From NCBI RefSeq assembly GCF_002795405.1, contig NZ_PHGZ01000013.1, positions 124,001 through 188,000 on the forward strand: a DNA stretch of 64,000 bases, written 5' to 3'. The stretch comes from Caviibacterium pharyngocola (GTDB lineage Bacteria; Pseudomonadota; Gammaproteobacteria; Enterobacterales; Pasteurellaceae). Below, piece by piece: positions 1 through 64,000 of this stretch. The notes beneath the pieces are model-generated. The model was not told where the DNA came from, did not search any database, and saw only the letters and a program-made list of their open reading frames with translations. How positions within the stretch are numbered: position 1 is the first letter of the stretch; every line of letters begins with the position of its first letter. Both the position numbers and the translations under genes were made by a program.

Positions 1-179
<179 letters not shown>

Positions 180-243
180 CTAACAAGAAATATCGATTTA
201 TGCCTATTTTTGCGACAATCAAGCAAAAAAACGTAAAAATCTA

Positions 244-271
244 TTGACTGTATTCGGAGAATATTTATAAT
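244..271 (+). promoter_or_regulatory. Sigma-70 promoter of the tRNA-Val cluster
   Basis: TTGACT (244-249) and TATAAT (266-271) are separated by 16 bases, both near consensus. The bases after the -10 (GCCACTCC) form a GC-rich discriminator as expected of stringently controlled stable-RNA promoters. The first tRNA begins 18 bases downstream of the -10. Confidence 0.85.
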
Positions 272-288
272 GCCACTCCACAACGTAA

Positions 289-364
289 GGGCGATTAGCT
301 CAGTTGGGAGAGCACCTCCCTTACAAGGAGGGGGTCACTGGTTCGAGACCGGTATCGCCCACCA
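289..364 (+). tRNA. tRNA-Val (anticodon TAC), copy 1
   Basis: A 76-nt cloverleaf: acceptor GGGCGAT pairs with ATCGCCC, D arm GCTC/GAGC, anticodon stem CCTCC/GGAGG with loop CTTACAA (anticodon TAC), T arm ACTGG/CCGGT around TTCGAGA, and an encoded 3' CCA. It closely resembles E. coli tRNA-Val(UAC) and is the first of three identical copies. Confidence 0.97.
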
Positions 365-402
365 CTTTCCAAGTGCTTTACGTTGAATGCTTAAACTGAC
401 GA

Positions 403-478
403 GGGCGATTAGCTCAGTTGGGAGAGCACCTCCCTTACAAGGAGGGGGTCACTGGTTCGAGACCGGTATCGCCCACCA
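403..478 (+). tRNA. tRNA-Val (anticodon TAC), copy 2
   Basis: Mature sequence identical to the copy at 289-364, with encoded CCA. A 38-nt unrelated spacer separates the two, so they are probably processed from one precursor. Confidence 0.97.
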
Positions 479-539
479 CTCTTCAGTTTAGCTTCCCATT
501 CGGTTATGCCGAATCCGATAAGCCGTAAGGCAGTCTGTC

Positions 540-615
540 GGGCGATTAGCTCAGTTGGGAGAGCACCTCCCTTACAAGGAGGGGGTCACTGGTTCGAGAC
601 CGGTATCGCCCACCA
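540..615 (+). tRNA. tRNA-Val (anticodon TAC), copy 3
   Basis: Identical mature sequence to the two preceding copies, with encoded CCA. The preceding spacer is 61 nt. No clear terminator follows, and the AT-rich glycosyltransferase frame begins within about 100 bases. Confidence 0.97.
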
Positions 616-712
616 CTATATATATTATAAATACTTCTTTTTATTTACGCTATTGTTATTTGTTTATAAAATGCTAAAGTATCATTTATATTTTATCGTT
701 ATGGCATATAAA

Positions 713-1492
713 ATGATTGAAAATCAGAACTTTATTTTAATTTCTAATGGTCTCACCCGTTTATTGGGAAATATTGTAAAAATATTGAGTTATCCTTTCC
801 ATTTTTTATTTCCTAAAAAACGTTTCACTATTCCTGAATTTAGTCCGGCAAGAAAAAAGTTAATTCATCAACAGAAAATCAATCCGGTAATTTGGCAAAC
901 TAATTATAGTAATAAAGTAACCTTGCCGATTTATTGTAATTACTTATTCAATCGTCTTTTATCGGCTGCATATGATTATCGTTATGTTAGCACGGAAGAA
1001 CGGGCGGAATATATTAAAGCAAATGCTGATGAGCGGACTTATAAGGCTTATAGTCAATTAACTGATGGTGCTGCGCAGGCTGATTTTTGGCGGGTTTTCA
1101 CTTTATATAATGAAGGCGGCGTTTATATGGATATTGACGGCCATTTAGTTTGGTCTTTATCTTCTATTATTCAATCAGAAGATACTGAAGTTGTGATTAC
1201 TCGCCGGGATAAATATACGAATTTCTTTTTAGCCGCGGAAAAAGGTAGTACATTTTTAAAAGATACGTTGGATATTATCATTGATAATATTGAAAATCGT
1301 CGTATTGATGGAGGTGTCTTTAGCCTGACCGGACCTACAACATTAAATATGGCATTAGAAGGTAAGCAAATAAATAGTCGCCGAGATAAGTTAACTTGTT
1401 CGCAAGGAACATTTACCAATGAATATTTTCAATATATGGATAAAAAGCGTGGCAAGTGGAATCACGCAAAAAACGAAGATTTATTGAAATAA
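713..1492 (+). CDS. Putative DXD-motif glycosyltransferase (OCH1/GT32-like)
   Basis: About 259 residues from the ATG at 713. The segment [22 protein letters not shown] carries the arrangement typical of sugar transferases with a DXD motif (here DID), which binds a nucleotide sugar through a metal ion. Proteins of this type decorate capsule, lipooligosaccharide or glycans; the acceptor is not predictable. The open frame extends back through the third tRNA, but starts before the tRNA end are not credible. ATGs at 671, 701 and 713 are possible and none has a convincing ribosome site. The gene is visibly richer in A+T than its neighbours and sits directly behind a tRNA cluster, which suggests acquisition by transfer. 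No other surface-glycan genes are nearby. Confidence 0.72.
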
Positions 1493-1499
1493 TTCAATG

Positions 1500-1538
1500 A
1501 AGTGCGGTAAAAATAAAGAGAAAATTTACCGCACTTTT
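1500..1538. terminator. Uptake-sequence hairpin between convergent genes
   Basis: Inverted uptake sequences (GTGCGGTAAA and TTTACCGCAC) flank a short loop, with T-runs on either side. It can terminate both the glycosyltransferase gene and convergent argE. Confidence 0.8.
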
Positions 1539-1542
1539 TATT

Positions 1543-2688
1543 TTATCGACAGAAATTATCGATCAGTTTACTTAATAATGCGATAGTCGGATTAATAAAC
1601 TCCGCCGATAAAAACTCATTCGGCTGATGTGCCTGTTCGATTGAACCGGGACCGAGGACGAGCGTCGGACAAAGCTGTTGAATAAACGGCGCTTCCGTGC
1701 AGTAATTCACCGCTTCGCATTTTTCGCCTAATAATTTCTCGACCACTTGCACGATTTGCGCCGAATGTTCGCATTCGTAGCCCGGTGTGGCTTCGTGTAG
1801 CGAGCGAATGCTAATCAAATCGCCCCAGCGCTCGAACATCGGCGCCAATTTTTCCTGCAACATTTCGTTTAAATCTTCCAAACGCATATGCGGTAACGGA
1901 CGAATATCGAACTGCAATTCGCAACATCCGCAAATGCGATTGACCGCGTCGCCGCCGTGAATTACGCCGAGATTCATTGTCGGATAAGGAATATCGAACG
2001 CCGGATGATGATATTTTTGCTTTAACTCATCGCGCATTTGCATTAAATAGCCGGTGGCTTTGTGCATTAATTCGATAGCGTTAATGCCTTTATCGGGATC
2101 GCTGGAATGTCCGCTTTTGCCCGTAATACGAATAGCTTCGCCGATATGACCTTTATGCGCGCGCACCGGTTTTAGCGAAGTCGGTTCGCCGATAATGGCG
2201 CAATCGGGACGAATGTGCGTATGCTGAATAAAAGTACGCGTGCCTAACATAGTGGTTTCTTCATCGGCAGTGGCAAGAATGCGCAACGGTTTGGTTAAGC
2301 GCGTTAAATCGATTTGGCGAATCGCCTCCAGTACGAAAGCGAAAAATCCTTTCATATCCGCCGTGCCTAAGCCGTAAAATTTGCCGTCTTTTTCCAGCAA
2401 TTCGAAAGGATCGGAATTCCACCGATTTTCATCAAAGGGAACGGTATCCGTATGACCGGCAAGCAACAAACCGCCTTCTCCTTCGCCGTAAGTCGCCAAT
2501 AAATTAAATTTCTGCCGGCTGTTCGGCACGGCGATAATATCGGTTTTGAATCCCAAGGTTTGCAGCCAATCCGCAAGCAATTCAATCAGCGCTTTATTCG
2601 ATTGATCAAACGCCGGTTCGATATGACTTATCGTCGGCAACGCAATTAACTGAGAATACATATCCAAAAAGTGCGGTAGTTTTTTCAT
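1543..2688 (-). CDS. argE: N-acetylornithine deacetylase
   Basis: 381 residues, the usual ArgE length. The M20 metallopeptidase di-zinc site is complete: GHTDTVP (H79, D81), GTADMKG (D111), ADEETT (E143/E144), GEP (E168) and a C-terminal QAHQPNEF histidine. It removes acetate from N2-acetylornithine to give ornithine in the linear arginine pathway. It is divergent from argCBH, with ARG boxes in the shared 116-bp gap, the same architecture as E. coli. Ends at the shared uptake-sequence terminator. Confidence 0.96.
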
Positions 2689-2723
2689 TTATTCTTGATC
2701 CTATTTATAAATAAACCTTGCTT

Positions 2724-2762
2724 TGTGATTAATTATGCACAATAATAGCATAATTAATCAGG
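2724..2762. promoter_or_regulatory. Double ARG box (ArgR operator) between argE and argC
   Basis: A perfect 13-bp inverted repeat, TGATTAATTATGC (2726-2738) and GCATAATTAATCA (2748-2760). Read as two 18-bp ARG boxes (2724-2741 and 2745-2762), the first matches consensus WNTGAATWWWWATTCANW at all but two fixed positions and the second is poorer. Their starts are 21 bp apart, the one-helical-turn-pair spacing (18+3) used by ArgR hexamers. Position suits repression of both divergent transcripts by arginine. Confidence 0.8.
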
Positions 2763-2804
2763 TTTGAATTTTATTATTATCGTTATTATAAGGCACAACG
2801 TTAT

Positions 2805-3812
2805 ATGCAGAAAGCAATTATTATCGGCGCAAGCGGTTATACCGGCGCGGAATTAGCCCGAATTCTCGCATTACATCCGGCATTCGAATTAAACGGATTA
2901 TATGTTTCCGCCGGCAGCCAAGACGCGGGAAAATCGCTCTCGTCGCTTTATCCGCAACTCAAACGAATTGTGGATTTACCGCTGCAACCCTTGGAGGAAG
3001 ATTTAACACGTTTAGCGCAAGCCAATGATTTGGTTTTCCTCGCCACGGCGCACGAAGTCAGCCATAACCTCGCTCCGATTTTTTTGCGAAATAATTGTAA
3101 AGTGTTTGATTTATCTGGTGCGTTTCGTGTAAATCAAGCGGATTTCTACCCGCAATATTACGGCTTTGAGCATTCATATCCGGAATTATTGGCAACGGCG
3201 GTATATGGCTTGGCGGAATGGAATGCCGAGGCAATCAAAGAAACCGATTTGGTAGCGGTCGCCGGTTGTTATCCGACGGTTTCGCAACTCAGCTTAAAAC
3301 CTTTGATTGAGCAGGATTTGTTAGATTTGACCCATTTACCGATTATCAATGCGGTCAGCGGCGTAAGCGGTGCGGGACGTAAAGCCTCATTGACATCCAG
3401 TTTTTGCGAGGTAAGTTTGAATGCTTACGGCGTGTTTAATCACCGTCATCAACCGGAAATCGCCACGCATTTGGGCACGGAAGTGATTTTCACACCGCAC
3501 TTAGGCAATTTTAAACGCGGTATTTTGGCGACGATCACGGCGAAATTAAAGGATAACGTGAATGACACGCAAATTCGCGCAGCATACGAAGGGTATTATG
3601 CGAATAAACCTTTAGTGCGCGTGTATGATCAAGGTTTGCCGAGCATTAAAGCGGTGGAATTTACACCGTATTGCGATATCGGTTTCGCCAGCAAAAACGG
3701 TTATATTATCATCGTCGGCGCGGAAGATAATTTATTGAAGGGCGCAGCGGCACAAGCGGTGCAATGCGCGAATATTCGTTATGGTTTCGACGAAACCCTC
3801 GGTTTAATTTAA
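2805..3812 (+). CDS. argC: N-acetyl-gamma-glutamyl-phosphate reductase
   Basis: 335 residues. The N-terminal Rossmann motif [10 protein letters not shown] binds NADP, and the catalytic cysteine lies in VAVAGCYPT (C155, as in E. coli ArgC). It reduces N-acetylglutamyl phosphate to the semialdehyde, step three of arginine synthesis. First gene of argCBH; argB follows after 9 bases, so co-transcription is certain in practice. Control is expected through the ARG boxes upstream. Confidence 0.96.
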
Positions 3813-3821
3813 GGATAAACA

Positions 3822-4595
3822 ATGAAACCTTTAGTGATTAAATTAGGCGGTGTGCTGCTAGATACACCGGCGGCAATGGAGAATTTGTTTACCGCTTTGG
3901 CGGATTATCAAAAAAATTTCGCTCGTCCGCTATTAATCGTGCACGGCGGCGGTTGCTTGGTGGATGATTTAATGAAACGCCTGAATTTGCCGGTAAAAAA
4001 GAAAAACGGTTTGCGCGTTACGCCGAGTGATCAAATCGATATTATCGTCGGTGCGTTAGCGGGAATCGCCAATAAAACCCTTGTCGCTCAAGCGGCAAAA
4101 TTTCAACTGAATCCGGTCGGCTTGTGTTTGGCGGACGGTAATTTAACCAGCGCTGCGTCGTTTGATCCCGATTTAGGGCACGTTGCTACGGTGGTGGCGA
4201 AAAATCCGGCGTTGTTGGACAATTTGTTGGGCGAGGCGTTTTTACCGATTATTAGTTCCATCGCCGTGGATGATGAAGGACGTTTGATGAATGTTAACGC
4301 CGACCAAGCGGCGACGGCGATTGCCGCATTGATTAACGCGGATTTGGTAATGTTGTCGGATGTGGACGGCGTATTAAATGCGGAGAAACAATTAATTCCT
4401 CAACTCAACGGCGCACAAATCGATCGCCTGATTGAAGACGGCGTGATTACCGACGGAATGATCGTCAAAGTAAATGCGGCGTTGGATGCGGCAAAAATTT
4501 TAAATTGCGGCGTGGACATTGCAAACTGGAAACATCCGGAAAAATTGACCGCACTTTTCGGCGGTGAGATAATCGGTACGAGAATTAATCCGTAG
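3822..4595 (+). CDS. argB: Acetylglutamate kinase
   Basis: 257 residues of the amino-acid kinase fold: KLGG near residue 7, VHGGG near 41-45 for phosphate binding, and a C-terminal GTRI. It phosphorylates N-acetylglutamate. The short form, lacking the N-terminal extension of arginine-inhibited hexameric kinases, matches the E. coli-type dimer, so feedback control probably lies elsewhere in the pathway. An uptake sequence lies inside the 3' end of the gene. Confidence 0.96.
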
Positions 4596-4611
4596 AATTA
4601 CTCTTTTAGCG

Positions 4612-4629
4612 GGCGGGCGAAAGTCCGCC
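4612..4629 (+). other. GNRA-capped hairpin between argB and argH
   Basis: GGCGGGC-GAAA-GTCCGCC forms a 7-bp stem (one G.U) closed by a GAAA tetraloop, followed by only a short T-run (GTTTTG). It may protect the argCB message or partly terminate before argH. Confidence 0.55.
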
Positions 4630-4661
4630 GTTTTGATTTCAATATAAGGAAAACAGACATT

Positions 4662-6035
4662 ATGGCACTTTGGGGCGGACGTTTTACTCAAGCGGCGGAC
4701 AAGCGTTTTAAAGATTTTAACGACTCGTTGCGTTTCGATTATCGTTTGGCGGAACAAGACATCGAAGGCTCGATCGGTTGGTCGAAAGCCTTGGTCAGCG
4801 TCGGCGTATTAACACAAGAAGAACAACAACGGCTGGAAATCGCGTTGCAAGATTTATTGGTCGAAGTGCGGTCGAATCCGCAAGCGATTTTGCAAGACGA
4901 TGCGGAGGACATTCACAGTTGGGTGGAAAGTAAACTGATCGATAAAGTCGGCAGTTTAGGTAAAAAATTGCACACGGGGCGTAGTCGTAACGACCAAGTG
5001 GCGTTGGATATTAAAATGTGGTGCAAACGTCGCGTATTGGAATTACAAGAAAACGTGCGCGAATTGCAAGCGAAATTAGTGGAAACGGCGGAGAAAAATC
5101 AAGATGCCGTAATGCCGGGCTACACCCATTTGCAACGGGCGCAACCGATCAGTTTCGCCCATTGGTGTATGGCGTATGTGGAAATGCTGGATCGCGATTA
5201 CAGCCGTTTAAGCGATGCGTATCAACGAATGAATACCTGTCCGTTGGGCAGCGGCGCTTTGGCGGGAACGGCATATGCGGTTGATCGCGAACGCTTGGCG
5301 CAAGATCTGGATTTTGCCGCCGCGACGCGCAACAGCTTGGACAGCGTATCGGATCGCGATCATATTATCGAATTGCTTTCCACCGCGTCGTTAAGTATGG
5401 TGCATTTATCGCGTTTTGCCGAAGATATGATTATTTTTAACAGCGGCGAAGCGGATTTCGTCGAACTTTCCGATCGCGTGACTTCCGGATCTTCTTTAAT
5501 GCCGCAGAAAAAAAATCCCGACGCCTGCGAGTTGATTCGCGGTAAAGCGGGACGAGTCGTCGGCGCATTGACCGGAATGTTGATGACGGTGAAAGGCTTG
5601 CCGTTGGCGTATAACAAAGATATGCAAGAAGATAAAGAAGGCATTTTCGACGCGTTGGATACTTGGCAGGATTGCTTGGGAATGGCGACATTTGTGTTAG
5701 ACGGCATTAAAGTGAACGTGGAACGCACGAAAGAAGCGGCGTTGAAAGGTTATTCCAATGCGACGGAATTGGCGGATTACTTAGTGGCGAAAGGCGTACC
5801 GTTCCGCGATTCGCACCATATCGTCGGCGAAACCGTGGTTTACGCGATTAAAGTACAAAAAGGCTTGGAAGATTTAACTTTGGATGAATTCCGCCAATTC
5901 AGCGACGTGGTGGGCGATGATGTGTATGAAATTCTTTCATTGCAATCTTGTTTGGATAAACGTTGTGCCAAAGGCGGCGTATCGCCGTTGCGCGTAGCGG
6001 AAGCTATTGCGGCAGCCAAAGAACGATTAAAATAA
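4662..6035 (+). CDS. argH: Argininosuccinate lyase
   Basis: 457 residues, full length. It starts MALWGGRF, contains HTGRSRNDQ (residues about 106-114), and carries the fumarase/aspartase superfamily signature [11 protein letters not shown] holding the catalytic serine loop. It splits argininosuccinate into arginine and fumarate. The 66-bp gap from argB holds a hairpin but the start has a good AAGGAAAA ribosome site, so it may be expressed both with argCB and at a reduced level. argG is not in the window. Confidence 0.97.
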
Positions 6036-6056
6036 CCGAAAGGTTACGGAAAATAA

Positions 6057-6092
6057 ACGGGCGAAGAAAATGCTTCTTCGCCCGTTTTTTTA
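6057..6092 (+). terminator. Intrinsic terminator of argCBH
   Basis: AACGGGCGAAG and CTTCGCCCGTT form a strong GC-rich stem followed by seven T residues. Confidence 0.9.
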
Positions 6093-6132
6093 TGTTCTAC
6101 GGCGGAATTTAATTTGCTTTTCACATATCATT

Positions 6133-6172
6133 AAGTGCGGTGAAAAATCGGCGAGTTTTTTCACCGCACTTT
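6133..6172 (-). terminator. Uptake-sequence hairpin terminator of the tetR gene
   Basis: AAGTGCGGTGAAAAA faces TTTTTTCACCGCACTT across a short loop, about 15 bases beyond the stop of the minus-strand TetR gene. On the minus strand the stem ends in a T-run. Confidence 0.75.
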
Positions 6173-6186
6173 CGGCAAAAAATGCA

Positions 6187-6741
6187 CTATAAAATCGTTT
6201 TCTCAAACAACATTCGCATATTTTCCAGTAGCAAAAGCGGATCCAAAGGCTTATCGCAACTTAATGTGAAACTCAACGCCGCCAAAGCGAAAGAGGCGTA
6301 CATATGCCCTTGAAATTCGATATCGACAAATTCCGCTAAGTTTTCATTGCGCATATTTTCAATATATTTTTCTTTAATTAACAAATACATATCTTGTTTC
6401 AAATGAATTTTCGGCGTTTCGATTTTCCACAATAAGCGGATTTTTTCTTTATTCTCCAATAATACTGGCGCGAATTTTTGGGTAAATTCCATACTGGATT
6501 GAGTGAAACGCTTCTCCACCAAAGGTAAAAAGACGCGTTGTTTAAATTCTTCGATGAGCTGTTTGGCAAGCTCGTTTTTGCCGGCGTAATGTTTATAAAA
6601 AGTGGTTCGATTGATTTGCGCGCGATCTAAAATATCTTGCACGGTGATTTCGTCGAAATCTTTTTGATTGAGCAAAGCGAGAAAACTTTCACTGATATTT
6701 TTACCGGTTTTAATTACGCGAATATCGTTTTTATTCAACAT
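6187..6741 (-). CDS. TetR/AcrR-family transcriptional regulator
   Basis: 184 residues. The N-terminal helix-turn-helix reads ITVQDILDRAQINRTTFYKHYAGKNEL (about residues 32-58), a classic TetR DNA-binding domain; the rest is the variable ligand-binding core. It is divergent from the HlyD/ABC/TolC export cluster, the usual position for a local repressor that is released by an exported compound. A 10-bp palindrome lies 57 bases upstream of its start. The inducer cannot be inferred. Confidence 0.9.
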   Translation of the reverse strand: MLNKNDIRVIKTGKNISESFLALLNQKDFDEITVQDILDRAQINRTTFYKHYAGKNELAKQLIEEFKQRVFLPLVEKRFTQSSMEFTQKFAPVLLENKEKIRLLWKIETPKIHLKQDMYLLIKEKYIENMRNENLAEFVDIEFQGHMYASFALAALSFTLSCDKPLDPLLLLENMRMLFEKTIL

Positions 6742-6797
6742 TATGGATCCCTTTTCATTTTTTACTTTAGTTAAGCAACAAAATAACTAATTTTATA

Positions 6798-6807
6798 TGC
6801 TTAAGCA
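6798..6807. promoter_or_regulatory. Palindrome TGCTTAAGCA, candidate TetR operator
   Basis: A perfect 10-bp palindrome in the gap between the divergent regulator and export genes. A related half, GTTAAGCAAC, lies about 25 bases nearer the tetR start. Assignment to the adjacent regulator is inference. Confidence 0.45.
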
Positions 6808-6864
6808 ATATTTCATTGCTTTTTGATGATTGCGAATTTTGGAGGCATTTTCTAAACTAATTTT

Positions 6865-7089
6865 AGGACTTGTTGATCTTTTGAGTGTGGTATTTAGTCA
6901 AAAAATGCTACTTTTTTATCCTAGCACGGCAAAGCCGTACTAGGTTAATCATAAGTAAGCGGCTTTGCCGCTCATTTTATGGTGGCAAAGCCACCAACTT
7001 ATAATTAACCGATTGCGACCTATGGTCGCTGTCGGATAAAAAGCCATAATTTAGTATGAATTTTGTTCTTAAAAAGATCAACACGCTCT
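6865..7089. repeat. MITE-like repeat, copy 1 (225 bp)
   Basis: Nearly identical over its whole length to 29058-29280. Ends are imperfect inverted repeats: AGGACTTGTTGATCTTTT at the left and AAAAGATCAACACGCTCT at the right match at 15 of 18 positions when one is reversed. Internal palindromes include CCTAGCACGGCAAAGC..., AGCGGCTTTGCCGCT, TGGTGGCAAAGCCACCA and GCGACCTATGGTCGC. There is no coding capacity. No clear target duplication is visible. It lies between the tetR operator candidate and hlyD, so it separates the export genes from their presumed operator. Confidence 0.85.
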
Positions 7090-7117
7090 AGTTTATTGAG
7101 GCATTTATTCGGGAGTT

Positions 7118-8095
7118 ATGATGAAAAAACTATGGATCATCTTACCTATTATTGCGATCGCAGCGGGTGTCGGGTATTGGAAAATGTATGGGAACGGTGA
7201 AACACTAGAGGGGATTTCCGTGGTGAACGGGCGTTTGGAGCTGGATCGTATTGACGTGGCGACATTATATGCGGGGCGGGTCGAAACCGTATTTGTGCGC
7301 GAAGGGGATAAGGTGGAAAAAGATCAGCCCTTGGCGCAACTTTCCGACACGCAAATCGCCGCACAATTAAGTTTCGCCGAAGCGCAAAAGCAACGAGCGA
7401 CGGAAGCAATGCAACGGAGCCGCGCGGAAATCGAATCTTATCAGCAACAACTGCGCATTGCCGAATTGGAATGGAATAATGCGAAGAAATTAAAACGCAA
7501 TAATTTGGTTTCCGATACCGAAGTGGAACGTCGCCAAGCGGCGTATCAAGCGGCAGTTGCGGCGGTGAGCGCGGCAAGTGCGGCGAATGCGGAAGCGCAA
7601 GCCGCGATTACGCAAGCGGAAAGCCAAATTGCGCAAGCGGCGGATATGCGCGCGGATATGTTGATTAAATCGCCGATTGCCGGCAGAGTGGAATATAAAA
7701 TCGCCGATGCGGGAAATGTGCTCGCCGCAGGCGGAAAAGTGGTCAGCATATTGGATTTAAACGATGTGTATATCAATGTGTTTTTGCCTTCCGCGCAATC
7801 CAATCGGGTAAGAATCGGCGATGAAGCGCGTATTGTGGTGGACGGAATCAAGGCGGTATTTCCTGCAAATATCACCTATGTCGCCTCGGAAGCGCAATTT
7901 ACGCCGAAATCGGTGGAAACGGCGGAAGAGCGGGCGAAATTAATGTTTAAAATCAAATTGCAAGTGCCGACGGAAGTGGCGAAGCAACATCAGTCTCTAT
8001 TAAAAGGCGGAATGACCGCACTAGGCTATGTGAAATATGATCCGCAGGCACAATGGCCGGCATTTCTTGCGGTGAAACTGCCGCAAACGGAATAA
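7118..8095 (+). CDS. HlyD/EmrA-family periplasmic adaptor (YhiI-like)
   Basis: 325 residues: one N-terminal membrane anchor (about 4-20), a split lipoyl/barrel-sandwich domain (LYAGRVETVFVREGDKVEKDQPLA and later LIKSPIAGRVEYKIADAGNVL), and between them an alanine-rich coiled-coil hairpin. It bridges an inner-membrane transporter to an outer-membrane channel. Two adjacent ATGs are possible; GGGAG at 7111 sits better for the second (7121). It opens a four-gene cluster with an ABC fusion, a permease and a TolC-like protein. The order matches yhiI-rbbA-yhhJ of E. coli. Confidence 0.92.
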   Translation: MMKKLWIILPIIAIAAGVGYWKMYGNGETLEGISVVNGRLELDRIDVATLYAGRVETVFVREGDKVEKDQPLAQLSDTQIAAQLSFAEAQKQRATEAMQRSRAEIESYQQQLRIAELEWNNAKKLKRNNLVSDTEVERRQAAYQAAVAAVSAASAANAEAQAAITQAESQIAQAADMRADMLIKSPIAGRVEYKIADAGNVLAAGGKVVSILDLNDVYINVFLPSAQSNRVRIGDEARIVVDGIKAVFPANITYVASEAQFTPKSVETAEERAKLMFKIKLQVPTEVAKQHQSLLKGGMTALGYVKYDPQAQWPAFLAVKLPQTE

Positions 8096-8108
8096 TGGGT
8101 AGTCGGTT

Positions 8109-10850
8109 ATGACGGAACTGAATAATATTGCCGTGTCGGTTGAGCATTTGAATCACGCTTACGGTAAAACGAAGGCGCTAACCGACGTGTCGTTACAGAT
8201 CCCGAAAGGCGTCAGCGTCGGGTTGATCGGGCCGGACGGTGTAGGAAAATCGACGCTGCTTTCCGTGATTGCGGGAGTGAAAATTCTGCAAACAGGAAAA
8301 GTTTCGGTTTTCGGGCAAGACGTTTCGCAAAAACAAGCGCGTAAAAATTTATCTTATCAAGTGGCGTTTATGCCACAGGGGTTGGGGAAAAATTTATATC
8401 CGACCTTATCTATTTATGAAAATATCGATTTCCACGCACGCCTGTTCGGTTTGCCTAAAGAACAGCGACAAGCGCGAATCACACGTTTGCTGAAAGCTAC
8501 GGGATTATTGCCTTTTGCCGAACGTGCGGCGGGAAAGCTTTCCGGCGGGATGAAACAAAAATTAAGTTTATGCTGCGCCTTGGTACATAGTCCGGATTTA
8601 CTGATTTTGGATGAACCGACCACCGGTGTGGATCCGCTTTCCCGTCGTCAATTTTGGTCGTTGGTGGACGATTTGCGTCGGGAAACCGAAGGAATGACGG
8701 TGATTGTCGCGACAGCATATATTGACGAAGCGGAGCATTTTGAATATTTGCTGGCGATGGATGACGGCAAATTGATCGCCAATGCGCCGACCAAACAAAT
8801 AATGCAGCAAACCGGCAGCGATACCTTAGAAGGCGCCTATATTAAATTATTACCGCCGGAAAAACGCGGCGCGGAGAACGGTTTGGTGATTCCGCCGTTT
8901 CACGTTGATCCGAACGAACCTCCGGCAATGCGCGCGGAGGGATTGACCAAAAAATTCGGCGAATTTGTTTCGGTGGATCACGTCAGTTTTACCATTCCGA
9001 GAGGAGAAATTTTCGGTTTCTTGGGCTCCAACGGTTGTGGTAAATCCACCACGATGAAAATGTTGACCGGTTTGCTGGATGCGACGGAAGGAACGGCGGA
9101 ATTGCTCGGACAGCCGGTGGATGCCAGTAATATCGAAACGCGCAAAAAAGTCGGTTATATGTCGCAAGCCTTTTCATTATATGAAGAATTAAGCGTGCGG
9201 CAGAATCTGGAATTGCACGCTAAACTGTATCAAATCGACAAAAAAGAATGGAATCATTATGTCCATTCCGCAATGGAGCAATTTCATTTAACGAATCTGG
9301 CGGACGAAACGCCGGCGTCTTTGCCGCTAGGTATTCGCCAGCGTTTGCAGCTTGCAGCGGCGTGTTTGCACAAACCCGAAGTGTTGATTCTGGACGAACC
9401 GACCTCCGGCGTAGATCCGGCGGCGCGCGATATGTTTTGGGAATATCTGATTAAATTGTCGCGCGAAGATAAAATCACCATTTTCGTCACGACGCATTTT
9501 ATGAACGAAGCGGCGCGCTGCGATCGCATTTCCTTTATGCATCGCGGACGAGTTTTAGGCGTGGGTACGCCGGAAGAATTGCGGATCGGCAAAGGTGCCG
9601 ATACCTTGGAAGAAGCGTTCATCATTTATTTGGAAGAACAAGCGGACGATATTACCGCGCCGCAAACTGAACGCGTGCAAGAAAACGAACGGCAACCGCA
9701 GCATAATTCCGCACCGCCGACGGGATTTTGGGCGTGGTTTGCAATGGTTTGGACGTTTGCCGTGCGTGAAGGAAAAGAATTAATGCGCGATAAAATTCGC
9801 CTGTTTTTCGCGCTCGGCGGCCCGACGGTAATGTTGTTGGCAATGGCGTCTAGCATTTCCTTTGATATTAACCCGATGAAATTTACCGTATTGGATCACG
9901 ATAATACCTCGGAAAGCCGCAAGTTTACCGAATATTTCAGCGGCTCGCCTTATTTTATTAAGCAAGAACCGATTTATTCGGTCAGCGAGATCAATCGCGT
10001 GTTGCAAAGCGCGCAAGTGAAGTTGGTGATTGAAATTCCCGCCGATTTCGGACGTAATCTGTTGAACGGACAAAAACCGGAAGTCGGGCTGTTTATTGAC
10101 GGTGCGTTTCCGGCGACGGCGGAAAATCTGAAAGGTTCCGCCACCGGCGTGATCGGGCAATATATTAAAGATACCTTGCGCGATCGCGGAATGAGTGTTC
10201 CGGATACAGGAATATTAGAAACTCGTTTTGTCTATAATCAGGATTTTAAAAGTATTTTTGCGATGACACCGGGCATAATTATGTTGGCAATGATGATGGT
10301 GCCTTCGATGATGACCGCACTCGGCGTGGTGCGCGAAAAAGAAATCGGCTCGATTATGAATTTATACGGCTCGCCGGCGACGCCGTTGCAATTTCTATTC
10401 GGAAAACAGCTGCCTTATATTTTGCTCTCTTTTATGAGCTATTTAGTGCTGGTTTGGATGGCAATTATGGTGTTCGGTGTGCCGATTAAAGGCTCGATGT
10501 GGGCGATGTTCTTCGGTGCTGTGTTGGTGATTTGCGCATCAACCGGTTTCGGATTACTGGTGTCTTGTTTTGTTAAATCGCAAGTTGCGGCACTGTTTGC
10601 TACGGCAATATTGATTATGGTGCCGACGATGAATTTCTCCGGAATGATGTATCCGACGGCAACATTAGCGCCGAACGTTTACCTACTTGCACATATTTTT
10701 CCGGGGGCGTGGTTCCAGCTAATCAGTCTCGGCGGTTTTACCAAAGGGCTTGGATTTACGGATTTTCTACAAAGTTATTTGGCGCTGGTGACGATTTACT
10801 CCGTTTATCTTCTGCTGGCTTCCCGTTTCCTGAAAAAACAGGAGAAATAA
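8109..10850 (+). CDS. RbbA-like ABC exporter: two ATPase domains fused to an ABC-2 permease
   Basis: 913 residues. The first nucleotide-binding domain has GPDGVGKST, LSGGMKQK and LILDEPTTGVDP; the second has GSNGCGKST, a degenerate signature LPLGIRQR in place of LSGGQ, and LILDEPTSGVDP. The C-terminal third has an N-terminal anchor, a large extracytoplasmic loop and five or so membrane segments of the ABC-2 type. Same length and layout as E. coli RbbA, which was reported as a ribosome-bound ATPase. The context here (adaptor, second permease, outer-membrane channel) argues for export. It starts 14 bases after the adaptor gene; the next gene follows after one base. Confidence 0.9.
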   Translation: MTELNNIAVSVEHLNHAYGKTKALTDVSLQIPKGVSVGLIGPDGVGKSTLLSVIAGVKILQTGKVSVFGQDVSQKQARKNLSYQVAFMPQGLGKNLYPTLSIYENIDFHARLFGLPKEQRQARITRLLKATGLLPFAERAAGKLSGGMKQKLSLCCALVHSPDLLILDEPTTGVDPLSRRQFWSLVDDLRRETEGMTVIVATAYIDEAEHFEYLLAMDDGKLIANAPTKQIMQQTGSDTLEGAYIKLLPPEKRGAENGLVIPPFHVDPNEPPAMRAEGLTKKFGEFVSVDHVSFTIPRGEIFGFLGSNGCGKSTTMKMLTGLLDATEGTAELLGQPVDASNIETRKKVGYMSQAFSLYEELSVRQNLELHAKLYQIDKKEWNHYVHSAMEQFHLTNLADETPASLPLGIRQRLQLAAACLHKPEVLILDEPTSGVDPAARDMFWEYLIKLSREDKITIFVTTHFMNEAARCDRISFMHRGRVLGVGTPEELRIGKGADTLEEAFIIYLEEQADDITAPQTERVQENERQPQHNSAPPTGFWAWFAMVWTFAVREGKELMRDKIRLFFALGGPTVMLLAMASSISFDINPMKFTVLDHDNTSESRKFTEYFSGSPYFIKQEPIYSVSEINRVLQSAQVKLVIEIPADFGRNLLNGQKPEVGLFIDGAFPATAENLKGSATGVIGQYIKDTLRDRGMSVPDTGILETRFVYNQDFKSIFAMTPGIIMLAMMMVPSMMTALGVVREKEIGSIMNLYGSPATPLQFLFGKQLPYILLSFMSYLVLVWMAIMVFGVPIKGSMWAMFFGAVLVICASTGFGLLVSCFVKSQVAALFATAILIMVPTMNFSGMMYPTATLAPNVYLLAHIFPGAWFQLISLGGFTKGLGFTDFLQSYLALVTIYSVYLLLASRFLKKQEK

Positions 10851-10851
10851 T

Positions 10852-11979
10852 ATGCGTTGGTTTAAAAATGTCGCTTATCTTTCGGCAAAAGAATTGCGTA
10901 GCTTATTTACCGATCCGGTGCTGATGATTTTAATTGTATATATGTTTTCCGTTGCGCTGATGACGATCGCCAATATGCCGACCACCGAAGTGAAAAATGC
11001 GGCGGTGGCGGTGGTGGATAACGACCATTCCACATTATCTTATCGCTTGCGAGACAGTTTGATTCCGCCGAATTTCAGAAAAGTGGAAGAAATTCCGTAC
11101 AATCAAATCGATCGCGCAATGGACTTAGGACAATACACTTTTGTGGTGGATATTCCGCCGAACTATGAACGAGATATGCTAAAAGGGCAGGCGCCACATA
11201 TTCAGTTGCTGGTGGATGCCACGGCAATGACGCAAGCGAATATCGGTGCGTCTTATATCAATCAAACCTTTAGCGCCGAAATTAATCAATTTATGAAATC
11301 TGCGAATCTCGCGCAATTTTACCCGCTCGATACCACGATTAACGTGCTGTATAACCCGAACTACTCCAGCCGATGGTTTATGGGCACAATGCAAATCGTC
11401 GGTAACTTGAATTTGCTGGTGTTATTGTTAGTGGGCGCGGCGGTGATCCGTGAACGGGAACGCGGCACTATCGAGCATTTATTAGTAATGCCCGTCGGTT
11501 CCGGTGAAATCGCCGTATCGAAAATTTTAGCCAACGGTTTCGTGTTATTGTGCGTGGCGATGTTGTCGTTGCTGTTGATTGTTCGCGGCGTGTTGCAAGT
11601 CCCGATCGCATTGGAGTCCTTGCCGTTATTCGCCTTGGGCGTGATCACTTTTTTATTTTCCATTTCCTCATTGGGAATTTTGTTGGCGATTATCGCGCCG
11701 ACAATGCCGCAATTCGGTTTGTTATGTATTCCGGTTTATGTGGTGATGTATTTACTTTCCGGCACCAATTCGCCGATTGAAAATATGCCGGAATTAGCGC
11801 AACAAATTACGCGTTTTTCACCGACGACCTTGCTGGGTTCTTATGCGCAAGACGTATTGTTCCGTGGCGCCGGTTTTGAGCTGGTATGGGATAAATTGGT
11901 CGAAATGATCGCAATCGGCATTGTATTTTTAACGTTGGCGTTAATCCAATTCAAATCAATGCTGTCAAGACAGGGATAA
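10852..11979 (+). CDS. ABC-2 type permease (YhhJ-like)
   Basis: 375 residues: a membrane anchor near 20-40, a large periplasmic domain, then five or six membrane helices from about residue 180, with the RERERGTIEHLLVMPV segment typical of ABC-2 exporters. It probably pairs with the fused permease of the preceding protein to form the membrane channel energised by its two ATPase domains. The one-base gap from that gene indicates translational coupling. Substrate unknown; drugs, bile-like compounds or peptides are all possible. Confidence 0.9.
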   Translation: MRWFKNVAYLSAKELRSLFTDPVLMILIVYMFSVALMTIANMPTTEVKNAAVAVVDNDHSTLSYRLRDSLIPPNFRKVEEIPYNQIDRAMDLGQYTFVVDIPPNYERDMLKGQAPHIQLLVDATAMTQANIGASYINQTFSAEINQFMKSANLAQFYPLDTTINVLYNPNYSSRWFMGTMQIVGNLNLLVLLLVGAAVIRERERGTIEHLLVMPVGSGEIAVSKILANGFVLLCVAMLSLLLIVRGVLQVPIALESLPLFALGVITFLFSISSLGILLAIIAPTMPQFGLLCIPVYVVMYLLSGTNSPIENMPELAQQITRFSPTTLLGSYAQDVLFRGAGFELVWDKLVEMIAIGIVFLTLALIQFKSMLSRQG

Positions 11980-11994
11980 CAAAGGAATCGAATA

Positions 11995-13392
11995 ATGAAA
12001 AGAATAAAATTAATCGCAACGGCGATGTTGCTTGTCGTATTGAGCGCTTGTAGCAACACGGAAATCGACGCGCGTTCGGGCGTGACTTTGCCAAGTGAAT
12101 TCGAACGTACTCAAGCGACGAAGGGGAGTACGGAAATCGCACAATGGTGGCGTAATTGGCAAGATCCGCAACTCAACGCCTTGATTGAACGAGGATTGGC
12201 GGCAAATCTTGATATCGCAAACGTGCAAGCTCGTTTAAAAGAAGCGCAGGCAAACAGCCGTGCGGCGGAAGCGGATCGCGGTCCTTCGCTTGGTGCGGCG
12301 GGAGCCGTCGGCGGTGGGATTAGCAATGTGGATACCGGAATGACGAATTCTTCCGTGTCCAGAACGCGTTCCTTATCCGGTGGTATTATTGCTTCTTGGG
12401 AACCGGATTTTTTCGGACAAAAACGTAGTGACGCGCAGGCGGCGGAAGCGGTTACCTTAGGCTATCAAGAACAGGTTTATGCGGCGCAGCTGTTGGTCGC
12501 CGCTCAAATTGCGGAAAATTACTTTAAAATTTATGCCGTCGATCAACAAAGTGCGGTGATAAAACGCAATGTTTATACCTTGCAACAACTACAACGTTAT
12601 ATCCAAGGTCGTTTTGATGCCGGACAAGCGACGGCATATGAAATTAATGAAATCAACGGTCAAATTTCTGCATTGCAGGCGAAACAAGCCACATTAACCG
12701 CACAAGCGGACAGCTATCAACGTAATATCGCCGTGTTGCTCGGACAAACGCCGCAAGGATTTCGTCTGGTGAAAAACGCCGATCCGCTGGCGCGAATTCC
12801 TGCCGCGCCGAGCGGACAACAACCCGGCGATTTATTGGAACGCCGTCCGGATATTCGCGCCGGCGCGCGACAAATCGAAGCCTATATGGCGAAACTAGCT
12901 TCGGCGAAAGCCGATTTATATCCGCGTTTCGATATGACCTTTATCGGGCAAGGCGGGCGCGTGGTGTTGAATAATGATCTGTCGCCGATTTCAGGTTTGG
13001 GCAGCTTGTTCAACATTGGCGTGCAGCTGCCGATTTTCACCAACGGACGTATTGCGGCGAATATCGATGCGGCGGATGCGCGTTTGAAAGCGGCGCTGAT
13101 TCAATACGATAAAACTTTGCTCACTGCGTTGGGCGAAGTGGATAGCGCTTATCAACTTCAATACGGTTTGAACAATCAAACCCGATTGCTACAAAAAGCC
13201 TATGCTCAGGCGCAAAAACAAGCGAGCGATGCGCAGGCGTTGTTTAAACACGGCGAAAAAACCTTAGACATCGCGCTACGCGCGCAAATTTCGGCGTTAA
13301 ATTATCAAGAGCAAATTATTCAATCTCGTTTGGCAAGGGCGCAAAATTTGGTGAATTTATATAAATCTTTAGGTGGCGGTTGGCAGCCTTAA
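11995..13392 (+). CDS. Outer-membrane efflux lipoprotein (TolC/NodT family)
   Basis: 465 residues with a lipoprotein signal ending LSAC (C19), then two OEP repeats rich in coiled coil (KEAQANSRAAEADRGPSLGA, LLERRPDIRAGARQIEAYMA). NodT-type proteins form the outer-membrane duct of tripartite pumps. It lies 15 bases after the second permease and completes the system: adaptor, energised transporter and exit duct in one operon, ended by an uptake-sequence terminator. E. coli lacks a dedicated duct gene at the equivalent locus. Confidence 0.93.
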   Translation: MKRIKLIATAMLLVVLSACSNTEIDARSGVTLPSEFERTQATKGSTEIAQWWRNWQDPQLNALIERGLAANLDIANVQARLKEAQANSRAAEADRGPSLGAAGAVGGGISNVDTGMTNSSVSRTRSLSGGIIASWEPDFFGQKRSDAQAAEAVTLGYQEQVYAAQLLVAAQIAENYFKIYAVDQQSAVIKRNVYTLQQLQRYIQGRFDAGQATAYEINEINGQISALQAKQATLTAQADSYQRNIAVLLGQTPQGFRLVKNADPLARIPAAPSGQQPGDLLERRPDIRAGARQIEAYMAKLASAKADLYPRFDMTFIGQGGRVVLNNDLSPISGLGSLFNIGVQLPIFTNGRIAANIDAADARLKAALIQYDKTLLTALGEVDSAYQLQYGLNNQTRLLQKAYAQAQKQASDAQALFKHGEKTLDIALRAQISALNYQEQIIQSRLARAQNLVNLYKSLGGGWQP

Positions 13393-13406
13393 CGCCTTAT
13401 GTTTAC

Positions 13407-13461
13407 AAGTGCGGTGGTCTTTGTCGTTATAAAAACAGCGAAAAATTCCACCGCACTTTTT
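13407..13461 (+). terminator. Uptake-sequence hairpin terminator after the export operon
   Basis: AAGTGCGGTGG (13407) faces CCACCGCACTTTTT (13448), a 10-bp or longer stem with a T-run. The spacer between the arms is about 30 bases. Confidence 0.7.
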
Positions 13462-13476
13462 ATCCGGATTAATACA

Positions 13477-14826
13477 ATGAAAAAATTAATTATTTTATGT
13501 TGCGCGTTATTGTCCGCCTGTAGCAGTTTGGTGGAATATCAACCGGTAGAAACCATTAATCATATTCGGCTCGACAGCGGCTATCGCACTAAAAACGCCG
13601 TAGTGTCGGCGGATGAAAATCTGATCATCTTAATGTTTTCCGGTGGCGGAAGCCGTGCCGCCGCCTTAGGTTATGGCGTGTTGGAAAGCTTTAAAAACAC
13701 TCGGATCCGTCGTAGTCAAAAAGGCGGCAGTTTGTTGGATAATATTGATATGGTGTACGGTGTGTCCGGCGGTTCGGTGCTGGCGACCTATTTTTCCTTG
13801 CAGGGCAGCGATGTAGTGCCGAAATTCGAAGATAATTTTCTGAAGAAAAATTTTCAAAGCGAAGTGATTAGTCAGGTTTTCTCCTTTTCTAATTTGCCGC
13901 GTTTAACTTCGCCGCAGTTCGGGCGCGGCGATTTGCTGCAAGAACAGTTTGATCTTGCGTTGTATAAAGGCAAAACCTTCGGTGATTTGGCGAAAAATCG
14001 TAAAGGGCCTTTTGCCGTGATTAGCGCCACGGATATGAATGTGGGGCAGCGAATCGCCTTTACGCAAGAATTTTTTGACGGCTTATGTCTGAATCTAAGC
14101 GATTTACCTATCGCTCGCGCAGTCGCGGCATCCAGCGCCGTGCCTTTGGTATTCAGTCCGTTGACCTTGAATAACAATGCGGGAAATTGCCGTTTTTCGA
14201 TGCAAGAATTGGATTTAGTGATTGCCTCGGCAAATAAAGACGAAAGCCAACGTGCGAAAAATATTGCCGAATTGCAGAAAATTTTATCCTTATACCAAAA
14301 CAGCGCCGAGCGCCCTTATATTCATTTGGTGGACGGCGGGTTAACGGATAATCTCGGACTTGCCGGATTGGTAGATATTTATGATGTCGCCGGACCGGAA
14401 TTAATGCATAAAAAAACGCTGGAATCGGGATTAAAGCGGATTATTGTTATCAATATTAATGCGCAAAACGAAGTGACCAATGAAATTGATAAATCGGCGG
14501 ATGTGCCCGCCACGGCTTATGTGATCAACACGGTGATTAACGTGCCGATTGATCGCAACACGCAAACTACGTTGCGCCGTTTTCGCGAATTTACCGATGA
14601 ATGGAATACGTTTATGAGCAAAATGCCGATGAATAAACGGGTCAATATGCATTTTGTCAGTTTAGGCTTGAAAGATCTACCCGAATCGGAATTGAAAAAA
14701 GACGTATTGAATATCAGCACTTCGTTTTATTTGCCGCACTCGGATGTGAATAAACTAAAACGCGCGGCAAATATTTTGTTGCAAAATTCGAAAGAATATC
14801 AGGAGATTCTGAAAATTTTACAGTAA
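13477..14826 (+). CDS. Patatin-like phospholipase lipoprotein
   Basis: 449 residues from the ATG at 13477, which follows the terminator; the open frame continues upstream but that part overlaps the hairpin. A lipoprotein signal ends LLSAC (C15). The patatin catalytic parts are present: glycine-rich oxyanion loop FSGGGSRAAALG (about 54-65), GVSGGS with nucleophile S97, and VDGGLTDN with the dyad aspartate near residue 286. Such enzymes hydrolyse acyl chains of lipids. Lipid anchoring points to action at the envelope; membrane-facing side and substrate are not known. It stands alone between two terminators. Confidence 0.87.
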   Translation: MKKLIILCCALLSACSSLVEYQPVETINHIRLDSGYRTKNAVVSADENLIILMFSGGGSRAAALGYGVLESFKNTRIRRSQKGGSLLDNIDMVYGVSGGSVLATYFSLQGSDVVPKFEDNFLKKNFQSEVISQVFSFSNLPRLTSPQFGRGDLLQEQFDLALYKGKTFGDLAKNRKGPFAVISATDMNVGQRIAFTQEFFDGLCLNLSDLPIARAVAASSAVPLVFSPLTLNNNAGNCRFSMQELDLVIASANKDESQRAKNIAELQKILSLYQNSAERPYIHLVDGGLTDNLGLAGLVDIYDVAGPELMHKKTLESGLKRIIVININAQNEVTNEIDKSADVPATAYVINTVINVPIDRNTQTTLRRFREFTDEWNTFMSKMPMNKRVNMHFVSLGLKDLPESELKKDVLNISTSFYLPHSDVNKLKRAANILLQNSKEYQEILKILQ

Positions 14827-14846
14827 GATAAGACTTGTCGATGAAC

Positions 14847-14885
14847 AAAAAAATCGCGTATGCGGAAGAAACATACGCGATTTTT
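14847..14885. terminator. Bidirectional intrinsic terminator
   Basis: AAAAATCGCGTATG and CATACGCGATTTTT form a long perfect stem between the convergent patatin and yddA-like genes, with A/T runs on both sides. Confidence 0.85.
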
Positions 14886-14910
14886 AGGCAATTTTTGACC
14901 GCACTTCGGT

Positions 14911-16710
14911 TTATGACAAATTGCCGTTTTCGATTAATTCCCAACTTTTATCCGCGTGAATGCGTAAATGTTGTTGATGATGAGAATGTAAGGTGGAGCG
15001 ATGTCCTACGCTGATAATCGTCGTGTCCGGCAGCGCTTGTTTTAATAAGCGATACATTGCATCTTCCAATCCTTCATCCATACTCGCCGTGGCTTCGTCT
15101 AAAAAGGCGACGGCAGGTTTATGCAACAACAATCTGGCAAAGGCAAGGCGTTGTTGTTCGCCGAGAGATAAAGTGGCGCTCCAGTCGCTTTCTTGCATCA
15201 ATTTATCCGCTAAATGACCTAAGTTCACTTGACGAATCACCTGTTCGGCGGCGGCTAAATCCGGTTGCGACGGTGTGACATCGGGATAATACAACGCATC
15301 GATTAAGCGTCCTTGCGGCAAATATGGGCGTTGCGATAAAAACAGCGCGCTATTTTGCGCGCGCGTGACCGAACCTTCCGAATAAGGCCACAAGCCTGCA
15401 ACGGTGCGCAATAAGGTGGTTTTTCCTACGCCGGATTGCCCTTGAATCAACAAAGATGTGCCGCGCAATAAGGTGAGATTCAAATCTTGAATTAGCGTCG
15501 TACCGTCGGGCGTTTTGATATTGAGATGTTTGAACACAACCTGATCCGCACTATCACACATTGTAACATTGCTCGGTTGATTTGCTGCGTTAATTGCTGT
15601 GTGGAAACCGGTCAAACGATCCAATACGGCACGATAAGCAGTGAAATCGTCATAAGAATTACGATAAAACGACAACGCACTCTGCACCTTGCCGAACGCT
15701 TGGGCGGTTTGAATTAAATCGCCCAATTTAATTTGTTGGCTGAAATAGCGGGTGGCTTGAATAATAAACGGGAAAATCACGGAAACTTGCGACACCACTA
15801 AGTTAAAACCCGATAGCTTTAAAGTGCGGTAAACAATTTGCCAAATATTTTTAATAATCGAATCGAATTGGCGTAATAGCGCCGATTTTTCCATTTTTTC
15901 ACCGCGATAAAAAGCGATGCTTTCGGCGTATTCTTTCAATCTCATTAGGGCGTAACGATAATTGGCGTTCAGGCGTTCGTTGGCGAAGTTTAAGGAAATC
16001 AACGGACGTCCGATTTTGAAGGCTAACACGCTGCTGATCAGAACATAAATAAAGACAAGAAATACCATCATATGCGGAATTTCAATGCCGCCGATCGTCA
16101 TCGGGCCGGATAGATCCCATAAAATCAAGGTGAAAGCGACAAGCGACACAGAAGATGAAATTACGCCGGTAGCAAAACCTAATGAGGACGACACATAAGA
16201 TTGCACGTCTTGTTGAATACGTTGATCGGGGTTATCCAGTTGGTTCGGCAAAAAATGCGTTTTGTAATACGCCTGATCCGTCGTCCATTTGTCCAACATA
16301 TCCGCGTTTAACCGAATGCGCCATTGAATGGTGAAACGTTGGGTTAAATAATAAGTAAGCAACACGTTTATGACGTGTACCGTCGCCAAGGCGGAGAAAA
16401 GAATCATTTGTTGCCAGAAGACGGCGGCATTCATTTCCTGCAGCGCGCTGTACATTGCGTTGTACCAGTTGGAAAACAAAATATCCAAGCGCACGGATAA
16501 TAAATTAAAGAAAACGATCACCAGAAAATAGCTTATCGGGCGCAGTCCTTGTTTCGGCGAAATATAGCTTTGCGCCAACAACCAGAATTGATGTCCCCAA
16601 CGGGTTGTACGCACCAAAATACAAAGTACGAGCGAAAAAACAACGGCGGTAATCGCCAAACTTTTGATGATCCACAATAAGGATGTAAGTAATTCTTCCG
16701 ACCAACTCAT
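14911..16710 (-). CDS. yddA: ABC transporter permease/ATPase of the YddA (SbmA/BacA-like) type
   Basis: 599 residues. The N-terminal half has about six membrane helices and the SbmA/BacA-type core (FFNLLSVRLDILFSNWYNAMY, QRFTIQWRIRLN). The C-terminal ATPase has GQSGVGKTT, a variant signature LSLGEQQRL, and FLDEATAS. Relatives move peptides, vitamins or very long fatty acyl compounds; this full-length form is close to E. coli YddA, whose substrate is unknown. It is divergent from the YidE-like gene, an adjacency I also recall from H. influenzae. A stable hairpin sits in its leader just before the start. Confidence 0.88.
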   Translation of the reverse strand: MSWSEELLTSLLWIIKSLAITAVVFSLVLCILVRTTRWGHQFWLLAQSYISPKQGLRPISYFLVIVFFNLLSVRLDILFSNWYNAMYSALQEMNAAVFWQQMILFSALATVHVINVLLTYYLTQRFTIQWRIRLNADMLDKWTTDQAYYKTHFLPNQLDNPDQRIQQDVQSYVSSSLGFATGVISSSVSLVAFTLILWDLSGPMTIGGIEIPHMMVFLVFIYVLISSVLAFKIGRPLISLNFANERLNANYRYALMRLKEYAESIAFYRGEKMEKSALLRQFDSIIKNIWQIVYRTLKLSGFNLVVSQVSVIFPFIIQATRYFSQQIKLGDLIQTAQAFGKVQSALSFYRNSYDDFTAYRAVLDRLTGFHTAINAANQPSNVTMCDSADQVVFKHLNIKTPDGTTLIQDLNLTLLRGTSLLIQGQSGVGKTTLLRTVAGLWPYSEGSVTRAQNSALFLSQRPYLPQGRLIDALYYPDVTPSQPDLAAAEQVIRQVNLGHLADKLMQESDWSATLSLGEQQRLAFARLLLHKPAVAFLDEATASMDEGLEDAMYRLLKQALPDTTIISVGHRSTLHSHHQQHLRIHADKSWELIENGNLS

Positions 16711-16729
16711 AAAGATATTCCGAATAAAA

Positions 16730-16755
16730 GGCTATTTATTCAACGATAAATAGCC
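16730..16755 (-). other. Perfect 10-bp hairpin in the yddA leader
   Basis: GGCTATTTAT and ATAAATAGCC separated by six bases, about 20 bases before the yddA start. On the minus strand it is followed by TTTTATT, so it resembles a weak terminator placed in a 5' leader, and could act as an attenuator. Confidence 0.5.
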
Positions 16756-16867
16756 CGATTTAAAAACTTGTTCAAATATTGTTAAAAAAAACTGCATATT
16801 AATCAAGAAAAATGTGATAAGCATTCAATTTTTTAGATTTTAATGGTTTTTTGAAAAAGGAGATTGC

Positions 16868-16873
16868 TATAAT
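16868..16873 (+). promoter_or_regulatory. Extended -10 promoter of the YidE-like gene
   Basis: TATAAT preceded by TGC, an extended -10 box; no good -35 is visible. A site with one good CRP half (AAATGTGA-type, at about 16811-16818) and a poor second half (TTCAA) lies near -60 relative to the likely start. Confidence 0.55.
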
Positions 16874-16909
16874 CGCGCACAGTCTTTTTTTAATTTATTA
16901 GAGGTAACT

Positions 16910-18568
16910 ATGAGTGATATTGCTATCACGATAAGTCTTCTGGCGCTGGTTGCAGTCATCGGGCTGTGGATCGGTCACTGGAAGATTCGAGGAGTGGGGC
17001 TCGGCATCGGCGGCGTACTCTTCGGTGGGATCATCGTCGCCCATTTTATGAATGAATACGGTGTGAAGCTGGATGCGCATACGCTGCATTTCATTCAAGA
17101 ATTCGGCTTGATTCTTTTCGTTTATACTATAGGGATCCAAGTGGGGCCGGGGTTCTTCTCCTCCCTACGTCAATCGGGCTTAAAATTAAACGGCTTGGCG
17201 GTGTTGATCGTCGTGCTCGGTGCGGCAAGCGTGATTGTGTTGTACAAAGTCGCCGATATTCCGTTGGATATTATTTTAGGTATTTATTCCGGTGCGGTTA
17301 CTAATACGCCGGCATTAGGTGCGGGACAACAAATTCTTGCCGAATTGGGAATGTCGCAAACTACCGGCACAATGGGGATGGCGTATGCGGTGGCTTATCC
17401 TTTCGGGATTTGCGGTATTTTGTTGACAATGTGGCTGATTCGTTTGTTCTTCAAAATTAAAGTAGATGAAGAAGCGGAAAACTTCCAAAAAGACAGCGGA
17501 CAAGACAAAGAAAGTTTGCGCTCAATGACTGTGAAAGTCACTAATGTCAACTTGGATGGGTTACGTTTAATTGATATTCCGGGTTTTGAAGATAAAGATG
17601 TGGTTTGTTCCCGTTTAAAACGGGATGAACACGTTAGCGTCCCAAATGCGGACACGCAGATTTTCCTTAACGATTTGCTGCATTTAGTGGGCGAAGCCTC
17701 GGCGTTAAATAAAATGCGTATCGTCATCGGCGAAGAAAGTGATTTGCCGACCGCAACCTTGCGCGGCGATTTACGTTCCGAACGTATTGTGGTGACCAAC
17801 GAAAAAGTATTGGGTAAAAAAATCAAATCTTTGGGGATTCACCAAAAATACGGCGTGGTAATTGCACGCTTAAATCGTGCTGGGGTTGAATTGGTGCCGA
17901 CGGCGAACACTTCTTTACAATTCGGGGACGTGTTACACGTTGTGGGACGCAGCGATGTGATCGGTAACGCCATTGCAATCATCGGGAACGCACAACAAAA
18001 ATTGCAACACGTTCAAATGTTGCCGGTATTTATCGGGATCGGCTTGGGTGTATTGTTAGGCTCTATTCCGTTCTACATTCCCGGCTTCCCGGTGGCGTTA
18101 AAACTCGGCTTGGCGGGCGGCCCGTTAGTGGTAGCGTTGATTTTAGCCCGAATCGGAAGTATCGGAAAACTTTACTGGTTTATGCCGCCGAGCGCCAACT
18201 TGGCATTGCGTGAAATCGGTATCGTGCTGTTCCTTGCTGTCGTGGGTTTGAAATCCGGCGGAAACTTTGTGGATACCTTGGTTAACGGCGCAGGTTTGGA
18301 ATGGATGGGATACGGTGTATTAATCACCTTAATTCCGTTAATCATTACCGGCGTAATCGCGCGCTTATATGTCAAATTAAACTATTTGACCCTGTGCGGT
18401 TTACTTGCCGGTTCGATGACGGATCCGCCGGCATTAGCCTTTGCCAATGCGATTAAAGAAGACAGCGGCGCGGCGGCGTTATCTTACGCCACGGTTTATC
18501 CGTTAGTAATGTTCTTACGGATTATTTCACCGCAACTTCTTGCCATTTTGCTGTGGACGTTCTTGTAA
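16910..18568 (+). CDS. yidE: YidE-type AspT/YbjL-family transporter
   Basis: 552 residues: five or so membrane helices, a central cytoplasmic part with two TrkA-C-like (RCK_C) domains (about residues 200-290 and 295-375), and a second set of helices. This duplicated antiporter fold is shared with the aspartate:alanine exchanger AspT, and the motif [13 protein letters not shown] repeats as [14 protein letters not shown]. The length equals E. coli YidE. Substrate is unestablished; a dicarboxylate or amino-acid antiporter is an inference from AspT. Good ribosome site GAGG at 16901. Confidence 0.88.
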
Positions 18569-18597
18569 CGAATAGAACGAAAATCTGAAAAAATATG

Positions 18598-18640
18598 ACC
18601 GCACTTTTGCGCCTATTGCCGAAAGTGCGGTTATTTTTTT
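18598..18640 (+). terminator. Uptake-sequence hairpin terminator
   Basis: ACCGCACTTTT and AAAGTGCGGT face each other across about 12 bases and are followed by TTATTTTTTT. Confidence 0.85.
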
Positions 18641-18668
18641 GCATTATTTATTAACGGCGTCGAAAAAT

Positions 18669-18685
18669 CACTGGTCTGACGACTA
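18669..18685 (+). promoter_or_regulatory. FadR-like operator upstream of fadL
   Basis: CACTGGTCTGACGACTA contains TGGTCTGAC, an exact match to the core TGGTCNGAC of the GntR-family fatty-acid regulator FadR. Its location about 100 bases before fadL, a known FadR target in other gammaproteobacteria, supports the call. Confidence 0.72.
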
Positions 18686-18783
18686 TCTTGGGAACTTAAT
18701 TTAGTTTGCGTTGCCGTTTCGCTTTCCTTTACAATCCAACGGATTTTTATTAAGACACTGCAAATTACAAAGGTTAGCACATA

Positions 18784-20202
18784 ATGAAAAAAACGAATTT
18801 CTTTACTAAAATTTTTCTTTCTTCCGCATTATTAATGGCTGCGGGCGGCGTTCAGGCGGCGGCGTTCCAATTAGCGGAAGTTTCGACCAGTGGTTTGGGT
18901 CGTGCGTATGCCGGTGAAGCGGCGATTGCGGATAATGCCGGCGTGGTGGCGACCAATCCGGCGTTAATGAGCTTATTCAAAACCAAACAATTCACCGCCG
19001 GCGGCGTATATGTTCATTCGAAAATCCGTATGTCGGGCGATGTTACGGCGAGCGTGGTCGGCGTGGAAGCGGCGAAAGAAAGCGCGAATAAAGAAAGCGT
19101 CGTGCCGGGTTCGCTTGTGCCGAATATGTATTTTGTCGCACCGATTAATGATAAATTCGCTATCGGCGGCGGAATGAACGTTAACTTCGGCTTAAAAAGC
19201 GAATACGAAAGCGATTATGCCGCCGGCGTATTCGGCGGAAAAACCGAATTGAGCGCGGTGAACTTAAACTTAAGCGGTTCATATCGTGTCACCCAAGGAT
19301 TAAGCTTTGGTGCGGGCGTGAACGCAGTTTATGCCAAAGCGAAAGTGGCGCGTAATGCGGGAATTTTAGACACGGCGATTAACAACATTGCCACGGATTC
19401 TCAACTTCAAGCGAAAATCGCGCGTAACGTTGCCGCTGCGGGCATTCCGTCAACTGGTTTAATGTCGCGTTTAGGCGCTTTAGGCGCGCAAGTGGATGCA
19501 GATACGGTGTTGACGCATCTGCAAGACAAAAACGCGTGGGGCTTCGGTTGGAATGTGGGCGCCGTGTATGAATTTAACGAACGTAACCGTATCGGCGTGG
19601 CATATCATTCTAAAATCGATATTGATTTTAAAGACAATACCGCGGTCAGTTACTTGCCTTACGGCACTCGCGCTCACGTAGGAAGAGGCGGTTTAACTTT
19701 AAATTTACCTGATTATGTCGAAGTCTCCGGTTTCCACCAATTAACCGATAAATTCGCAATGCACTATAGCTATAAATACACAAAATGGAGCCGCTTACAA
19801 AGCTTACACGCGACTTATGAAGACGGCACTTTGGCAAACGGCGGTTTGGCTTTCCATAAAGATGAAAAATATACCGATACGTCACGCATTGCATTAGGTG
19901 CGACTTATGATGTGAACGACAAATTAGCCCTACGCGCCGGTATCGCATATGATGAATCCGCCGCAGGCGAAAATTCGAGCGCATCCATTCCGGATACGGA
20001 TCGTACTTGGTACAGCCTTGGTGCGACCTATAAATTCACACCGGATTTATCCGTCGATTTCGGCTTTGCACATTTACGCGGTAAAAAACTTAAATTTACC
20101 GAAACGCAAAATATCGCCGGCGGTTTAGTGGTGGTGAAAGCCGATTACGAATCCCGCGCGCGTGCGAATCTTTACGGATTAAACGTTAATTACAGTTTCT
20201 AA
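18784..20202 (+). CDS. fadL: Long-chain fatty acid outer-membrane transporter (FadL family)
   Basis: 472 residues with a signal peptide cleaved about VQA-AAFQ (residues 26-27). The mature start AFQLAEVSTSGLGRAYAGEAA and the following NPA loop are the N-terminal hatch of FadL proteins; a 14-strand barrel follows and the chain ends with aromatic F (NVNYSF), the outer-membrane insertion signal. It admits hydrophobic compounds such as long-chain fatty acids. A FadR-type operator precedes it. Monocistronic, with its own terminator. Confidence 0.92.
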   Translation: MKKTNFFTKIFLSSALLMAAGGVQAAAFQLAEVSTSGLGRAYAGEAAIADNAGVVATNPALMSLFKTKQFTAGGVYVHSKIRMSGDVTASVVGVEAAKESANKESVVPGSLVPNMYFVAPINDKFAIGGGMNVNFGLKSEYESDYAAGVFGGKTELSAVNLNLSGSYRVTQGLSFGAGVNAVYAKAKVARNAGILDTAINNIATDSQLQAKIARNVAAAGIPSTGLMSRLGALGAQVDADTVLTHLQDKNAWGFGWNVGAVYEFNERNRIGVAYHSKIDIDFKDNTAVSYLPYGTRAHVGRGGLTLNLPDYVEVSGFHQLTDKFAMHYSYKYTKWSRLQSLHATYEDGTLANGGLAFHKDEKYTDTSRIALGATYDVNDKLALRAGIAYDESAAGENSSASIPDTDRTWYSLGATYKFTPDLSVDFGFAHLRGKKLKFTETQNIAGGLVVVKADYESRARANLYGLNVNYSF

Positions 20203-20222
20203 TTTGACGCAATTTGTCGGAT

Positions 20223-20255
20223 AATAAGCCTATCTTCGGATAGGCTTATTTTTTT
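20223..20255 (+). terminator. Intrinsic terminator of fadL
   Basis: AATAAGCCTATC-TTCG-GATAGGCTTATT, a perfect 12-bp stem with a TTCG tetraloop, then a T-run. Confidence 0.93.
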
Positions 20256-20267
20256 GAGGAAATCACG

Positions 20268-20807
20268 ATGACGGATATTTATTATTGCTATTATCAATCG
20301 CCGGTCGGACGGTTATTGATGATCGGACAAAATGATCAATTAACCCATTTGGATTGCGAGTTGGAGCAAATGGCGCCGAATCCGAAATGGAAACTTAATG
20401 AAAATCTACCGCTCTTTTTGCAGGTAAAAGCCGCATTGACCCGTTATTTTAACGGTGAAAAGGAAGATTTTCACGATATTCCGCTTAATCCGCAAGGTAC
20501 GCCGTTTCAACAACGGATTTGGGATGCACTGCGTCGCATTCGATACGGACAATTCAGCAGCTATGGCGAGTTGGCGGCACAGATTGATAACCCGAACGCC
20601 GTGCGTGCCGTCGGCGGTGCGGTGGGACGCAATCCGATCAGTATTATCATTCCTTGCCATCGCGTGTTGGGAAAACAAAAACAGCTTACCGGTTTCGGCG
20701 GCGGACTACCGATGAAACGCGCATTATTGCAGTTGGAAGGCGTGAGTTATGCGGACAAAGGCGTGGAATTTGTGAAACAAAAATTATTAAAAAAATACCA
20801 AAACTGA
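20268..20807 (+). CDS. ogt: Methylated-DNA--protein-cysteine methyltransferase
   Basis: 179 residues. The acceptor cysteine is in IIIPCHRV (C130), with the helix-turn-helix [20 protein letters not shown] before it. It removes methyl groups from O6-methylguanine by irreversible transfer to its own cysteine. No Ada regulatory domain is present, so this is the constitutive Ogt form. It starts 13 bases after the fadL terminator and is followed after 10 bases by mutH, grouping two DNA-repair genes. Confidence 0.93.
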
Positions 20808-20817
20808 CCGCACTTTT

Positions 20818-21483
20818 ATGACTCCGATAACAGAAAACGAGTTGCTCGATCGCGCCCAATCCATTGCCGGATTAACCTTCGGCGAATTAGCCGCCGAATT
20901 ACGCCTCAGTGTGCCGCCCGATTTGAAACGCGACAAAGGCTGGGTAGGGATGTTAATCGAAACCGCTTTGGGCGCAGCGGCGGGCAGCAAAGCAGAGCAA
21001 GATTTCGCCCATTTAGGCATTGAACTGAAAACAATCCCGATTAACGCCCAAGGCAAACCGTTGGAAACCACTTTTGTCAGCCTTGCGCCTTTAATTCAAA
21101 ACAGCGGCATTATTTGGGAACATTCGCACGTTCGGCATAAACTTTCCAAAGTGTTGTGGATTCCCATTGAAGGCGAACGGCATATTCCCTTGCACGAACG
21201 CCGTATCGGCGCACCGATTTTGTGGCAACCGAGCGCCGAACAAGAACGTCGTCTAAAACAAGATTGGGAAGAATTAATGGATTATATCGTGCTTGGGCAA
21301 ATCGACCGGATTAACGCGCGCTTGGGCGAAGTGTTACAACTGCGACCGAAAGGCGCCAACAGCAAAGCGCTAACCAAAGGAATCGGCAAAAACGGACAAA
21401 TTATCGACACCTTACCGCTCGGTTTTTATTTGCGTAAAGAATTTACCGGCGAAATCTTGCAACAATTTTTAGCGCAAAGGTAA
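20818..21483 (+). CDS. mutH: DNA mismatch repair endonuclease MutH
   Basis: 221 residues. The restriction-like active site D-Xn-E-X-K is seen as D62, E69 and K71 in [12 protein letters not shown], and E48 lies in LIETALGA. It nicks the unmethylated strand at hemimethylated GATC once activated by MutS-MutL; the Dam methylase that marks the strands is encoded at about 42 kb. The 10-bp gap from ogt is filled by an uptake sequence, ACCGCACTTTT, so there is no Shine-Dalgarno; translation is likely coupled to ogt. Confidence 0.95.
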
Positions 21484-21553
21484 TTTCTCGCTTTTCATTT
21501 CTTATATAACCCGATATGATTTGACACCGCTTTTAATTTAAGGAACTTTAATT

Positions 21554-22276
21554 ATGTTTGATTGGATGGCAAGTCCGGAGGCGTGGATTGCCTTACTTAC
21601 CTTGACCTCGTTAGAAATTGTACTTGGTATCGATAATATTATTTTTATCAGCATTTTAGTCGGACGTTTACCCGAACAACAACGCCAATCCGGACGTATT
21701 CTCGGTTTGGGTTTGGCAATGGGCACGCGGATTTTATTATTGCTGTCGCTTTCTTGGTTGATGAAATTAACCGCACCTTTATTCGTTGCGTTCGAACAAG
21801 AAATCTCCGGTCGCGATTTGATTTTATTAATCGGCGGTTTATTCTTAGTCGCCAAGAGTACGCACGAAATTCACCACGCAATGACACCGGAAGAGAGCGG
21901 AGAACAAAGTGCGGTGAAAAAAGCGAATTTTTTCAGCATCTTAGCGCAAATCGCCGTGTTGGATATCGTGTTCTCGCTGGATTCCGTGATTACCGCCGTG
22001 GGAATGGTCAGCCAGATCGAAGTAATGATTATCGCCATTATTTTAGCGGTGTTGGTGATGATGTTGGCGGCGAAACCGATCGGCGATTTTGTCGAAAGTC
22101 ATCCGACGTTAAAAGTATTGGCGCTGTCTTTCCTGATTTTGGTCGGCGTAGCGTTAATCGGCGAAAGTCTAGATTTCCACATTCCGAAAGGCTACATTTA
22201 TTTCGCAATGGGCTTCTCCGTTGTGGTGGAAATGATCAATATCAAAATGCGTAAACGTTTGATTGCCAAACCTTAA
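21554..22276 (+). CDS. ygdQ: TerC-family membrane protein (YgdQ-like)
   Basis: 240 residues with seven or so membrane helices. TerC-family acidic motifs occur twice, in LEIVLGIDNIIFI and LDIVFSLDSVITA, and probably coordinate a cation in the membrane. TerC proteins are linked to metal (manganese) export or metalation of secreted enzymes; the role of this subgroup is not settled. It follows mutH as ygdQ does in E. coli. It has its own ribosome site (TAAGGAAC) and ends at an uptake-sequence terminator. Confidence 0.88.
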   Translation: MFDWMASPEAWIALLTLTSLEIVLGIDNIIFISILVGRLPEQQRQSGRILGLGLAMGTRILLLLSLSWLMKLTAPLFVAFEQEISGRDLILLIGGLFLVAKSTHEIHHAMTPEESGEQSAVKKANFFSILAQIAVLDIVFSLDSVITAVGMVSQIEVMIIAIILAVLVMMLAAKPIGDFVESHPTLKVLALSFLILVGVALIGESLDFHIPKGYIYFAMGFSVVVEMINIKMRKRLIAKP

Positions 22277-22291
22277 TTTAATGCTCTCAAT

Positions 22292-22321
22292 AAAAAAGTG
22301 CGGTGAAATAACCGCACTTTT
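22292..22321. terminator. Uptake-sequence hairpin between convergent genes
   Basis: AAAAAGTGCGGT-gaaata-ACCGCACTTTT, a tight stem-loop serving ygdQ and possibly the convergent adhesin gene. Confidence 0.88.
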
Positions 22322-22369
22322 GCTATGAATCATCGTGTTGATAAAAGGCTATTTTCGCCTTTTGTCACA

Positions 22370-22837
22370 TTACCAACTTCGATACATATTGGCACAAATC
22401 ACTTGGCTTAAAATATAAAGCGATGAATTTTTTTGCAGCGTCACGGTATATTTTTGTTGACGTTTCGGTGCCGCGCGCGTGCCTTCACCCCAAAATTCCG
22501 TATAGTAATCGGTTCTCACTTGGGTGAGCCGGAGACTTTCGCAATTTAAGATTTTATATTGACGCAAAGATTTGGCGTAAAGTTCCGGTTTGTCTTTGTA
22601 AACGAATAATCCTTTATCCGAGTTGATGACCGCATCAAAATGAATTAATCGCTTGTCCTCGTTGTCTTGCCAAATGGAAGCGCTATCGACGTAATATTCC
22701 GCATCTTGCGCCAGCTTAACGTAACCGGCTTTGGTGATTTTCGGCGGTGTGAGTTTGACATCCGGCGGCGGTTGAACGGGTTGCGTGGTACAAGCAGTTA
22801 AAAAGATGACACTGAGCGCTAAACCTAGTTTTTTCAT
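22370..22837 (-). CDS. Protein E-like surface lipoprotein (adhesin)
   Basis: 155 residues with a lipoprotein signal ending LTAC (C16). The mature part matches my recollection of H. influenzae Protein E: IHFDAVINSDKGLFVY, LRQYKILNCESLRLTQVRTD, YTEFWGEGTRAAPK and the terminal ICAN. The two conserved cysteines (C99, C148) that form a disulfide in Protein E are present. The H. influenzae protein binds host vitronectin, laminin and epithelium; whether this one does is unknown. It is alone, with a good GGAGTTC ribosome site, and divergent from purM. Confidence 0.85.
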   Translation of the reverse strand: MKKLGLALSVIFLTACTTQPVQPPPDVKLTPPKITKAGYVKLAQDAEYYVDSASIWQDNEDKRLIHFDAVINSDKGLFVYKDKPELYAKSLRQYKILNCESLRLTQVRTDYYTEFWGEGTRAAPKRQQKYTVTLQKNSSLYILSQVICANMYRSW

Positions 22838-22993
22838 TTTGAACTCCTTAAACCTTTATTATCAAGGTTATCTTATTGTGGCATATTTTGCCGCGAATAT
22901 CTAATTGAAATGCAGGCTTTTACACGGAAAATTCCGCTTGATTTTCGTCGATTTTGCGAAACGGAAAAAATTATTTCTATTGTTATAAATTTA

Positions 22994-23009
22994 TCGCAAA
23001 CGATTGCTT
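22994..23009. promoter_or_regulatory. PurR operator upstream of purMN
   Basis: TCGCAAACGATTGCTT, with the palindrome GCAA-acga-TTGC, differs from the consensus ACGCAAACGTTTGCGT at only three positions. A -10 (TACAAT, 23018-23023) follows at a distance that puts the operator over the -35 region, so bound PurR would block polymerase. Confidence 0.82.
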
Positions 23010-23066
23010 TGCCGTGCTACAATAACCGACCGTAATATTTGGGTAATTAAATAGGAAACAGCAATC

Positions 23067-24104
23067 GTGAGTAAACCATCATTAAGTTATAAAGACGCCG
23101 GCGTAGATATTAATGCGGGCAATGCATTGGTCGAAAAAATTAAAGCCGATGTAAAACGTACCGCGCGTCCGGAAGTGATCGGCGGTCTTGGCGGATTCGG
23201 CGCATTATGTGCATTGCCGAGTAAATATAAAGAACCGATTTTGGTTTCGGGAACCGACGGTGTCGGAACCAAATTGCGTTTGGCGATTGATTTGAATAAA
23301 CACGATACGATCGGGATCGATTTGGTCGCAATGTGTGTCAACGATTTGGTCGTGCAAGGTGCGGAACCTTTGTTTTTCTTAGATTATTACGCAACGGGCA
23401 AATTGGACGTGGATGTCGCCGCAAGCGTGATCAAAGGTATCGCCAACGGTTGCGAACAATCCGGTTGCGCCTTGGTCGGCGGCGAAACGGCGGAAATGCC
23501 GGGAATGTATCACGCGGGTGATTACGATTTAGCCGGTTTTTGCGTCGGTGTGGTGGAAAAATCGGAAATCATCGACGGTAATCGTGTAAAAGCGGGCGAT
23601 GCATTAATCGCGTTAGGTTCCAGCGGGCCTCATTCAAACGGTTATTCTTTGATTCGTAAAGTCATCGACGTTGCCGGTGCGAATCCCGCCGAAGAAATGT
23701 TAGACGGAAAATTATTGGCGGATCAAGTGCTTGCGCCGACAAAAATTTATGTAAAATCCGTCTTGCAATTAATTAAACACGCGGACGTACACGCTATTGC
23801 GCACTTAACCGGCGGCGGTTTCTGGGAAAATATCCCGCGCGTTTTACCGCCTTCGGTAAAAGCTGTGATCGATGAGAAAAGCTGGGAATGGCAGCCGGTA
23901 TTTAAATGGTTGCAGGAAAAAGGCAATATCGACACCTATGAAATGTACCGCACTTTTAACTGCGGCGTGGGGATGATTATCGCCTTACCGCAAGAAGATG
24001 TGGAAACCGCATTGGGCTTATTGCACCAAGCGGGCGAAAACGCGTGGGTTATCGGTCATATTGATCACGCGGCGGAAGGCGAGCAGCAAGTCGTTATTCG
24101 CTAA
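23067..24104 (+). CDS. purM: Phosphoribosylformylglycinamidine cyclo-ligase (AIR synthetase)
   Basis: 345 residues from a GTG start (GTGAGTAAACC), preceded by AGGAAAC. The protein shows the PurM pattern: [13 protein letters not shown] at the start, GTDGVGTKL near 65 and [12 protein letters not shown] near 140 for ATP and substrate. It closes the imidazole ring (step five of purine synthesis). The stop overlaps the purN start (TAATG). A PurR box overlaps its promoter. Confidence 0.97.
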
Positions 24105-24742
24105 TGAAGAAAATTGTCGTTTTAATTTCCGGTCAAGGATTGAATTTGCAAGCGATCATCGACGCTTGCGCCGGCGGTTTCGTGCCGGCGCAAATCAGCG
24201 CGGTGATCAGCAATAAAGCCGATGCTTTCGGTTTGCAGCGCGCGAAAAGTGCGGGTATTTCTACGCAAGTTTTTTTGCGTCGCGATTATGCGGACAATGT
24301 TGCGATGGATGCGGCGATCGGCGACTATATTCAATCCTTACAGGCGGATTTTATTATATTAGCGGGCTATATGAAAATTCTAACGCCCGCATTTATTCGT
24401 CGCTTTGAAGGGCGAATCGTCAATGTTCATCCTTCCTTGCTGCCGAAATATCCGGGGTTGGATACTTATCGTCGGGCAATGGCAGCAGGTGAAACCGAAC
24501 ACGGCACCACCGTGCATTTCGTCAATGAAGAAGTGGATGGCGGCGCGGTGATCGTACAAGCGAAAGTGCCTATTTTTCCCGACGATGACGTTGAAGACGT
24601 GGAAGAACGGGTAAAAGCGCAGGAAATTCAGCTGTATCCTTTGGTGATTAAATGGCTGGCGCAAGATCGCCTGACGTGCCTTGACGGCCGCGCTTATTTA
24701 GATCATCAAATTTTGCCGGAAAACGGTTATGCCACGGAATAA
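24104..24742 (+). CDS. purN: Phosphoribosylglycinamide formyltransferase
   Basis: 212 residues. It begins KKIVVLISGQGLNLQAII, close to the usual VLISGxGSNLQ. The catalytic triad region reads IVNVHPSLLPKYPG (the family's N-H pair) with HGTTVHFVNEEVDGG further on. It transfers a formyl group from 10-formyl-tetrahydrofolate to GAR. In the nucleotide loop the more common GSN is GLN here, a small departure. It forms an operon with purM by a one-base overlap. Confidence 0.95.
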   Translation: MKKIVVLISGQGLNLQAIIDACAGGFVPAQISAVISNKADAFGLQRAKSAGISTQVFLRRDYADNVAMDAAIGDYIQSLQADFIILAGYMKILTPAFIRRFEGRIVNVHPSLLPKYPGLDTYRRAMAAGETEHGTTVHFVNEEVDGGAVIVQAKVPIFPDDDVEDVEERVKAQEIQLYPLVIKWLAQDRLTCLDGRAYLDHQILPENGYATE

Positions 24743-24768
24743 ATCTCAGTTTCGACTGAGATTTTTTT
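24741..24768 (+). terminator. Intrinsic terminator of purMN
   Basis: AAATCTCAGT-TTCG-ACTGAGATTT, a perfect stem with a TTCG loop, then a T-run. Confidence 0.93.
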
Positions 24769-24858
24769 ATGTCAAGTGCGGTGAAAATTAAGCATATTTT
24801 TGTGTCGATTTTTGATATAGTAGCGAAAAATTTTTTTATTGTTTTGTAGGATAGGATT

Positions 24859-25398
24859 ATGGTTGAAAAAATCATCATTGATGAAGGACAATTTATTCGC
24901 ACCATTTCACGCATTGCACACGAAATTATTGAAAAACACCAAGATTTAAACGATTTAGTGATTGTCGGCGTTAAACGTCGCGGCGCGGAAATCGCCGAAT
25001 TAATCAAACGTAAAATTACCGATTTAACCGGCACGGAATTGCCTTCCATCGACTTGGATATTACTTTTTATAGAGACGATTTGGAATATGTCGAGCCGCA
25101 AAGTCAATCGCCGATATATAGCGGCGCATCGCATTACATCAGCATCCAAAATAAAACCGTGATTTTAATCGATGACGTTTTATTCACCGGCAGAACCATT
25201 CGCGCGGCGCTGGATGCGTTAATCGATTTCGGACGGGCGGCAAAAGTGGAATTGGTGATTTTTGTCGATCGCGGTCATCGCGAATTGCCGATTCGCGCCG
25301 ATTATGTGGGCAAAAATGTGCCGACCAGTCGCAACGAGAAAATTCAAGTGCGCACGATGAAATTTGATAATTGTTATGAAGTGGCGCTACTTTCTTAA
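24859..25398 (+). CDS. pyrR: PyrR: uracil phosphoribosyltransferase / pyr regulatory protein
   Basis: 179 residues. The PRPP-binding motif is VILIDDVLFTGRTIRAA (about 96-112), the PyrR form rather than that of hypoxanthine or uracil enzymes, and VGVKRRGAEIA near residue 36 is also typical. In Bacillus PyrR binds pyr mRNA to cause attenuation and has weak uracil phosphoribosyltransferase activity. Here it is solitary with no pyr gene beside it, so the salvage role may dominate. It is preceded by GTAGGATAGG at good spacing. Confidence 0.9.
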   Translation: MVEKIIIDEGQFIRTISRIAHEIIEKHQDLNDLVIVGVKRRGAEIAELIKRKITDLTGTELPSIDLDITFYRDDLEYVEPQSQSPIYSGASHYISIQNKTVILIDDVLFTGRTIRAALDALIDFGRAAKVELVIFVDRGHRELPIRADYVGKNVPTSRNEKIQVRTMKFDNCYEVALLS

Positions 25399-25468
25399 TA
25401 AAATCCTGAACCTTTTGGTAAATTAACACTCTAAGTATCGTGATTTTTAACTTAATAACGGAATAAGT

Positions 25469-26413
25469 ATGAAAGCATCTCATTTAAGAGCCGTGTTGTT
25501 CGGCATTCTCGGATTATTCGCCTTCTCAACCGGTGCACAAGCGGCGGAACGTGTGGTCGCTACGGTAAACGGCGCGCCGATTTTGGAAAGTCAGGTAAAA
25601 CGTGCATTAGGCAAAAAAGCGAATAGCGAGGTCAATCGTCAAGCAGCGTTGAATTCGATTATTGACGATATTTTGGTTAACCAAGCGATTAAAGAATCCG
25701 GCGTAAAAGTCAATTATGCGCAAGTAGATCGCATTATCGAAGGAATTGCGGCGCAAAACGGCTTAACTTTCGGGCAATTATTGGATGCGTTGGATTATCA
25801 AGGTATCAGCTATCAACGTTATCGCCAACAAATTGCTAATCAGTTGTTAATGTCCGAGGTGCGCAACCAAGCGATTGGTAAAAGCGTCGATATTTCCCGC
25901 GAAGAAGTGCAGGAATTAGGACAAAAAATGTTGCAACAAGCGAGAGAAAAAGGCACTGAAAAGAAAGTGACCGGAACCGAATATCAAACTCGTCATATTT
26001 TGTTGAAATTAAATCCGCTATTAAATGATGCCCAAGCTAAAGCGCAACTGAGCCAAATTCGTGCGGATATTCAATCCGGCAAAACCACGTTTGAACAAGC
26101 GGCGTTACAATATTCGAAAGATTATTTATCCGGTGCGAACGGCGGGAATTTAGGCTTCTCCTTTCCGGAAGCTTATGTAGAACCTTTTGCCAAAGCAATC
26201 CAAACCACTAAAAAAGGCACGATTTCCGCACCGTTTAAAACGGAATTCGGCTGGCATATTTTGGAAGTGACGGATACGCGCGAGGGCGATAGAACGCAAG
26301 AAGCCTATATGCAAAAAGCTTACGAAGAAATCGTCAACAAGCAATTAAAAGAAGCGTCGAAAGACTGGGTGAGCGCCTTGCGTAAACACGCTGACGTAAA
26401 ATATTTTAACTAA
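25469..26413 (+). CDS. surA: Periplasmic chaperone/peptidyl-prolyl isomerase SurA (short form)
   Basis: 314 residues with a signal peptide ending about GAQA-AERV. The N-terminal chaperone region begins VVATVNGAPILESQV. One parvulin domain follows (TRHILLKLNPLLND to FGWHILEVTDTR, about residues 172-274), then a C-terminal chaperone helix. E. coli SurA has about 430 residues and two parvulin domains; this protein has one, a shortening I associate with Pasteurellaceae. It helps outer-membrane proteins fold. As in E. coli it precedes ksgA-apaH, but pdxA and apaG are missing and a terminator separates the units. Confidence 0.88.
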   Translation: MKASHLRAVLFGILGLFAFSTGAQAAERVVATVNGAPILESQVKRALGKKANSEVNRQAALNSIIDDILVNQAIKESGVKVNYAQVDRIIEGIAAQNGLTFGQLLDALDYQGISYQRYRQQIANQLLMSEVRNQAIGKSVDISREEVQELGQKMLQQAREKGTEKKVTGTEYQTRHILLKLNPLLNDAQAKAQLSQIRADIQSGKTTFEQAALQYSKDYLSGANGGNLGFSFPEAYVEPFAKAIQTTKKGTISAPFKTEFGWHILEVTDTREGDRTQEAYMQKAYEEIVNKQLKEASKDWVSALRKHADVKYFN

Positions 26414-26428
26414 GCGAAAGCTTGTGAA

Positions 26429-26458
26429 ATCCCGACGCAAATGTCGGGATTTTGTTTT
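26429..26458 (+). terminator. Intrinsic terminator of surA
   Basis: ATCCCGAC-gcaaat-GTCGGGAT, then TTTGTTTT. A TATAAT (26458-26463) follows at once and is the likely -10 of the next unit, giving a leader of about 150 nt. Confidence 0.9.
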
Positions 26459-26495
26459 ATAATAACGGCAAATTTTTTTATTTTATTGAGCAAAT

Positions 26496-26620
26496 ATGTT
26501 TCAACACACAGAGCATCACAAGAGCGAGACCCTATGTGTTGCCCTGAATTGGAAGAGGTTACGCCTCTTCCAATTAAATTATCCGCCGTAAATGGCGGGG
26601 TTTCAACCATAAGGTAGATA
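26496..26620 (+). ncRNA. Conserved structured leader of rsmA (riboswitch-like), copy A
   Basis: Shares with 59980-60102 the 5' block ATGTTTCAACAC and the 3' block TTTCA-CCATAAGGTAGATA, and the same order of stems with different bases. Stems: CAGAGCA (26509) with TGCCCTG (26540), one mismatch; CACA (26517) with TGTG (26535) around a loop with CGAGA; a perfect 12-bp hairpin AATTGGAAGAGG/CCTCTTCCAATT with loop TTACG; and TCCGCC (26582) with GGCGGG (26594) around six bases. The 3' block contains the rsmA ribosome site AAGG, which can fold as ACC-ATAA-GGT. It lies between the surA terminator and the rsmA start. No known family recognised. Confidence 0.7.
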
Positions 26621-26624
26621 TTTG

Positions 26625-27491
26625 ATGAATTCAAACAGACATTTAGGCCATACCGCGCGTAAGCGTTTCGGACAAAACTTTTTACACGATGAGAGCGTGA
26701 TTTACGGCATTGTTGCGGCGATTTATCCGCAAAAAGATCAATTTTTAGTTGAAATCGGACCGGGGTTAGGCGCATTAACCGAACCTGTTGCCGAAAAAGT
26801 CGATCGTTTAACCGTGGTGGAGCTGGATCGCGATCTTGCCGAACGTTTACGTCATCATTCGTTTTTACATCAAAAACTTAACGTCATCGAAACCGACGCA
26901 ATGCAATTTGATTTCGAACGACTCTATACGGATGAAAAATTGGCGGAGAAAAATCAAAAATTGCGCGTATTCGGCAATTTGCCTTATAACATTTCGACGC
27001 CGTTGATGTTCCATTTATTCAAATATCATCACATCATTCAAGATATGCATTTTATGTTGCAAAAAGAAGTGGTGAAACGCCTATGCGCCGCGCCGAACAG
27101 CAAAGCTTACGGACGCTTAACCATTATGGCGCAATATTTTTGCCAAGTAATGCCCGTCTTAGAAGTACCGCCGAGCTCGTTTAAACCGGCGCCGAAAGTG
27201 GATTCCGCCGTGGTGCGTTTAATTCCGCATAGCGTCTTACCGCATCCGGTGAAGGATTTATATTGGCTTAATCGCGTAACTACGCAAGCGTTCAATCAGC
27301 GTCGCAAAACCTTACGCAACGCACTTTCCACCTTATTTTCTGCGGAAAATTTGACCGCACTTGGTATCGATCTTAATGCGCGGGCCGAGAATTTATCCAT
27401 TGCCGATTATGCCCGTCTTGCCAACTGGCTTGCGGATAATCCGCCGGCGGATACGAATCGTGATGAAATAGCGGATAACGAAACGGAATAA
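26625..27491 (+). CDS. rsmA: 16S rRNA dimethyladenosine transferase
   Basis: 288 residues from ATG 26625; a TTG one codon earlier is less likely. It starts [14 protein letters not shown], has the SAM-binding [13 protein letters not shown] (about 40-52) and the NLPYNIST motif (about 119-126) typical of KsgA. It dimethylates two adjacent adenosines near the 3' end of 16S rRNA, a late checkpoint in 30S assembly. The start codon lies 10 bases after an AAGG embedded in the conserved structured leader, so translation is probably controlled there. apaH follows after three bases. Also called ksgA. Confidence 0.96.
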
Positions 27492-27494
27492 ATT

Positions 27495-28313
27495 ATGGCA
27501 ACTTATTTAGTCGGCGATTTGCAAGGCTGTTATGACGAATTACAGCTATTGTTAGATAAAGTTCAATTCGATCCGAATCAAGACAAACTTTATTTAACCG
27601 GCGATTTAGTGGCGCGCGGCGATAAATCGCTGGAATGTTTGCGTTTGGTGAAATCGCTTGGCGATTCGGCACAAACCGTATTGGGTAATCACGATTTGCA
27701 TTTAATTTCCACCGCACTTGGGATTAAAAAAGTCAAACCGAAAGATCGGGTCGATGCCATTTTCAACGCGCCGGATTTTGCCGAATTAATTAACTGGCTA
27801 CGTCACCAACCTTTGTTGGTGTATAACGAAGAATCGGATTTCGTGATGACCCACGCCGGCATTTCGCCCGATTGGGATCTCGCCACGGCAAAAGCCTGCG
27901 CCAAAGAAGTGGAACAGGAATTACAACAGGGCGATTATCATTATTTAATCAGCAATATGTATGACAGCCTGCCTGATCGCTGGTCGCCGGAACTACAAGG
28001 CTTAGAGCGCTTACGTTACAGCATTAACGTATTCACGCGTATGCGTTTTTGTTATCTTGATCATCGCTTGGATTTCGCCTGCAAAGCGCCCGTTGACCAA
28101 GCACCGCCGGAACTTACACCTTGGTTTAATTCGGATAATCCGCTGTTTAAAACGCAAAATCTAGTTTTCGGGCATTGGGCGAGTTTGGTGGATACGCCGA
28201 CGCCGGAAAATATTTACGCACTGGATACCGGTTGCGTTTGGGGCAATCGAATGACAATGTTGCGCTGGGAAGATAGGCAGTATTTCAGCCAAAGTGCGGT
28301 GAAAAATTATTAA
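27495..28313 (+). CDS. apaH: Diadenosine tetraphosphatase (symmetrical)
   Basis: 272 residues of the metallophosphatase fold: [10 protein letters not shown] (residues 7-16), [10 protein letters not shown] and GNHDLHL, then a C-terminal FGHWA. It splits Ap4A into two ADP. The order rsmA-apaH is shared with E. coli, without apaG. The 3' end carries an uptake sequence within the coding frame (QSAVKNY). It shares the structured leader of rsmA as its only visible upstream control. Confidence 0.96.
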
Positions 28314-28325
28314 TTTTTATACTAT

Positions 28326-28382
28326 GATCCGACAACGACTTCGTCGTAATCGGTTACTTATAGGTGGGTGGCTTTGCCACCC
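28326..28382 (-). repeat. Partial, inverted relative of the MITE-like repeat
   Basis: Read on the plus strand it aligns with the reverse complement of part of the 225-bp element: ATCCGACA-CGAC, TAATCGGTTA-TTATA and GGTGGCTTTGCCACC occur in the same order. It ends in the hairpin GGGTGGC-TTT-GCCACCC followed by TTTAT, which may serve as the apaH terminator. Confidence 0.6.
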
Positions 28383-28409
28383 TTTATCTTAAATAAATCA
28401 GGAAAACTA

Positions 28410-29042
28410 ATGTCTCAATTAGATTACATTACCGCTCAATCCTGTGAGCTATTTAACATTCCTTTTTTTCAATTTTCCCAACTGAAAAAGTTCGCACCGG
28501 AAACCATCCCGCAAATTAAAGCGGATTACAAACGGGAATGGGAAAATTGGAAACGCACCATTCTTGCCGTATCAAACCGACTGGGCGCGCCTTTTGCCGA
28601 ACCGCACATTGAAAAATGGTGCAACGGTTGGCAAGTGCGGGCGCATTTTTTCGCTTATTTTAAATATGAATTTAACAAAAATTCCGCCGCGATTTTGTCG
28701 GTGATTTTAAATCGCCGTCGCTTACAAGTTTGCTTGGATTGGCATTGCTATAGAGCGGATCGCTCGCAGATTCGACTTCCGCAATATAATCAATGGCTGG
28801 AAAATTTTGATTTTAACCGTTATCAAGATTTTGAACTTTGGCAAGGCGATGAAAGCGAATATGCGGATTTTCCTTTGGTAAAAACACTTTCGGAACAAGA
28901 TTTACAGCTTAAAGATGAAAACAGTTTTTATTGCATTGGTAAAAATATCGAAAAAGCGGAGATCGATCGGATCGATACGGTGGCGTTTATTGTGCAGACG
29001 ATAGAGGAATTGATGCCGTTGTATGAAAAATGTCATTGTTAA
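28410..29042 (+). CDS. Conserved protein of unknown function (HI_0552-like)
   Basis: 210 residues from ATG 28410, which has AGGAAAAC upstream; the open frame continues back into the repeat hairpin. It begins MSQLDYITAQSCELFNIPFF and contains WCNGWQVRAHFFAYFKYE and NRRRLQVCLDWHCYRAD. It has no signal peptide and no membrane segment, and is rich in aromatic residues. I recall a similar protein after apaH in H. influenzae, whose family is sometimes labelled a glucose-6-phosphate dehydrogenase; I see no NADP fold or other support for that label. Function unknown. Confidence 0.7.
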   Translation: MSQLDYITAQSCELFNIPFFQFSQLKKFAPETIPQIKADYKREWENWKRTILAVSNRLGAPFAEPHIEKWCNGWQVRAHFFAYFKYEFNKNSAAILSVILNRRRLQVCLDWHCYRADRSQIRLPQYNQWLENFDFNRYQDFELWQGDESEYADFPLVKTLSEQDLQLKDENSFYCIGKNIEKAEIDRIDTVAFIVQTIEELMPLYEKCHC

Positions 29043-29057
29043 TATATTTGTTAGCTT

Positions 29058-29280
29058 AGGACTTGTTGATCTTTTGAGTTTGGTATTTAAGCAAAAAATA
29101 CTACTTTTTTATCCTAGCACGGCAAAGCCGTACTAGGTTAATCATAAGTAAGCGGCTTTGCCGCTCATTTTATGGTGGCAAAGCCGCCAACTTATAATTA
29201 ACCGATTGCGACCTATGGTCGCTGTCGGATAACAAGTTTAATTTAATATGAATTTTGTTCTTAAAAGATCAACACGCTCT
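29058..29280. repeat. MITE-like repeat, copy 2 (223 bp)
   Basis: Same orientation as and nearly identical to 6865-7089, with ends AGGACTTGTTGATCTTTT and AAAAGATCAACACGCTCT. The few differences include one compensated or loop change (AAAGCCGCC for AAAGCCACC) and a missing A near the right end. It directly abuts a toxin-gene remnant at 29289. No clear target duplication. Confidence 0.85.
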
Positions 29281-29288
29281 AATATTAA

Positions 29289-29354
29289 GTAACCTTTATG
29301 ATTAAATTTATCAATGGTGATGCTTATATTTTGAATTACGAAGATTATCATTAG
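29289..29354 (+). pseudogene. 3' remnant of a HigB-type toxin gene
   Basis: The frame ending at TAG 29352-29354 reads FINGDAYILNYEDYH. This resembles the extreme C-terminus of HigB/RelE-type toxins, which usually end in a pattern like F-x-x-G-x-A-x-x-V-x-x-x-DYH. It precedes the HigA-type antitoxin in the order usual for this family (toxin first). An in-frame stop at 29286 and the repeat element cut it off; the other ~75 residues are absent upstream of the repeat too. Confidence 0.6.
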
Positions 29355-29363
29355 GAGAAAAGA

Positions 29364-29663
29364 ATGCGTAAACCATCACATCCGGGTGAAATTTTGTATG
29401 ACGGTTTTATTGAACCGAACAATATTAAAATCAAAGATCTCGCCGAACATTTAGGATTTTCTCGCGAAATGTTATCAAGGGTAATTAATGCTAAAACACC
29501 TATGACCGCAAATTTAGCTTTAGCGTTAGAAGATGCCGGTATCAGTACGGCAAGATTATGGCTTTCTTTACAGACTAATTATGATGTTTGGCAATTAAAG
29601 CAAAAACGCACCGTGCCTTTGGTTAAGCGGTTTGAATTCGGGCAAGTCGTTTATAACTCATAA
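29364..29663 (+). CDS. higA: HigA-family antitoxin, apparently orphaned
   Basis: 99 residues with an XRE-type helix-turn-helix: IKIKDLAEHLGFSREMLSRVINAKTPMTANLALALEDA (about 21-58). The start RKPSHPGEILYDGFIEPNN is the VapI/HigA signature (HPGE-L). The protein should bind its own promoter and neutralise a HigB toxin. Its toxin gene is reduced to a remnant ending nine bases before the start, so neither partner nor native promoter remains; transcription may come from the adjacent repeat. GGAGAAA gives a good ribosome site. The frame looks intact. Confidence 0.85.
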   Translation: MRKPSHPGEILYDGFIEPNNIKIKDLAEHLGFSREMLSRVINAKTPMTANLALALEDAGISTARLWLSLQTNYDVWQLKQKRTVPLVKRFEFGQVVYNS

Positions 29664-29785
29664 TATTTTATTTATAAGATTGCTTTTTCCTCTTTTTCCG
29701 TTATGCTGGAAAGGTGATGTCCGTTATCTGTTCGGCATTAACAAAGTTATATGACAAGTTCTGTTTATACTTAAAGGATTAATCT

Positions 29786-30901
29786 ATGAAAAAACCGCTT
29801 TTTTTCACCGCACTTTTCGGTGCGCTTTTCACTTTGCCTTCCGTTGCACAACATTATTCCGATTATCATACCGATTCGCATACTTACGAATTAACCGAAA
29901 CTTTTGATTTGGTCGCGCCGCAAGGCTCGAAAGGCGAGACGAAACTATGGGTTCCGTTGCCGTTTAATAATGAATACCAAACGGTGAAATTCGTTCGATT
30001 CGAAGGGAATTATCAACAAGCCTATGTGACGGAAAATAATACTTATGGCGCGAAAACTTTGTTCGCACGTTGGGATGAAAATGCCGATAAACGCGATTTG
30101 AAAGTGACTTTAGTGATTTTAACCAAAGATCGTGAAGTGAAAAAATCCGGTCTGTTGGCGGATTATACACCGCCCGAAACCATTCATTATTCCGTTGACG
30201 TTCAACAATATTTACAACCGACCGCGCATATTAAAACGGACGGTATTGTTAAGGAATACGCGGACAAAATCGTCGGTAACGAAACTAATCCGTTGAAAAA
30301 AGCCGAATTAATTCATCAATGGATTGTGCAAAATATGGAACGGGATAATTCCGTATTGGGTTGTGGTGACGGTGATGTGGAAAAAATCTTAACCACAGGC
30401 GTGCTTAAAGGGAAGTGTACCGATATTAATTCGGTCTTTGTCGCATTGGCGCGTGCGGTGAATATTCCCGCCAGAGAAGTGTTCGGCGTGCGTTTAGGGG
30501 CGGCGCCGAAAATGCAGCAATATTCCAAGGGCGCATTCGGTAGCGCGGATGAAAACGGTGTCGCCAATGTCAGCGGCGGTCAACATTGTCGCGCGGAATT
30601 TTATTTAGCGGGATTCGGCTGGGTGCCAGTCGATAGCGCCGATGTGGCGAAAATGCGCTTAGCGGAGAAAAAAGCCGTTGATGATCAGGATACGCTTGCC
30701 GTCGCCGATTATTTGTTCGGTAATTGGGAAATGAACTGGGTCGGTTTCAATTATGCGCGCGATTTTGAACTTTATCCCGCCGGAGTAATGACGGAATTAA
30801 ACAATTTCGGCTATCCTTATGCGGAAGTCGGTGGAGATCCGTTAAATTTCTTTGAACCGAAAGAATTTAAATATGAATTTATCTCTAAAAAATTACAATA
30901 A
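29786..30901 (+). CDS. Secreted transglutaminase-like protein
   Basis: 371 residues with a signal peptide ([22 protein letters not shown]). A beta-rich N-terminal region is followed by a transglutaminase-like core with Cys in [18 protein letters not shown] (about 212), His in [10 protein letters not shown] and Asp in WVPVDSADV, the Cys-His-Asp triad. Most bacterial members are papain-like proteases or structural relatives. The 3' end overlaps the next gene by 29 bases, so it forms a unit with the MerT-like and MerP-like genes. Its link to metal uptake is not explained by the family. Confidence 0.85.
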
Positions 30902-31229
30902 TCGTATTATCGCGCTATGTGTAACCGCTGTTTTTGCAGCGGTTATGTCAACATTATGCTGCATTGCGCCGCTGATTTATTTGTTATTCGGCGTATCGTC
31001 CGTTTGGTTGGTGCGTTTGGATCAACTTGATTTCTTGCGTATACCAATGTTGATTTTGTCATTGGGCATATTTGCTTACGGCGTATGGTTACTGTTTTTT
31101 TCTAAGAAAATTCTTTGCACGAAGTATATTTCGCGTAACGGCTTAATGGTTTTATACGGTATAACCTTTATCGTTATTTTATTTTTCTTGTTTTATCCCA
31201 CAATATTACCTTGGTTTTTGGAGGAATAA
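30873..31229 (+). CDS. MerT-like membrane metal transporter
   Basis: 118 residues from ATG 30873 (a start at 30852 is possible). Three membrane helices; the first carries the paired cysteines [17 protein letters not shown], the mark of MerT, and KKILCTK holds a further cysteine in the loop after the second helix. MerT moves mercuric ions inward from MerP to the cytosol. With no merA or merR nearby, mercury detoxification is improbable and another thiophilic metal such as copper is a guess. Stop overlaps the next start (TAATG). Confidence 0.82.
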
Positions 31230-31516
31230 TGTTTAACAGATTGATTATGTCGGCGCTTTTGTTGCTTTCATATAGCGGGTTCGCTGCGGCGGAAACGGAA
31301 AAACACCTAAAACTTCAAATTCCGGAAATGACGTGCCAACTTTGCGCCTATTTGGTGAACAAAGAATTGCGAATGATAGAAGGAGTGATCTCAACCAAAG
31401 CGGATATAAAATCCCATTCGGTCAACGTTATCGCGTTGAATTCACTGAATAATCAACGATTAATCGACGCTATCGAAAAATTACATTATACCGCCGAAAT
31501 CACTGAAACGGAGTAG
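31229..31516 (+). CDS. MerP-like periplasmic metal-binding protein (HMA domain)
   Basis: 95 residues from ATG 31229, preceded by TTGGAGG. A signal peptide ends about GFAAA-ET. One HMA domain follows with the metal-binding MTCQLCAYLV (variant of GMTCxxC with E before M) and a usual ferredoxin-like length. It should pass a soft metal to the MerT-like protein. It ends the three-gene unit; an uptake sequence follows at 31539. Confidence 0.83.
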   Translation: MFNRLIMSALLLLSYSGFAAAETEKHLKLQIPEMTCQLCAYLVNKELRMIEGVISTKADIKSHSVNVIALNSLNNQRLIDAIEKLHYTAEITETE

Positions 31517-31632
31517 CTTAAAAATAATGTGAAAACGACCGCACTTTGCAATAAATCGAGCGGCTGAGAACCGCTAGCGCCATAAGTTGCTGTCGAGCAA
31601 AAATTTCCTTTCTAAAAAGACGTTGCTATTTT

Positions 31633-31667
31633 CTAAGCATACGCTTAGTATATATTTAAGTTATAAT
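31633..31667 (+). promoter_or_regulatory. vapBC promoter with palindromic operator candidate
   Basis: CTAAGC-atac-GCTTAG (31633-31648) is a perfect inverted repeat lying over the -35 position of a TATAAT at 31662-31667. The AT-rich stretch around the -10 also has ATATA/TATAT symmetry. VapB-VapC complexes autoregulate, so this is the expected operator. Confidence 0.5.
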
Positions 31668-31687
31668 TGTATATATCGGAGTTTGCT

Positions 31688-31927
31688 ATGATGACAAGAG
31701 TATTTCAAAGCGGAAATAGCCAAGCAGTTCGTATTCCTTTCGATTTTCGTTTAGATGTGGATACCGTTGAAATTCTCCGCGGAGAAAATGATGATATTAT
31801 TTTACGTCCGATCAAACCTAAAGCGGATCTTGAGTTTCTTGCTTTGTTTGATGATTTTGACGAAAGTTTTATTAGCGCGTTAGAAGATAGAGATATTGCA
31901 CCGCCACAAGAGAGGGAGTCTCTATGA
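31688..31927 (+). CDS. vapB: VapB antitoxin
   Basis: 79 residues from ATG 31688 (31691 also possible), with GGAG at 31678. The N-terminal AbrB/SpoVT fold reads TRVFQSGNSQAVRIPFDFRLDVDTVEI, the form of H. influenzae VapB1. The acidic C-terminal tail (LALFDDFDESFISALEDRD) would wrap the toxin. It overlaps vapC by four bases (ATGA), giving coupled translation. Confidence 0.92.
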   Translation: MMTRVFQSGNSQAVRIPFDFRLDVDTVEILRGENDDIILRPIKPKADLEFLALFDDFDESFISALEDRDIAPPQERESL

Positions 31928-32328
31928 TTTATATGCTTGATACGAATATATTGATTTATTTAATGAAAAATAAACCGATAACCGTAGCAGAACGAATTGC
32001 AAAACTAAATTCGCAAGATCAACTGGTGATGAGTTTTGTGACTTATGCTGAATTGTTGAAAGGTGCAAACGGTAGTAATAATCCGGAACGCGCATTAGCG
32101 ACTATTGCGCGCTTATTGCAACGAATTTCCGTACTTTACCCTAATGCTAAAACTTGTGAGTATTATGGCGAATGGGCGAACAAATTGAAACGACAAGGCA
32201 CGCAAATCGGCGGAAATGATTTATGGATTGCTTGTCACGCGTTGTCTTGTAACGCAATATTAGTTACGCATAATATAAAAGAGTTTAAACGAATTTCCGT
32301 ATTAAATTGGCAAGATTGGGCAGAATAA
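31924..32328 (+). CDS. vapC: VapC toxin, PIN-domain ribonuclease
   Basis: 134 residues. The PIN-domain acidic residues are all present: D6 (MLDTNI), E43 (YAELLKG) and D99 (GGNDLWIA), with THNIKEF at the end. VapC of this group cleaves initiator tRNA-fMet in the anticodon loop, as shown for related enzymes; by similarity the same is likely here. The pair appears intact and is preceded by a plausible operator. Confidence 0.92.
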   Translation: MIYMLDTNILIYLMKNKPITVAERIAKLNSQDQLVMSFVTYAELLKGANGSNNPERALATIARLLQRISVLYPNAKTCEYYGEWANKLKRQGTQIGGNDLWIACHALSCNAILVTHNIKEFKRISVLNWQDWAE

Positions 32329-32449
32329 TTCCCTATCAATTTCCCTCATTTTACGCTATCCTATACCACATTTTCTATTTCAAATTTATGCCGTATTTTA
32401 AGTGGATTTATCCGAAGTGCGGTCACTTTTTTCATCAAAAGGTAAAACT

Positions 32450-35032
32450 ATGCAAGAACAATACCGTCCCGATTTAATTGAGCCGGAAGTGCAAAAATTC
32501 TGGGCTGAAAATAAAACGTTTAAAGCGGTGAAAGATCCGTCTAAAGAGAAATATTATTGCTTATCGATGTTCCCTTATCCGTCCGGTCGTTTACATATGG
32601 GACACGTTCGTAACTACACTATCGGCGATGTGGTTTCCCGTTATCAACGTATGAACGGTAAAAACGTATTGCAGCCGATGGGCTGGGATGCCTTCGGTTT
32701 GCCGGCGGAAGGCGCTGCGGTGAAAAATAAAACCGCACCGGCAAAATGGACCTATGAAAATATCGATTATATGAAAAATCAGCTCAAAATTTTGGGCTTC
32801 GGGTTTGACTGGGATCGTGAAGTGACCACTTGCCGTCCGGAATATTATAAATGGGAACAATGGTTCTTTACCGAGTTGTATAAAAAAGGCTTGGTGTACA
32901 AAAAAACTTCGACGGTGAACTGGTGTCCGAATGATGAAACCGTACTTGCTAACGAGCAGGTACACGAAGGTTGTTGCTGGCGTTGCGATACGCCGGTGGA
33001 ACAAAAAGAAATTCCGCAATGGTTTATTAAAATCACCGATTATGCCGAACAATTATTAGGCGGGTTGGATAGCTTACCTGAATGGCCGGATATGGTGAAA
33101 ACGATGCAGCGTAACTGGATCGGTCGTTCCGAAGGGGTGGAAATCACCTTTAAAGTGGAAAACCGTGATGAAACCTTGTCCGTTTATACCACGCGTCCCG
33201 ATACTTTCTACGGCGTGTCTTATGTTGCGGTGGCGGCGGGGCATCCGTTAGCGGAAAGTGCGGCGAAAAATAATCCTGAATTGGCGGCGTTTATTCAAGA
33301 AGCGAAAAGCACCAAAGTGGCGGAAGCGGAGCTTGCCACAATGGAGAAAAAAGGAATGCCGACCGGTCTTTACGCCGTTCACCCGATTACCGGCAAATCC
33401 GTACCGATTTGGGTGGCGAATTTCGTATTAATGCACTACGGTACCGGCGCGGTAATGGCGGTTCCTGCGCACGATCAACGTGACTATGAATTTGCGCAAA
33501 AATACAATTTACCGATTAATCCGGTGATTACGCCGGCGGACGGTTCCGAATTGGATATTTCTAAACAGGCTTATACGGAATACGGTATCACCATTAATTC
33601 CGATGAATTTAACGGCTTGGATTTTAACGCGACCTTTAACGGCATTGCGGATAAATTGGAAAAAATGGGTGTGGGCAAACGCCAAGTAAATTACCGCTTG
33701 CGTGACTGGGGCGTTTCTCGTCAACGTTATTGGGGCGCACCGATTCCGATGTTGACTTTGGAAAACGGCGATGTCGTTCCTGCACCATTGGAAGATTTAC
33801 CGATCGTTCTGCCTGAAGATGTGGTGATGGACGGCGTGAAAAGCCCGATTAAAGCGGATCCGAATTGGGCGAAAACCACTTATAAAGGCGCACCGGCGTT
33901 AAAAGAAACCGATACTTTCGATACCTTTATGGAATCCTCTTGGTATTACGCGCGTTACACTTCGCCGCAACACCAAACCGCAATGTTAGACAGTGACGAA
34001 GCCAATTATTGGTTGCCGGTGGATCAATATATCGGCGGTATCGAACACGCCACAATGCACTTACTTTATTTCCGTTTCTTCCACAAATTGTTGCGTGATG
34101 CAGGATTTGTGACCTCGGACGAGCCGACCAAAAAATTATTATGTCAAGGTATGGTGTTGGCGGATGCGTTCTATTACACCAGCCCGACCAACGAACGTAT
34201 TTGGGTAAGCCCGACTAAAGTGACCCTTGAGCGTGATGAAAAAGGACGTATCGTTAAAGCCTTTGATGACGAGGGGCACGAGCTGGTTCACAGCGGAATG
34301 ACCAAAATGTCGAAATCCAAAAACAACGGTATCGACCCGCAAGAAATGGTGGAAAAATACGGTGCGGATACCGTGCGTTTGTTTATGATGTTCGCCTCTC
34401 CTGCGGAAATGACTTTGGAATGGCAAGAATCCGGCGTAGAAGGCGCAAACCGTTTCTTACGTCGTTTATGGAATTTGGTGTTCGAATACAACAAAAATCC
34501 GGCACAAACTGCTGTCAATCCGACCGCACTTTCAAGCGAACAAAAAGCTTTACGCCGTGATGTGCACAAAACCATTGCGAAAGTGAGCGACGACATCGGT
34601 CGCCGTCAAACCTTCAATACGGCGATTGCGGCGGTAATGGAGTTAATGAACAAATTGACCAAAGCGCCGCTTGCCGACGAACAAGATCGTGCGGTAATGG
34701 CGGAAGCCCTAAGCGCCGTGGTGCGTATGCTTTATCCGATTACTCCGCACGTCTGTTTCCAATTATGGAAAGATTTGGGTAATGAACAAAGCATTGATTT
34801 CGCGCCTTGGGTGCAAGCGGATGAAAGCGCAATGATCGATGATGAAAAATTGGTTGTGGTGCAAGTCAACGGCAAAGTGCGGGCAAAAATCACTGTGCCT
34901 GCGAATATGCCGGAAGAGGGCATTAAACAAGTGGCGTTGGCGGATGAAAACGTGCAAAAATTCTTAGACGGATTAACTGTGGTCAAAACCATTTATGTAC
35001 CGGGTAAATTATTTAGCTTTGTGGCGAAATAA
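32450..35032 (+). CDS. leuS: Leucyl-tRNA synthetase
   Basis: 860 residues from ATG 32450, which has AAAGGT upstream; the frame opens earlier but the added part is not conserved. HIGH motif HMGH (49-52) in [20 protein letters not shown], an editing domain with TRPDTFYG, and KMSKS (619-623) are present. It charges tRNA-Leu. It leads a unit with lptE and holA, the same order as E. coli leuS-lptE-holA. A weak hairpin lies between leuS and lptE. Confidence 0.97.
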
Positions 35033-35045
35033 TCGAAATAAAATC

Positions 35046-35067
35046 TAGGGCGTGCGTTTACGCCCTA
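35046..35067 (+). other. Hairpin between leuS and lptE
   Basis: TAGGGCGT-gcgttt-ACGCCCTA, an 8-bp perfect stem without a strong T-run (AAAATTT follows). It may be a partial terminator or mRNA-stability element. Confidence 0.5.
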
Positions 35068-35085
35068 AAATTTAAGGAATTCATT

Positions 35086-35592
35086 ATGTTCAAACAAATC
35101 AAAACCCTGTTTTTAGGTGCAATGTTTTTTGCCTTAACCGCTTGCGGATTTCATTTTCAAAACGGCGAATTGATTCCTAACGAATTGAAAACATTGACAT
35201 TCGAAAGCAGCGATCCTTATAGCCCGATGTCAATGGCAATGCGTAAGCAATTACAGCTGAATAATATTAATCTGGTGGATTCTGCCGCGGACGTTGCGAC
35301 GCTACGCATTAATAAAGTGACGACATCCGATAAAGTCGCATCAATTTTTAAACGCGGACGCGAAGCGGAAAAAGTGTTGATTTTGGAAGTTGAAGCGACG
35401 GTGAAATTGCCGAATCAACAAAGCTATCCGATTTCGGCGCAAGTGAACCGCACGTTTTTTGACAACTCGCGCGCGGCGTTAGCGAAATCGGCGGAAAAAG
35501 AGGTGATTCGAAACGATATGCGCGAACAAGCGGCGCGTCAGCTCATCTCAAAAATGGTTGCGTTACAATATCAAGTGCAAAAAAGCAAATAA
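35086..35592 (+). CDS. lptE: LPS-assembly lipoprotein LptE
   Basis: 168 residues with a lipoprotein signal ending LTAC (C20) followed by GFHFQNG, like the GFHLRG start of E. coli LptE. It plugs the LptD barrel that inserts lipopolysaccharide into the outer leaflet. The stop overlaps the holA start (TAATG). Confidence 0.9.
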   Translation: MFKQIKTLFLGAMFFALTACGFHFQNGELIPNELKTLTFESSDPYSPMSMAMRKQLQLNNINLVDSAADVATLRINKVTTSDKVASIFKRGREAEKVLILEVEATVKLPNQQSYPISAQVNRTFFDNSRAALAKSAEKEVIRNDMREQAARQLISKMVALQYQVQKSK

Positions 35593-36629
35593 TGAACCGC
35601 ATTTTCACGGAGCAACTCGGCGATTCGCTCAATAATAGATTGGCGTCGGTCTATTATTTGGTCGGGCAAGACCCGCTATTGTTAGCGGAAAGCCGAGACG
35701 CCGTTTGTCATAGCGCTTTTTCTCAGCAATTCGATGAAAAAACGGACATCACGGTGGATAACTCGACGGATTGGAACGCCTTATTCGAAGGCGTTCAATC
35801 AATGGGATTATTTTTCACCCGCCAAATTATTCTTCTCACTTTACCCGAAAATTTGACCGCACTTTTGCAAGACAGATTGCTCGAATTGGTGAAATTATTA
35901 CATCCCGACGTTTTACTGATTTTGCAACTTGCCAAATTAACCAAACCGATGGAAAAGCAAGAGTGGTTCATCAGCGCAAATCAATATGAACCCAATGCGA
36001 TTTTAGTGAATTGTCAAACGCCGACGGCAGATCAACTGCCGCGCTGGATTATCAACCGCGCGAAAAAAATGTCGCTCGCGATTGATGATGACGCGGTGCA
36101 GCTATTGTGTTACAGCTACGAAAATAATTTATTGGCGTTAAAGCAAGTATTACAGCTGTTGGCGTTATTGCATCCGGATAATAAATTGACTTATGCCAGA
36201 GTGAAAAATGTGGTGGAGCAATCTTCCGTATTTACGCCTTATCAATGGATTGACGCACTTTTGGAAGGGAAAGGGCAGCGGGCGGAGCGCATTTTAGCCG
36301 GATTGCGCGCAGAAGATATGCAGCCGATTATTTTGCTGCGCACTTTACAGCGCGAATTGATGACGATCTTAAGTTTAACCCAACCGGCGCAACGCCCGAA
36401 TAGTATCGATGAACCCTTATCGACGGCGCGATTGCGTGAACAATTCGATAAACTCAAAGTATGGCAAAACCGCCGACCGATTTTTTTACAAGCGATTCAT
36501 CGTTTTACTTATCGTCAACTTTATTCGATTATTCAACAACTTGCGGATTTAGAACGACAAGCCAAACAAACATTCGACGATAATGTTTGGCAACAACTCT
36601 CGGATTTAGCGGCAAAAATCAGTCGTTAA
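35592..36629 (+). CDS. holA: DNA polymerase III subunit delta
   Basis: 345 residues, the usual length. It begins FTEQLGDSLNNRLASVYYLVGQDPLLLAESRD and ends with a helical collar region. HolA is the clamp-opening wrench of the clamp loader. Its stop (TAA) overlaps the convergent mutT stop by four bases (TTAA), leaving no room for a terminator. Confidence 0.92.
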   Translation: MNRIFTEQLGDSLNNRLASVYYLVGQDPLLLAESRDAVCHSAFSQQFDEKTDITVDNSTDWNALFEGVQSMGLFFTRQIILLTLPENLTALLQDRLLELVKLLHPDVLLILQLAKLTKPMEKQEWFISANQYEPNAILVNCQTPTADQLPRWIINRAKKMSLAIDDDAVQLLCYSYENNLLALKQVLQLLALLHPDNKLTYARVKNVVEQSSVFTPYQWIDALLEGKGQRAERILAGLRAEDMQPIILLRTLQRELMTILSLTQPAQRPNSIDEPLSTARLREQFDKLKVWQNRRPIFLQAIHRFTYRQLYSIIQQLADLERQAKQTFDDNVWQQLSDLAAKISR

Positions 36630-37030
36630 CTTTCTGTTTCCGCCAATAACCGTTGAATCAGTTTCGCATTCGCCGGCGGAAATAACCCCGCATCCAACTC
36701 GCTCTGTGCGATCCAAGTGCCTTCTTGCCCTTCGCGTCCGAAAGGTTCACCGATCCATTGTTCTACTAAATAAAAATGAAATTGAATGATTTTATGCGGA
36801 TATTCAAATAAAAATCGCTCGAAAATGACCGCACTTAGGGTATGAATGCCGATTTCTTCTTCCAACTCGCGCATTAGTGCCTGTTCCGGCGATTCGTGCG
36901 CCTCCACTTTTCCACCGGGAAATTCAAGAGACTGGGCGAAATCCTGTCCTTCCAGCCGCTGCGTGAGATAAATTTGCCCGAATTCGTTGCGAATAATACC
37001 CGCCGCAACTTGAATTATAGGTTTTGTCAT
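36626..37030 (-). CDS. mutT: 8-oxo-dGTP diphosphatase (MutT)
   Basis: 134 residues. The Nudix box is complete, from GGKVEAHESPEQALMREL to EEEIG (about 39-61, G-x5-E-x7-REUxEE pattern). The N-terminal QVAAGIIRNEFGQIYLTQR matches MutT. It removes oxidised dGTP. The gene overlaps the upstream TPR-glycosyltransferase by four bases (ATGA), so it is probably translated from the same message, an unusual partner for an antimutator enzyme. Confidence 0.9.
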   Translation of the reverse strand: MTKPIIQVAAGIIRNEFGQIYLTQRLEGQDFAQSLEFPGGKVEAHESPEQALMRELEEEIGIHTLSAVIFERFLFEYPHKIIQFHFYLVEQWIGEPFGREGQEGTWIAQSELDAGLFPPANAKLIQRLLAETES

Positions 37031-38406
37031 TGTGTTTGTTCTCGTTGTTGTATTTTTTGTACTAAGGCTCGATACAGTTTATCTAAAATGTACGTCCATT
37101 GATAGTCTCCGGATTGGCGGAATAAACGCACGCTGTGATACCAAGGGCTATCTTCGCGTTGCAAGAGCCAACGAAAATCCGGATGATAACTGAGTAAAAT
37201 CCACGTCGGTTTGCCCATTGCAGCCGCCAAATGCGCCACCGACGTATCCACGGAAATCGCCAAATCCATTTGCTCGATAAGCCCCGCCGTATCGGAAAAA
37301 TCGTCAATATGTTGCGACCACAAATGCAAATTCGGGTATCGCTGACTACGCTCGACATCATCGGGCGAAATCGTTTTTTGTAAGCAATGAAATTCCGCCG
37401 GCAGCGAAAAGAGCGGTTGAAAATGTGAAAAATTTAAACTGCGCTGATGATTGCGCAAATGTTTATCGGAACCTTGCCACACCACGCCGATTTTAAGTTT
37501 TTCGCCGGACGGCAAAGCGGATTTCCATTTTTCGATAAATGTCGGTTGTGCTTGTAAATAGGCGTTCGGATAAGGAATGTTATCCAATGTTGTGGCGAAA
37601 TAATGCGGCAGGCTCATCATCGACACATAGCAGGTTAACCCGCCGATCGCCGAATTATTGGCTGCATAAGGCACGCCGTGTAATTCGAGATTGTAATTAA
37701 GCAGATTTTCCAACGGGCTGTGATTGACCACCACGACATTCATTCCGCGTCGTTTGGCTTCCAAAGCATAACGCACAAACTGAATATTATCGCCGAGACC
37801 TTGTTCCGCATAAATCAATAGTTTATTTTGCCCGATATCCTCGCCTTGCCAACGCGGAATCGGCCAACCGGGATCTTGAAAGGTCGCCACATCGGTTTTC
37901 CAACGCCATTCATAACATTGCCAACCTTCTTGGTAACGCCCTAATGCATTGAGTAAAAAGGCTTTATTGCACCAAGCCATTGCAAAATTCGGCAAATGGG
38001 AAAGGCAATGTTCTGTATCACGCAGCGCCAATTCGTATAAACCGAGCTGTTTTAATAATTCCGCGCGATTATGATAAGCAACAAACCGTTCGGGATAATC
38101 AATTAGAAATTGATCGTATAAACGTAGAACATTCAACATTTCCGTTCGGCTTGAAGCGCGATTTTGCAGACTGTGTAATAAGTTAAAACGATAAACCGCG
38201 TCGCCTTGTGCGGCAAAGTTCGGCAATAACGCCTCATTTTTCAGTAACAGATCGGTTAACAGCGACAAGCAATCTTGATCATCGGGATAAATAAGTAGAA
38301 TTTGCTGCAACAAGGCGCACGCTTGTTCATCCGCTTGTTGCGCAATCAGCATTTGCGCGCGCCGATAAAGATCGGAAATGTCGTGATTGTTCGTCATTGT
38401 CGTCAT
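37027..38406 (-). CDS. TPR-containing protein with a GT9/HMW1C-like glycosyltransferase domain
   Basis: 459 residues. The N-terminal 170 are helical repeats of the TPR kind (for example YPERFVAYHNRAELLKQLGLYELALRDTEHCLSHLP). After about residue 195 comes LLIYAEQGLGDNIQFVRYA, then KIGVVWQGSDKHLRNHQRSLNF and VDTSVAHLAAAMGKPTWILL, which together mark a GT-B sugar-transferase fold found in TPR-type protein glycosylation or cell-surface glycan enzymes. Acceptor unknown. There is no secretion signal. The start could also be three codons in. Confidence 0.72.
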   Translation of the reverse strand: MTTMTNNHDISDLYRRAQMLIAQQADEQACALLQQILLIYPDDQDCLSLLTDLLLKNEALLPNFAAQGDAVYRFNLLHSLQNRASSRTEMLNVLRLYDQFLIDYPERFVAYHNRAELLKQLGLYELALRDTEHCLSHLPNFAMAWCNKAFLLNALGRYQEGWQCYEWRWKTDVATFQDPGWPIPRWQGEDIGQNKLLIYAEQGLGDNIQFVRYALEAKRRGMNVVVVNHSPLENLLNYNLELHGVPYAANNSAIGGLTCYVSMMSLPHYFATTLDNIPYPNAYLQAQPTFIEKWKSALPSGEKLKIGVVWQGSDKHLRNHQRSLNFSHFQPLFSLPAEFHCLQKTISPDDVERSQRYPNLHLWSQHIDDFSDTAGLIEQMDLAISVDTSVAHLAAAMGKPTWILLSYHPDFRWLLQREDSPWYHSVRLFRQSGDYQWTYILDKLYRALVQKIQQREQTQ

Positions 38407-38422
38407 TTGTCGTGATAGCGTT

Positions 38423-38464
38423 AAAAAAGCGCGGTCGAAATTTTTAAAATTTTCACCGCGCTTT
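38423..38464 (-). terminator. secA terminator with paired variant of the uptake sequence
   Basis: AAAGCGCGGTC and ACCGCGCTTT face each other with AT-rich flanks. Both arms carry GCGCGG where the uptake core has GTGCGG, so pairing is kept while the uptake motif is lost. On the minus strand a T-run follows. Confidence 0.75.
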
Positions 38465-38475
38465 GTTTGAAATGA

Positions 38476-41181
38476 TTAAGCTTGTTTTACTCGACTGCCG
38501 TGGCAATGTTTATATTTTTTGCCCGAACCGCAAGGACAAGGCTCGTTTCGACCGATTTTTCGCTCACTGTGCGGCATATCGGCTTCGCCTTGTTCTTCGC
38601 CCTGTGCGTGATATTGCATTGTTGCCTGTTCACGTTGTGCCGCCTCACGACGCGCTTGTTCCGCTTCGGCGATTTCTTCTTGCGTGCGAATTTGTACGCG
38701 GCTTAATGTTGTGACCACGTTCAGTTTCAAGGCATCCAACATATCGGTAAACATTTGGAAGGATTCTTTTTTATACTCTTGTTTAGGATCTTTTTGTGCA
38801 TAACCGCGTAAATGAATACCGCGACGTAAATGATCCATTGCCGCAAGGTGTTCTTTCCAAAGTTCGTCCAAGGTTTGCAACATCACGCCTTTTTCGAAAT
38901 TCCGCATTGTTTCCGCGCCGACCAAGCCTTCTTTGCGTTTATATTCTTCCGTCGCAGCTTCGACGATACGTTCGCGTAAGGTTTCTTCGTGCAACGCATT
39001 GTTTTCTTCCAACCAATGCGCAACCGGTAAATCTAGCGCAAAGTCTTGTTTTAAACGTTGTTCCAACGCCGGCACATCCCACATTTCTTCCAAAGATTGC
39101 GGCGGAATATATTGATCGATCACCGCGTTAAAGACGTCTTGACGGATCACGTCGATAGTATCGGAAATATCGTCGTTATCTAACAAGACATTACGTTGTT
39201 CGTAAATCGCGTGACGTTGATCGTTTGCCACATCATCGAATTCCAACAAGTTTTTACGTCCGTCGAAGTTATGGGTTTCCACTTTCGCTTGCGCAGAGGC
39301 GATAACTTTCGCTAACAATTTGGATTCCATCGCTTCACCCGGCGTGCTGAAAGCTTTGCGCATCATATTTAATTTACCTTCATTCAGATAAATGCGCATT
39401 AAGGCATCTTCCAAAGAAAGATAAAAACGAGAAGAACCCGGGTCGCCTTGACGTCCGGAACGACCGCGTAATTGGTTGTCGATACGACGGGATTCGTGGC
39501 GTTCCGTACCGATAATATGCAAACCGCCGGCTTGTTTCACAATGTCGTGACGTTTTTGCCATTCGGCTTTGATTTCTTCGATTTGCGCTTCGGTCGGATT
39601 GTCTAACTTCGCCGCTTCCGCTTTCCAGTTACCGCCCAACACGATATCCGTACCGCGTCCCGCCATATTGGTGGCGATAGTTACTGCGCCCGGATAACCG
39701 GCGTTTGCGACGATTTCCGCTTCTTGCTCGTGGAATTTCGCGTTCAACACATTGTGTTTAATGCCCGCTTTATTCAGCGCGTCGGATAGCAACTCGGATT
39801 TTTCAATGGAAATCGTCCCGACTAACACCGGTTGATTACGCGCGATACAATCTTTAATGTCATCGATAATGGCATTGAATTTATATTGCTCGTTTTCAAA
39901 CATTACATCGGTGCGATCGTCGCGGATCATCGGACGATTGGTCGGAATTACGATGGTTTCCAAACCGTAAATTTGTTGAAATTCAAAGGCTTCGGTATCC
40001 GCCGTACCGGTCATACCGGCTAATTTTTCGTATAGACGGAAATAGTTTTGATAAGTAATCGACGCAACGGTTTGGTTTTCGTTTTGAATTTGCACGCCTT
40101 CTTTGGCTTCGAGCGCTTGATGCAAACCGTCCGACCAACGACGTCCCGCCATTGTACGTCCGGTATGTTCGTCCACGATCACGATTTCGCCGTCTTTCAC
40201 AATGTAATCCACATCGCGTTCAAACAAGGTATGTGCGCGCAATGCGGCGTAAACGTGGTGCAACAAGGTAATTTTTGACGGCGAATAAAGCGATTCGTTG
40301 TCTTTCATCAAACCTTGTTTAATTAACCATTGCTCGATTTTTTCCTGACCGCGTTCGGTGAGGTAGGCTTGTTTGGTTTTTAGATCCAAGGTGTAATCGC
40401 CGTCGCCTTGGTATTCTTCGGTATCTTCTTTATCTTGCTTGATTAAATTCGGAATCAATTTATCCATTGCAATATAAAGCTCCGAGCTGTCCTCCGCCGG
40501 GCCGGAAATAATCAACGGAGTACGCGCTTCGTCGATCAAAATGGAATCCACTTCGTCCACTAACGCATAATGTAAATTGCGTTGGAAACGATCTTGCGCC
40601 GAGTGCGCCAAGTTATCGCGTAAATAGTCGAAACCTAATTCGCTGTTGGTGGCGTAAGTAATGTCCGCAGCATAAGCGGCGCGTTTTTCTTCCGGCGGTA
40701 AACCGGGAACGTTGACGCCGACGGTCATTCCTAAAAATTCAAACAGCGGGCGGTTGGTTTCCGCATCGCGGCGTGCCAAATAATCGTTCACAGTCACGAC
40801 GTGAACGCCTTTTCCGCTTAATGCGTTGAGATAGCAAGGCAAAGTGGCGGTTAATGTTTTCCCTTCACCGGTGCGCATTTCCGCGATACAGCGGTTATTC
40901 AATACCATACCGCCGATTAATTGCACGTCGAAAGGACGCATTCCAAGTACGCGTTTGCTCGCTTCGCGCACGGTGGCGAAAGCTTCGGGTAACAATGCCT
41001 CTAATTTTTCGCCGTTTTGTAGTCTTTCGCGAAATTCCGCGGTTTTAGCTTTTAATTCTTCATCGCTTAGGGCTTCGAATTGCGGTTCGAGTTTATTGAT
41101 TTTGACGATTTGTTTGTTTAATCGACGTAAAATGCGGTCGTTACGACTGCCGAAAATTTTGGTAACAATAGTGCTTAACAT
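38476..41181 (-). CDS. secA: Preprotein translocase ATPase SecA
   Basis: 901 residues. Walker [14 protein letters not shown] lies about residues 102-114; the DEAD-type motif is [12 protein letters not shown]; the C-terminus has the zinc-binding SecB contact [14 protein letters not shown]. SecA drives secretory proteins through SecYEG. It lies downstream of the secM-like gene with a 75-bp gap holding hairpins, the arrangement that allows SecM translation arrest to open the secA start. Confidence 0.97.
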
Positions 41182-41214
41182 AGTTTTTCTTTTCTAAAAT
41201 AAAATGAATCAAAC

Positions 41215-41258
41215 GCCGTTCGAATATAAAACGGCAAATGGAAAATAAGGCTTATTTT
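41215..41258 (-). promoter_or_regulatory. Hairpins between secM and secA
   Basis: On the minus strand, AAAATAAG/CTTATTTT straddles the secM stop and GCCGTT/AACGGC (positions 41215-41220 and 41230-41235) follows, 33 bases before the secA start. A ribosome stalled on secM would cover the first stem and could alter the second. Confidence 0.5.
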
Positions 41259-41568
41259 AGGCAGCGTGCGGACCGGCGCGAATCGGCGCTTGCACATAAT
41301 AACGCGCGCCGTAAAAGTGCGGTGTATTTTGTGCAAGAATAATAACGGGATGAGAAAATCCGCGCAATTCCGGTTGCGGTGCGACGATTTGTCGTGTTTG
41401 CTTAACGGTTTGTTGCGCTTGGGATTGGGTTTGACGTTGTTCGTTCGGATAATTTTCGCGACCGATTGTCGGGGTGTCTAATCCTTGAACGGCAGGCAAA
41501 GCAAAGATCGCAATAAGACTGAGAAAGAATTGCGACCAAAAATTTTGTTTGCCTTTGTGTAAAATCAT
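41257..41568 (-). CDS. secM: SecM secretion monitor with a translation-arrest motif
   Basis: 103 residues from the ATG at 41568; an open frame to 41622 is less likely. A signal sequence (WSQFFLSLIAIFALPAVQG, residues 11-29) is followed by a polar stretch and a C-terminus YYVQAPIRAGPHAA. E. coli SecM arrests ribosomes through FxxxxWIxxxxGIRAGP; the last five residues IRAGP (96-100) are exact here, with P in place of the preceding G. Arrest until the signal is pulled by the translocon would raise secA translation. The position directly before secA and four-residue tail after P support the call. Confidence 0.85.
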   Translation of the reverse strand: MILHKGKQNFWSQFFLSLIAIFALPAVQGLDTPTIGRENYPNEQRQTQSQAQQTVKQTRQIVAPQPELRGFSHPVIILAQNTPHFYGARYYVQAPIRAGPHAA

Positions 41569-41671
41569 CGTTATATATAGAATTCCATTAAATTGCCGAC
41601 TATTGTAGCGGAAATCCGCCATAATGTCTTATAAACATTGAACATATTGGGTTAAAAAAGCGGAAAACAAG

Positions 41672-41974
41672 ATGAAACGATATAAAAAAGCGGTGAACGT
41701 CCAAGAAGTTTTGCAACATTCTTCTTTGGGACGATTTATGCAAAAAGGGTTGTTTATTTATAATTTGAACGAACAAATACAACAAGTTTTTCCGGATGAT
41801 TTTCACGGGCTTTATCGCGTGATCGGAATGGAAAACGGCATTTTATCCATTGAAGCGGCAAATGCCACGGTGCGTCAGGGATTGTTATTCAAGCAACAAG
41901 AACTTTTGGCGCGCATCAATAAACTTTACCCGCAAATTAGTGCATTGAATATTAAGGTTAATCCGGCGTTTTAG
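41672..41974 (+). CDS. dciA: DciA-like helicase-loader protein (DUF721)
   Basis: 100 residues with the DUF721 pattern VQEVLQHSSLGRFMQKG and a C-terminal LAIEAANATVRQGLLFKQQELLARIN-like segment. DciA loads the replicative helicase DnaB in bacteria that lack phage-derived DnaC, which fits Pasteurellaceae. It is short, having only the core domain without a long tail. It diverges from secM and is convergent with dam, leaving three bases between the stops. Confidence 0.75.
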   Translation: MKRYKKAVNVQEVLQHSSLGRFMQKGLFIYNLNEQIQQVFPDDFHGLYRVIGMENGILSIEAANATVRQGLLFKQQELLARINKLYPQISALNIKVNPAF

Positions 41975-41977
41975 CCT

Positions 41978-42829
41978 TTATTTCCCCGTGAACGAGGCGA
42001 TCAGTTCGTTCACTTTAATCCGTTTCGCCGAAGATTGACTGATCGAACGCTGCACTTTCAAGCGTTTTACCTTGGCGCCTTGATAAATGGCACGGGTAAA
42101 TTGCGTATCGTGATTTGAAATAATCACCGGAATATTGCGTTCCGTCGCGGTTTTTTTCGCCAATTCCGCCAATGTCGTTTGATGTATCAAAGAAAATTCG
42201 TTGCCCGCATAGCCGGTAAAATTGGTTTCTTGTCTAATCGGTGCGTAAGGCGGATCGCAATAAATGACGGATTGTTTGTCCGCCAGTTTGAACACTTCTT
42301 GAAAATCCGCACAAATAAACACCGCACTTTGCGCTTTGGCGGAAAAATAACGCAACTCGATTTCGGGAAAATAATGCTTTTTATAACTGCCGAAGGGTAC
42401 GTTAAATTCATTTTTCGAGTTGTAGCGACATAGCCCGTTAAACCCGAACCGGTTTAAATAGAGAAATAATACGGAGCGTTCGAAGCTGTTGACGGAGCGG
42501 TTGAATTGTTCCCGCTGCGCGTAATAATAGGCTTCGGTGTTGGCTTGCGGATGAAAAAATACGGTTTTACAAGCGTCGATATAATGATCAACGTCTTGTT
42601 TTACGATATTAAACAGATTGATTAAGTCCGGATTGATGTCGGCAAGAATATAGCGCTCGAACGAGCTGTTTAAGAACACCGAACCCGCGCCCACGAAAGG
42701 TTCGATAAGACATCGTTTTTTCTTCGGAAAACATTTGGTAATTTCTTCGGTTAAACGAAACTTACCGCCCGCCCATTTTAAAAAAGGGCGGTGCTTTTGA
42801 ACGGATTTTATCGAAGGACGGCGCTGCAT
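41978..42829 (-). CDS. dam: DNA adenine methylase (GATC)
   Basis: 283 residues from ATG 42829, or 291 from 42853, which would overlap aroB by 19 bases. Motif I FLKWAGGK and motif IV DPPY (in SVIYCDPPYAP) mark a Dam-type N6-adenine methylase; the target recognition part includes the FGFNGLCRYN segment typical of Dam. It methylates GATC and so directs MutH (gene at 20.8 kb) to the new strand. It ends the aroK-aroB-dam set, with no damX between aroB and dam. Confidence 0.95.
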   Translation of the reverse strand: MQRRPSIKSVQKHRPFLKWAGGKFRLTEEITKCFPKKKRCLIEPFVGAGSVFLNSSFERYILADINPDLINLFNIVKQDVDHYIDACKTVFFHPQANTEAYYYAQREQFNRSVNSFERSVLFLYLNRFGFNGLCRYNSKNEFNVPFGSYKKHYFPEIELRYFSAKAQSAVFICADFQEVFKLADKQSVIYCDPPYAPIRQETNFTGYAGNEFSLIHQTTLAELAKKTATERNIPVIISNHDTQFTRAIYQGAKVKRLKVQRSISQSSAKRIKVNELIASFTGK

Positions 42830-42834
42830 TGACG

Positions 42835-43923
42835 CTAGTCGGTTTGCGTGCAACGACGAATGGCGGCAAGCACTTTATCTTGATCGGTATCCGTTGCAAC
42901 ATAAGCTTGTCCCAAGGATTTCAATAAGATAAGACGTAATTTGCCGGCTAAGACTTTTTTATCCCGCATCATATGCGGTAGATAATCTTCCGGTTGCATT
43001 GTATCCGGCGAAACGGTCGGTAAATTGGCGCGCACCAGTAATTTTTCCAAGCGCGCGGCTTCTTGCGCCGAAAGATCGCCTAACATTTCGGACAACACCG
43101 CCGCCATCATCGAACCGGCGGCGACAGCCTCACCGTGCAGCCAATTTCCATAGCCGAGGTGCGTTTCAATGGCGTGTCCGAAGGTGTGACCCAAATTAAG
43201 CAATGCGCGATCGCCTTTTTCCGTTTCGTCACGCGCCACAACGTCCGCTTTAATTTGGCAGCAGCGTGCGATACATTGTTGTAATTTCTCCTGATCTAAG
43301 GCGACTAATGCGTCGATATGCTGTTCTAGCCATTCAAAAAACGGATAATCCAAAATCGCGCCGTATTTAATCACTTCCGCAAGGCCTGCGTTGACTTCGC
43401 GTTTCGGTAGCGTATTAAGGGTTAAGGTATCGATAATCACGGTGCAAGGTTGGTAAAACGCACCGATCATATTTTTCCCCAATTCGTGATTGACCGCAGT
43501 TTTGCCGCCGACGGAAGAATCCACTTGCGCAAGCAATGTGGTCGGGATTTGAATAAAACGCACACCGCGCTGATAGCTTGCCGCCGCATAGCCGGCAACA
43601 TCGCCGATTACACCGCCGCCGAGTGCGACGATGGTTGCATCGCGACCGTAATTTTCACGCAAAAGTGCGGTGAAAATCAGGTTCAAAGAATCAAGAGTTT
43701 TATATTGTTCGCCGTCGGGAAGTTGCACGTTTTTCACCGTGCAACCGATTTTTTCCAAAGTATCGGTGACTTGGGATAAATAATGTTGTGCGACGGTCGG
43801 ATTAGTCACAATCATCACTTTGTCGCCGGATTTTAGCGGATAAACGCTGTTATCGGATAATAATCCCGCGCCGATATGAATCGGGTAGCGACGTTCTTTA
43901 AGTTCGACATTCACACACAACAT
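42835..43923 (-). CDS. aroB: 3-dehydroquinate synthase
   Basis: 362 residues, full length. NAD-binding [19 protein letters not shown] (about 97-115), and the metal-binding [12 protein letters not shown] (H in GHTFGHA) are present. It forms dehydroquinate, the second intermediate of the shikimate pathway. It follows aroK by 16 bases. An uptake sequence lies in the coding region. Confidence 0.97.
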
Positions 43924-43939
43924 AATTTTTCCTTTTTAA

Positions 43940-44467
43940 TTAACCGTTGAAATTTTCTATTAAATCAACGATTTGCGTCGCCATTACTTTTGCGCTTTGT
44001 TCATCGGTCGGCAAGGTGATATCCGCCACTTCCTGATACAAAGGGTTACGAATTTTCGCCAAATCTTCCAAAACTTGACGCGGATCCTCTACGTCCTGCA
44101 ATAACGGACGTTTTTTATCGCGTTGCGTGCGTTGGAATTGTTTTTCAACCGTCGTTTCCAAATAAATCACGATGCCGCGCGCGGATAAATGATTGCGGTT
44201 TTCTTTTGATAATACGGCGCCGCCACCGGTGGAAAGCACAATGCCTTGCTTTTGGGTTAATTCGTTAATAATGCGTTCTTCGCGTTTTCTGAAACCCGCT
44301 TCGCCTTCCACATCAAAGATCCAACTGATGTCTGCTCCGGCGCGCTGTTCGATTTCATTATCGCTGTCAATAAAGTCCATTCCTAAAAGTTGAGCCAACT
44401 GACGACCGATGGTGCTTTTCCCCGCGCCCATAGGTCCCACCAAGAAAATATTACGTTTTTCTGCCAT
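43940..44467 (-). CDS. aroK: Shikimate kinase I
   Basis: 175 residues: Walker [10 protein letters not shown] (11-19), the shikimate-binding DSDNEIE, GGGAV and R in RDKKRPLL. It phosphorylates shikimate. It follows comE (pilQ) as in E. coli hofQ-aroK; a 191-bp gap separates them and should hold its promoter. Confidence 0.97.
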
Positions 44468-44658
44468 TTCTCGTTTATTCTTCTTTCATAATTAAAAATA
44501 ATTGATCTTTTCCTCAAGAAAATAAGCGTCGCAAATAAAAAAGACGCGCGTAAAAGATCACCCAAAAAATAATTGAGATTATCGCAATAAATCGGCACCT
44601 TTTTCAACCTTCAATCGGAATTTATTTCCGATATTCCCGCTAAAAAGCAAAGTGCGGT

Positions 44659-46086
44659 CTATTTTGCCGCCGTTTTTTTCGCTGTTTCGGCGGTTTTCGG
44701 CGGCGCAGTCATTTTGCCTTGTTTCAAAATATGCGGCGTGACGAAAATTACCAATTCGCGTTTTTGATGCCGTTCGCTTTCCTTGCTGAATAATTTTTTT
44801 ACCACGGGAATGTCGCCGAGCAAAGGGACTTTATCGACGCCTTTGCTGATCGTGTCGTGAAACACGCCGCCCAACACAATGGTCTCTCCGTCTCGGGCGA
44901 AAACTTGCGTGTTGATTTCTTGTTTATCGATAGAAACCACTTCGTTTTGACCGTAAGACACGCGGCTGCCGGGCGAATTTTGGCTGACGATTAAATCCAA
45001 CAAAATAGTATTGTCTTTGGAAATATGCGGCGTCACCTCTAATCCGAGCACCGCTTCGCGAAATTCGACGGATTGCGTGTCGTTTTTGTTATTGTTGACG
45101 ATATACGGAATTTCCGTCCCTTGCTTGATGCTGGCGCTTTTTTTATTGGTGGTGAGCAAGCGCGGACTGGCTATAATTTCCACATTATTTTCGCGTTCGA
45201 GTGCGGTCAGTTCCAGATCCAATAATCGTCCGTTGATTTTTGCGATTTGCAGGGCGACGGAGCCCGCCGGTGTGTTGGTTGCGGCGAAATTAACGTTAAG
45301 CTGATCCGCAATATTATTAAAGCCGTTCGCCGCTAAACTGCCGCTGACTTTATGACTTTCTGCCGTAGGATTAAACATCCCCCAACGCACGCCCAATTCT
45401 TTTAAATTTTCATCGCTGATAGTGACGATTCGCGCTTCAATGGCGATTTGCTCAATAGGTTTATCCATTTCGGCGATTAAGCGTTTAATTCGGCGCAAGC
45501 TGTTTTTATCGTCTTGAATCAGCAATAAATTGCTGCGATCGTCAAAGGCGATACTGCCTTCCGGCGAAAGCAGAGAACCGCTGCCCGCAGTAAGGGATTT
45601 CATCACTTCCGAGGCTTTGGCATAGTATAATTTGATCGACTCGCTGATTAATTTCGGCGTGCTGTCCGCGGCGGAAAAGGCGGCATCGACGGAGGCTGCG
45701 GGCAATTCCATCGGCATCGCAAATTTCGCCGGATTATCCTCTGCGAATTTATTCAGGTAATAAATGCCGTTTTCCTGCCATAAATCCAGCCGTTTGATTT
45801 TTGCCACCGCGCGCAATAATTGATCCATATCGGTATTTTTAAGTTGTAAGGATAGTGTGCCTTCCAATTCGTCATTAATAATCAGATCGAGATTTTGCGC
45901 CAGTGCCAGTTGTTGTAAAGTCGCTACGAGCGGTGCTTGTTTCAAACGAACGGAAAAGATCTTGTTGATTTTCGTTTCATTATCAGGTGTTGTTTTTTCT
46001 TGAGGCGGATTTTCTTGCGCAAAGGCAAAACTGAAAAATAATGCGAAAAACAGACCGCACTTGAGCGAAAAGAACGTTAATTTCAT
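44659..46086 (-). CDS. comE: Competence/type IV pilus secretin ComE (PilQ)
   Basis: 475 residues with a signal peptide ending about AFAQ. N-terminal secretin/TonB short repeat (FSVRLKQAPLVATLQQLALAQNLDLII), two N-domains, then the secretin barrel with VEIIASPRLLTTNKKSASIKQGTEIPY and VPLLGDIPVVKKLFS. It forms the outer-membrane pore for the DNA-uptake pilus. Shorter than many PilQ proteins because it lacks AMIN domains. Last of comABCDE; no comF is beside it, and aroK follows. Confidence 0.93.
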   Translation of the reverse strand: MKLTFFSLKCGLFFALFFSFAFAQENPPQEKTTPDNETKINKIFSVRLKQAPLVATLQQLALAQNLDLIINDELEGTLSLQLKNTDMDQLLRAVAKIKRLDLWQENGIYYLNKFAEDNPAKFAMPMELPAASVDAAFSAADSTPKLISESIKLYYAKASEVMKSLTAGSGSLLSPEGSIAFDDRSNLLLIQDDKNSLRRIKRLIAEMDKPIEQIAIEARIVTISDENLKELGVRWGMFNPTAESHKVSGSLAANGFNNIADQLNVNFAATNTPAGSVALQIAKINGRLLDLELTALERENNVEIIASPRLLTTNKKSASIKQGTEIPYIVNNNKNDTQSVEFREAVLGLEVTPHISKDNTILLDLIVSQNSPGSRVSYGQNEVVSIDKQEINTQVFARDGETIVLGGVFHDTISKGVDKVPLLGDIPVVKKLFSKESERHQKRELVIFVTPHILKQGKMTAPPKTAETAKKTAAK

Positions 46087-46108
46087 CGATATTTACCTTT
46101 TGCGTTTG

Positions 46109-46525
46109 TTAAAATTTAATCGTGACGGATTCGAAATGGCGACAGGTTGTGTCCTGTGTCCAACGGATGATACTCAAGTTGTTGAGCGTAATACGGTCGA
46201 TTTTTATTTTTTCCTGCCCAACCAAATCCCCTTGGTTAGCAATAATTAAGCTTTGTTGCGGATCCATTAATAAAATTCGGGTATTGTCTTTTTCCGTTAT
46301 GGCGCCGACGATATTTAATTGCGCAAAGGGCGTGTCCGGCGCCAAGGCTGGCGCGCTCGAATGACAATCAGCGGCGACATTGTTCGGCGCATTTTCCTGT
46401 TGTGCGGCTACTTGAACTGCCGGTGCGATTTGACGCTGTGTTTTGTCGAATGGATCGGCGGCGTAGCTTGTGGAAAGCACTGTGCCGATAAATAACATTA
46501 CGAGCGGTTTTGCGTTCGATATCAT
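46109..46525 (-). CDS. comD: Competence protein ComD (PilP-like)
   Basis: 138 residues with a signal peptide (VMLFIGTVLSTSYA). The C-terminal region (FAQLNIVGAITEKDNTRILLMDPQQSLIIANQGDLVG) is a PilP-type beta domain that contacts the secretin. It lacks an obvious lipobox. Lies between comC (two-base gap) and comE (22-base gap). Confidence 0.85.
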   Translation of the reverse strand: MISNAKPLVMLFIGTVLSTSYAADPFDKTQRQIAPAVQVAAQQENAPNNVAADCHSSAPALAPDTPFAQLNIVGAITEKDNTRILLMDPQQSLIIANQGDLVGQEKIKIDRITLNNLSIIRWTQDTTCRHFESVTIKF

Positions 46526-46527
46526 TA

Positions 46528-47061
46528 TTATTCCTCGTTAAAAGCAAGTTGCAGTGAGATTTCCGCTTGAATTGAGGCGAAATGTTCGTTATCCGTGCGA
46601 TAAATCGCCAGTCGTAAAATATCAAGCTGCGTATCTTTCTGTAAAAGTGCGGTGAAAAATGCGGAAAAATCGGTGAAATTGCCTTGAAGATGCAAACTGA
46701 GTTGCGGAGATTGGCGCATTTCCCATTGATTATGCAAAACAGATAAATGGTGCGGCAAAAGCTCACGAATATATTGATTTACGGCGGCAATTTTCGCCGC
46801 ACTTTCCGCGGTAAATTCGCCGTTTTCCGAATGTTTACGCAGCGTGGCAAGAATCTTTTGTTGATGGGTAAGCTGTTCGACTTTATTCTCGTTTTCTTCG
46901 CGAAGTTGTTGAACACGCGCGTTCAGCTGTAGCCAATCTTTTAGCGGCAAGGTTAAAATCAGGCACAATATCAGACAAAACAGCCCGCTTTGTTGCCACA
47001 CACTAAGATCCGCTAATTTTCCAAAGGAATGTTGCGGGTGAGTCAGCCGTTGTAATTTCAT
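46528..47061 (-). CDS. comC: Competence protein ComC (PilO-like)
   Basis: 177 residues: one membrane helix (about 24-43), a coiled coil (QLREENENKVEQLTHQQKILATLRKH) and a small ferredoxin-like domain. PilO-type proteins form the periplasmic alignment ring with PilN. The start overlaps comB's stop by four bases. Confidence 0.85.
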   Translation of the reverse strand: MKLQRLTHPQHSFGKLADLSVWQQSGLFCLILCLILTLPLKDWLQLNARVQQLREENENKVEQLTHQQKILATLRKHSENGEFTAESAAKIAAVNQYIRELLPHHLSVLHNQWEMRQSPQLSLHLQGNFTDFSAFFTALLQKDTQLDILRLAIYRTDNEHFASIQAEISLQLAFNEE

Positions 47062-47588
47062 TGTTGTGCGTCCTTGTTATTGTTTATATCTATTTGAAAT
47101 TCAAAATAAAATTCCTCGCGTTGCGGCGCGAAACGGTTTAATTTCACCGCGCGGAACAACTCGCTTCGGGTTAAAAATTGATGAACTCGTTCGAATTCCG
47201 CTTGAGTCTGCGCCGTACCTTTCATAGAAATTCCTTGTTCTTCCGCTTCAAGAGATTGCAATTCTCCTTGACTAAAAGGCAAATCGTTCAATAACGTCAT
47301 AAATTGCAATAACATTTCGTTGTCGATAGGCTGTGAGGCGCTATGGCGTTCGCTATGTTGCCTTAATCGATTGATTTGTTGCGTGATTTGATTGAGTTCC
47401 GTTTCCGTTTTTTGTCGTTTCGCCTGCTGTTGCGCAATGTCGTCGCGCAGCTGCATTGCGGCGTAATCAAGCGGAAAACACAGCGCAAGCGCGATGCCGA
47501 TCGTGAACGCAAGGCGAATACACAAGCGTTTGAGTCGTGCGGAATGCTGCTGTTGCCGCCAAGGTAGTAAATTAATATGAACGCGCAT
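47058..47588 (-). CDS. comB: Competence protein ComB (PilN-like)
   Basis: 176 residues. The N-terminus MRVHINLLPWRQQQH carries the INLLPWR motif by which PilN binds PilM (ComA). One membrane helix and a coiled coil follow. It lies 15 bases after comA. Confidence 0.9.
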   Translation of the reverse strand: MRVHINLLPWRQQQHSARLKRLCIRLAFTIGIALALCFPLDYAAMQLRDDIAQQQAKRQKTETELNQITQQINRLRQHSERHSASQPIDNEMLLQFMTLLNDLPFSQGELQSLEAEEQGISMKGTAQTQAEFERVHQFLTRSELFRAVKLNRFAPQREEFYFEFQIDINNNKDAQQ

Positions 47589-47603
47589 TGTGATTTACCG
47601 AAA

Positions 47604-48386
47604 TTAGGCGCGTTGCAGCAAATCTTGCTGCCACAGCGCATTGCCTAACGCGATAAACGGCAAATCGGTTTCGATGATTTTCCACGTTTTATCGACCGCA
47701 CTTTGGGCGGAATCCTTCGCGTAAACATAAACCTGCGGCGGCGTTTCGTCATAATGTTGACAAAAACGCGCGAAAAGTGCGGTGGAATTCGGCTCCGTTT
47801 GTTGTAATACGCGAATTTGACGATGTTTTTCTTGCACCGCAAGACAAAAGGTTTCGTCTTGATAGAGAAAAACCGCGTCATCCGGCGCGTCGAGCAAATA
47901 ACGAAATGCACGCAAAACAGCGTGCGCGGCGCTGTCTAAAATCGTGATTTTCAACGGCTGAAAAGATTGAATATGCGCCTGTGCGATATGTTTCATTATG
48001 GCAAAAATATTCAGTTGCACGCCTTGGGCAAGCGGTTCGCTGCTGTAATCGAACCATACTTGTTCCAAGGGCGCGGGCAATTCGTTTTGTAGAATGAATC
48101 GACATTGCCGTTCACATTCTTGCGCGCTTAATTGTTGCGGTAAAACCAGCGATTTTGTCCAAATGTGATGAGGCGAAATCGAACTGACGAATTTAAGCTC
48201 GGTTTTACCTCGGCTTAAATCGAGCCTTTGCTGAATTTGCATTAACGGATTGACGGTTGCATCCGAGCGAATAGACAGAAAATTCGGCGTATTTTGCCCA
48301 TCGAACCAGACGAATTCCCGATATTCCGCCGTGTTGTGCACGCCGATTTGGAGAACGGATTTTGCTTTTTGCGCGAGACTTAACAT
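47604..48386 (-). CDS. comA: Competence protein ComA (PilM-like)
   Basis: 260 residues. It has a degenerate actin-like fold, beginning LSLAQKAKSVLQIGVHN, and matches the short Pasteurellaceae ComA rather than a full PilM. It is cytoplasmic and would bind the ComB N-terminus. First gene of comABCDE, divergent from mrcA. I did not find a convincing CRP-S (Sxy-dependent) site upstream, though such a site is expected. Confidence 0.88.
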   Translation of the reverse strand: MLSLAQKAKSVLQIGVHNTAEYREFVWFDGQNTPNFLSIRSDATVNPLMQIQQRLDLSRGKTELKFVSSISPHHIWTKSLVLPQQLSAQECERQCRFILQNELPAPLEQVWFDYSSEPLAQGVQLNIFAIMKHIAQAHIQSFQPLKITILDSAAHAVLRAFRYLLDAPDDAVFLYQDETFCLAVQEKHRQIRVLQQTEPNSTALFARFCQHYDETPPQVYVYAKDSAQSAVDKTWKIIETDLPFIALGNALWQQDLLQRA

Positions 48387-48560
48387 CGTTTCTTTACCTT
48401 ATCTTTACATTCGAAATGAGATATTTAGCTTTTGATTTACGGCGCGAATCTTTATACTTATCGGTGATAGAATAAATTTATGCCGATTTTTATAATTTAG
48501 ACAGGTAGGCAGTTTTTCTGACTTTTTTCCATTTTGCATTAGACAAGAGAGAATTTTACG

Positions 48561-51209
48561 ATGCGGATCGCAAAATTAATATTTAGTACGCTATTGACAT
48601 TGATTATATTGGGGTGTGTGGTTGTCGGGATTTTTTACGTTCAACTGAAAGCGGATTTACCGAATGTGGATTCGCTGAAAAACGTCGAACTGCAACAACC
48701 GATGCAAATTTATACCGCCGACGGCAAGCTAATCGGTGAAGTCGGCGAGCAACGTCGTATTCCGGTGAAACAGGCGAATGTGCCGAAAAAACTGATTGAC
48801 GCTATATTAGCGACGGAAGACAGCCGTTTTTATGAGCATCACGGTTTGGATCCGGTGGGCATTGCGCGCGCGGTAGCGGTGGCGATCAGCAAAGGCGGTG
48901 CGTCGCAAGGGGCGAGTACCATTACCCAGCAATTAGCGCGAAACTTTTTCTTAACGCCGGAGAAAAATATTATTCGTAAAGCGAAAGAAGCGATTTTAGC
49001 CATTGAAATCGAAAACACGCTGACAAAAGATGAAATTCTCGAACTCTATTTAAATAAAATTTATTTGGGTTATCGCGCTTACGGCGTGACGGCGGCGGCG
49101 AAAACCTATTTCGGCAAAGATTTGGATCAACTCAGTTTGTCGGAAATTGCCGTGATTGCCGGCTTGCCGAAAGCGCCTTCGACAATGAATCCGCTTTATT
49201 CGTTAAAACGCGCGGAAGAACGTCGCAATGTGGTATTAGGTCGAATGTTGGAAATGAAATATATCGACAAAGCGGAATATGATGCCGCATTGAAAGAGCC
49301 GATCATCGCTGCTTATCACGGTTCGCAGCTAGAATTTCGTGCCGATTATGTGACGGAAATGGTGCGTCAGGAAATGGTGAAACGTTTCGGTGAAGAACAA
49401 GCCTACAACAGCGGTTATAAAGTGTACACCACGATTTTATCCAAAGATCAAGCGGAAGCGCAAAAAGCCTTACGTAATAATTTGATTGCCTATGATATGC
49501 GCCACGGTTATCGCGGCGGCGCGGCATTATGGAAAAAGAACGAAAGCGCGTGGGATAATGAAAAAATCATTGATTTCTTAAGAAAATTACCGAATTCCGA
49601 ACCTTTTGTTCCGGCTGCTGTGTTGGCTGTCGGTAAAAACGGTGCGGAAGTGTTATTAGCAAACGGCGATAAAGCGAATTTATCCGCCGCGGCGATGACT
49701 TGGGCTGGCAAAAAACAGCCGAAAGCAGGGGAACAAATTTGGCTGCGTCAACGCAGTAACGGCGAATGGGCGTTAGGACAAATTCCGGAAGTAAATTCCG
49801 CCTTAGTGTCGTTAAATAGCGATAACGGTGCAATAGAGGCGATTGTCGGCGGATTTAGTTTCGAACAAAGTAAATTTAACCGTGCGACCCAATCTTTGGT
49901 GCAAGTGGGATCCTCGATTAAGCCCTTTATTTATGCCGCCGCATTGGAAAAAGGTTTAACCTTATCCAGCGTGTTGCAAGATTCGCCGATTGTGATTAAA
50001 AAACCGGGACAAGCGGTGTGGTCGCCGAAAAACTCGCCGAATCGTTATGACGGCCCGATGCGTTTGCGTGTCGGCTTAGGGCAATCGAAAAATATGATCG
50101 CTATCCGCGCAATGCAAATGGCGGGTATCGGCTTTACGGCGGAATTTTTACAACGTTTCGGCTTTAAACGCGACCAATATTTCGCCAGCGAAGCCTTGGC
50201 GCTGGGTGCGGCGTCTTTTACGCCGTTGGAAATGGCGCGTGCTTATGCGGTGTTTGATAACGGCGGCTTTTTGATCGATCCGTATTTAATCGAAAAAATC
50301 TTAGATAATACGGGCAAAGAATTATTTGTCGCCAACCCGAAAATCGCTTGTATCACCTGTAATGATATTCCGGTGGTTTATGACGAAACCGAAAAATTGG
50401 ATGCCTTTAAAAATGCGGAAAGCGTACCACCGGCGAATACCGACGCGGCGAATAATAGCGAAGTGATTGACGAAGGTGCGGATTCGGAAGAGGAAGCGGA
50501 CATTCCGGAATTGAACGCGACCGGCGGCAAATTAGACGAAAGTGCGGTGGATTTTATGGCGGATGCCAAAACCGGCGAATCGCAAGTGCAATATGCACCG
50601 CGCGTGATTAGTGGCGAATTGGCGTTTTTAATTCGTAGCGCCTTGACCACGGCAGTTTACGGTGAAAAAGGTTTGGGCTGGAAAGGCACTAGCTGGCGAA
50701 TGGCGAACGAGTTTAAACGCCGAGACATCGGCGGCAAAACCGGTACGACCAATAATTCCAAAGTGGCGTGGTATGCCGGATTCGGCGCCAATGTCACCAC
50801 AGCGGTGTATGTCGGGTTTGATGATAATAAACGCAATCTCGGTCGCGGCGAAGCCGGTGCACAAACTGCAATGCCAGCGTGGATTACCTATATGAAAACC
50901 AGCCTGAGCGATATTCCGGAACGTACTTTGGATTTACCGCCGAATATCGTGGAAAAACGTATTCATAGCGGCTCCGGTTTATTGTCGAGCGACGGCGGAT
51001 TAACGGAATATTTCATCAAAGGAACGGAACCGAAAAAAGCCTATGTGGTGGAGCGCGGCTATTCGGTGGATGGTTATAATCCGGAGAAAGGCTATTATGT
51101 TCCGCCGGAATTACAACGCCGTTCGAACGAATTGAATAATCAAGGCAGCAGTAGCAATAGCGGCGGCGCACCGGCGGCAAAACCGTTCGAACGCCAAGAA
51201 TTATTCTGA
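48561..51209 (+). CDS. mrcA: Penicillin-binding protein 1A
   Basis: 882 residues. One N-terminal membrane anchor (about 7-27), glycosyltransferase motif ATEDSRFYEHHG (catalytic E86), and transpeptidase motifs SSIKPF (S451) and KTGTTN. The C-terminus is low-complexity (NNQGSSSNSGG). It polymerises and crosslinks peptidoglycan. A roughly 90-residue acidic insert near residue 610-680 (VIDEGADSEEEADIPEL) separates the SXN and KTG parts, as in other PBP1A. Divergent from comA as mrcA is from hofM in E. coli. Confidence 0.96.
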   Translation: MRIAKLIFSTLLTLIILGCVVVGIFYVQLKADLPNVDSLKNVELQQPMQIYTADGKLIGEVGEQRRIPVKQANVPKKLIDAILATEDSRFYEHHGLDPVGIARAVAVAISKGGASQGASTITQQLARNFFLTPEKNIIRKAKEAILAIEIENTLTKDEILELYLNKIYLGYRAYGVTAAAKTYFGKDLDQLSLSEIAVIAGLPKAPSTMNPLYSLKRAEERRNVVLGRMLEMKYIDKAEYDAALKEPIIAAYHGSQLEFRADYVTEMVRQEMVKRFGEEQAYNSGYKVYTTILSKDQAEAQKALRNNLIAYDMRHGYRGGAALWKKNESAWDNEKIIDFLRKLPNSEPFVPAAVLAVGKNGAEVLLANGDKANLSAAAMTWAGKKQPKAGEQIWLRQRSNGEWALGQIPEVNSALVSLNSDNGAIEAIVGGFSFEQSKFNRATQSLVQVGSSIKPFIYAAALEKGLTLSSVLQDSPIVIKKPGQAVWSPKNSPNRYDGPMRLRVGLGQSKNMIAIRAMQMAGIGFTAEFLQRFGFKRDQYFASEALALGAASFTPLEMARAYAVFDNGGFLIDPYLIEKILDNTGKELFVANPKIACITCNDIPVVYDETEKLDAFKNAESVPPANTDAANNSEVIDEGADSEEEADIPELNATGGKLDESAVDFMADAKTGESQVQYAPRVISGELAFLIRSALTTAVYGEKGLGWKGTSWRMANEFKRRDIGGKTGTTNNSKVAWYAGFGANVTTAVYVGFDDNKRNLGRGEAGAQTAMPAWITYMKTSLSDIPERTLDLPPNIVEKRIHSGSGLLSSDGGLTEYFIKGTEPKKAYVVERGYSVDGYNPEKGYYVPPELQRRSNELNNQGSSSNSGGAPAAKPFERQELF

Positions 51210-51280
51210 TTTTTGTATTCCGTGGTAAGAGGGCGAAGCGAAATACGCTTGCGCATTTTCCCGAATCTTTACAAAAAAGT

Positions 51281-51312
51281 ACCGCACTTTTAAAGTGCGG
51301 TCTGTTTTTTTA
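51281..51312 (+). terminator. Uptake-sequence hairpin terminator of mrcA
   Basis: ACCGCACTTT-T-AAAGTGCGGT, a 10-bp palindrome with almost no loop, then CTGTTTTTTT. Confidence 0.85.
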
Positions 51313-51335
51313 ATTATTTTACAAAAGGCAAATTT

Positions 51336-52181
51336 ATGCTGAGTTATCGTCACAGTTTTCACGCAGGCAATCACGCCGATGTGTTGAAACATATCGTGTT
51401 AATGTTAATCATCGAAAGTTTAAAACAAAAAGAAAAAGGTTTTTATTATTTGGATACGCACGCGGGCGTCGGGCAATATCGTTTGTTAAGCCAAGAAGCG
51501 GAAAAAACCGGTGAATTTGAAGAAGGCATCGGTCGGCTTTGGGGCAAAACCGATTTGCCGGAAGAAGTAGCGCGCTATATTGCTATCATCAAAAAATTAA
51601 ATTATGGCGGTAAAGAATTACGTTATTACGCCGGTTCACCGTTAATTGCGGCGACAATGTTACGTCCGCAAGATCGTGCGTTACTGACGGAATTACATCC
51701 GACGGATTATCCGTTGCTGCGCAATAATTTTAAAGAATTCGAAAACGTCACCACAAAACGTGATAACGGTTTTCAGCAACTTAAAGCCACTTTGCCGCCG
51801 AAAGAACGTCGCGGGCTGGTATTAATCGATCCGCCTTATGAACTGAAAGAAGATTACGATTTGGTGGTGAGTGCGATTGAAGAAGGCTATAAGCGTTTCG
51901 CAACGGGCACTTATGCGATTTGGTATCCCGTGGTGCTGCGTCAGCAAGTGAAACGAATGATCAAAGGATTGGAAGAAACGGGCATTCGTAAGATTTTACA
52001 GATTGAATTGGCGGTGCGACCGGATTCCGCTCAACGCGGAATGACCGCCAGCGGAATGATTGTGATTAATCCGCCTTGGACGTTGGAAGCGCAAATGAAA
52101 AAAATCTTACCGGATTTAACCCGCACTTTAGTGCCGGAAGGCACTGGAAGTTGGTCGGTGAAATGGATTACGCCGGAGTAA
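51336..52181 (+). CDS. rlmJ: 23S rRNA (adenine-2030-N6) methyltransferase
   Basis: 281 residues. It begins MLSYRHSFHAGNHADVLKH, the RlmJ signature, and has the methylase motif VLIDPPYE (about 164-171) and LDTHAGVG for SAM. It methylates A2030 in 23S rRNA; the E. coli homologue was also named for growth on DNA (comJ/yhiR). gor follows as in E. coli. Confidence 0.94.
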   Translation: MLSYRHSFHAGNHADVLKHIVLMLIIESLKQKEKGFYYLDTHAGVGQYRLLSQEAEKTGEFEEGIGRLWGKTDLPEEVARYIAIIKKLNYGGKELRYYAGSPLIAATMLRPQDRALLTELHPTDYPLLRNNFKEFENVTTKRDNGFQQLKATLPPKERRGLVLIDPPYELKEDYDLVVSAIEEGYKRFATGTYAIWYPVVLRQQVKRMIKGLEETGIRKILQIELAVRPDSAQRGMTASGMIVINPPWTLEAQMKKILPDLTRTLVPEGTGSWSVKWITPE

Positions 52182-52274
52182 GAAAATACCGATTAAATTA
52201 ATTACCCTTGCCGCTTTGTATTTCCGTGCGGTTTTGGGCAGAATAGGGCAAATTTAATTAAGCGGGAGGCTAGG

Positions 52275-53630
52275 ATGACAAAACATTATGACTATTTGGC
52301 AATCGGCGGCGGTAGCGGCGGGATTGCGTCGATTAACCGTGCGGCGAGCTACGGTAAAAAATGCGCGATTATTGAAGGAAAAGCCTTGGGCGGAACCTGC
52401 GTGAATGTGGGCTGTGTACCGAAAAAAGTGATGTGGTACGGCGCACAAGTGGCGGAGGCGTTAAATTTATATGCGCCGGATTACGGTTTTGACGTAACGG
52501 TGAATCGATTCGATTTCGCGAAATTGGTGGAAAATCGTCAAGCTTATATCGGACGTATTCATACCTCATACAACAATGTATTGGCGAAAAATAATGTGGA
52601 TGTGATTCAAGGTTTTGCCAAATTCGTTAATGCCAACACCGTAGAAGTGAACGGCGAACAAATCACCGCCGATCATATTTTGATCGCCACCGGCGGGCGT
52701 CCGAGCCGTCCGGCGATTAAAGGCGCGGAATACGGTATTGATTCCGACGGCGTATTTGCATTAAACGCGCTGCCGAAACGTGTTGCCGTTGTCGGTGCGG
52801 GTTATATTGCGGTGGAACTTGCCGGCGTGATGAACAGTTTCGGAGTGGAAACCCATTTATTCGTGCGCCAACACGCACCGTTGCGTAATTTTGATCCGTT
52901 AATTGTGGATACGCTTTTAGAAGTGATCGCGCAAGACGGTATTCAATTACATACCCAAGCCGTTCCGCAAGAAGTAGTGAAAAATGCCGACGGTTCCTTA
53001 ACCTTAAAATTGCAAGACGGATGCGAACAAATCGTCGATACGCTGATTTGGGCGATCGGTCGCGAGCCGAATACCGATAAACTTAATTTAGCGGCAGCGG
53101 GTGTGGAAACCAATGCGCGCGGTTTCGTAAAAACCGATAAATATCAAAACACTAATGTCAAAGGTATTTATGCGGTCGGCGATATTATCGAAGGCGGTAT
53201 CGAATTAACACCGGTTGCAGTGGCGGCTGGGCGTCGTCTGTCCGAACGTTTGTTCAACAACAAACCGACCGAGCATTTGGACTATAACTTAGTGCCGACC
53301 GTGGTGTTCAGTCATCCGCCGATCGGCACCATCGGTTTAACCGAGCCGAAAGCCGTCGAACAATACGGCGCGGAAAACGTGAAAGTGTATAAATCCTCAT
53401 TTACGCCGATGTACAGTGCCGTAACCTCACATCGCCAACCTTGCCGAATGAAACTGGTTTGCGTCGGTAAAGAGGAAAAAATCGTCGGTTTACACGGTAT
53501 CGGTTTCGGCGTGGACGAAATGATCCAAGGCTTTGCGGTGGCGATTAAAATGGGCGCAACCAAAGCGGATTTTGATAACACCGTCGCTATTCACCCGACC
53601 GGTTCGGAAGAATTCGTCACAATGCGTTAA
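52275..53630 (+). CDS. gor: Glutathione-disulfide reductase
   Basis: 451 residues. The redox cysteines are in [13 protein letters not shown] (about 41-53); FAD-binding GGGSGGIA at 12-19; NADP-binding [12 protein letters not shown]; the C-terminal [12 protein letters not shown] carries the active histidine. It keeps glutathione reduced. Own promoter region of 93 bases and a ribosome site GGGAGG. Confidence 0.96.
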
Positions 53631-53655
53631 TTCGCAAATAAAAACTAACAAACCT

Positions 53656-53700
53656 AAAGTGCGGTCGGAAAAATAAAAATTTTTGACCGCACTTTTTTTT
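53656..53700 (+). terminator. Uptake-sequence hairpin terminator of gor
   Basis: AAAGTGCGGTC and GACCGCACTTTTTTTT, perfect arms with a 20-base AT-rich spacer and a T-run. Confidence 0.85.
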
Positions 53701-53775
53701 GCTGTTTTTTAGTTGTCTTTTCACGCTGGTTTAACAATAATAGAAAGCAAAGAAATTACGCGGATTAATGATGTT

Positions 53776-55632
53776 ATGAAGAATTTTAAACATTTTGCGC
53801 AGCGCTATGTGGATTGGGTGATTCGGCTGGGACGCATCCGTTTTTCCCTGTTGGGCGTGTGTATTTTGGCGGTGCTTGCGCTTTGTACGCAAATTTTAGT
53901 CAGTTTTTGCGTGTTCGGAACAATTTATTGGAGCGATGTGATTCGTTCGGTGATTTTTGGTCTTATTTCCGCGCCGTTTGTGATTTATTTTTTCACCTTG
54001 TTGGTGGAAAAATTGGAAAAATCTCGTATTGATTTGGCGAATTTGGTCAGCAGTTTGCGCACCGAAGTGTCCGAGCGTATTTTAGCCGAAAATAAACTTT
54101 CCGACGCGTTAAATCATCTCGAACAAAATAATCGCGACAAAACCGCATTAATGACTACCATTAGCCACGAACTTCGCACGCCGTTAAACGGTATTATCGG
54201 ATTAAGTCGTATTTTGTTGGACGGGCAACTTAGTGAACAGCAACGAAACTATCTGAAAACTATCAATGTCAGTGCCATTTCTCTCGGACATATTTTCAGC
54301 GATATTATCGATTTAGAAAAAATAGATGCGCAAAAGATCGAATTAAATCGCAAAGAAACGGATTTCCAAAGCTTTTTAAGCGATATTACTAATTTCGCCA
54401 CGTTAATGGCGGAACAACGTCATTTGCGTTTTTCCCTTGAAGCGGAAGAAAATTTGCCGAATTGGCTAATGTTGGATAACGCGAGGTTAAGTCAGGTTTT
54501 ATGGAATTTAATCGGTAACGCGGTGAAATTTACCGCCGAGGGTGAAATTCGTTTAACGGTGAAACGAATTTCGCCGCAAACCTATTCGTTTTCGTTGTCG
54601 GATACGGGTATTGGTATTGCACCGATGGAGCTGGATAAAATCTTTACGATGTATTATCAAGTGCAATCCGGCGAGAATAAGCCGGCGGGCAGCGGGATCG
54701 GTTTGGCGGTGTCGAAAATTATCGCGAATCTAATGGGCGGTGATTTGACTGTGAGTAGCGAAGTCGGAAAAGGTTCGACCTTTACCTTGACTTTGCACGC
54801 CGAAGAAGTGGAAAAACCGTTGGAAGCACGCAATAACATTCCGTTGACATTGAGTATTTTGCTGGTTGAAGACATTGAAGTAAACGTCATTGTTGCCAAA
54901 TCTATTTTGGAAAAACTCGGCTATTTCGTGGATGTGGCGATGACCGGACGTGAGGCGATCGAAAAATTCGAGCATAATTATTACGATCTGTTGTTGCTTG
55001 ATATTCAGTTGCCGGATATGTCCGGTTTTGATATTGCCGCACGACTACGGCAGAATTATGAAAACGGCATATATGATTTCTTGCCGCCGCTTATCGCACT
55101 GACGGCGAATGTGATGCAAGATAAAAACGAATATCGTCGCAAGGGAATGGACGACGTATTGCGCAAGCCGCTTTCGTTAGATGAGTTAACCCATTGTTTG
55201 GCGGAATATTTCGGTGAGGAACTCTCGACACCGGTGAGTACGTTCGCTGTGCGCGACGAACAAGAAAACGATGATTTTGACGTGACGATGCTCGCGCAGC
55301 TCATTGAAATGCTAGGCGTGGAATTTGTGAAGAAAAACGTCTTATTATTTCAGCAAATGATGCCTGATTATATGAACGAATTGTTGTCGGCATATCGTGC
55401 TTATCAACAAGATCCGAAAGGCAAATCGGCGGTTGCCTCCGTTGCGCATAAAATGAAAGGCGCGGCGGCGTCGGTGGGATTAAAACGACTTCAATTAATT
55501 GCTGCCGAAGCACAAAATGATGAAGATCCCGAATGGGCGGAAAATATTGATCAATGGATTAATCTATTGGAGCGAAATTGGGCGACGGATACGGAGAATT
55601 TGTTGCAATGGCTTGACGGACAAGGCGGGTGA
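53776..55632 (+). CDS. arcB: Aerobic respiration sensor kinase ArcB (form without a PAS domain)
   Basis: 618 residues from ATG 53776. Two membrane helices (about 22-46 and 52-78), a coiled coil, kinase H131 in ISHELRTPLNG, ATPase N and G boxes (WNLIGNAVKF, DTGIGIAP), a receiver with D409 in LLLLDIQLPDMSG, and an HPt domain with H558 in AHKMKGAAASVG. Compared with E. coli (778 residues) the PAS linker with the redox-active cysteines is absent, as I recall for H. influenzae. It phosphorylates ArcA under low oxygen. ArcA is not in the window. Confidence 0.93.
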   Translation: MKNFKHFAQRYVDWVIRLGRIRFSLLGVCILAVLALCTQILVSFCVFGTIYWSDVIRSVIFGLISAPFVIYFFTLLVEKLEKSRIDLANLVSSLRTEVSERILAENKLSDALNHLEQNNRDKTALMTTISHELRTPLNGIIGLSRILLDGQLSEQQRNYLKTINVSAISLGHIFSDIIDLEKIDAQKIELNRKETDFQSFLSDITNFATLMAEQRHLRFSLEAEENLPNWLMLDNARLSQVLWNLIGNAVKFTAEGEIRLTVKRISPQTYSFSLSDTGIGIAPMELDKIFTMYYQVQSGENKPAGSGIGLAVSKIIANLMGGDLTVSSEVGKGSTFTLTLHAEEVEKPLEARNNIPLTLSILLVEDIEVNVIVAKSILEKLGYFVDVAMTGREAIEKFEHNYYDLLLLDIQLPDMSGFDIAARLRQNYENGIYDFLPPLIALTANVMQDKNEYRRKGMDDVLRKPLSLDELTHCLAEYFGEELSTPVSTFAVRDEQENDDFDVTMLAQLIEMLGVEFVKKNVLLFQQMMPDYMNELLSAYRAYQQDPKGKSAVASVAHKMKGAAASVGLKRLQLIAAEAQNDEDPEWAENIDQWINLLERNWATDTENLLQWLDGQGG

Positions 55633-55783
55633 ATACACCGTTTGGATCAATGCGGTAGAAAAAATATGCGAATTTTTAGAACTTGATCATAAAAATAGCG
55701 AATTTTTACCGATTTAGCTGGTCTCGCTTAACCGTTTTAGTTAGAATTCCGCTAATTTAGTTAACAACCTCAGGAGAACCTCT

Positions 55784-57244
55784 ATGAACTTCCCTAAGAT
55801 TGCGCAACAAGTGATAGAAAAACTTGGCGGCAAAGAAAATATTAGTGCCTTGGCCCATTGTGCGACGAGATTGCGCATTGTGTTAAAAGACGAAGGAAAA
55901 GTTGACAAAGAAGCGATCGAAAATATCGAAGGCGTGAAAGGTCAATTTTCCGTTTCCGGTCAGTATCAAATTATTTTCGGTTCCGGTACGGTGAATAAGG
56001 TTCACGCGGAAATGTCGAGCTTATTGAATATGGGCGATATGACCAAAAACGAAGTAGCGGCGGCAAGTGCGGAAAAACAAAATTTCCTAATGCAAATCGT
56101 GAAAGGTTTAGCGGATATTTTCGTGCCGATTATTCCGGCTATCGTTGCCGGCGGTTTGTTGATGGGTATTCACAGTATGCTGACCGCGCAAGGTTTCTTC
56201 TGGGATGTTCCGCAAGAACTGCGCGATGCCGGTGCGGCAATCAGCGGTTTTTCCGTGGTGGACAAATTTCCGCAATATTCCGACTTGGTAGATTTTATTA
56301 ATACGATCGCGAATGCGCCGTTTGTGTTTTTGCCGGTGTTGCTCGGTTTCTCCGCGACGCGTAAATTCGGCGGAAATCCGTTCTTAGGTGCGGCATTAGG
56401 GATGTTGTTGGTTCACCCTGCATTGGCAGACGGTTGGAACTATGCCTTAACCGCAGCGCAAGGTAAAATCACTTACTGGAACGTACTCGGCTTGGAGATC
56501 GAAAAAGTCGGTTATCAAGGCACCGTGATTCCGACCTTGGTTTCCGCGTGGGTGTTGGCGACCTTGGAAAAAACCTTCCGCAAATTCGTCCCGTCTTATT
56601 TAGATAACTTGGTGACACCGCTTTTCTCGTTATTTATCGCCGGTTTATTAGCCTTTACTATCATCGGGCCTTTAGGTCGTGAAGCAGGGGATTTAATCAC
56701 TCGCGGTTTAACTTGGTTATACGATACTTTAGGCTTTATCGGCGGCGGCGTGTTCGGTACTTTCTACGCACCGATCGTAATCACCGGTATGCACCAAACC
56801 TTTATCGCGGTGGAAACTCAATTATTATCCAATATGTCGTTATCCGGCGGAACATTTATCTTCCCGATCGCGGCAATGTCTAATATTGCACAAGGCGCGG
56901 CTTGTTTGGGCGTGGCGTTTGCAATGAAAGATCCGAAAGTGCGCGGTTTGGCGATTCCTTCCGGCGTATCGGCGTTGTTAGGTATTACCGAACCGGCAAT
57001 GTTCGGGGTGAACTTACGTTATCGTCAAGCCTTCTTAGCAGCAATGATCGGTTCCGGTTTATCCAGCGCATTTATCGCCTTCTTTAACGTAAAAGCGCAA
57101 GCCTTAGGCGCCGCCGGTTTCTTAGGTATTCCGTCCATTAAACCGGATAGCTTGGCAATGTACAGCATCGGTATGTTGATTTCTTTCGTCGTTGCCTTCA
57201 CGCTTTCCGTCATTATGGTTAAAAGAGCGCAAGTGAAAGCTTAA
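55784..57244 (+). CDS. scrA: Sucrose-type PTS permease, EIIBC
   Basis: 486 residues. The N-terminal IIB domain has ISALAHCATRLRIVLKD with phosphorylated C27; the IIC domain has about ten membrane helices with GITEPAMFGVNLRY near the C-terminus. The sequence follows ScrA of enterics (GGKENI-AHCATRLR, VGYQGTVIPTL, IVITGMHQTF). It would import and phosphorylate sucrose; trehalose or another glucoside cannot be excluded. No IIA domain, hydrolase or regulator gene is beside it, so the pathway would be split across the genome. Confidence 0.8.
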   Translation: MNFPKIAQQVIEKLGGKENISALAHCATRLRIVLKDEGKVDKEAIENIEGVKGQFSVSGQYQIIFGSGTVNKVHAEMSSLLNMGDMTKNEVAAASAEKQNFLMQIVKGLADIFVPIIPAIVAGGLLMGIHSMLTAQGFFWDVPQELRDAGAAISGFSVVDKFPQYSDLVDFINTIANAPFVFLPVLLGFSATRKFGGNPFLGAALGMLLVHPALADGWNYALTAAQGKITYWNVLGLEIEKVGYQGTVIPTLVSAWVLATLEKTFRKFVPSYLDNLVTPLFSLFIAGLLAFTIIGPLGREAGDLITRGLTWLYDTLGFIGGGVFGTFYAPIVITGMHQTFIAVETQLLSNMSLSGGTFIFPIAAMSNIAQGAACLGVAFAMKDPKVRGLAIPSGVSALLGITEPAMFGVNLRYRQAFLAAMIGSGLSSAFIAFFNVKAQALGAAGFLGIPSIKPDSLAMYSIGMLISFVVAFTLSVIMVKRAQVKA

Positions 57245-57267
57245 TTGATCTTGAGTTAAAAACAATG

Positions 57268-57302
57268 AAAAAAGACCGCACTTGCAAAAGTGCGGTCTTT
57301 TT
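57268..57302. terminator. Uptake-sequence hairpin between convergent genes
   Basis: AAAAAGACCGCACTT-gcaa-AAGTGCGGTCTTTTT, an extended 14-bp palindrome with T/A-runs on both strands, serving scrA and queH. Confidence 0.93.
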
Positions 57303-57333
57303 GGATAGCGTTTTTTGTCGATAGCTGTTCGTT

Positions 57334-58038
57334 TTAGTCAAGACTATAAAACACTTTGCCGATTTCGATTTTTTGCCGACCGGTTTCTTCCCGCCATTTA
57401 TTGGCATCGCGTAACGAATATACGCAGCCGCAATATTCTTGTTTATAGAATCCTTCTTCTTTACGTAATTTGTCCGAACGGGCGGAGCCGCCGTCTTTAC
57501 GCCAGTTGAAATCCCAAAACATTACGTCATCGTAGCGCGCGGCGGCGCGGCGACCGCAATCATATACTTGTTCCATATTTTTCCAGCGAGAAATGCCTAA
57601 GCTGGTGGCAAACAGCGGAAAACCGTTTTCGTGTGCGTATAATGCAGTGCGTTCCAAACGCATATCAAAGCAAACCGTGCAGCGTTTGCCGCGCTCCGGT
57701 TCGTTTTCCAATCCTTGCGTGCGTTCGAACCAATTTTGCCGATCGTAATCCGCATCCACGAAAGGAATGCCGTTTTTATCGGCAAAACGCTTGTTTTCAT
57801 CTTTGCGGATTAAATATTCTTTCTGCGGATGAATGTTCGGGTTATAAAAATAAATGGTAAATTCCACATCGGACGCCATTACCGCCTGAATAATCTCGCC
57901 GGAACAAGGCGCACAGCAAGTATGCAGCAATAACTTATTGTAACCATTCGGCAGAATTAATTTTTGTCTGACGAAAGGCGCGTTAGGATCTTTGCCTTTA
58001 CGCGTTTTTTTAATTCGTGAGTTTTCAGTTTCTATCAT
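57334..58038 (-). CDS. queH: Epoxyqueuosine reductase QueH
   Basis: 234 residues. Cysteines for the iron-sulfur site are seen in [13 protein letters not shown] (C41, C42, C45), [10 protein letters not shown] and YCGCVYS, the QueH (former DUF208) pattern. It performs the last step of queuosine synthesis in tRNA, the role of unrelated QueG in E. coli. It follows ispB after a terminator. Confidence 0.92.
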
Positions 58039-58062
58039 AAAAGTTCCGTTAAAAAAAAGAAT

Positions 58063-58098
58063 AAAACGGAAATTATGCCGTGCGTAATTCCCGTTTTT
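58063..58098 (-). terminator. Terminator of ispB
   Basis: AAAACGGAAATT and AATTCCCGTTTT pair with one mismatch around 11 bases; a T-rich run follows on the minus strand. Confidence 0.78.
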
Positions 58099-58116
58099 GT
58101 CGTATTAATCAAAAGG

Positions 58117-59109
58117 TTAATATTGGCGATCGACGGATAAATAAGCCAATGAAACAAGGGCTTGTTTATAATCGCTTTCCGGTAAAAATGCAATGGCATC
58201 AACGGCTTTTTGCGCTTCTTGTTTCGCGCGTTGCATTGCGTAATCTAACGAATGATGTTCTTCCATAATGGCAAGAACTTGATCCAAAATTTCACGTTTT
58301 CCGCCTTGTTCTATGGCATCGCGAATCAGTGCGGATTGTGCCGGATTGCCTTGATGCATTGCGTGAAGTAACGGCAAGGTCGGTTTGCCTTCCGCCAAAT
58401 CGTCACCCACATTTTTACCTAAAGCTTGCGCATTGGCGCTGTAATCCAAAACGTCATCCACCAACTGAAATGCCGTGCCCAAATAGCGACCGTAATCTTG
58501 CAGCGCTTTTTCTTGTTGTGCGTCCGCATTTGCCACAATGGCGGCGCATTGGGTCGCCACTTCGAATAAACGCGCGGTTTTGCTGTAGATGACACGCATA
58601 TAATTTTCTTCCGTAGTGTTCGGATCATTCACGTTCATCAGCTGTTGCACTTCGCCTTCTGCGATTACATTGGTGGCGTCGGACATCACTTGCAAGACTT
58701 TTAACGAATTCAACTTCGTCATTAACTGAAAGGCACGCGTATAAATGAAATCGCCGACCAATACGCTGGCGGCATTGCCGAATTCGGCGTTTGCCGTCGG
58801 ATTACCGCGACGCATATCCGATTCGTCCACTACATCGTCGTGCAATAGCGTCGCCGTATGGATGAATTCGATAAAGGCGGCGCAAGTGATTTGTTCGTCG
58901 CCTTGATGCCCTAAGGCGCGCGCCGCAAGCAACGCAATCATCGGACGAATGCGTTTACCGCCGCTTTGAATAATGTAATAGCCGAGTTGATTGATTAACG
59001 CGACGTCGGAATTTAATTGCGCTAAAATTTCCGCATTCACTTTTTGCATATCCGCATTAATCAGGGATTGGATGGTTTTCATATCCGTTAAGTTTATCTT
59101 TTCTGCCAT
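58117..59109 (-). CDS. ispB: Octaprenyl diphosphate synthase
   Basis: 330 residues. First aspartate-rich motif DDVVDESDMRRG (91-102), second DDVLDY; GGKRIRPM near 50. It makes the long isoprenoid tail of quinones. Divergent from rplU, as in E. coli. Confidence 0.95.
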   Translation of the reverse strand: MAEKINLTDMKTIQSLINADMQKVNAEILAQLNSDVALINQLGYYIIQSGGKRIRPMIALLAARALGHQGDEQITCAAFIEFIHTATLLHDDVVDESDMRRGNPTANAEFGNAASVLVGDFIYTRAFQLMTKLNSLKVLQVMSDATNVIAEGEVQQLMNVNDPNTTEENYMRVIYSKTARLFEVATQCAAIVANADAQQEKALQDYGRYLGTAFQLVDDVLDYSANAQALGKNVGDDLAEGKPTLPLLHAMHQGNPAQSALIRDAIEQGGKREILDQVLAIMEEHHSLDYAMQRAKQEAQKAVDAIAFLPESDYKQALVSLAYLSVDRQY

Positions 59110-59222
59110 TGTATTCGTTCATTAATCAACTGAAAGTGCGGTTGATTTTACCCGATTTTCTTCGGTTTCTGAAATCAAACTGTGAAAAATCGGAATTTTT
59201 TTATTTTATCGCAAATAAGTTC

Positions 59223-59251
59223 TTGCTATCGGCACGTTTTTTCCGTAGAAT
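59223..59251 (+). promoter_or_regulatory. Promoter of rplU-rpmA
   Basis: TTGCTA (59223-59228) and TAGAAT (59246-59251), spaced 17. The leader, about 65 nt, can fold GTGCC/GGCAC around 59279-59303. Confidence 0.75.
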
Positions 59252-59324
59252 TTGCGACCTATTTATATGAATTTTTATGTGCCGAATGGATTAACATATA
59301 GGCACGATGTATAGCGGAGTATTT

Positions 59325-59636
59325 ATGTACGCAGTTTTTCAAAGTGGCGGTAAACAACACCGTGTCAGCGAAGGTCAAGTAGTTCGTTTAGAAAAACTTG
59401 AAGTGGCAACCGGTGAAACGGTTGAGTTTGACTCAGTGTTAATGGTCGTTAACGGTGAAGATGTTAAAATCGGTGCCCCGGTTGTTGCCGGCGGTAAAGT
59501 AGTGGCTGAAGTGGTTGCACACGGTCGTGGCGATAAAGTTAAAATCGTTAAATTCCGTCGTCGTAAACACAGTCGTAAACAACAAGGTCATCGTCAGTGG
59601 TTCACAGAAGTGAAAATCACTGGGATTCAAGCATAA
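59325..59636 (+). CDS. rplU: 50S ribosomal protein L21
   Basis: 103 residues from ATG 59325 with GGAG upstream. [18 protein letters not shown] and [21 protein letters not shown] are L21 hallmarks. First gene of rplU-rpmA. Confidence 0.97.
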
Positions 59637-59656
59637 TTTCAGAGGAGTTATAGAAG

Positions 59657-59914
59657 ATGGCAACTAAAAAAGCTGGTGGTTCAACTCGTAACGGTCGTGA
59701 TTCTGAAGCTAAACGCCTTGGTGTTAAACGTTTCGGCGGCGAATCCGTATTAGCAGGTAGCATCATTGTTCGTCAACGTGGTACGAAATTCCACGCGGGC
59801 ACAAACGTTGGTATGGGTAAAGACCACACTTTATTCGCAACGGCTGACGGTAAAGTAAAATTTGAAGTGAAAGGTGAAAAAAGTCGTAAATATGTAAGTA
59901 TTATTGCCGACTAA
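59657..59914 (+). CDS. rpmA: 50S ribosomal protein L27
   Basis: 85 residues, [20 protein letters not shown] at the N-terminus, whose tail reaches the peptidyl transferase centre. It has no cleavable N-terminal extension, so this is the gram-negative form. Follows rplU by 20 bases with AGAGGAG. Confidence 0.97.
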
Positions 59915-59938
59915 TTCCTTTCAACTTAAGAATAAAAT

Positions 59939-59966
59939 GCCTCACAGTCTTGTGAGGCTTTTTTTA
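59939..59966 (+). terminator. Intrinsic terminator of rplU-rpmA
   Basis: GCCTCACA-gtct-TGTGAGGC, then TTTTTTT. Confidence 0.93.
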
Positions 59967-59979
59967 TTGAAGAATACCT

Positions 59980-60102
59980 ATGTTTCAACACGCGGAACCG
60001 CACCGAATCGAGAGACTATGCGTTGTTCCGAGCAAAATGAGATTATGTCTCACCTAATTAATTATTCGCTATGGATGGCGGGATTTCAGCCATAAGGTAG
60101 AT
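59980..60102 (+). ncRNA. Conserved structured leader of the EamA cluster (riboswitch-like), copy B
   Basis: Same plan as 26496-26620. Stems: CGGAAC (59993) with GTTCCG (60025), perfect; CGCA (59999) with TGCG (60019) around a loop containing CGAGA; a 5-bp hairpin TGAGA-TTATG-TCTCA replacing the 12-bp one of copy A but with a near-identical 5-base loop; and TTCGCT (60065) with GGCGGG (60077) using G.U pairs. Conserved ends ATGTTTCAACAC and TTTCAGCCATAAGGTAGATA. The last block holds the ribosome site of the EamA gene at 60107. Confidence 0.7.
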
Positions 60103-60106
60103 ACTG

Positions 60107-61021
60107 ATGAAACAACAACCTTTAATCGGCTTTTTACTGGGTTTAACGGCTGCGTTTATGTGGAGTAGTCTGCCGATATTCGTTCAACAAGTCGTGAAAG
60201 TAATGGATGTCGAAACTTCGGTGTGGTATCGTTTCGCTCTTGCCGCCGTCGGATTGTTGATATTATTGGGTATCGGCGGCAAAATTCCGCGCTTGCATAA
60301 GTTTAGCCGGAGAGACGTTCTGTTATTAACGTTAGGTATCGCCGGTTTAGCGGTGAATTTTTTCTTATATAATTTGGCGTTAAAATATATTCCGCCGACA
60401 ACCAGCCAAGTATTAAGCCCGCTTTCTTCCTTTATTATGCTTATCGTCGGCGTATTACTGTTCAAAGAAAAAATGGGATTGCACCAAAAAATCGGTTTGG
60501 CGGTCTTAAGTTTCGGGTTAATTCTCTTTTTTAACGAACGCTTTGATGATTTTTTACAGCTGAATGTGTATTCTAAAGGCGTGATTTTAATGGTTTCTTC
60601 CAGCTTTGTCTGGGTGATCTATGCGATTTCACAAAAATTATTATTGGCAAAATTCAGTTCGCAGCAAATCTTATTGATGATTTATATCGGTTGCGCGTTA
60701 GTTTTCACGCCGATTGCGGATATTCCGCAAATTTCCGCCTTGGACGGTTTTCAACTGGTTTGTTTATTGCTTTCCGGTGTTAATACCATTATTGCTTACG
60801 GTTGCTATGCCGAAGCGTTAAATCGTTGGGATATTTCGAAAGTCAGTGCGATTTTGACCCAAATACCGGTATTCACGCTAATTTTTTCCCATTTGGCGGT
60901 AATGATTAGCCCGACGTATTTTTCACCGGTCGAATTAAATTGGATCAGCTATTGCGGCGCGATTTTTGTCGTATCGGGCGCGCTTTTCTCCGCCCTAGGA
61001 CATAAATTTATCAAAAAATAG
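60107..61021 (+). CDS. EamA/DMT-family transporter, paralogue 1
   Basis: 304 residues, about ten membrane helices in two EamA repeats (each ~140 residues; KEKMGLHQKIGLAVLSFGLILFF ends the first). Drug/metabolite transporters of this fold commonly export amino acids or other small metabolites. The start lies 13 bases after the conserved AAGG of the structured leader. The next two genes are clearly related to it. Substrate unknown. Confidence 0.88.
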   Translation: MKQQPLIGFLLGLTAAFMWSSLPIFVQQVVKVMDVETSVWYRFALAAVGLLILLGIGGKIPRLHKFSRRDVLLLTLGIAGLAVNFFLYNLALKYIPPTTSQVLSPLSSFIMLIVGVLLFKEKMGLHQKIGLAVLSFGLILFFNERFDDFLQLNVYSKGVILMVSSSFVWVIYAISQKLLLAKFSSQQILLMIYIGCALVFTPIADIPQISALDGFQLVCLLLSGVNTIIAYGCYAEALNRWDISKVSAILTQIPVFTLIFSHLAVMISPTYFSPVELNWISYCGAIFVVSGALFSALGHKFIKK

Positions 61022-61030
61022 GAAGATAAA

Positions 61031-61972
61031 ATGAAACAACAGCCGGTATTAGGATTTCTTTTCGCCTTAACTTGCACGATGGCGTGGGGATCGTTACCGC
61101 TTGCCTTAAAACAAGTGCTAACCGCGATGAACACGCAAACGATCGTCTGGTATCGTTTTGTGGTGGCGAGCAGCGCCTTATTTTTATTGCTCGGATTCAG
61201 TAAAAAATTGCCGAAATTCGCGCAATTCAATCGCTATTATGTGGGATTGGCGGTGCTCGGTACAATCGGACTTGCTGGTAACTTTTCATTATTTAATTCC
61301 TCGCTTCGCTTTATCGAGCCTTCGGTCGCGCAAATTTTTATTCACTTGTCTTCTTTTATGATGTTATTGTGCGGCGTGGTAATCTTTAAAGAAAAATTAG
61401 GGTTTCACCAAAAAATCGGCTTAGCGATTTTGATTATCGGTTTAGGCTTATTTTTTAACGATCGCGTCAAAGATCTGGTCGGCGGAATGAATGCTTATTT
61501 TATCGGTGTCATATTGAGCGTAAGTGCGGCGTTTATTTGGGTAGCTTACGGCTTGGCGCAAAAAATAATGTTACGCCGATTCAGCAGTCAACAAGTTTTG
61601 TTACTGATCTATTTTGGTTGCGCATTGTTATTTACACCTTTTGCCGAATTCGAGCAAATCCGAAATTTGAGCGGGTTCACCTTAGCCTGCTTTATTTATT
61701 GTTGCCTTAATACATTAGTCGGATACGGTGCTTATGCCGAAGCCTTAAATCGCTGGGATGTGGCGAAGGTGAGCGTGGTGATTACGTTGGTACCGCTTTT
61801 CACCATTTTATTTTCCCATATTGCACACCACCTTTCGCCGGCACATTTTTCTGCGCCCGAATTAAATTCATTGAGCTATTTGGGCGCATTTATCGTGGTA
61901 TTCGGCGCGATGACTTCTGCGATCGGGCATAAACTTATCGGCACGAAATATCGGAAAAAAACACGGTCGTGA
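61031..61972 (+). CDS. EamA/DMT-family transporter, paralogue 2
   Basis: 313 residues, same two-repeat fold as its neighbours (MAWGSLPLALKQVLTAMNTQTIVWYRF; FKEKLGFHQKIGLAILIIGLGLFFND). It starts nine bases after paralogue 1, so it is in the same operon and behind the same leader. The basic tail GTKYRKKTRS is distinctive. Substrate unknown. Confidence 0.88.
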   Translation: MKQQPVLGFLFALTCTMAWGSLPLALKQVLTAMNTQTIVWYRFVVASSALFLLLGFSKKLPKFAQFNRYYVGLAVLGTIGLAGNFSLFNSSLRFIEPSVAQIFIHLSSFMMLLCGVVIFKEKLGFHQKIGLAILIIGLGLFFNDRVKDLVGGMNAYFIGVILSVSAAFIWVAYGLAQKIMLRRFSSQQVLLLIYFGCALLFTPFAEFEQIRNLSGFTLACFIYCCLNTLVGYGAYAEALNRWDVAKVSVVITLVPLFTILFSHIAHHLSPAHFSAPELNSLSYLGAFIVVFGAMTSAIGHKLIGTKYRKKTRS

Positions 61973-62010
61973 TTGCATAAAGTGCGGTGGATTTTACAAG
62001 GATAATGACG

Positions 62011-64000
<1,990 letters not shown>

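Follow-up and report, generated by a model that had tools for sequence, protein, structure and literature searches.

The window, the whole 64,000-nt stretch of Caviibacterium pharyngocola DNA analysed here, contains rsmA beyond the surA terminator (26424–26455). A structured block with its own Shine-Dalgarno (SD) sequence lies before rsmA, at 26496–26629. A second copy, at 59980–60111, aligns with the rsmA block end to end and has near-identical termini. Both blocks have ATGTTTCAACAC at the start, CCATAAGGTAGATA...TGATGAA at the end and three hairpins in between. The original prediction had located both correctly, and read them as a leader RNA through which translation is controlled by a small molecule or protein. 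The features are as follows.

26496–26498, + strand: ancestral rsmA start codon, now codon 1 of an upstream open reading frame (uORF); aligns with the rsmA start of 18 Pasteurellaceae that lack the block
26499–26627, + strand: probable REP2/CREN-family element, a 129-bp net insert ending in the new rsmA ATG (26625–26627); dispersed repeat, lacking from both rsmA and rlmH in relatives
26502–26546, + strand: hairpin 1, with two competing pairings (26502–26511/26532–26541 and 26509–26521/26533–26546); covariation
26549–26573, + strand: hairpin 2, loop TTACG; covariation and fold
26583–26598, + strand: hairpin 3; covariation
26496–26591, + strand: 31-codon uORF that begins at the former start codon (MFQHTEHHKSETLCVALNWKRLRLFQLNYPP); from translation of the sequence, presumed to be translated in the cell
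26611–26614, + strand: element-borne SD for rsmA, AAGG, 10 nt before the ATG at 26625; from sequence
26625–27491, + strand: rsmA (16S rRNA dimethyltransferase), the host gene; orthologues
59983–60109, + strand: second, diverged element copy, 127 bp, before an EamA-family transporter gene
59980–60057, + strand: uORF of the second copy, 25 codons

The rsmA copy folds far better than its dinucleotide shuffles (z −4.85). For the second copy the same comparison is weak (z −1.0). We aligned 40 copies, taken from five Pasteurellaceae genomes and Neisseria gonorrhoeae. Compensatory changes are present in all three hairpins, with 16 of 24 pairs changed on both sides. Double-changed cells number 59, against 24.8 in shuffles and 10–20 in slid controls, and exceed every shuffle and control. 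The paired changes first noticed between two copies are real, and the first stem proposed from them (CAGAGCA/TGCCCTG with CACA/TGTG) has covariation support that is clearest in Neisseria. The TGTGTTG of hairpin 1 is contested, as its pairing with CAACACA and the proposed first stem are mutually exclusive. A suggested tertiary pair between CTA and TAG is not conserved; the TAG after AAGG is missing from Neisseria copies. The covariation is compatible with a folded leader and equally with a DNA strand that needs to fold to move. An Rfam search, advised with the original prediction, returned nothing credible in the element at gathering or permissive thresholds. Across the window, only tRNA reached threshold. 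Three tandem tRNA genes, at 289–612, have identical Rfam scores.

A BLAST search of the source genome with the block identified 46 places, eight of them full-length at 89–100% identity. A covariance model built from 18 copies found 24 copies in this genome at E ≤ 0.006; relaxing the cut-off to E ≤ 1 raised the count to 30. Four other copies are 96–98% identical to the rsmA block. Old copies show decay. An open reading frame follows most copies, with the ribosome site just before its ATG. The host genes are unrelated: rsmA, rdgB, rlmH, dsbE/ccmG, lolA and lptD, and also an rluE-like gene, nrdG and genes for a DeoR regulator, RNase T2 and an EamA transporter. Hence, the limited gene set expected of a dedicated leader was not found. 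Recent duplication had been discounted; the near-identical copies, and orthologous genes without the block in other genera, contradict this. The block very probably belongs to a small mobile repeat present in about 25 copies. A mobile repeat with no covariation in relatives had been named as the outcome that would count against a functional RNA. We recovered the mobile repeat, and the covariation along with it. Short forms of 32 nt (ATGTTTCAACCATAAGGTAGATATTTGATGAA) occur at C41:16252–16283 and in C13 near 105932 (L086 and L085), before nrdG and a small lipoprotein gene. They fit recombination between the element's two copies of GTTTCAAC.

The insertion sites were defined by comparison with relatives. 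In 18 other Pasteurellaceae, rsmA has no block, and the first ATG of the block occupies their rsmA start position, about 35 nt after a TATAAT box. The junction reads SD-ATG/TTTCAAC...AAGGTAGATATTTGATG/AA, where slashes mark the boundaries. This is a 129-bp net insert between the ancestral ATG and codon 2. The empty site at rlmH is cleaner. Relatives carry ...TAAATGAAAATTCAG / CTCTGGGCGTAAATGAAAATTCAG, and the source genome has ...TAAATG[TTTCAAC...TTTGATG]AAAATTCAG, that is CTCTGGAGCTAAATG[TTTCAAC...TATTTGATG]AAAATTCAG, with the insert in brackets. The right junction was ATGAA in all 12 of the best copies, though only the A of this ATG had been included in the search query. An open reading frame of at least 115 codons begins at 11 of these 12. 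By comparison, the window has 50 gene starts, of which 13 are ATGAA; it contains this word 196 times in all, 22 of them strictly intergenic. One copy (L042) sits at ATGAAAGTGCGGT, an ATGAA without a normal gene; the sequence looks like an uptake sequence. The sequence is compatible with two origins of the junction ATG: duplication of a 3-bp target, or the last triplet of the element itself. Selection against insertions elsewhere, for example inside genes, may contribute to the start-codon bias. Hence, we only infer that start-codon targeting is an enzymatic property.

Among 140 Pasteurellaceae genomes the element occurs in five, from four genera. These are the source genome (G000), Cricetibacter osteomyelitidis (G039), G009 and the congeneric G050 and G053, which have at least 20 copies each. 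The plan of the element is the same in all five. A survey of 369 genomes of the class added G454, with three shorter copies. BLAST also identified N. gonorrhoeae copies that are 73–76% identical, and covariance-model matches extend down to E 2e-20. One gonococcal chromosome has 30 hits, with the plan ATG/TTTCAACACACAGG...AAAAGGAAATACG/ATGAA. Gonococcal copies lie directly before pilC (NCBIfam T4_PilC_Neiss, 740 bits), and others precede ribF, rsmA and a LysR gene. The last, to which NCBIfam gives the name YafC, we take to be crgA. The copy at rsmA/ksgA (L183; NZ_CP119140.1:342796–342935, minus strand) sits exactly at the start codon, and rsmA appears to have received the element independently in the gonococcus and in the window. 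Three further Neisseria copies (L194, L198 and L201) are apparently interrupted by other repeats. NZ_CP119140.1 and NZ_CP119142.1 are chromosome-sized N. gonorrhoeae records of 2.17 Mb that are filed as plasmids in PLSDB.

Because gonococcal copies precede pilC and a crgA-like gene, we filed the element with REP2/CREN, CREN being the contact regulatory element of Neisseria. The family was described in contexts of this type (PMC3898611; PMC9072670; PMC5079597; PMC9031163). The element is in all likelihood a Pasteurellaceae member of this family, an assignment based on the gonococcal copies before pilC and the LysR gene rather than on the meningococcal original. Where the original prediction recognised no published class, REP2/CREN is one. 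Gonococcal copies, among them one before pilC, align over their full length with the element. It measures 127–129 bp, with at least 24 copies here, compared with 59–154 bp and about 26 copies for Rep2 (PMC2267715); CREN is 150 bp (PMC9031163). The position directly before open reading frames, the internal ribosome site and the three-hairpin plan are further likenesses. In contrast, the hosts here are Pasteurellaceae, whereas CREN has been called specific for pathogenic Neisseria (PMC5079597). The host genes here are mostly housekeeping genes, and the SD is CATAAGG or CATTTAGG rather than CGAAAAGG. A literature search of limited journal coverage, and thus weak as evidence, found no description of the element outside Neisseria. 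Precise start-codon insertion, as judged from empty sites, the wider host range and the phage copies described below seem to be new.

REP2-like copies are also present at gene starts in IMG/VR phage contigs (L252:2998–3127, L255:9689–9828 and L250:2840–2995). Their host genes encode transposition protein B of a Mu-like phage, a minor head protein and a baseplate protein. The copies, in prophage contigs, were found with a Neisseria-type pattern; a first viral pattern scan gave no match, and nor did INPHARED phages. Given the copies at phage gene starts, Mu-like phages are a plausible vehicle between the Pasteurellaceae and Neisseria families. On another viral contig (L259), left and right parts of the element lie about 8.9 kb apart.

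We propose that the block is a non-autonomous member of the Neisseria REP2/CREN family, small and mobile, and that insertion occurs in the sense orientation exactly at a start codon (ATG/AA). A ribosome site and an ATG are carried at the right end of the element, and the reading frame of the host gene therefore stays whole. The SD-ATG of the ancestral gene now opens a short uORF that ends within the element. The host gene would then be initiated from the SD of the element, possibly by re-initiation and with altered expression. Taken as a whole, a mobile REP2/CREN-family repeat that enters start codons is, in our judgement, highly likely. At rsmA, 33 nt separate the end of the uORF from the new start codon. 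Of 32 tabulated copies, 31 retain an SD, and in nearly all copies the uORF closes no later than the downstream start. A conserved uORF peptide was rejected, as frames and lengths vary between copies. The effect on translation is expected to be modest.

How the element moves was considered from its ends. Terminal inverted repeats are absent: the left end is TTTCAACACACAG, compared with CAAATATCTACC for the reverse complement of the right end. Hence, a DDE-type MITE would be unlikely. Like IS200/IS605-type and REP/RAYT elements, the repeat combines this absence with hairpins near both ends and an orientation fixed relative to a short target word. Unlike them, it has no dedicated transposase that we could find. 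Our search identified no mobilising enzyme; Y1 transposases occur in 106 of the 140 genomes regardless of the element. A RAYT/IS200 link is doubtful, as the RAYT examined in the source genome has its own, different repeats and G050, with at least 20 copies of the element, has no Y1 transposase. The lack of terminal inverted repeats, together with hairpins near each end, hints at single-strand (HUH-type) transposition in trans. This is only a guess, in which a lost or unrecognised enzyme would be responsible. A RAYT-type Y1 transposase gene at L176:1699–2427 (source-genome contig C13, near 102.4 kb) is accompanied by palindromic repeats of its own (TTTATCCGACAGCGACTAAAGTCGCAATCGG), unrelated to the element.

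Other roles have been considered for the block. Structure, covariation and an internal SD would suit a new leader that binds a ligand and serves only rsmA-apaH and a transporter gene. However, the block recurs through the genome in front of unrelated genes, it is absent upstream of rsmA in the 18 other Pasteurellaceae, and the gonococcal rsmA copy is one among 30 copies in that genome. Small-molecule control of translation is not supported by these data, and we consider such a leader extremely improbable. The element could instead be kept as a working cis-regulatory RNA, which would be compatible with a mobile origin. In this case translation rate, temperature or a factor would act through the competing pairings of hairpin 1, or through the uORF, to adjust how often ribosomes re-initiate at the downstream SD. 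Covariation of the three hairpins and of the alternative pairing is in keeping with this, as are the retained SD and closed uORF. Yet the host genes are unrelated, old copies decay and the uORF is variable in frame and length. Paired changes would also be expected of a DNA strand that had to fold in order to transpose. We regard a regulatory role of this kind as possible but doubtful. An inducible promoter within the element, as for meningococcal CREN, would place its host genes under a common signal such as host-cell contact. The 2003 paper on REP2 is said to place a −24/−12 type promoter inside the repeat. CREN/REP2 has been reported to be required for contact induction of associated genes (PMC5079597; PMC9031163; PMC3898611). 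However, a scan limited to sigma-70-like promoters found none in the sense direction within the window copy. Since the −10 box of rsmA itself lies a short way upstream, the element is probably part of the leader transcript at this gene. The mostly housekeeping host genes of the source genome also argue against a shared inducible promoter, which we think unlikely.

A resemblance to CRISPR repeats was weighed in the same way. In five element-bearing genomes (G000, G009, G039, G050 and G454), CRISPR repeats have a spacer-side end like the first 12–14 bases of the element, with 12–13 of 14 bases matched. Repeat and element read GTTTCAACACTCAG and GTTTCAACACACAG in G000, GTTTCAATTCACGG and GTTTCAATTCACAG in G050, and GTTTCAATCCACTC and GTTTCAATCCACGC in G454. 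Arrays with resembling repeats are L026 (source-genome contig C19), L242, L243, L244 and L247. The source-genome system is type I-C by its Cas5c, Cas8c, Cas7 and Cas1c, and the G009 array adjoins a Cas1c gene. In G454, the left end of the element, read on the antisense strand, gives a hairpin plus handle that resembles a whole repeat. A match this good is rare among shuffled elements, seen in 1 of 1000 and 1 of 300 trials. If the left end (GTTTCAAYNCAC) copied the spacer-side end of the host repeat, the family would be tied to type I-C CRISPR-Cas. It could then be moved or regulated through CRISPR integration or processing machinery, or the mRNA leader could pair with crRNA handles. When each element was compared with the repeat of its own genome, the match was no better than in permutations (8 of 120). 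The Rfam CRISPR-DR9 match scores 19 bits against a cut-off of 45. G053 has copies of the element and, by the pattern used, no such array. N. gonorrhoeae is reported to be without CRISPR (PMC10865793). The element also differs from type I-C repeats in lying outside any array and in being, in the mRNA sense, the complement of the crRNA handle; its other 100 or more bases are unrelated. We find a tie to CRISPR-Cas quite improbable.

Exact insertion at start codons without breaking the gene would be unusual for a mobile element. Insertion of this kind would offer genes a simple, testable route to new 5′ leaders. If CREN is a mobile repeat that enters start codons with its own ribosome site, its position before pilC and crgA may partly be chance. 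The spread of the element into Pasteurellaceae and phages, if true, would provide natural replicates for testing its function.
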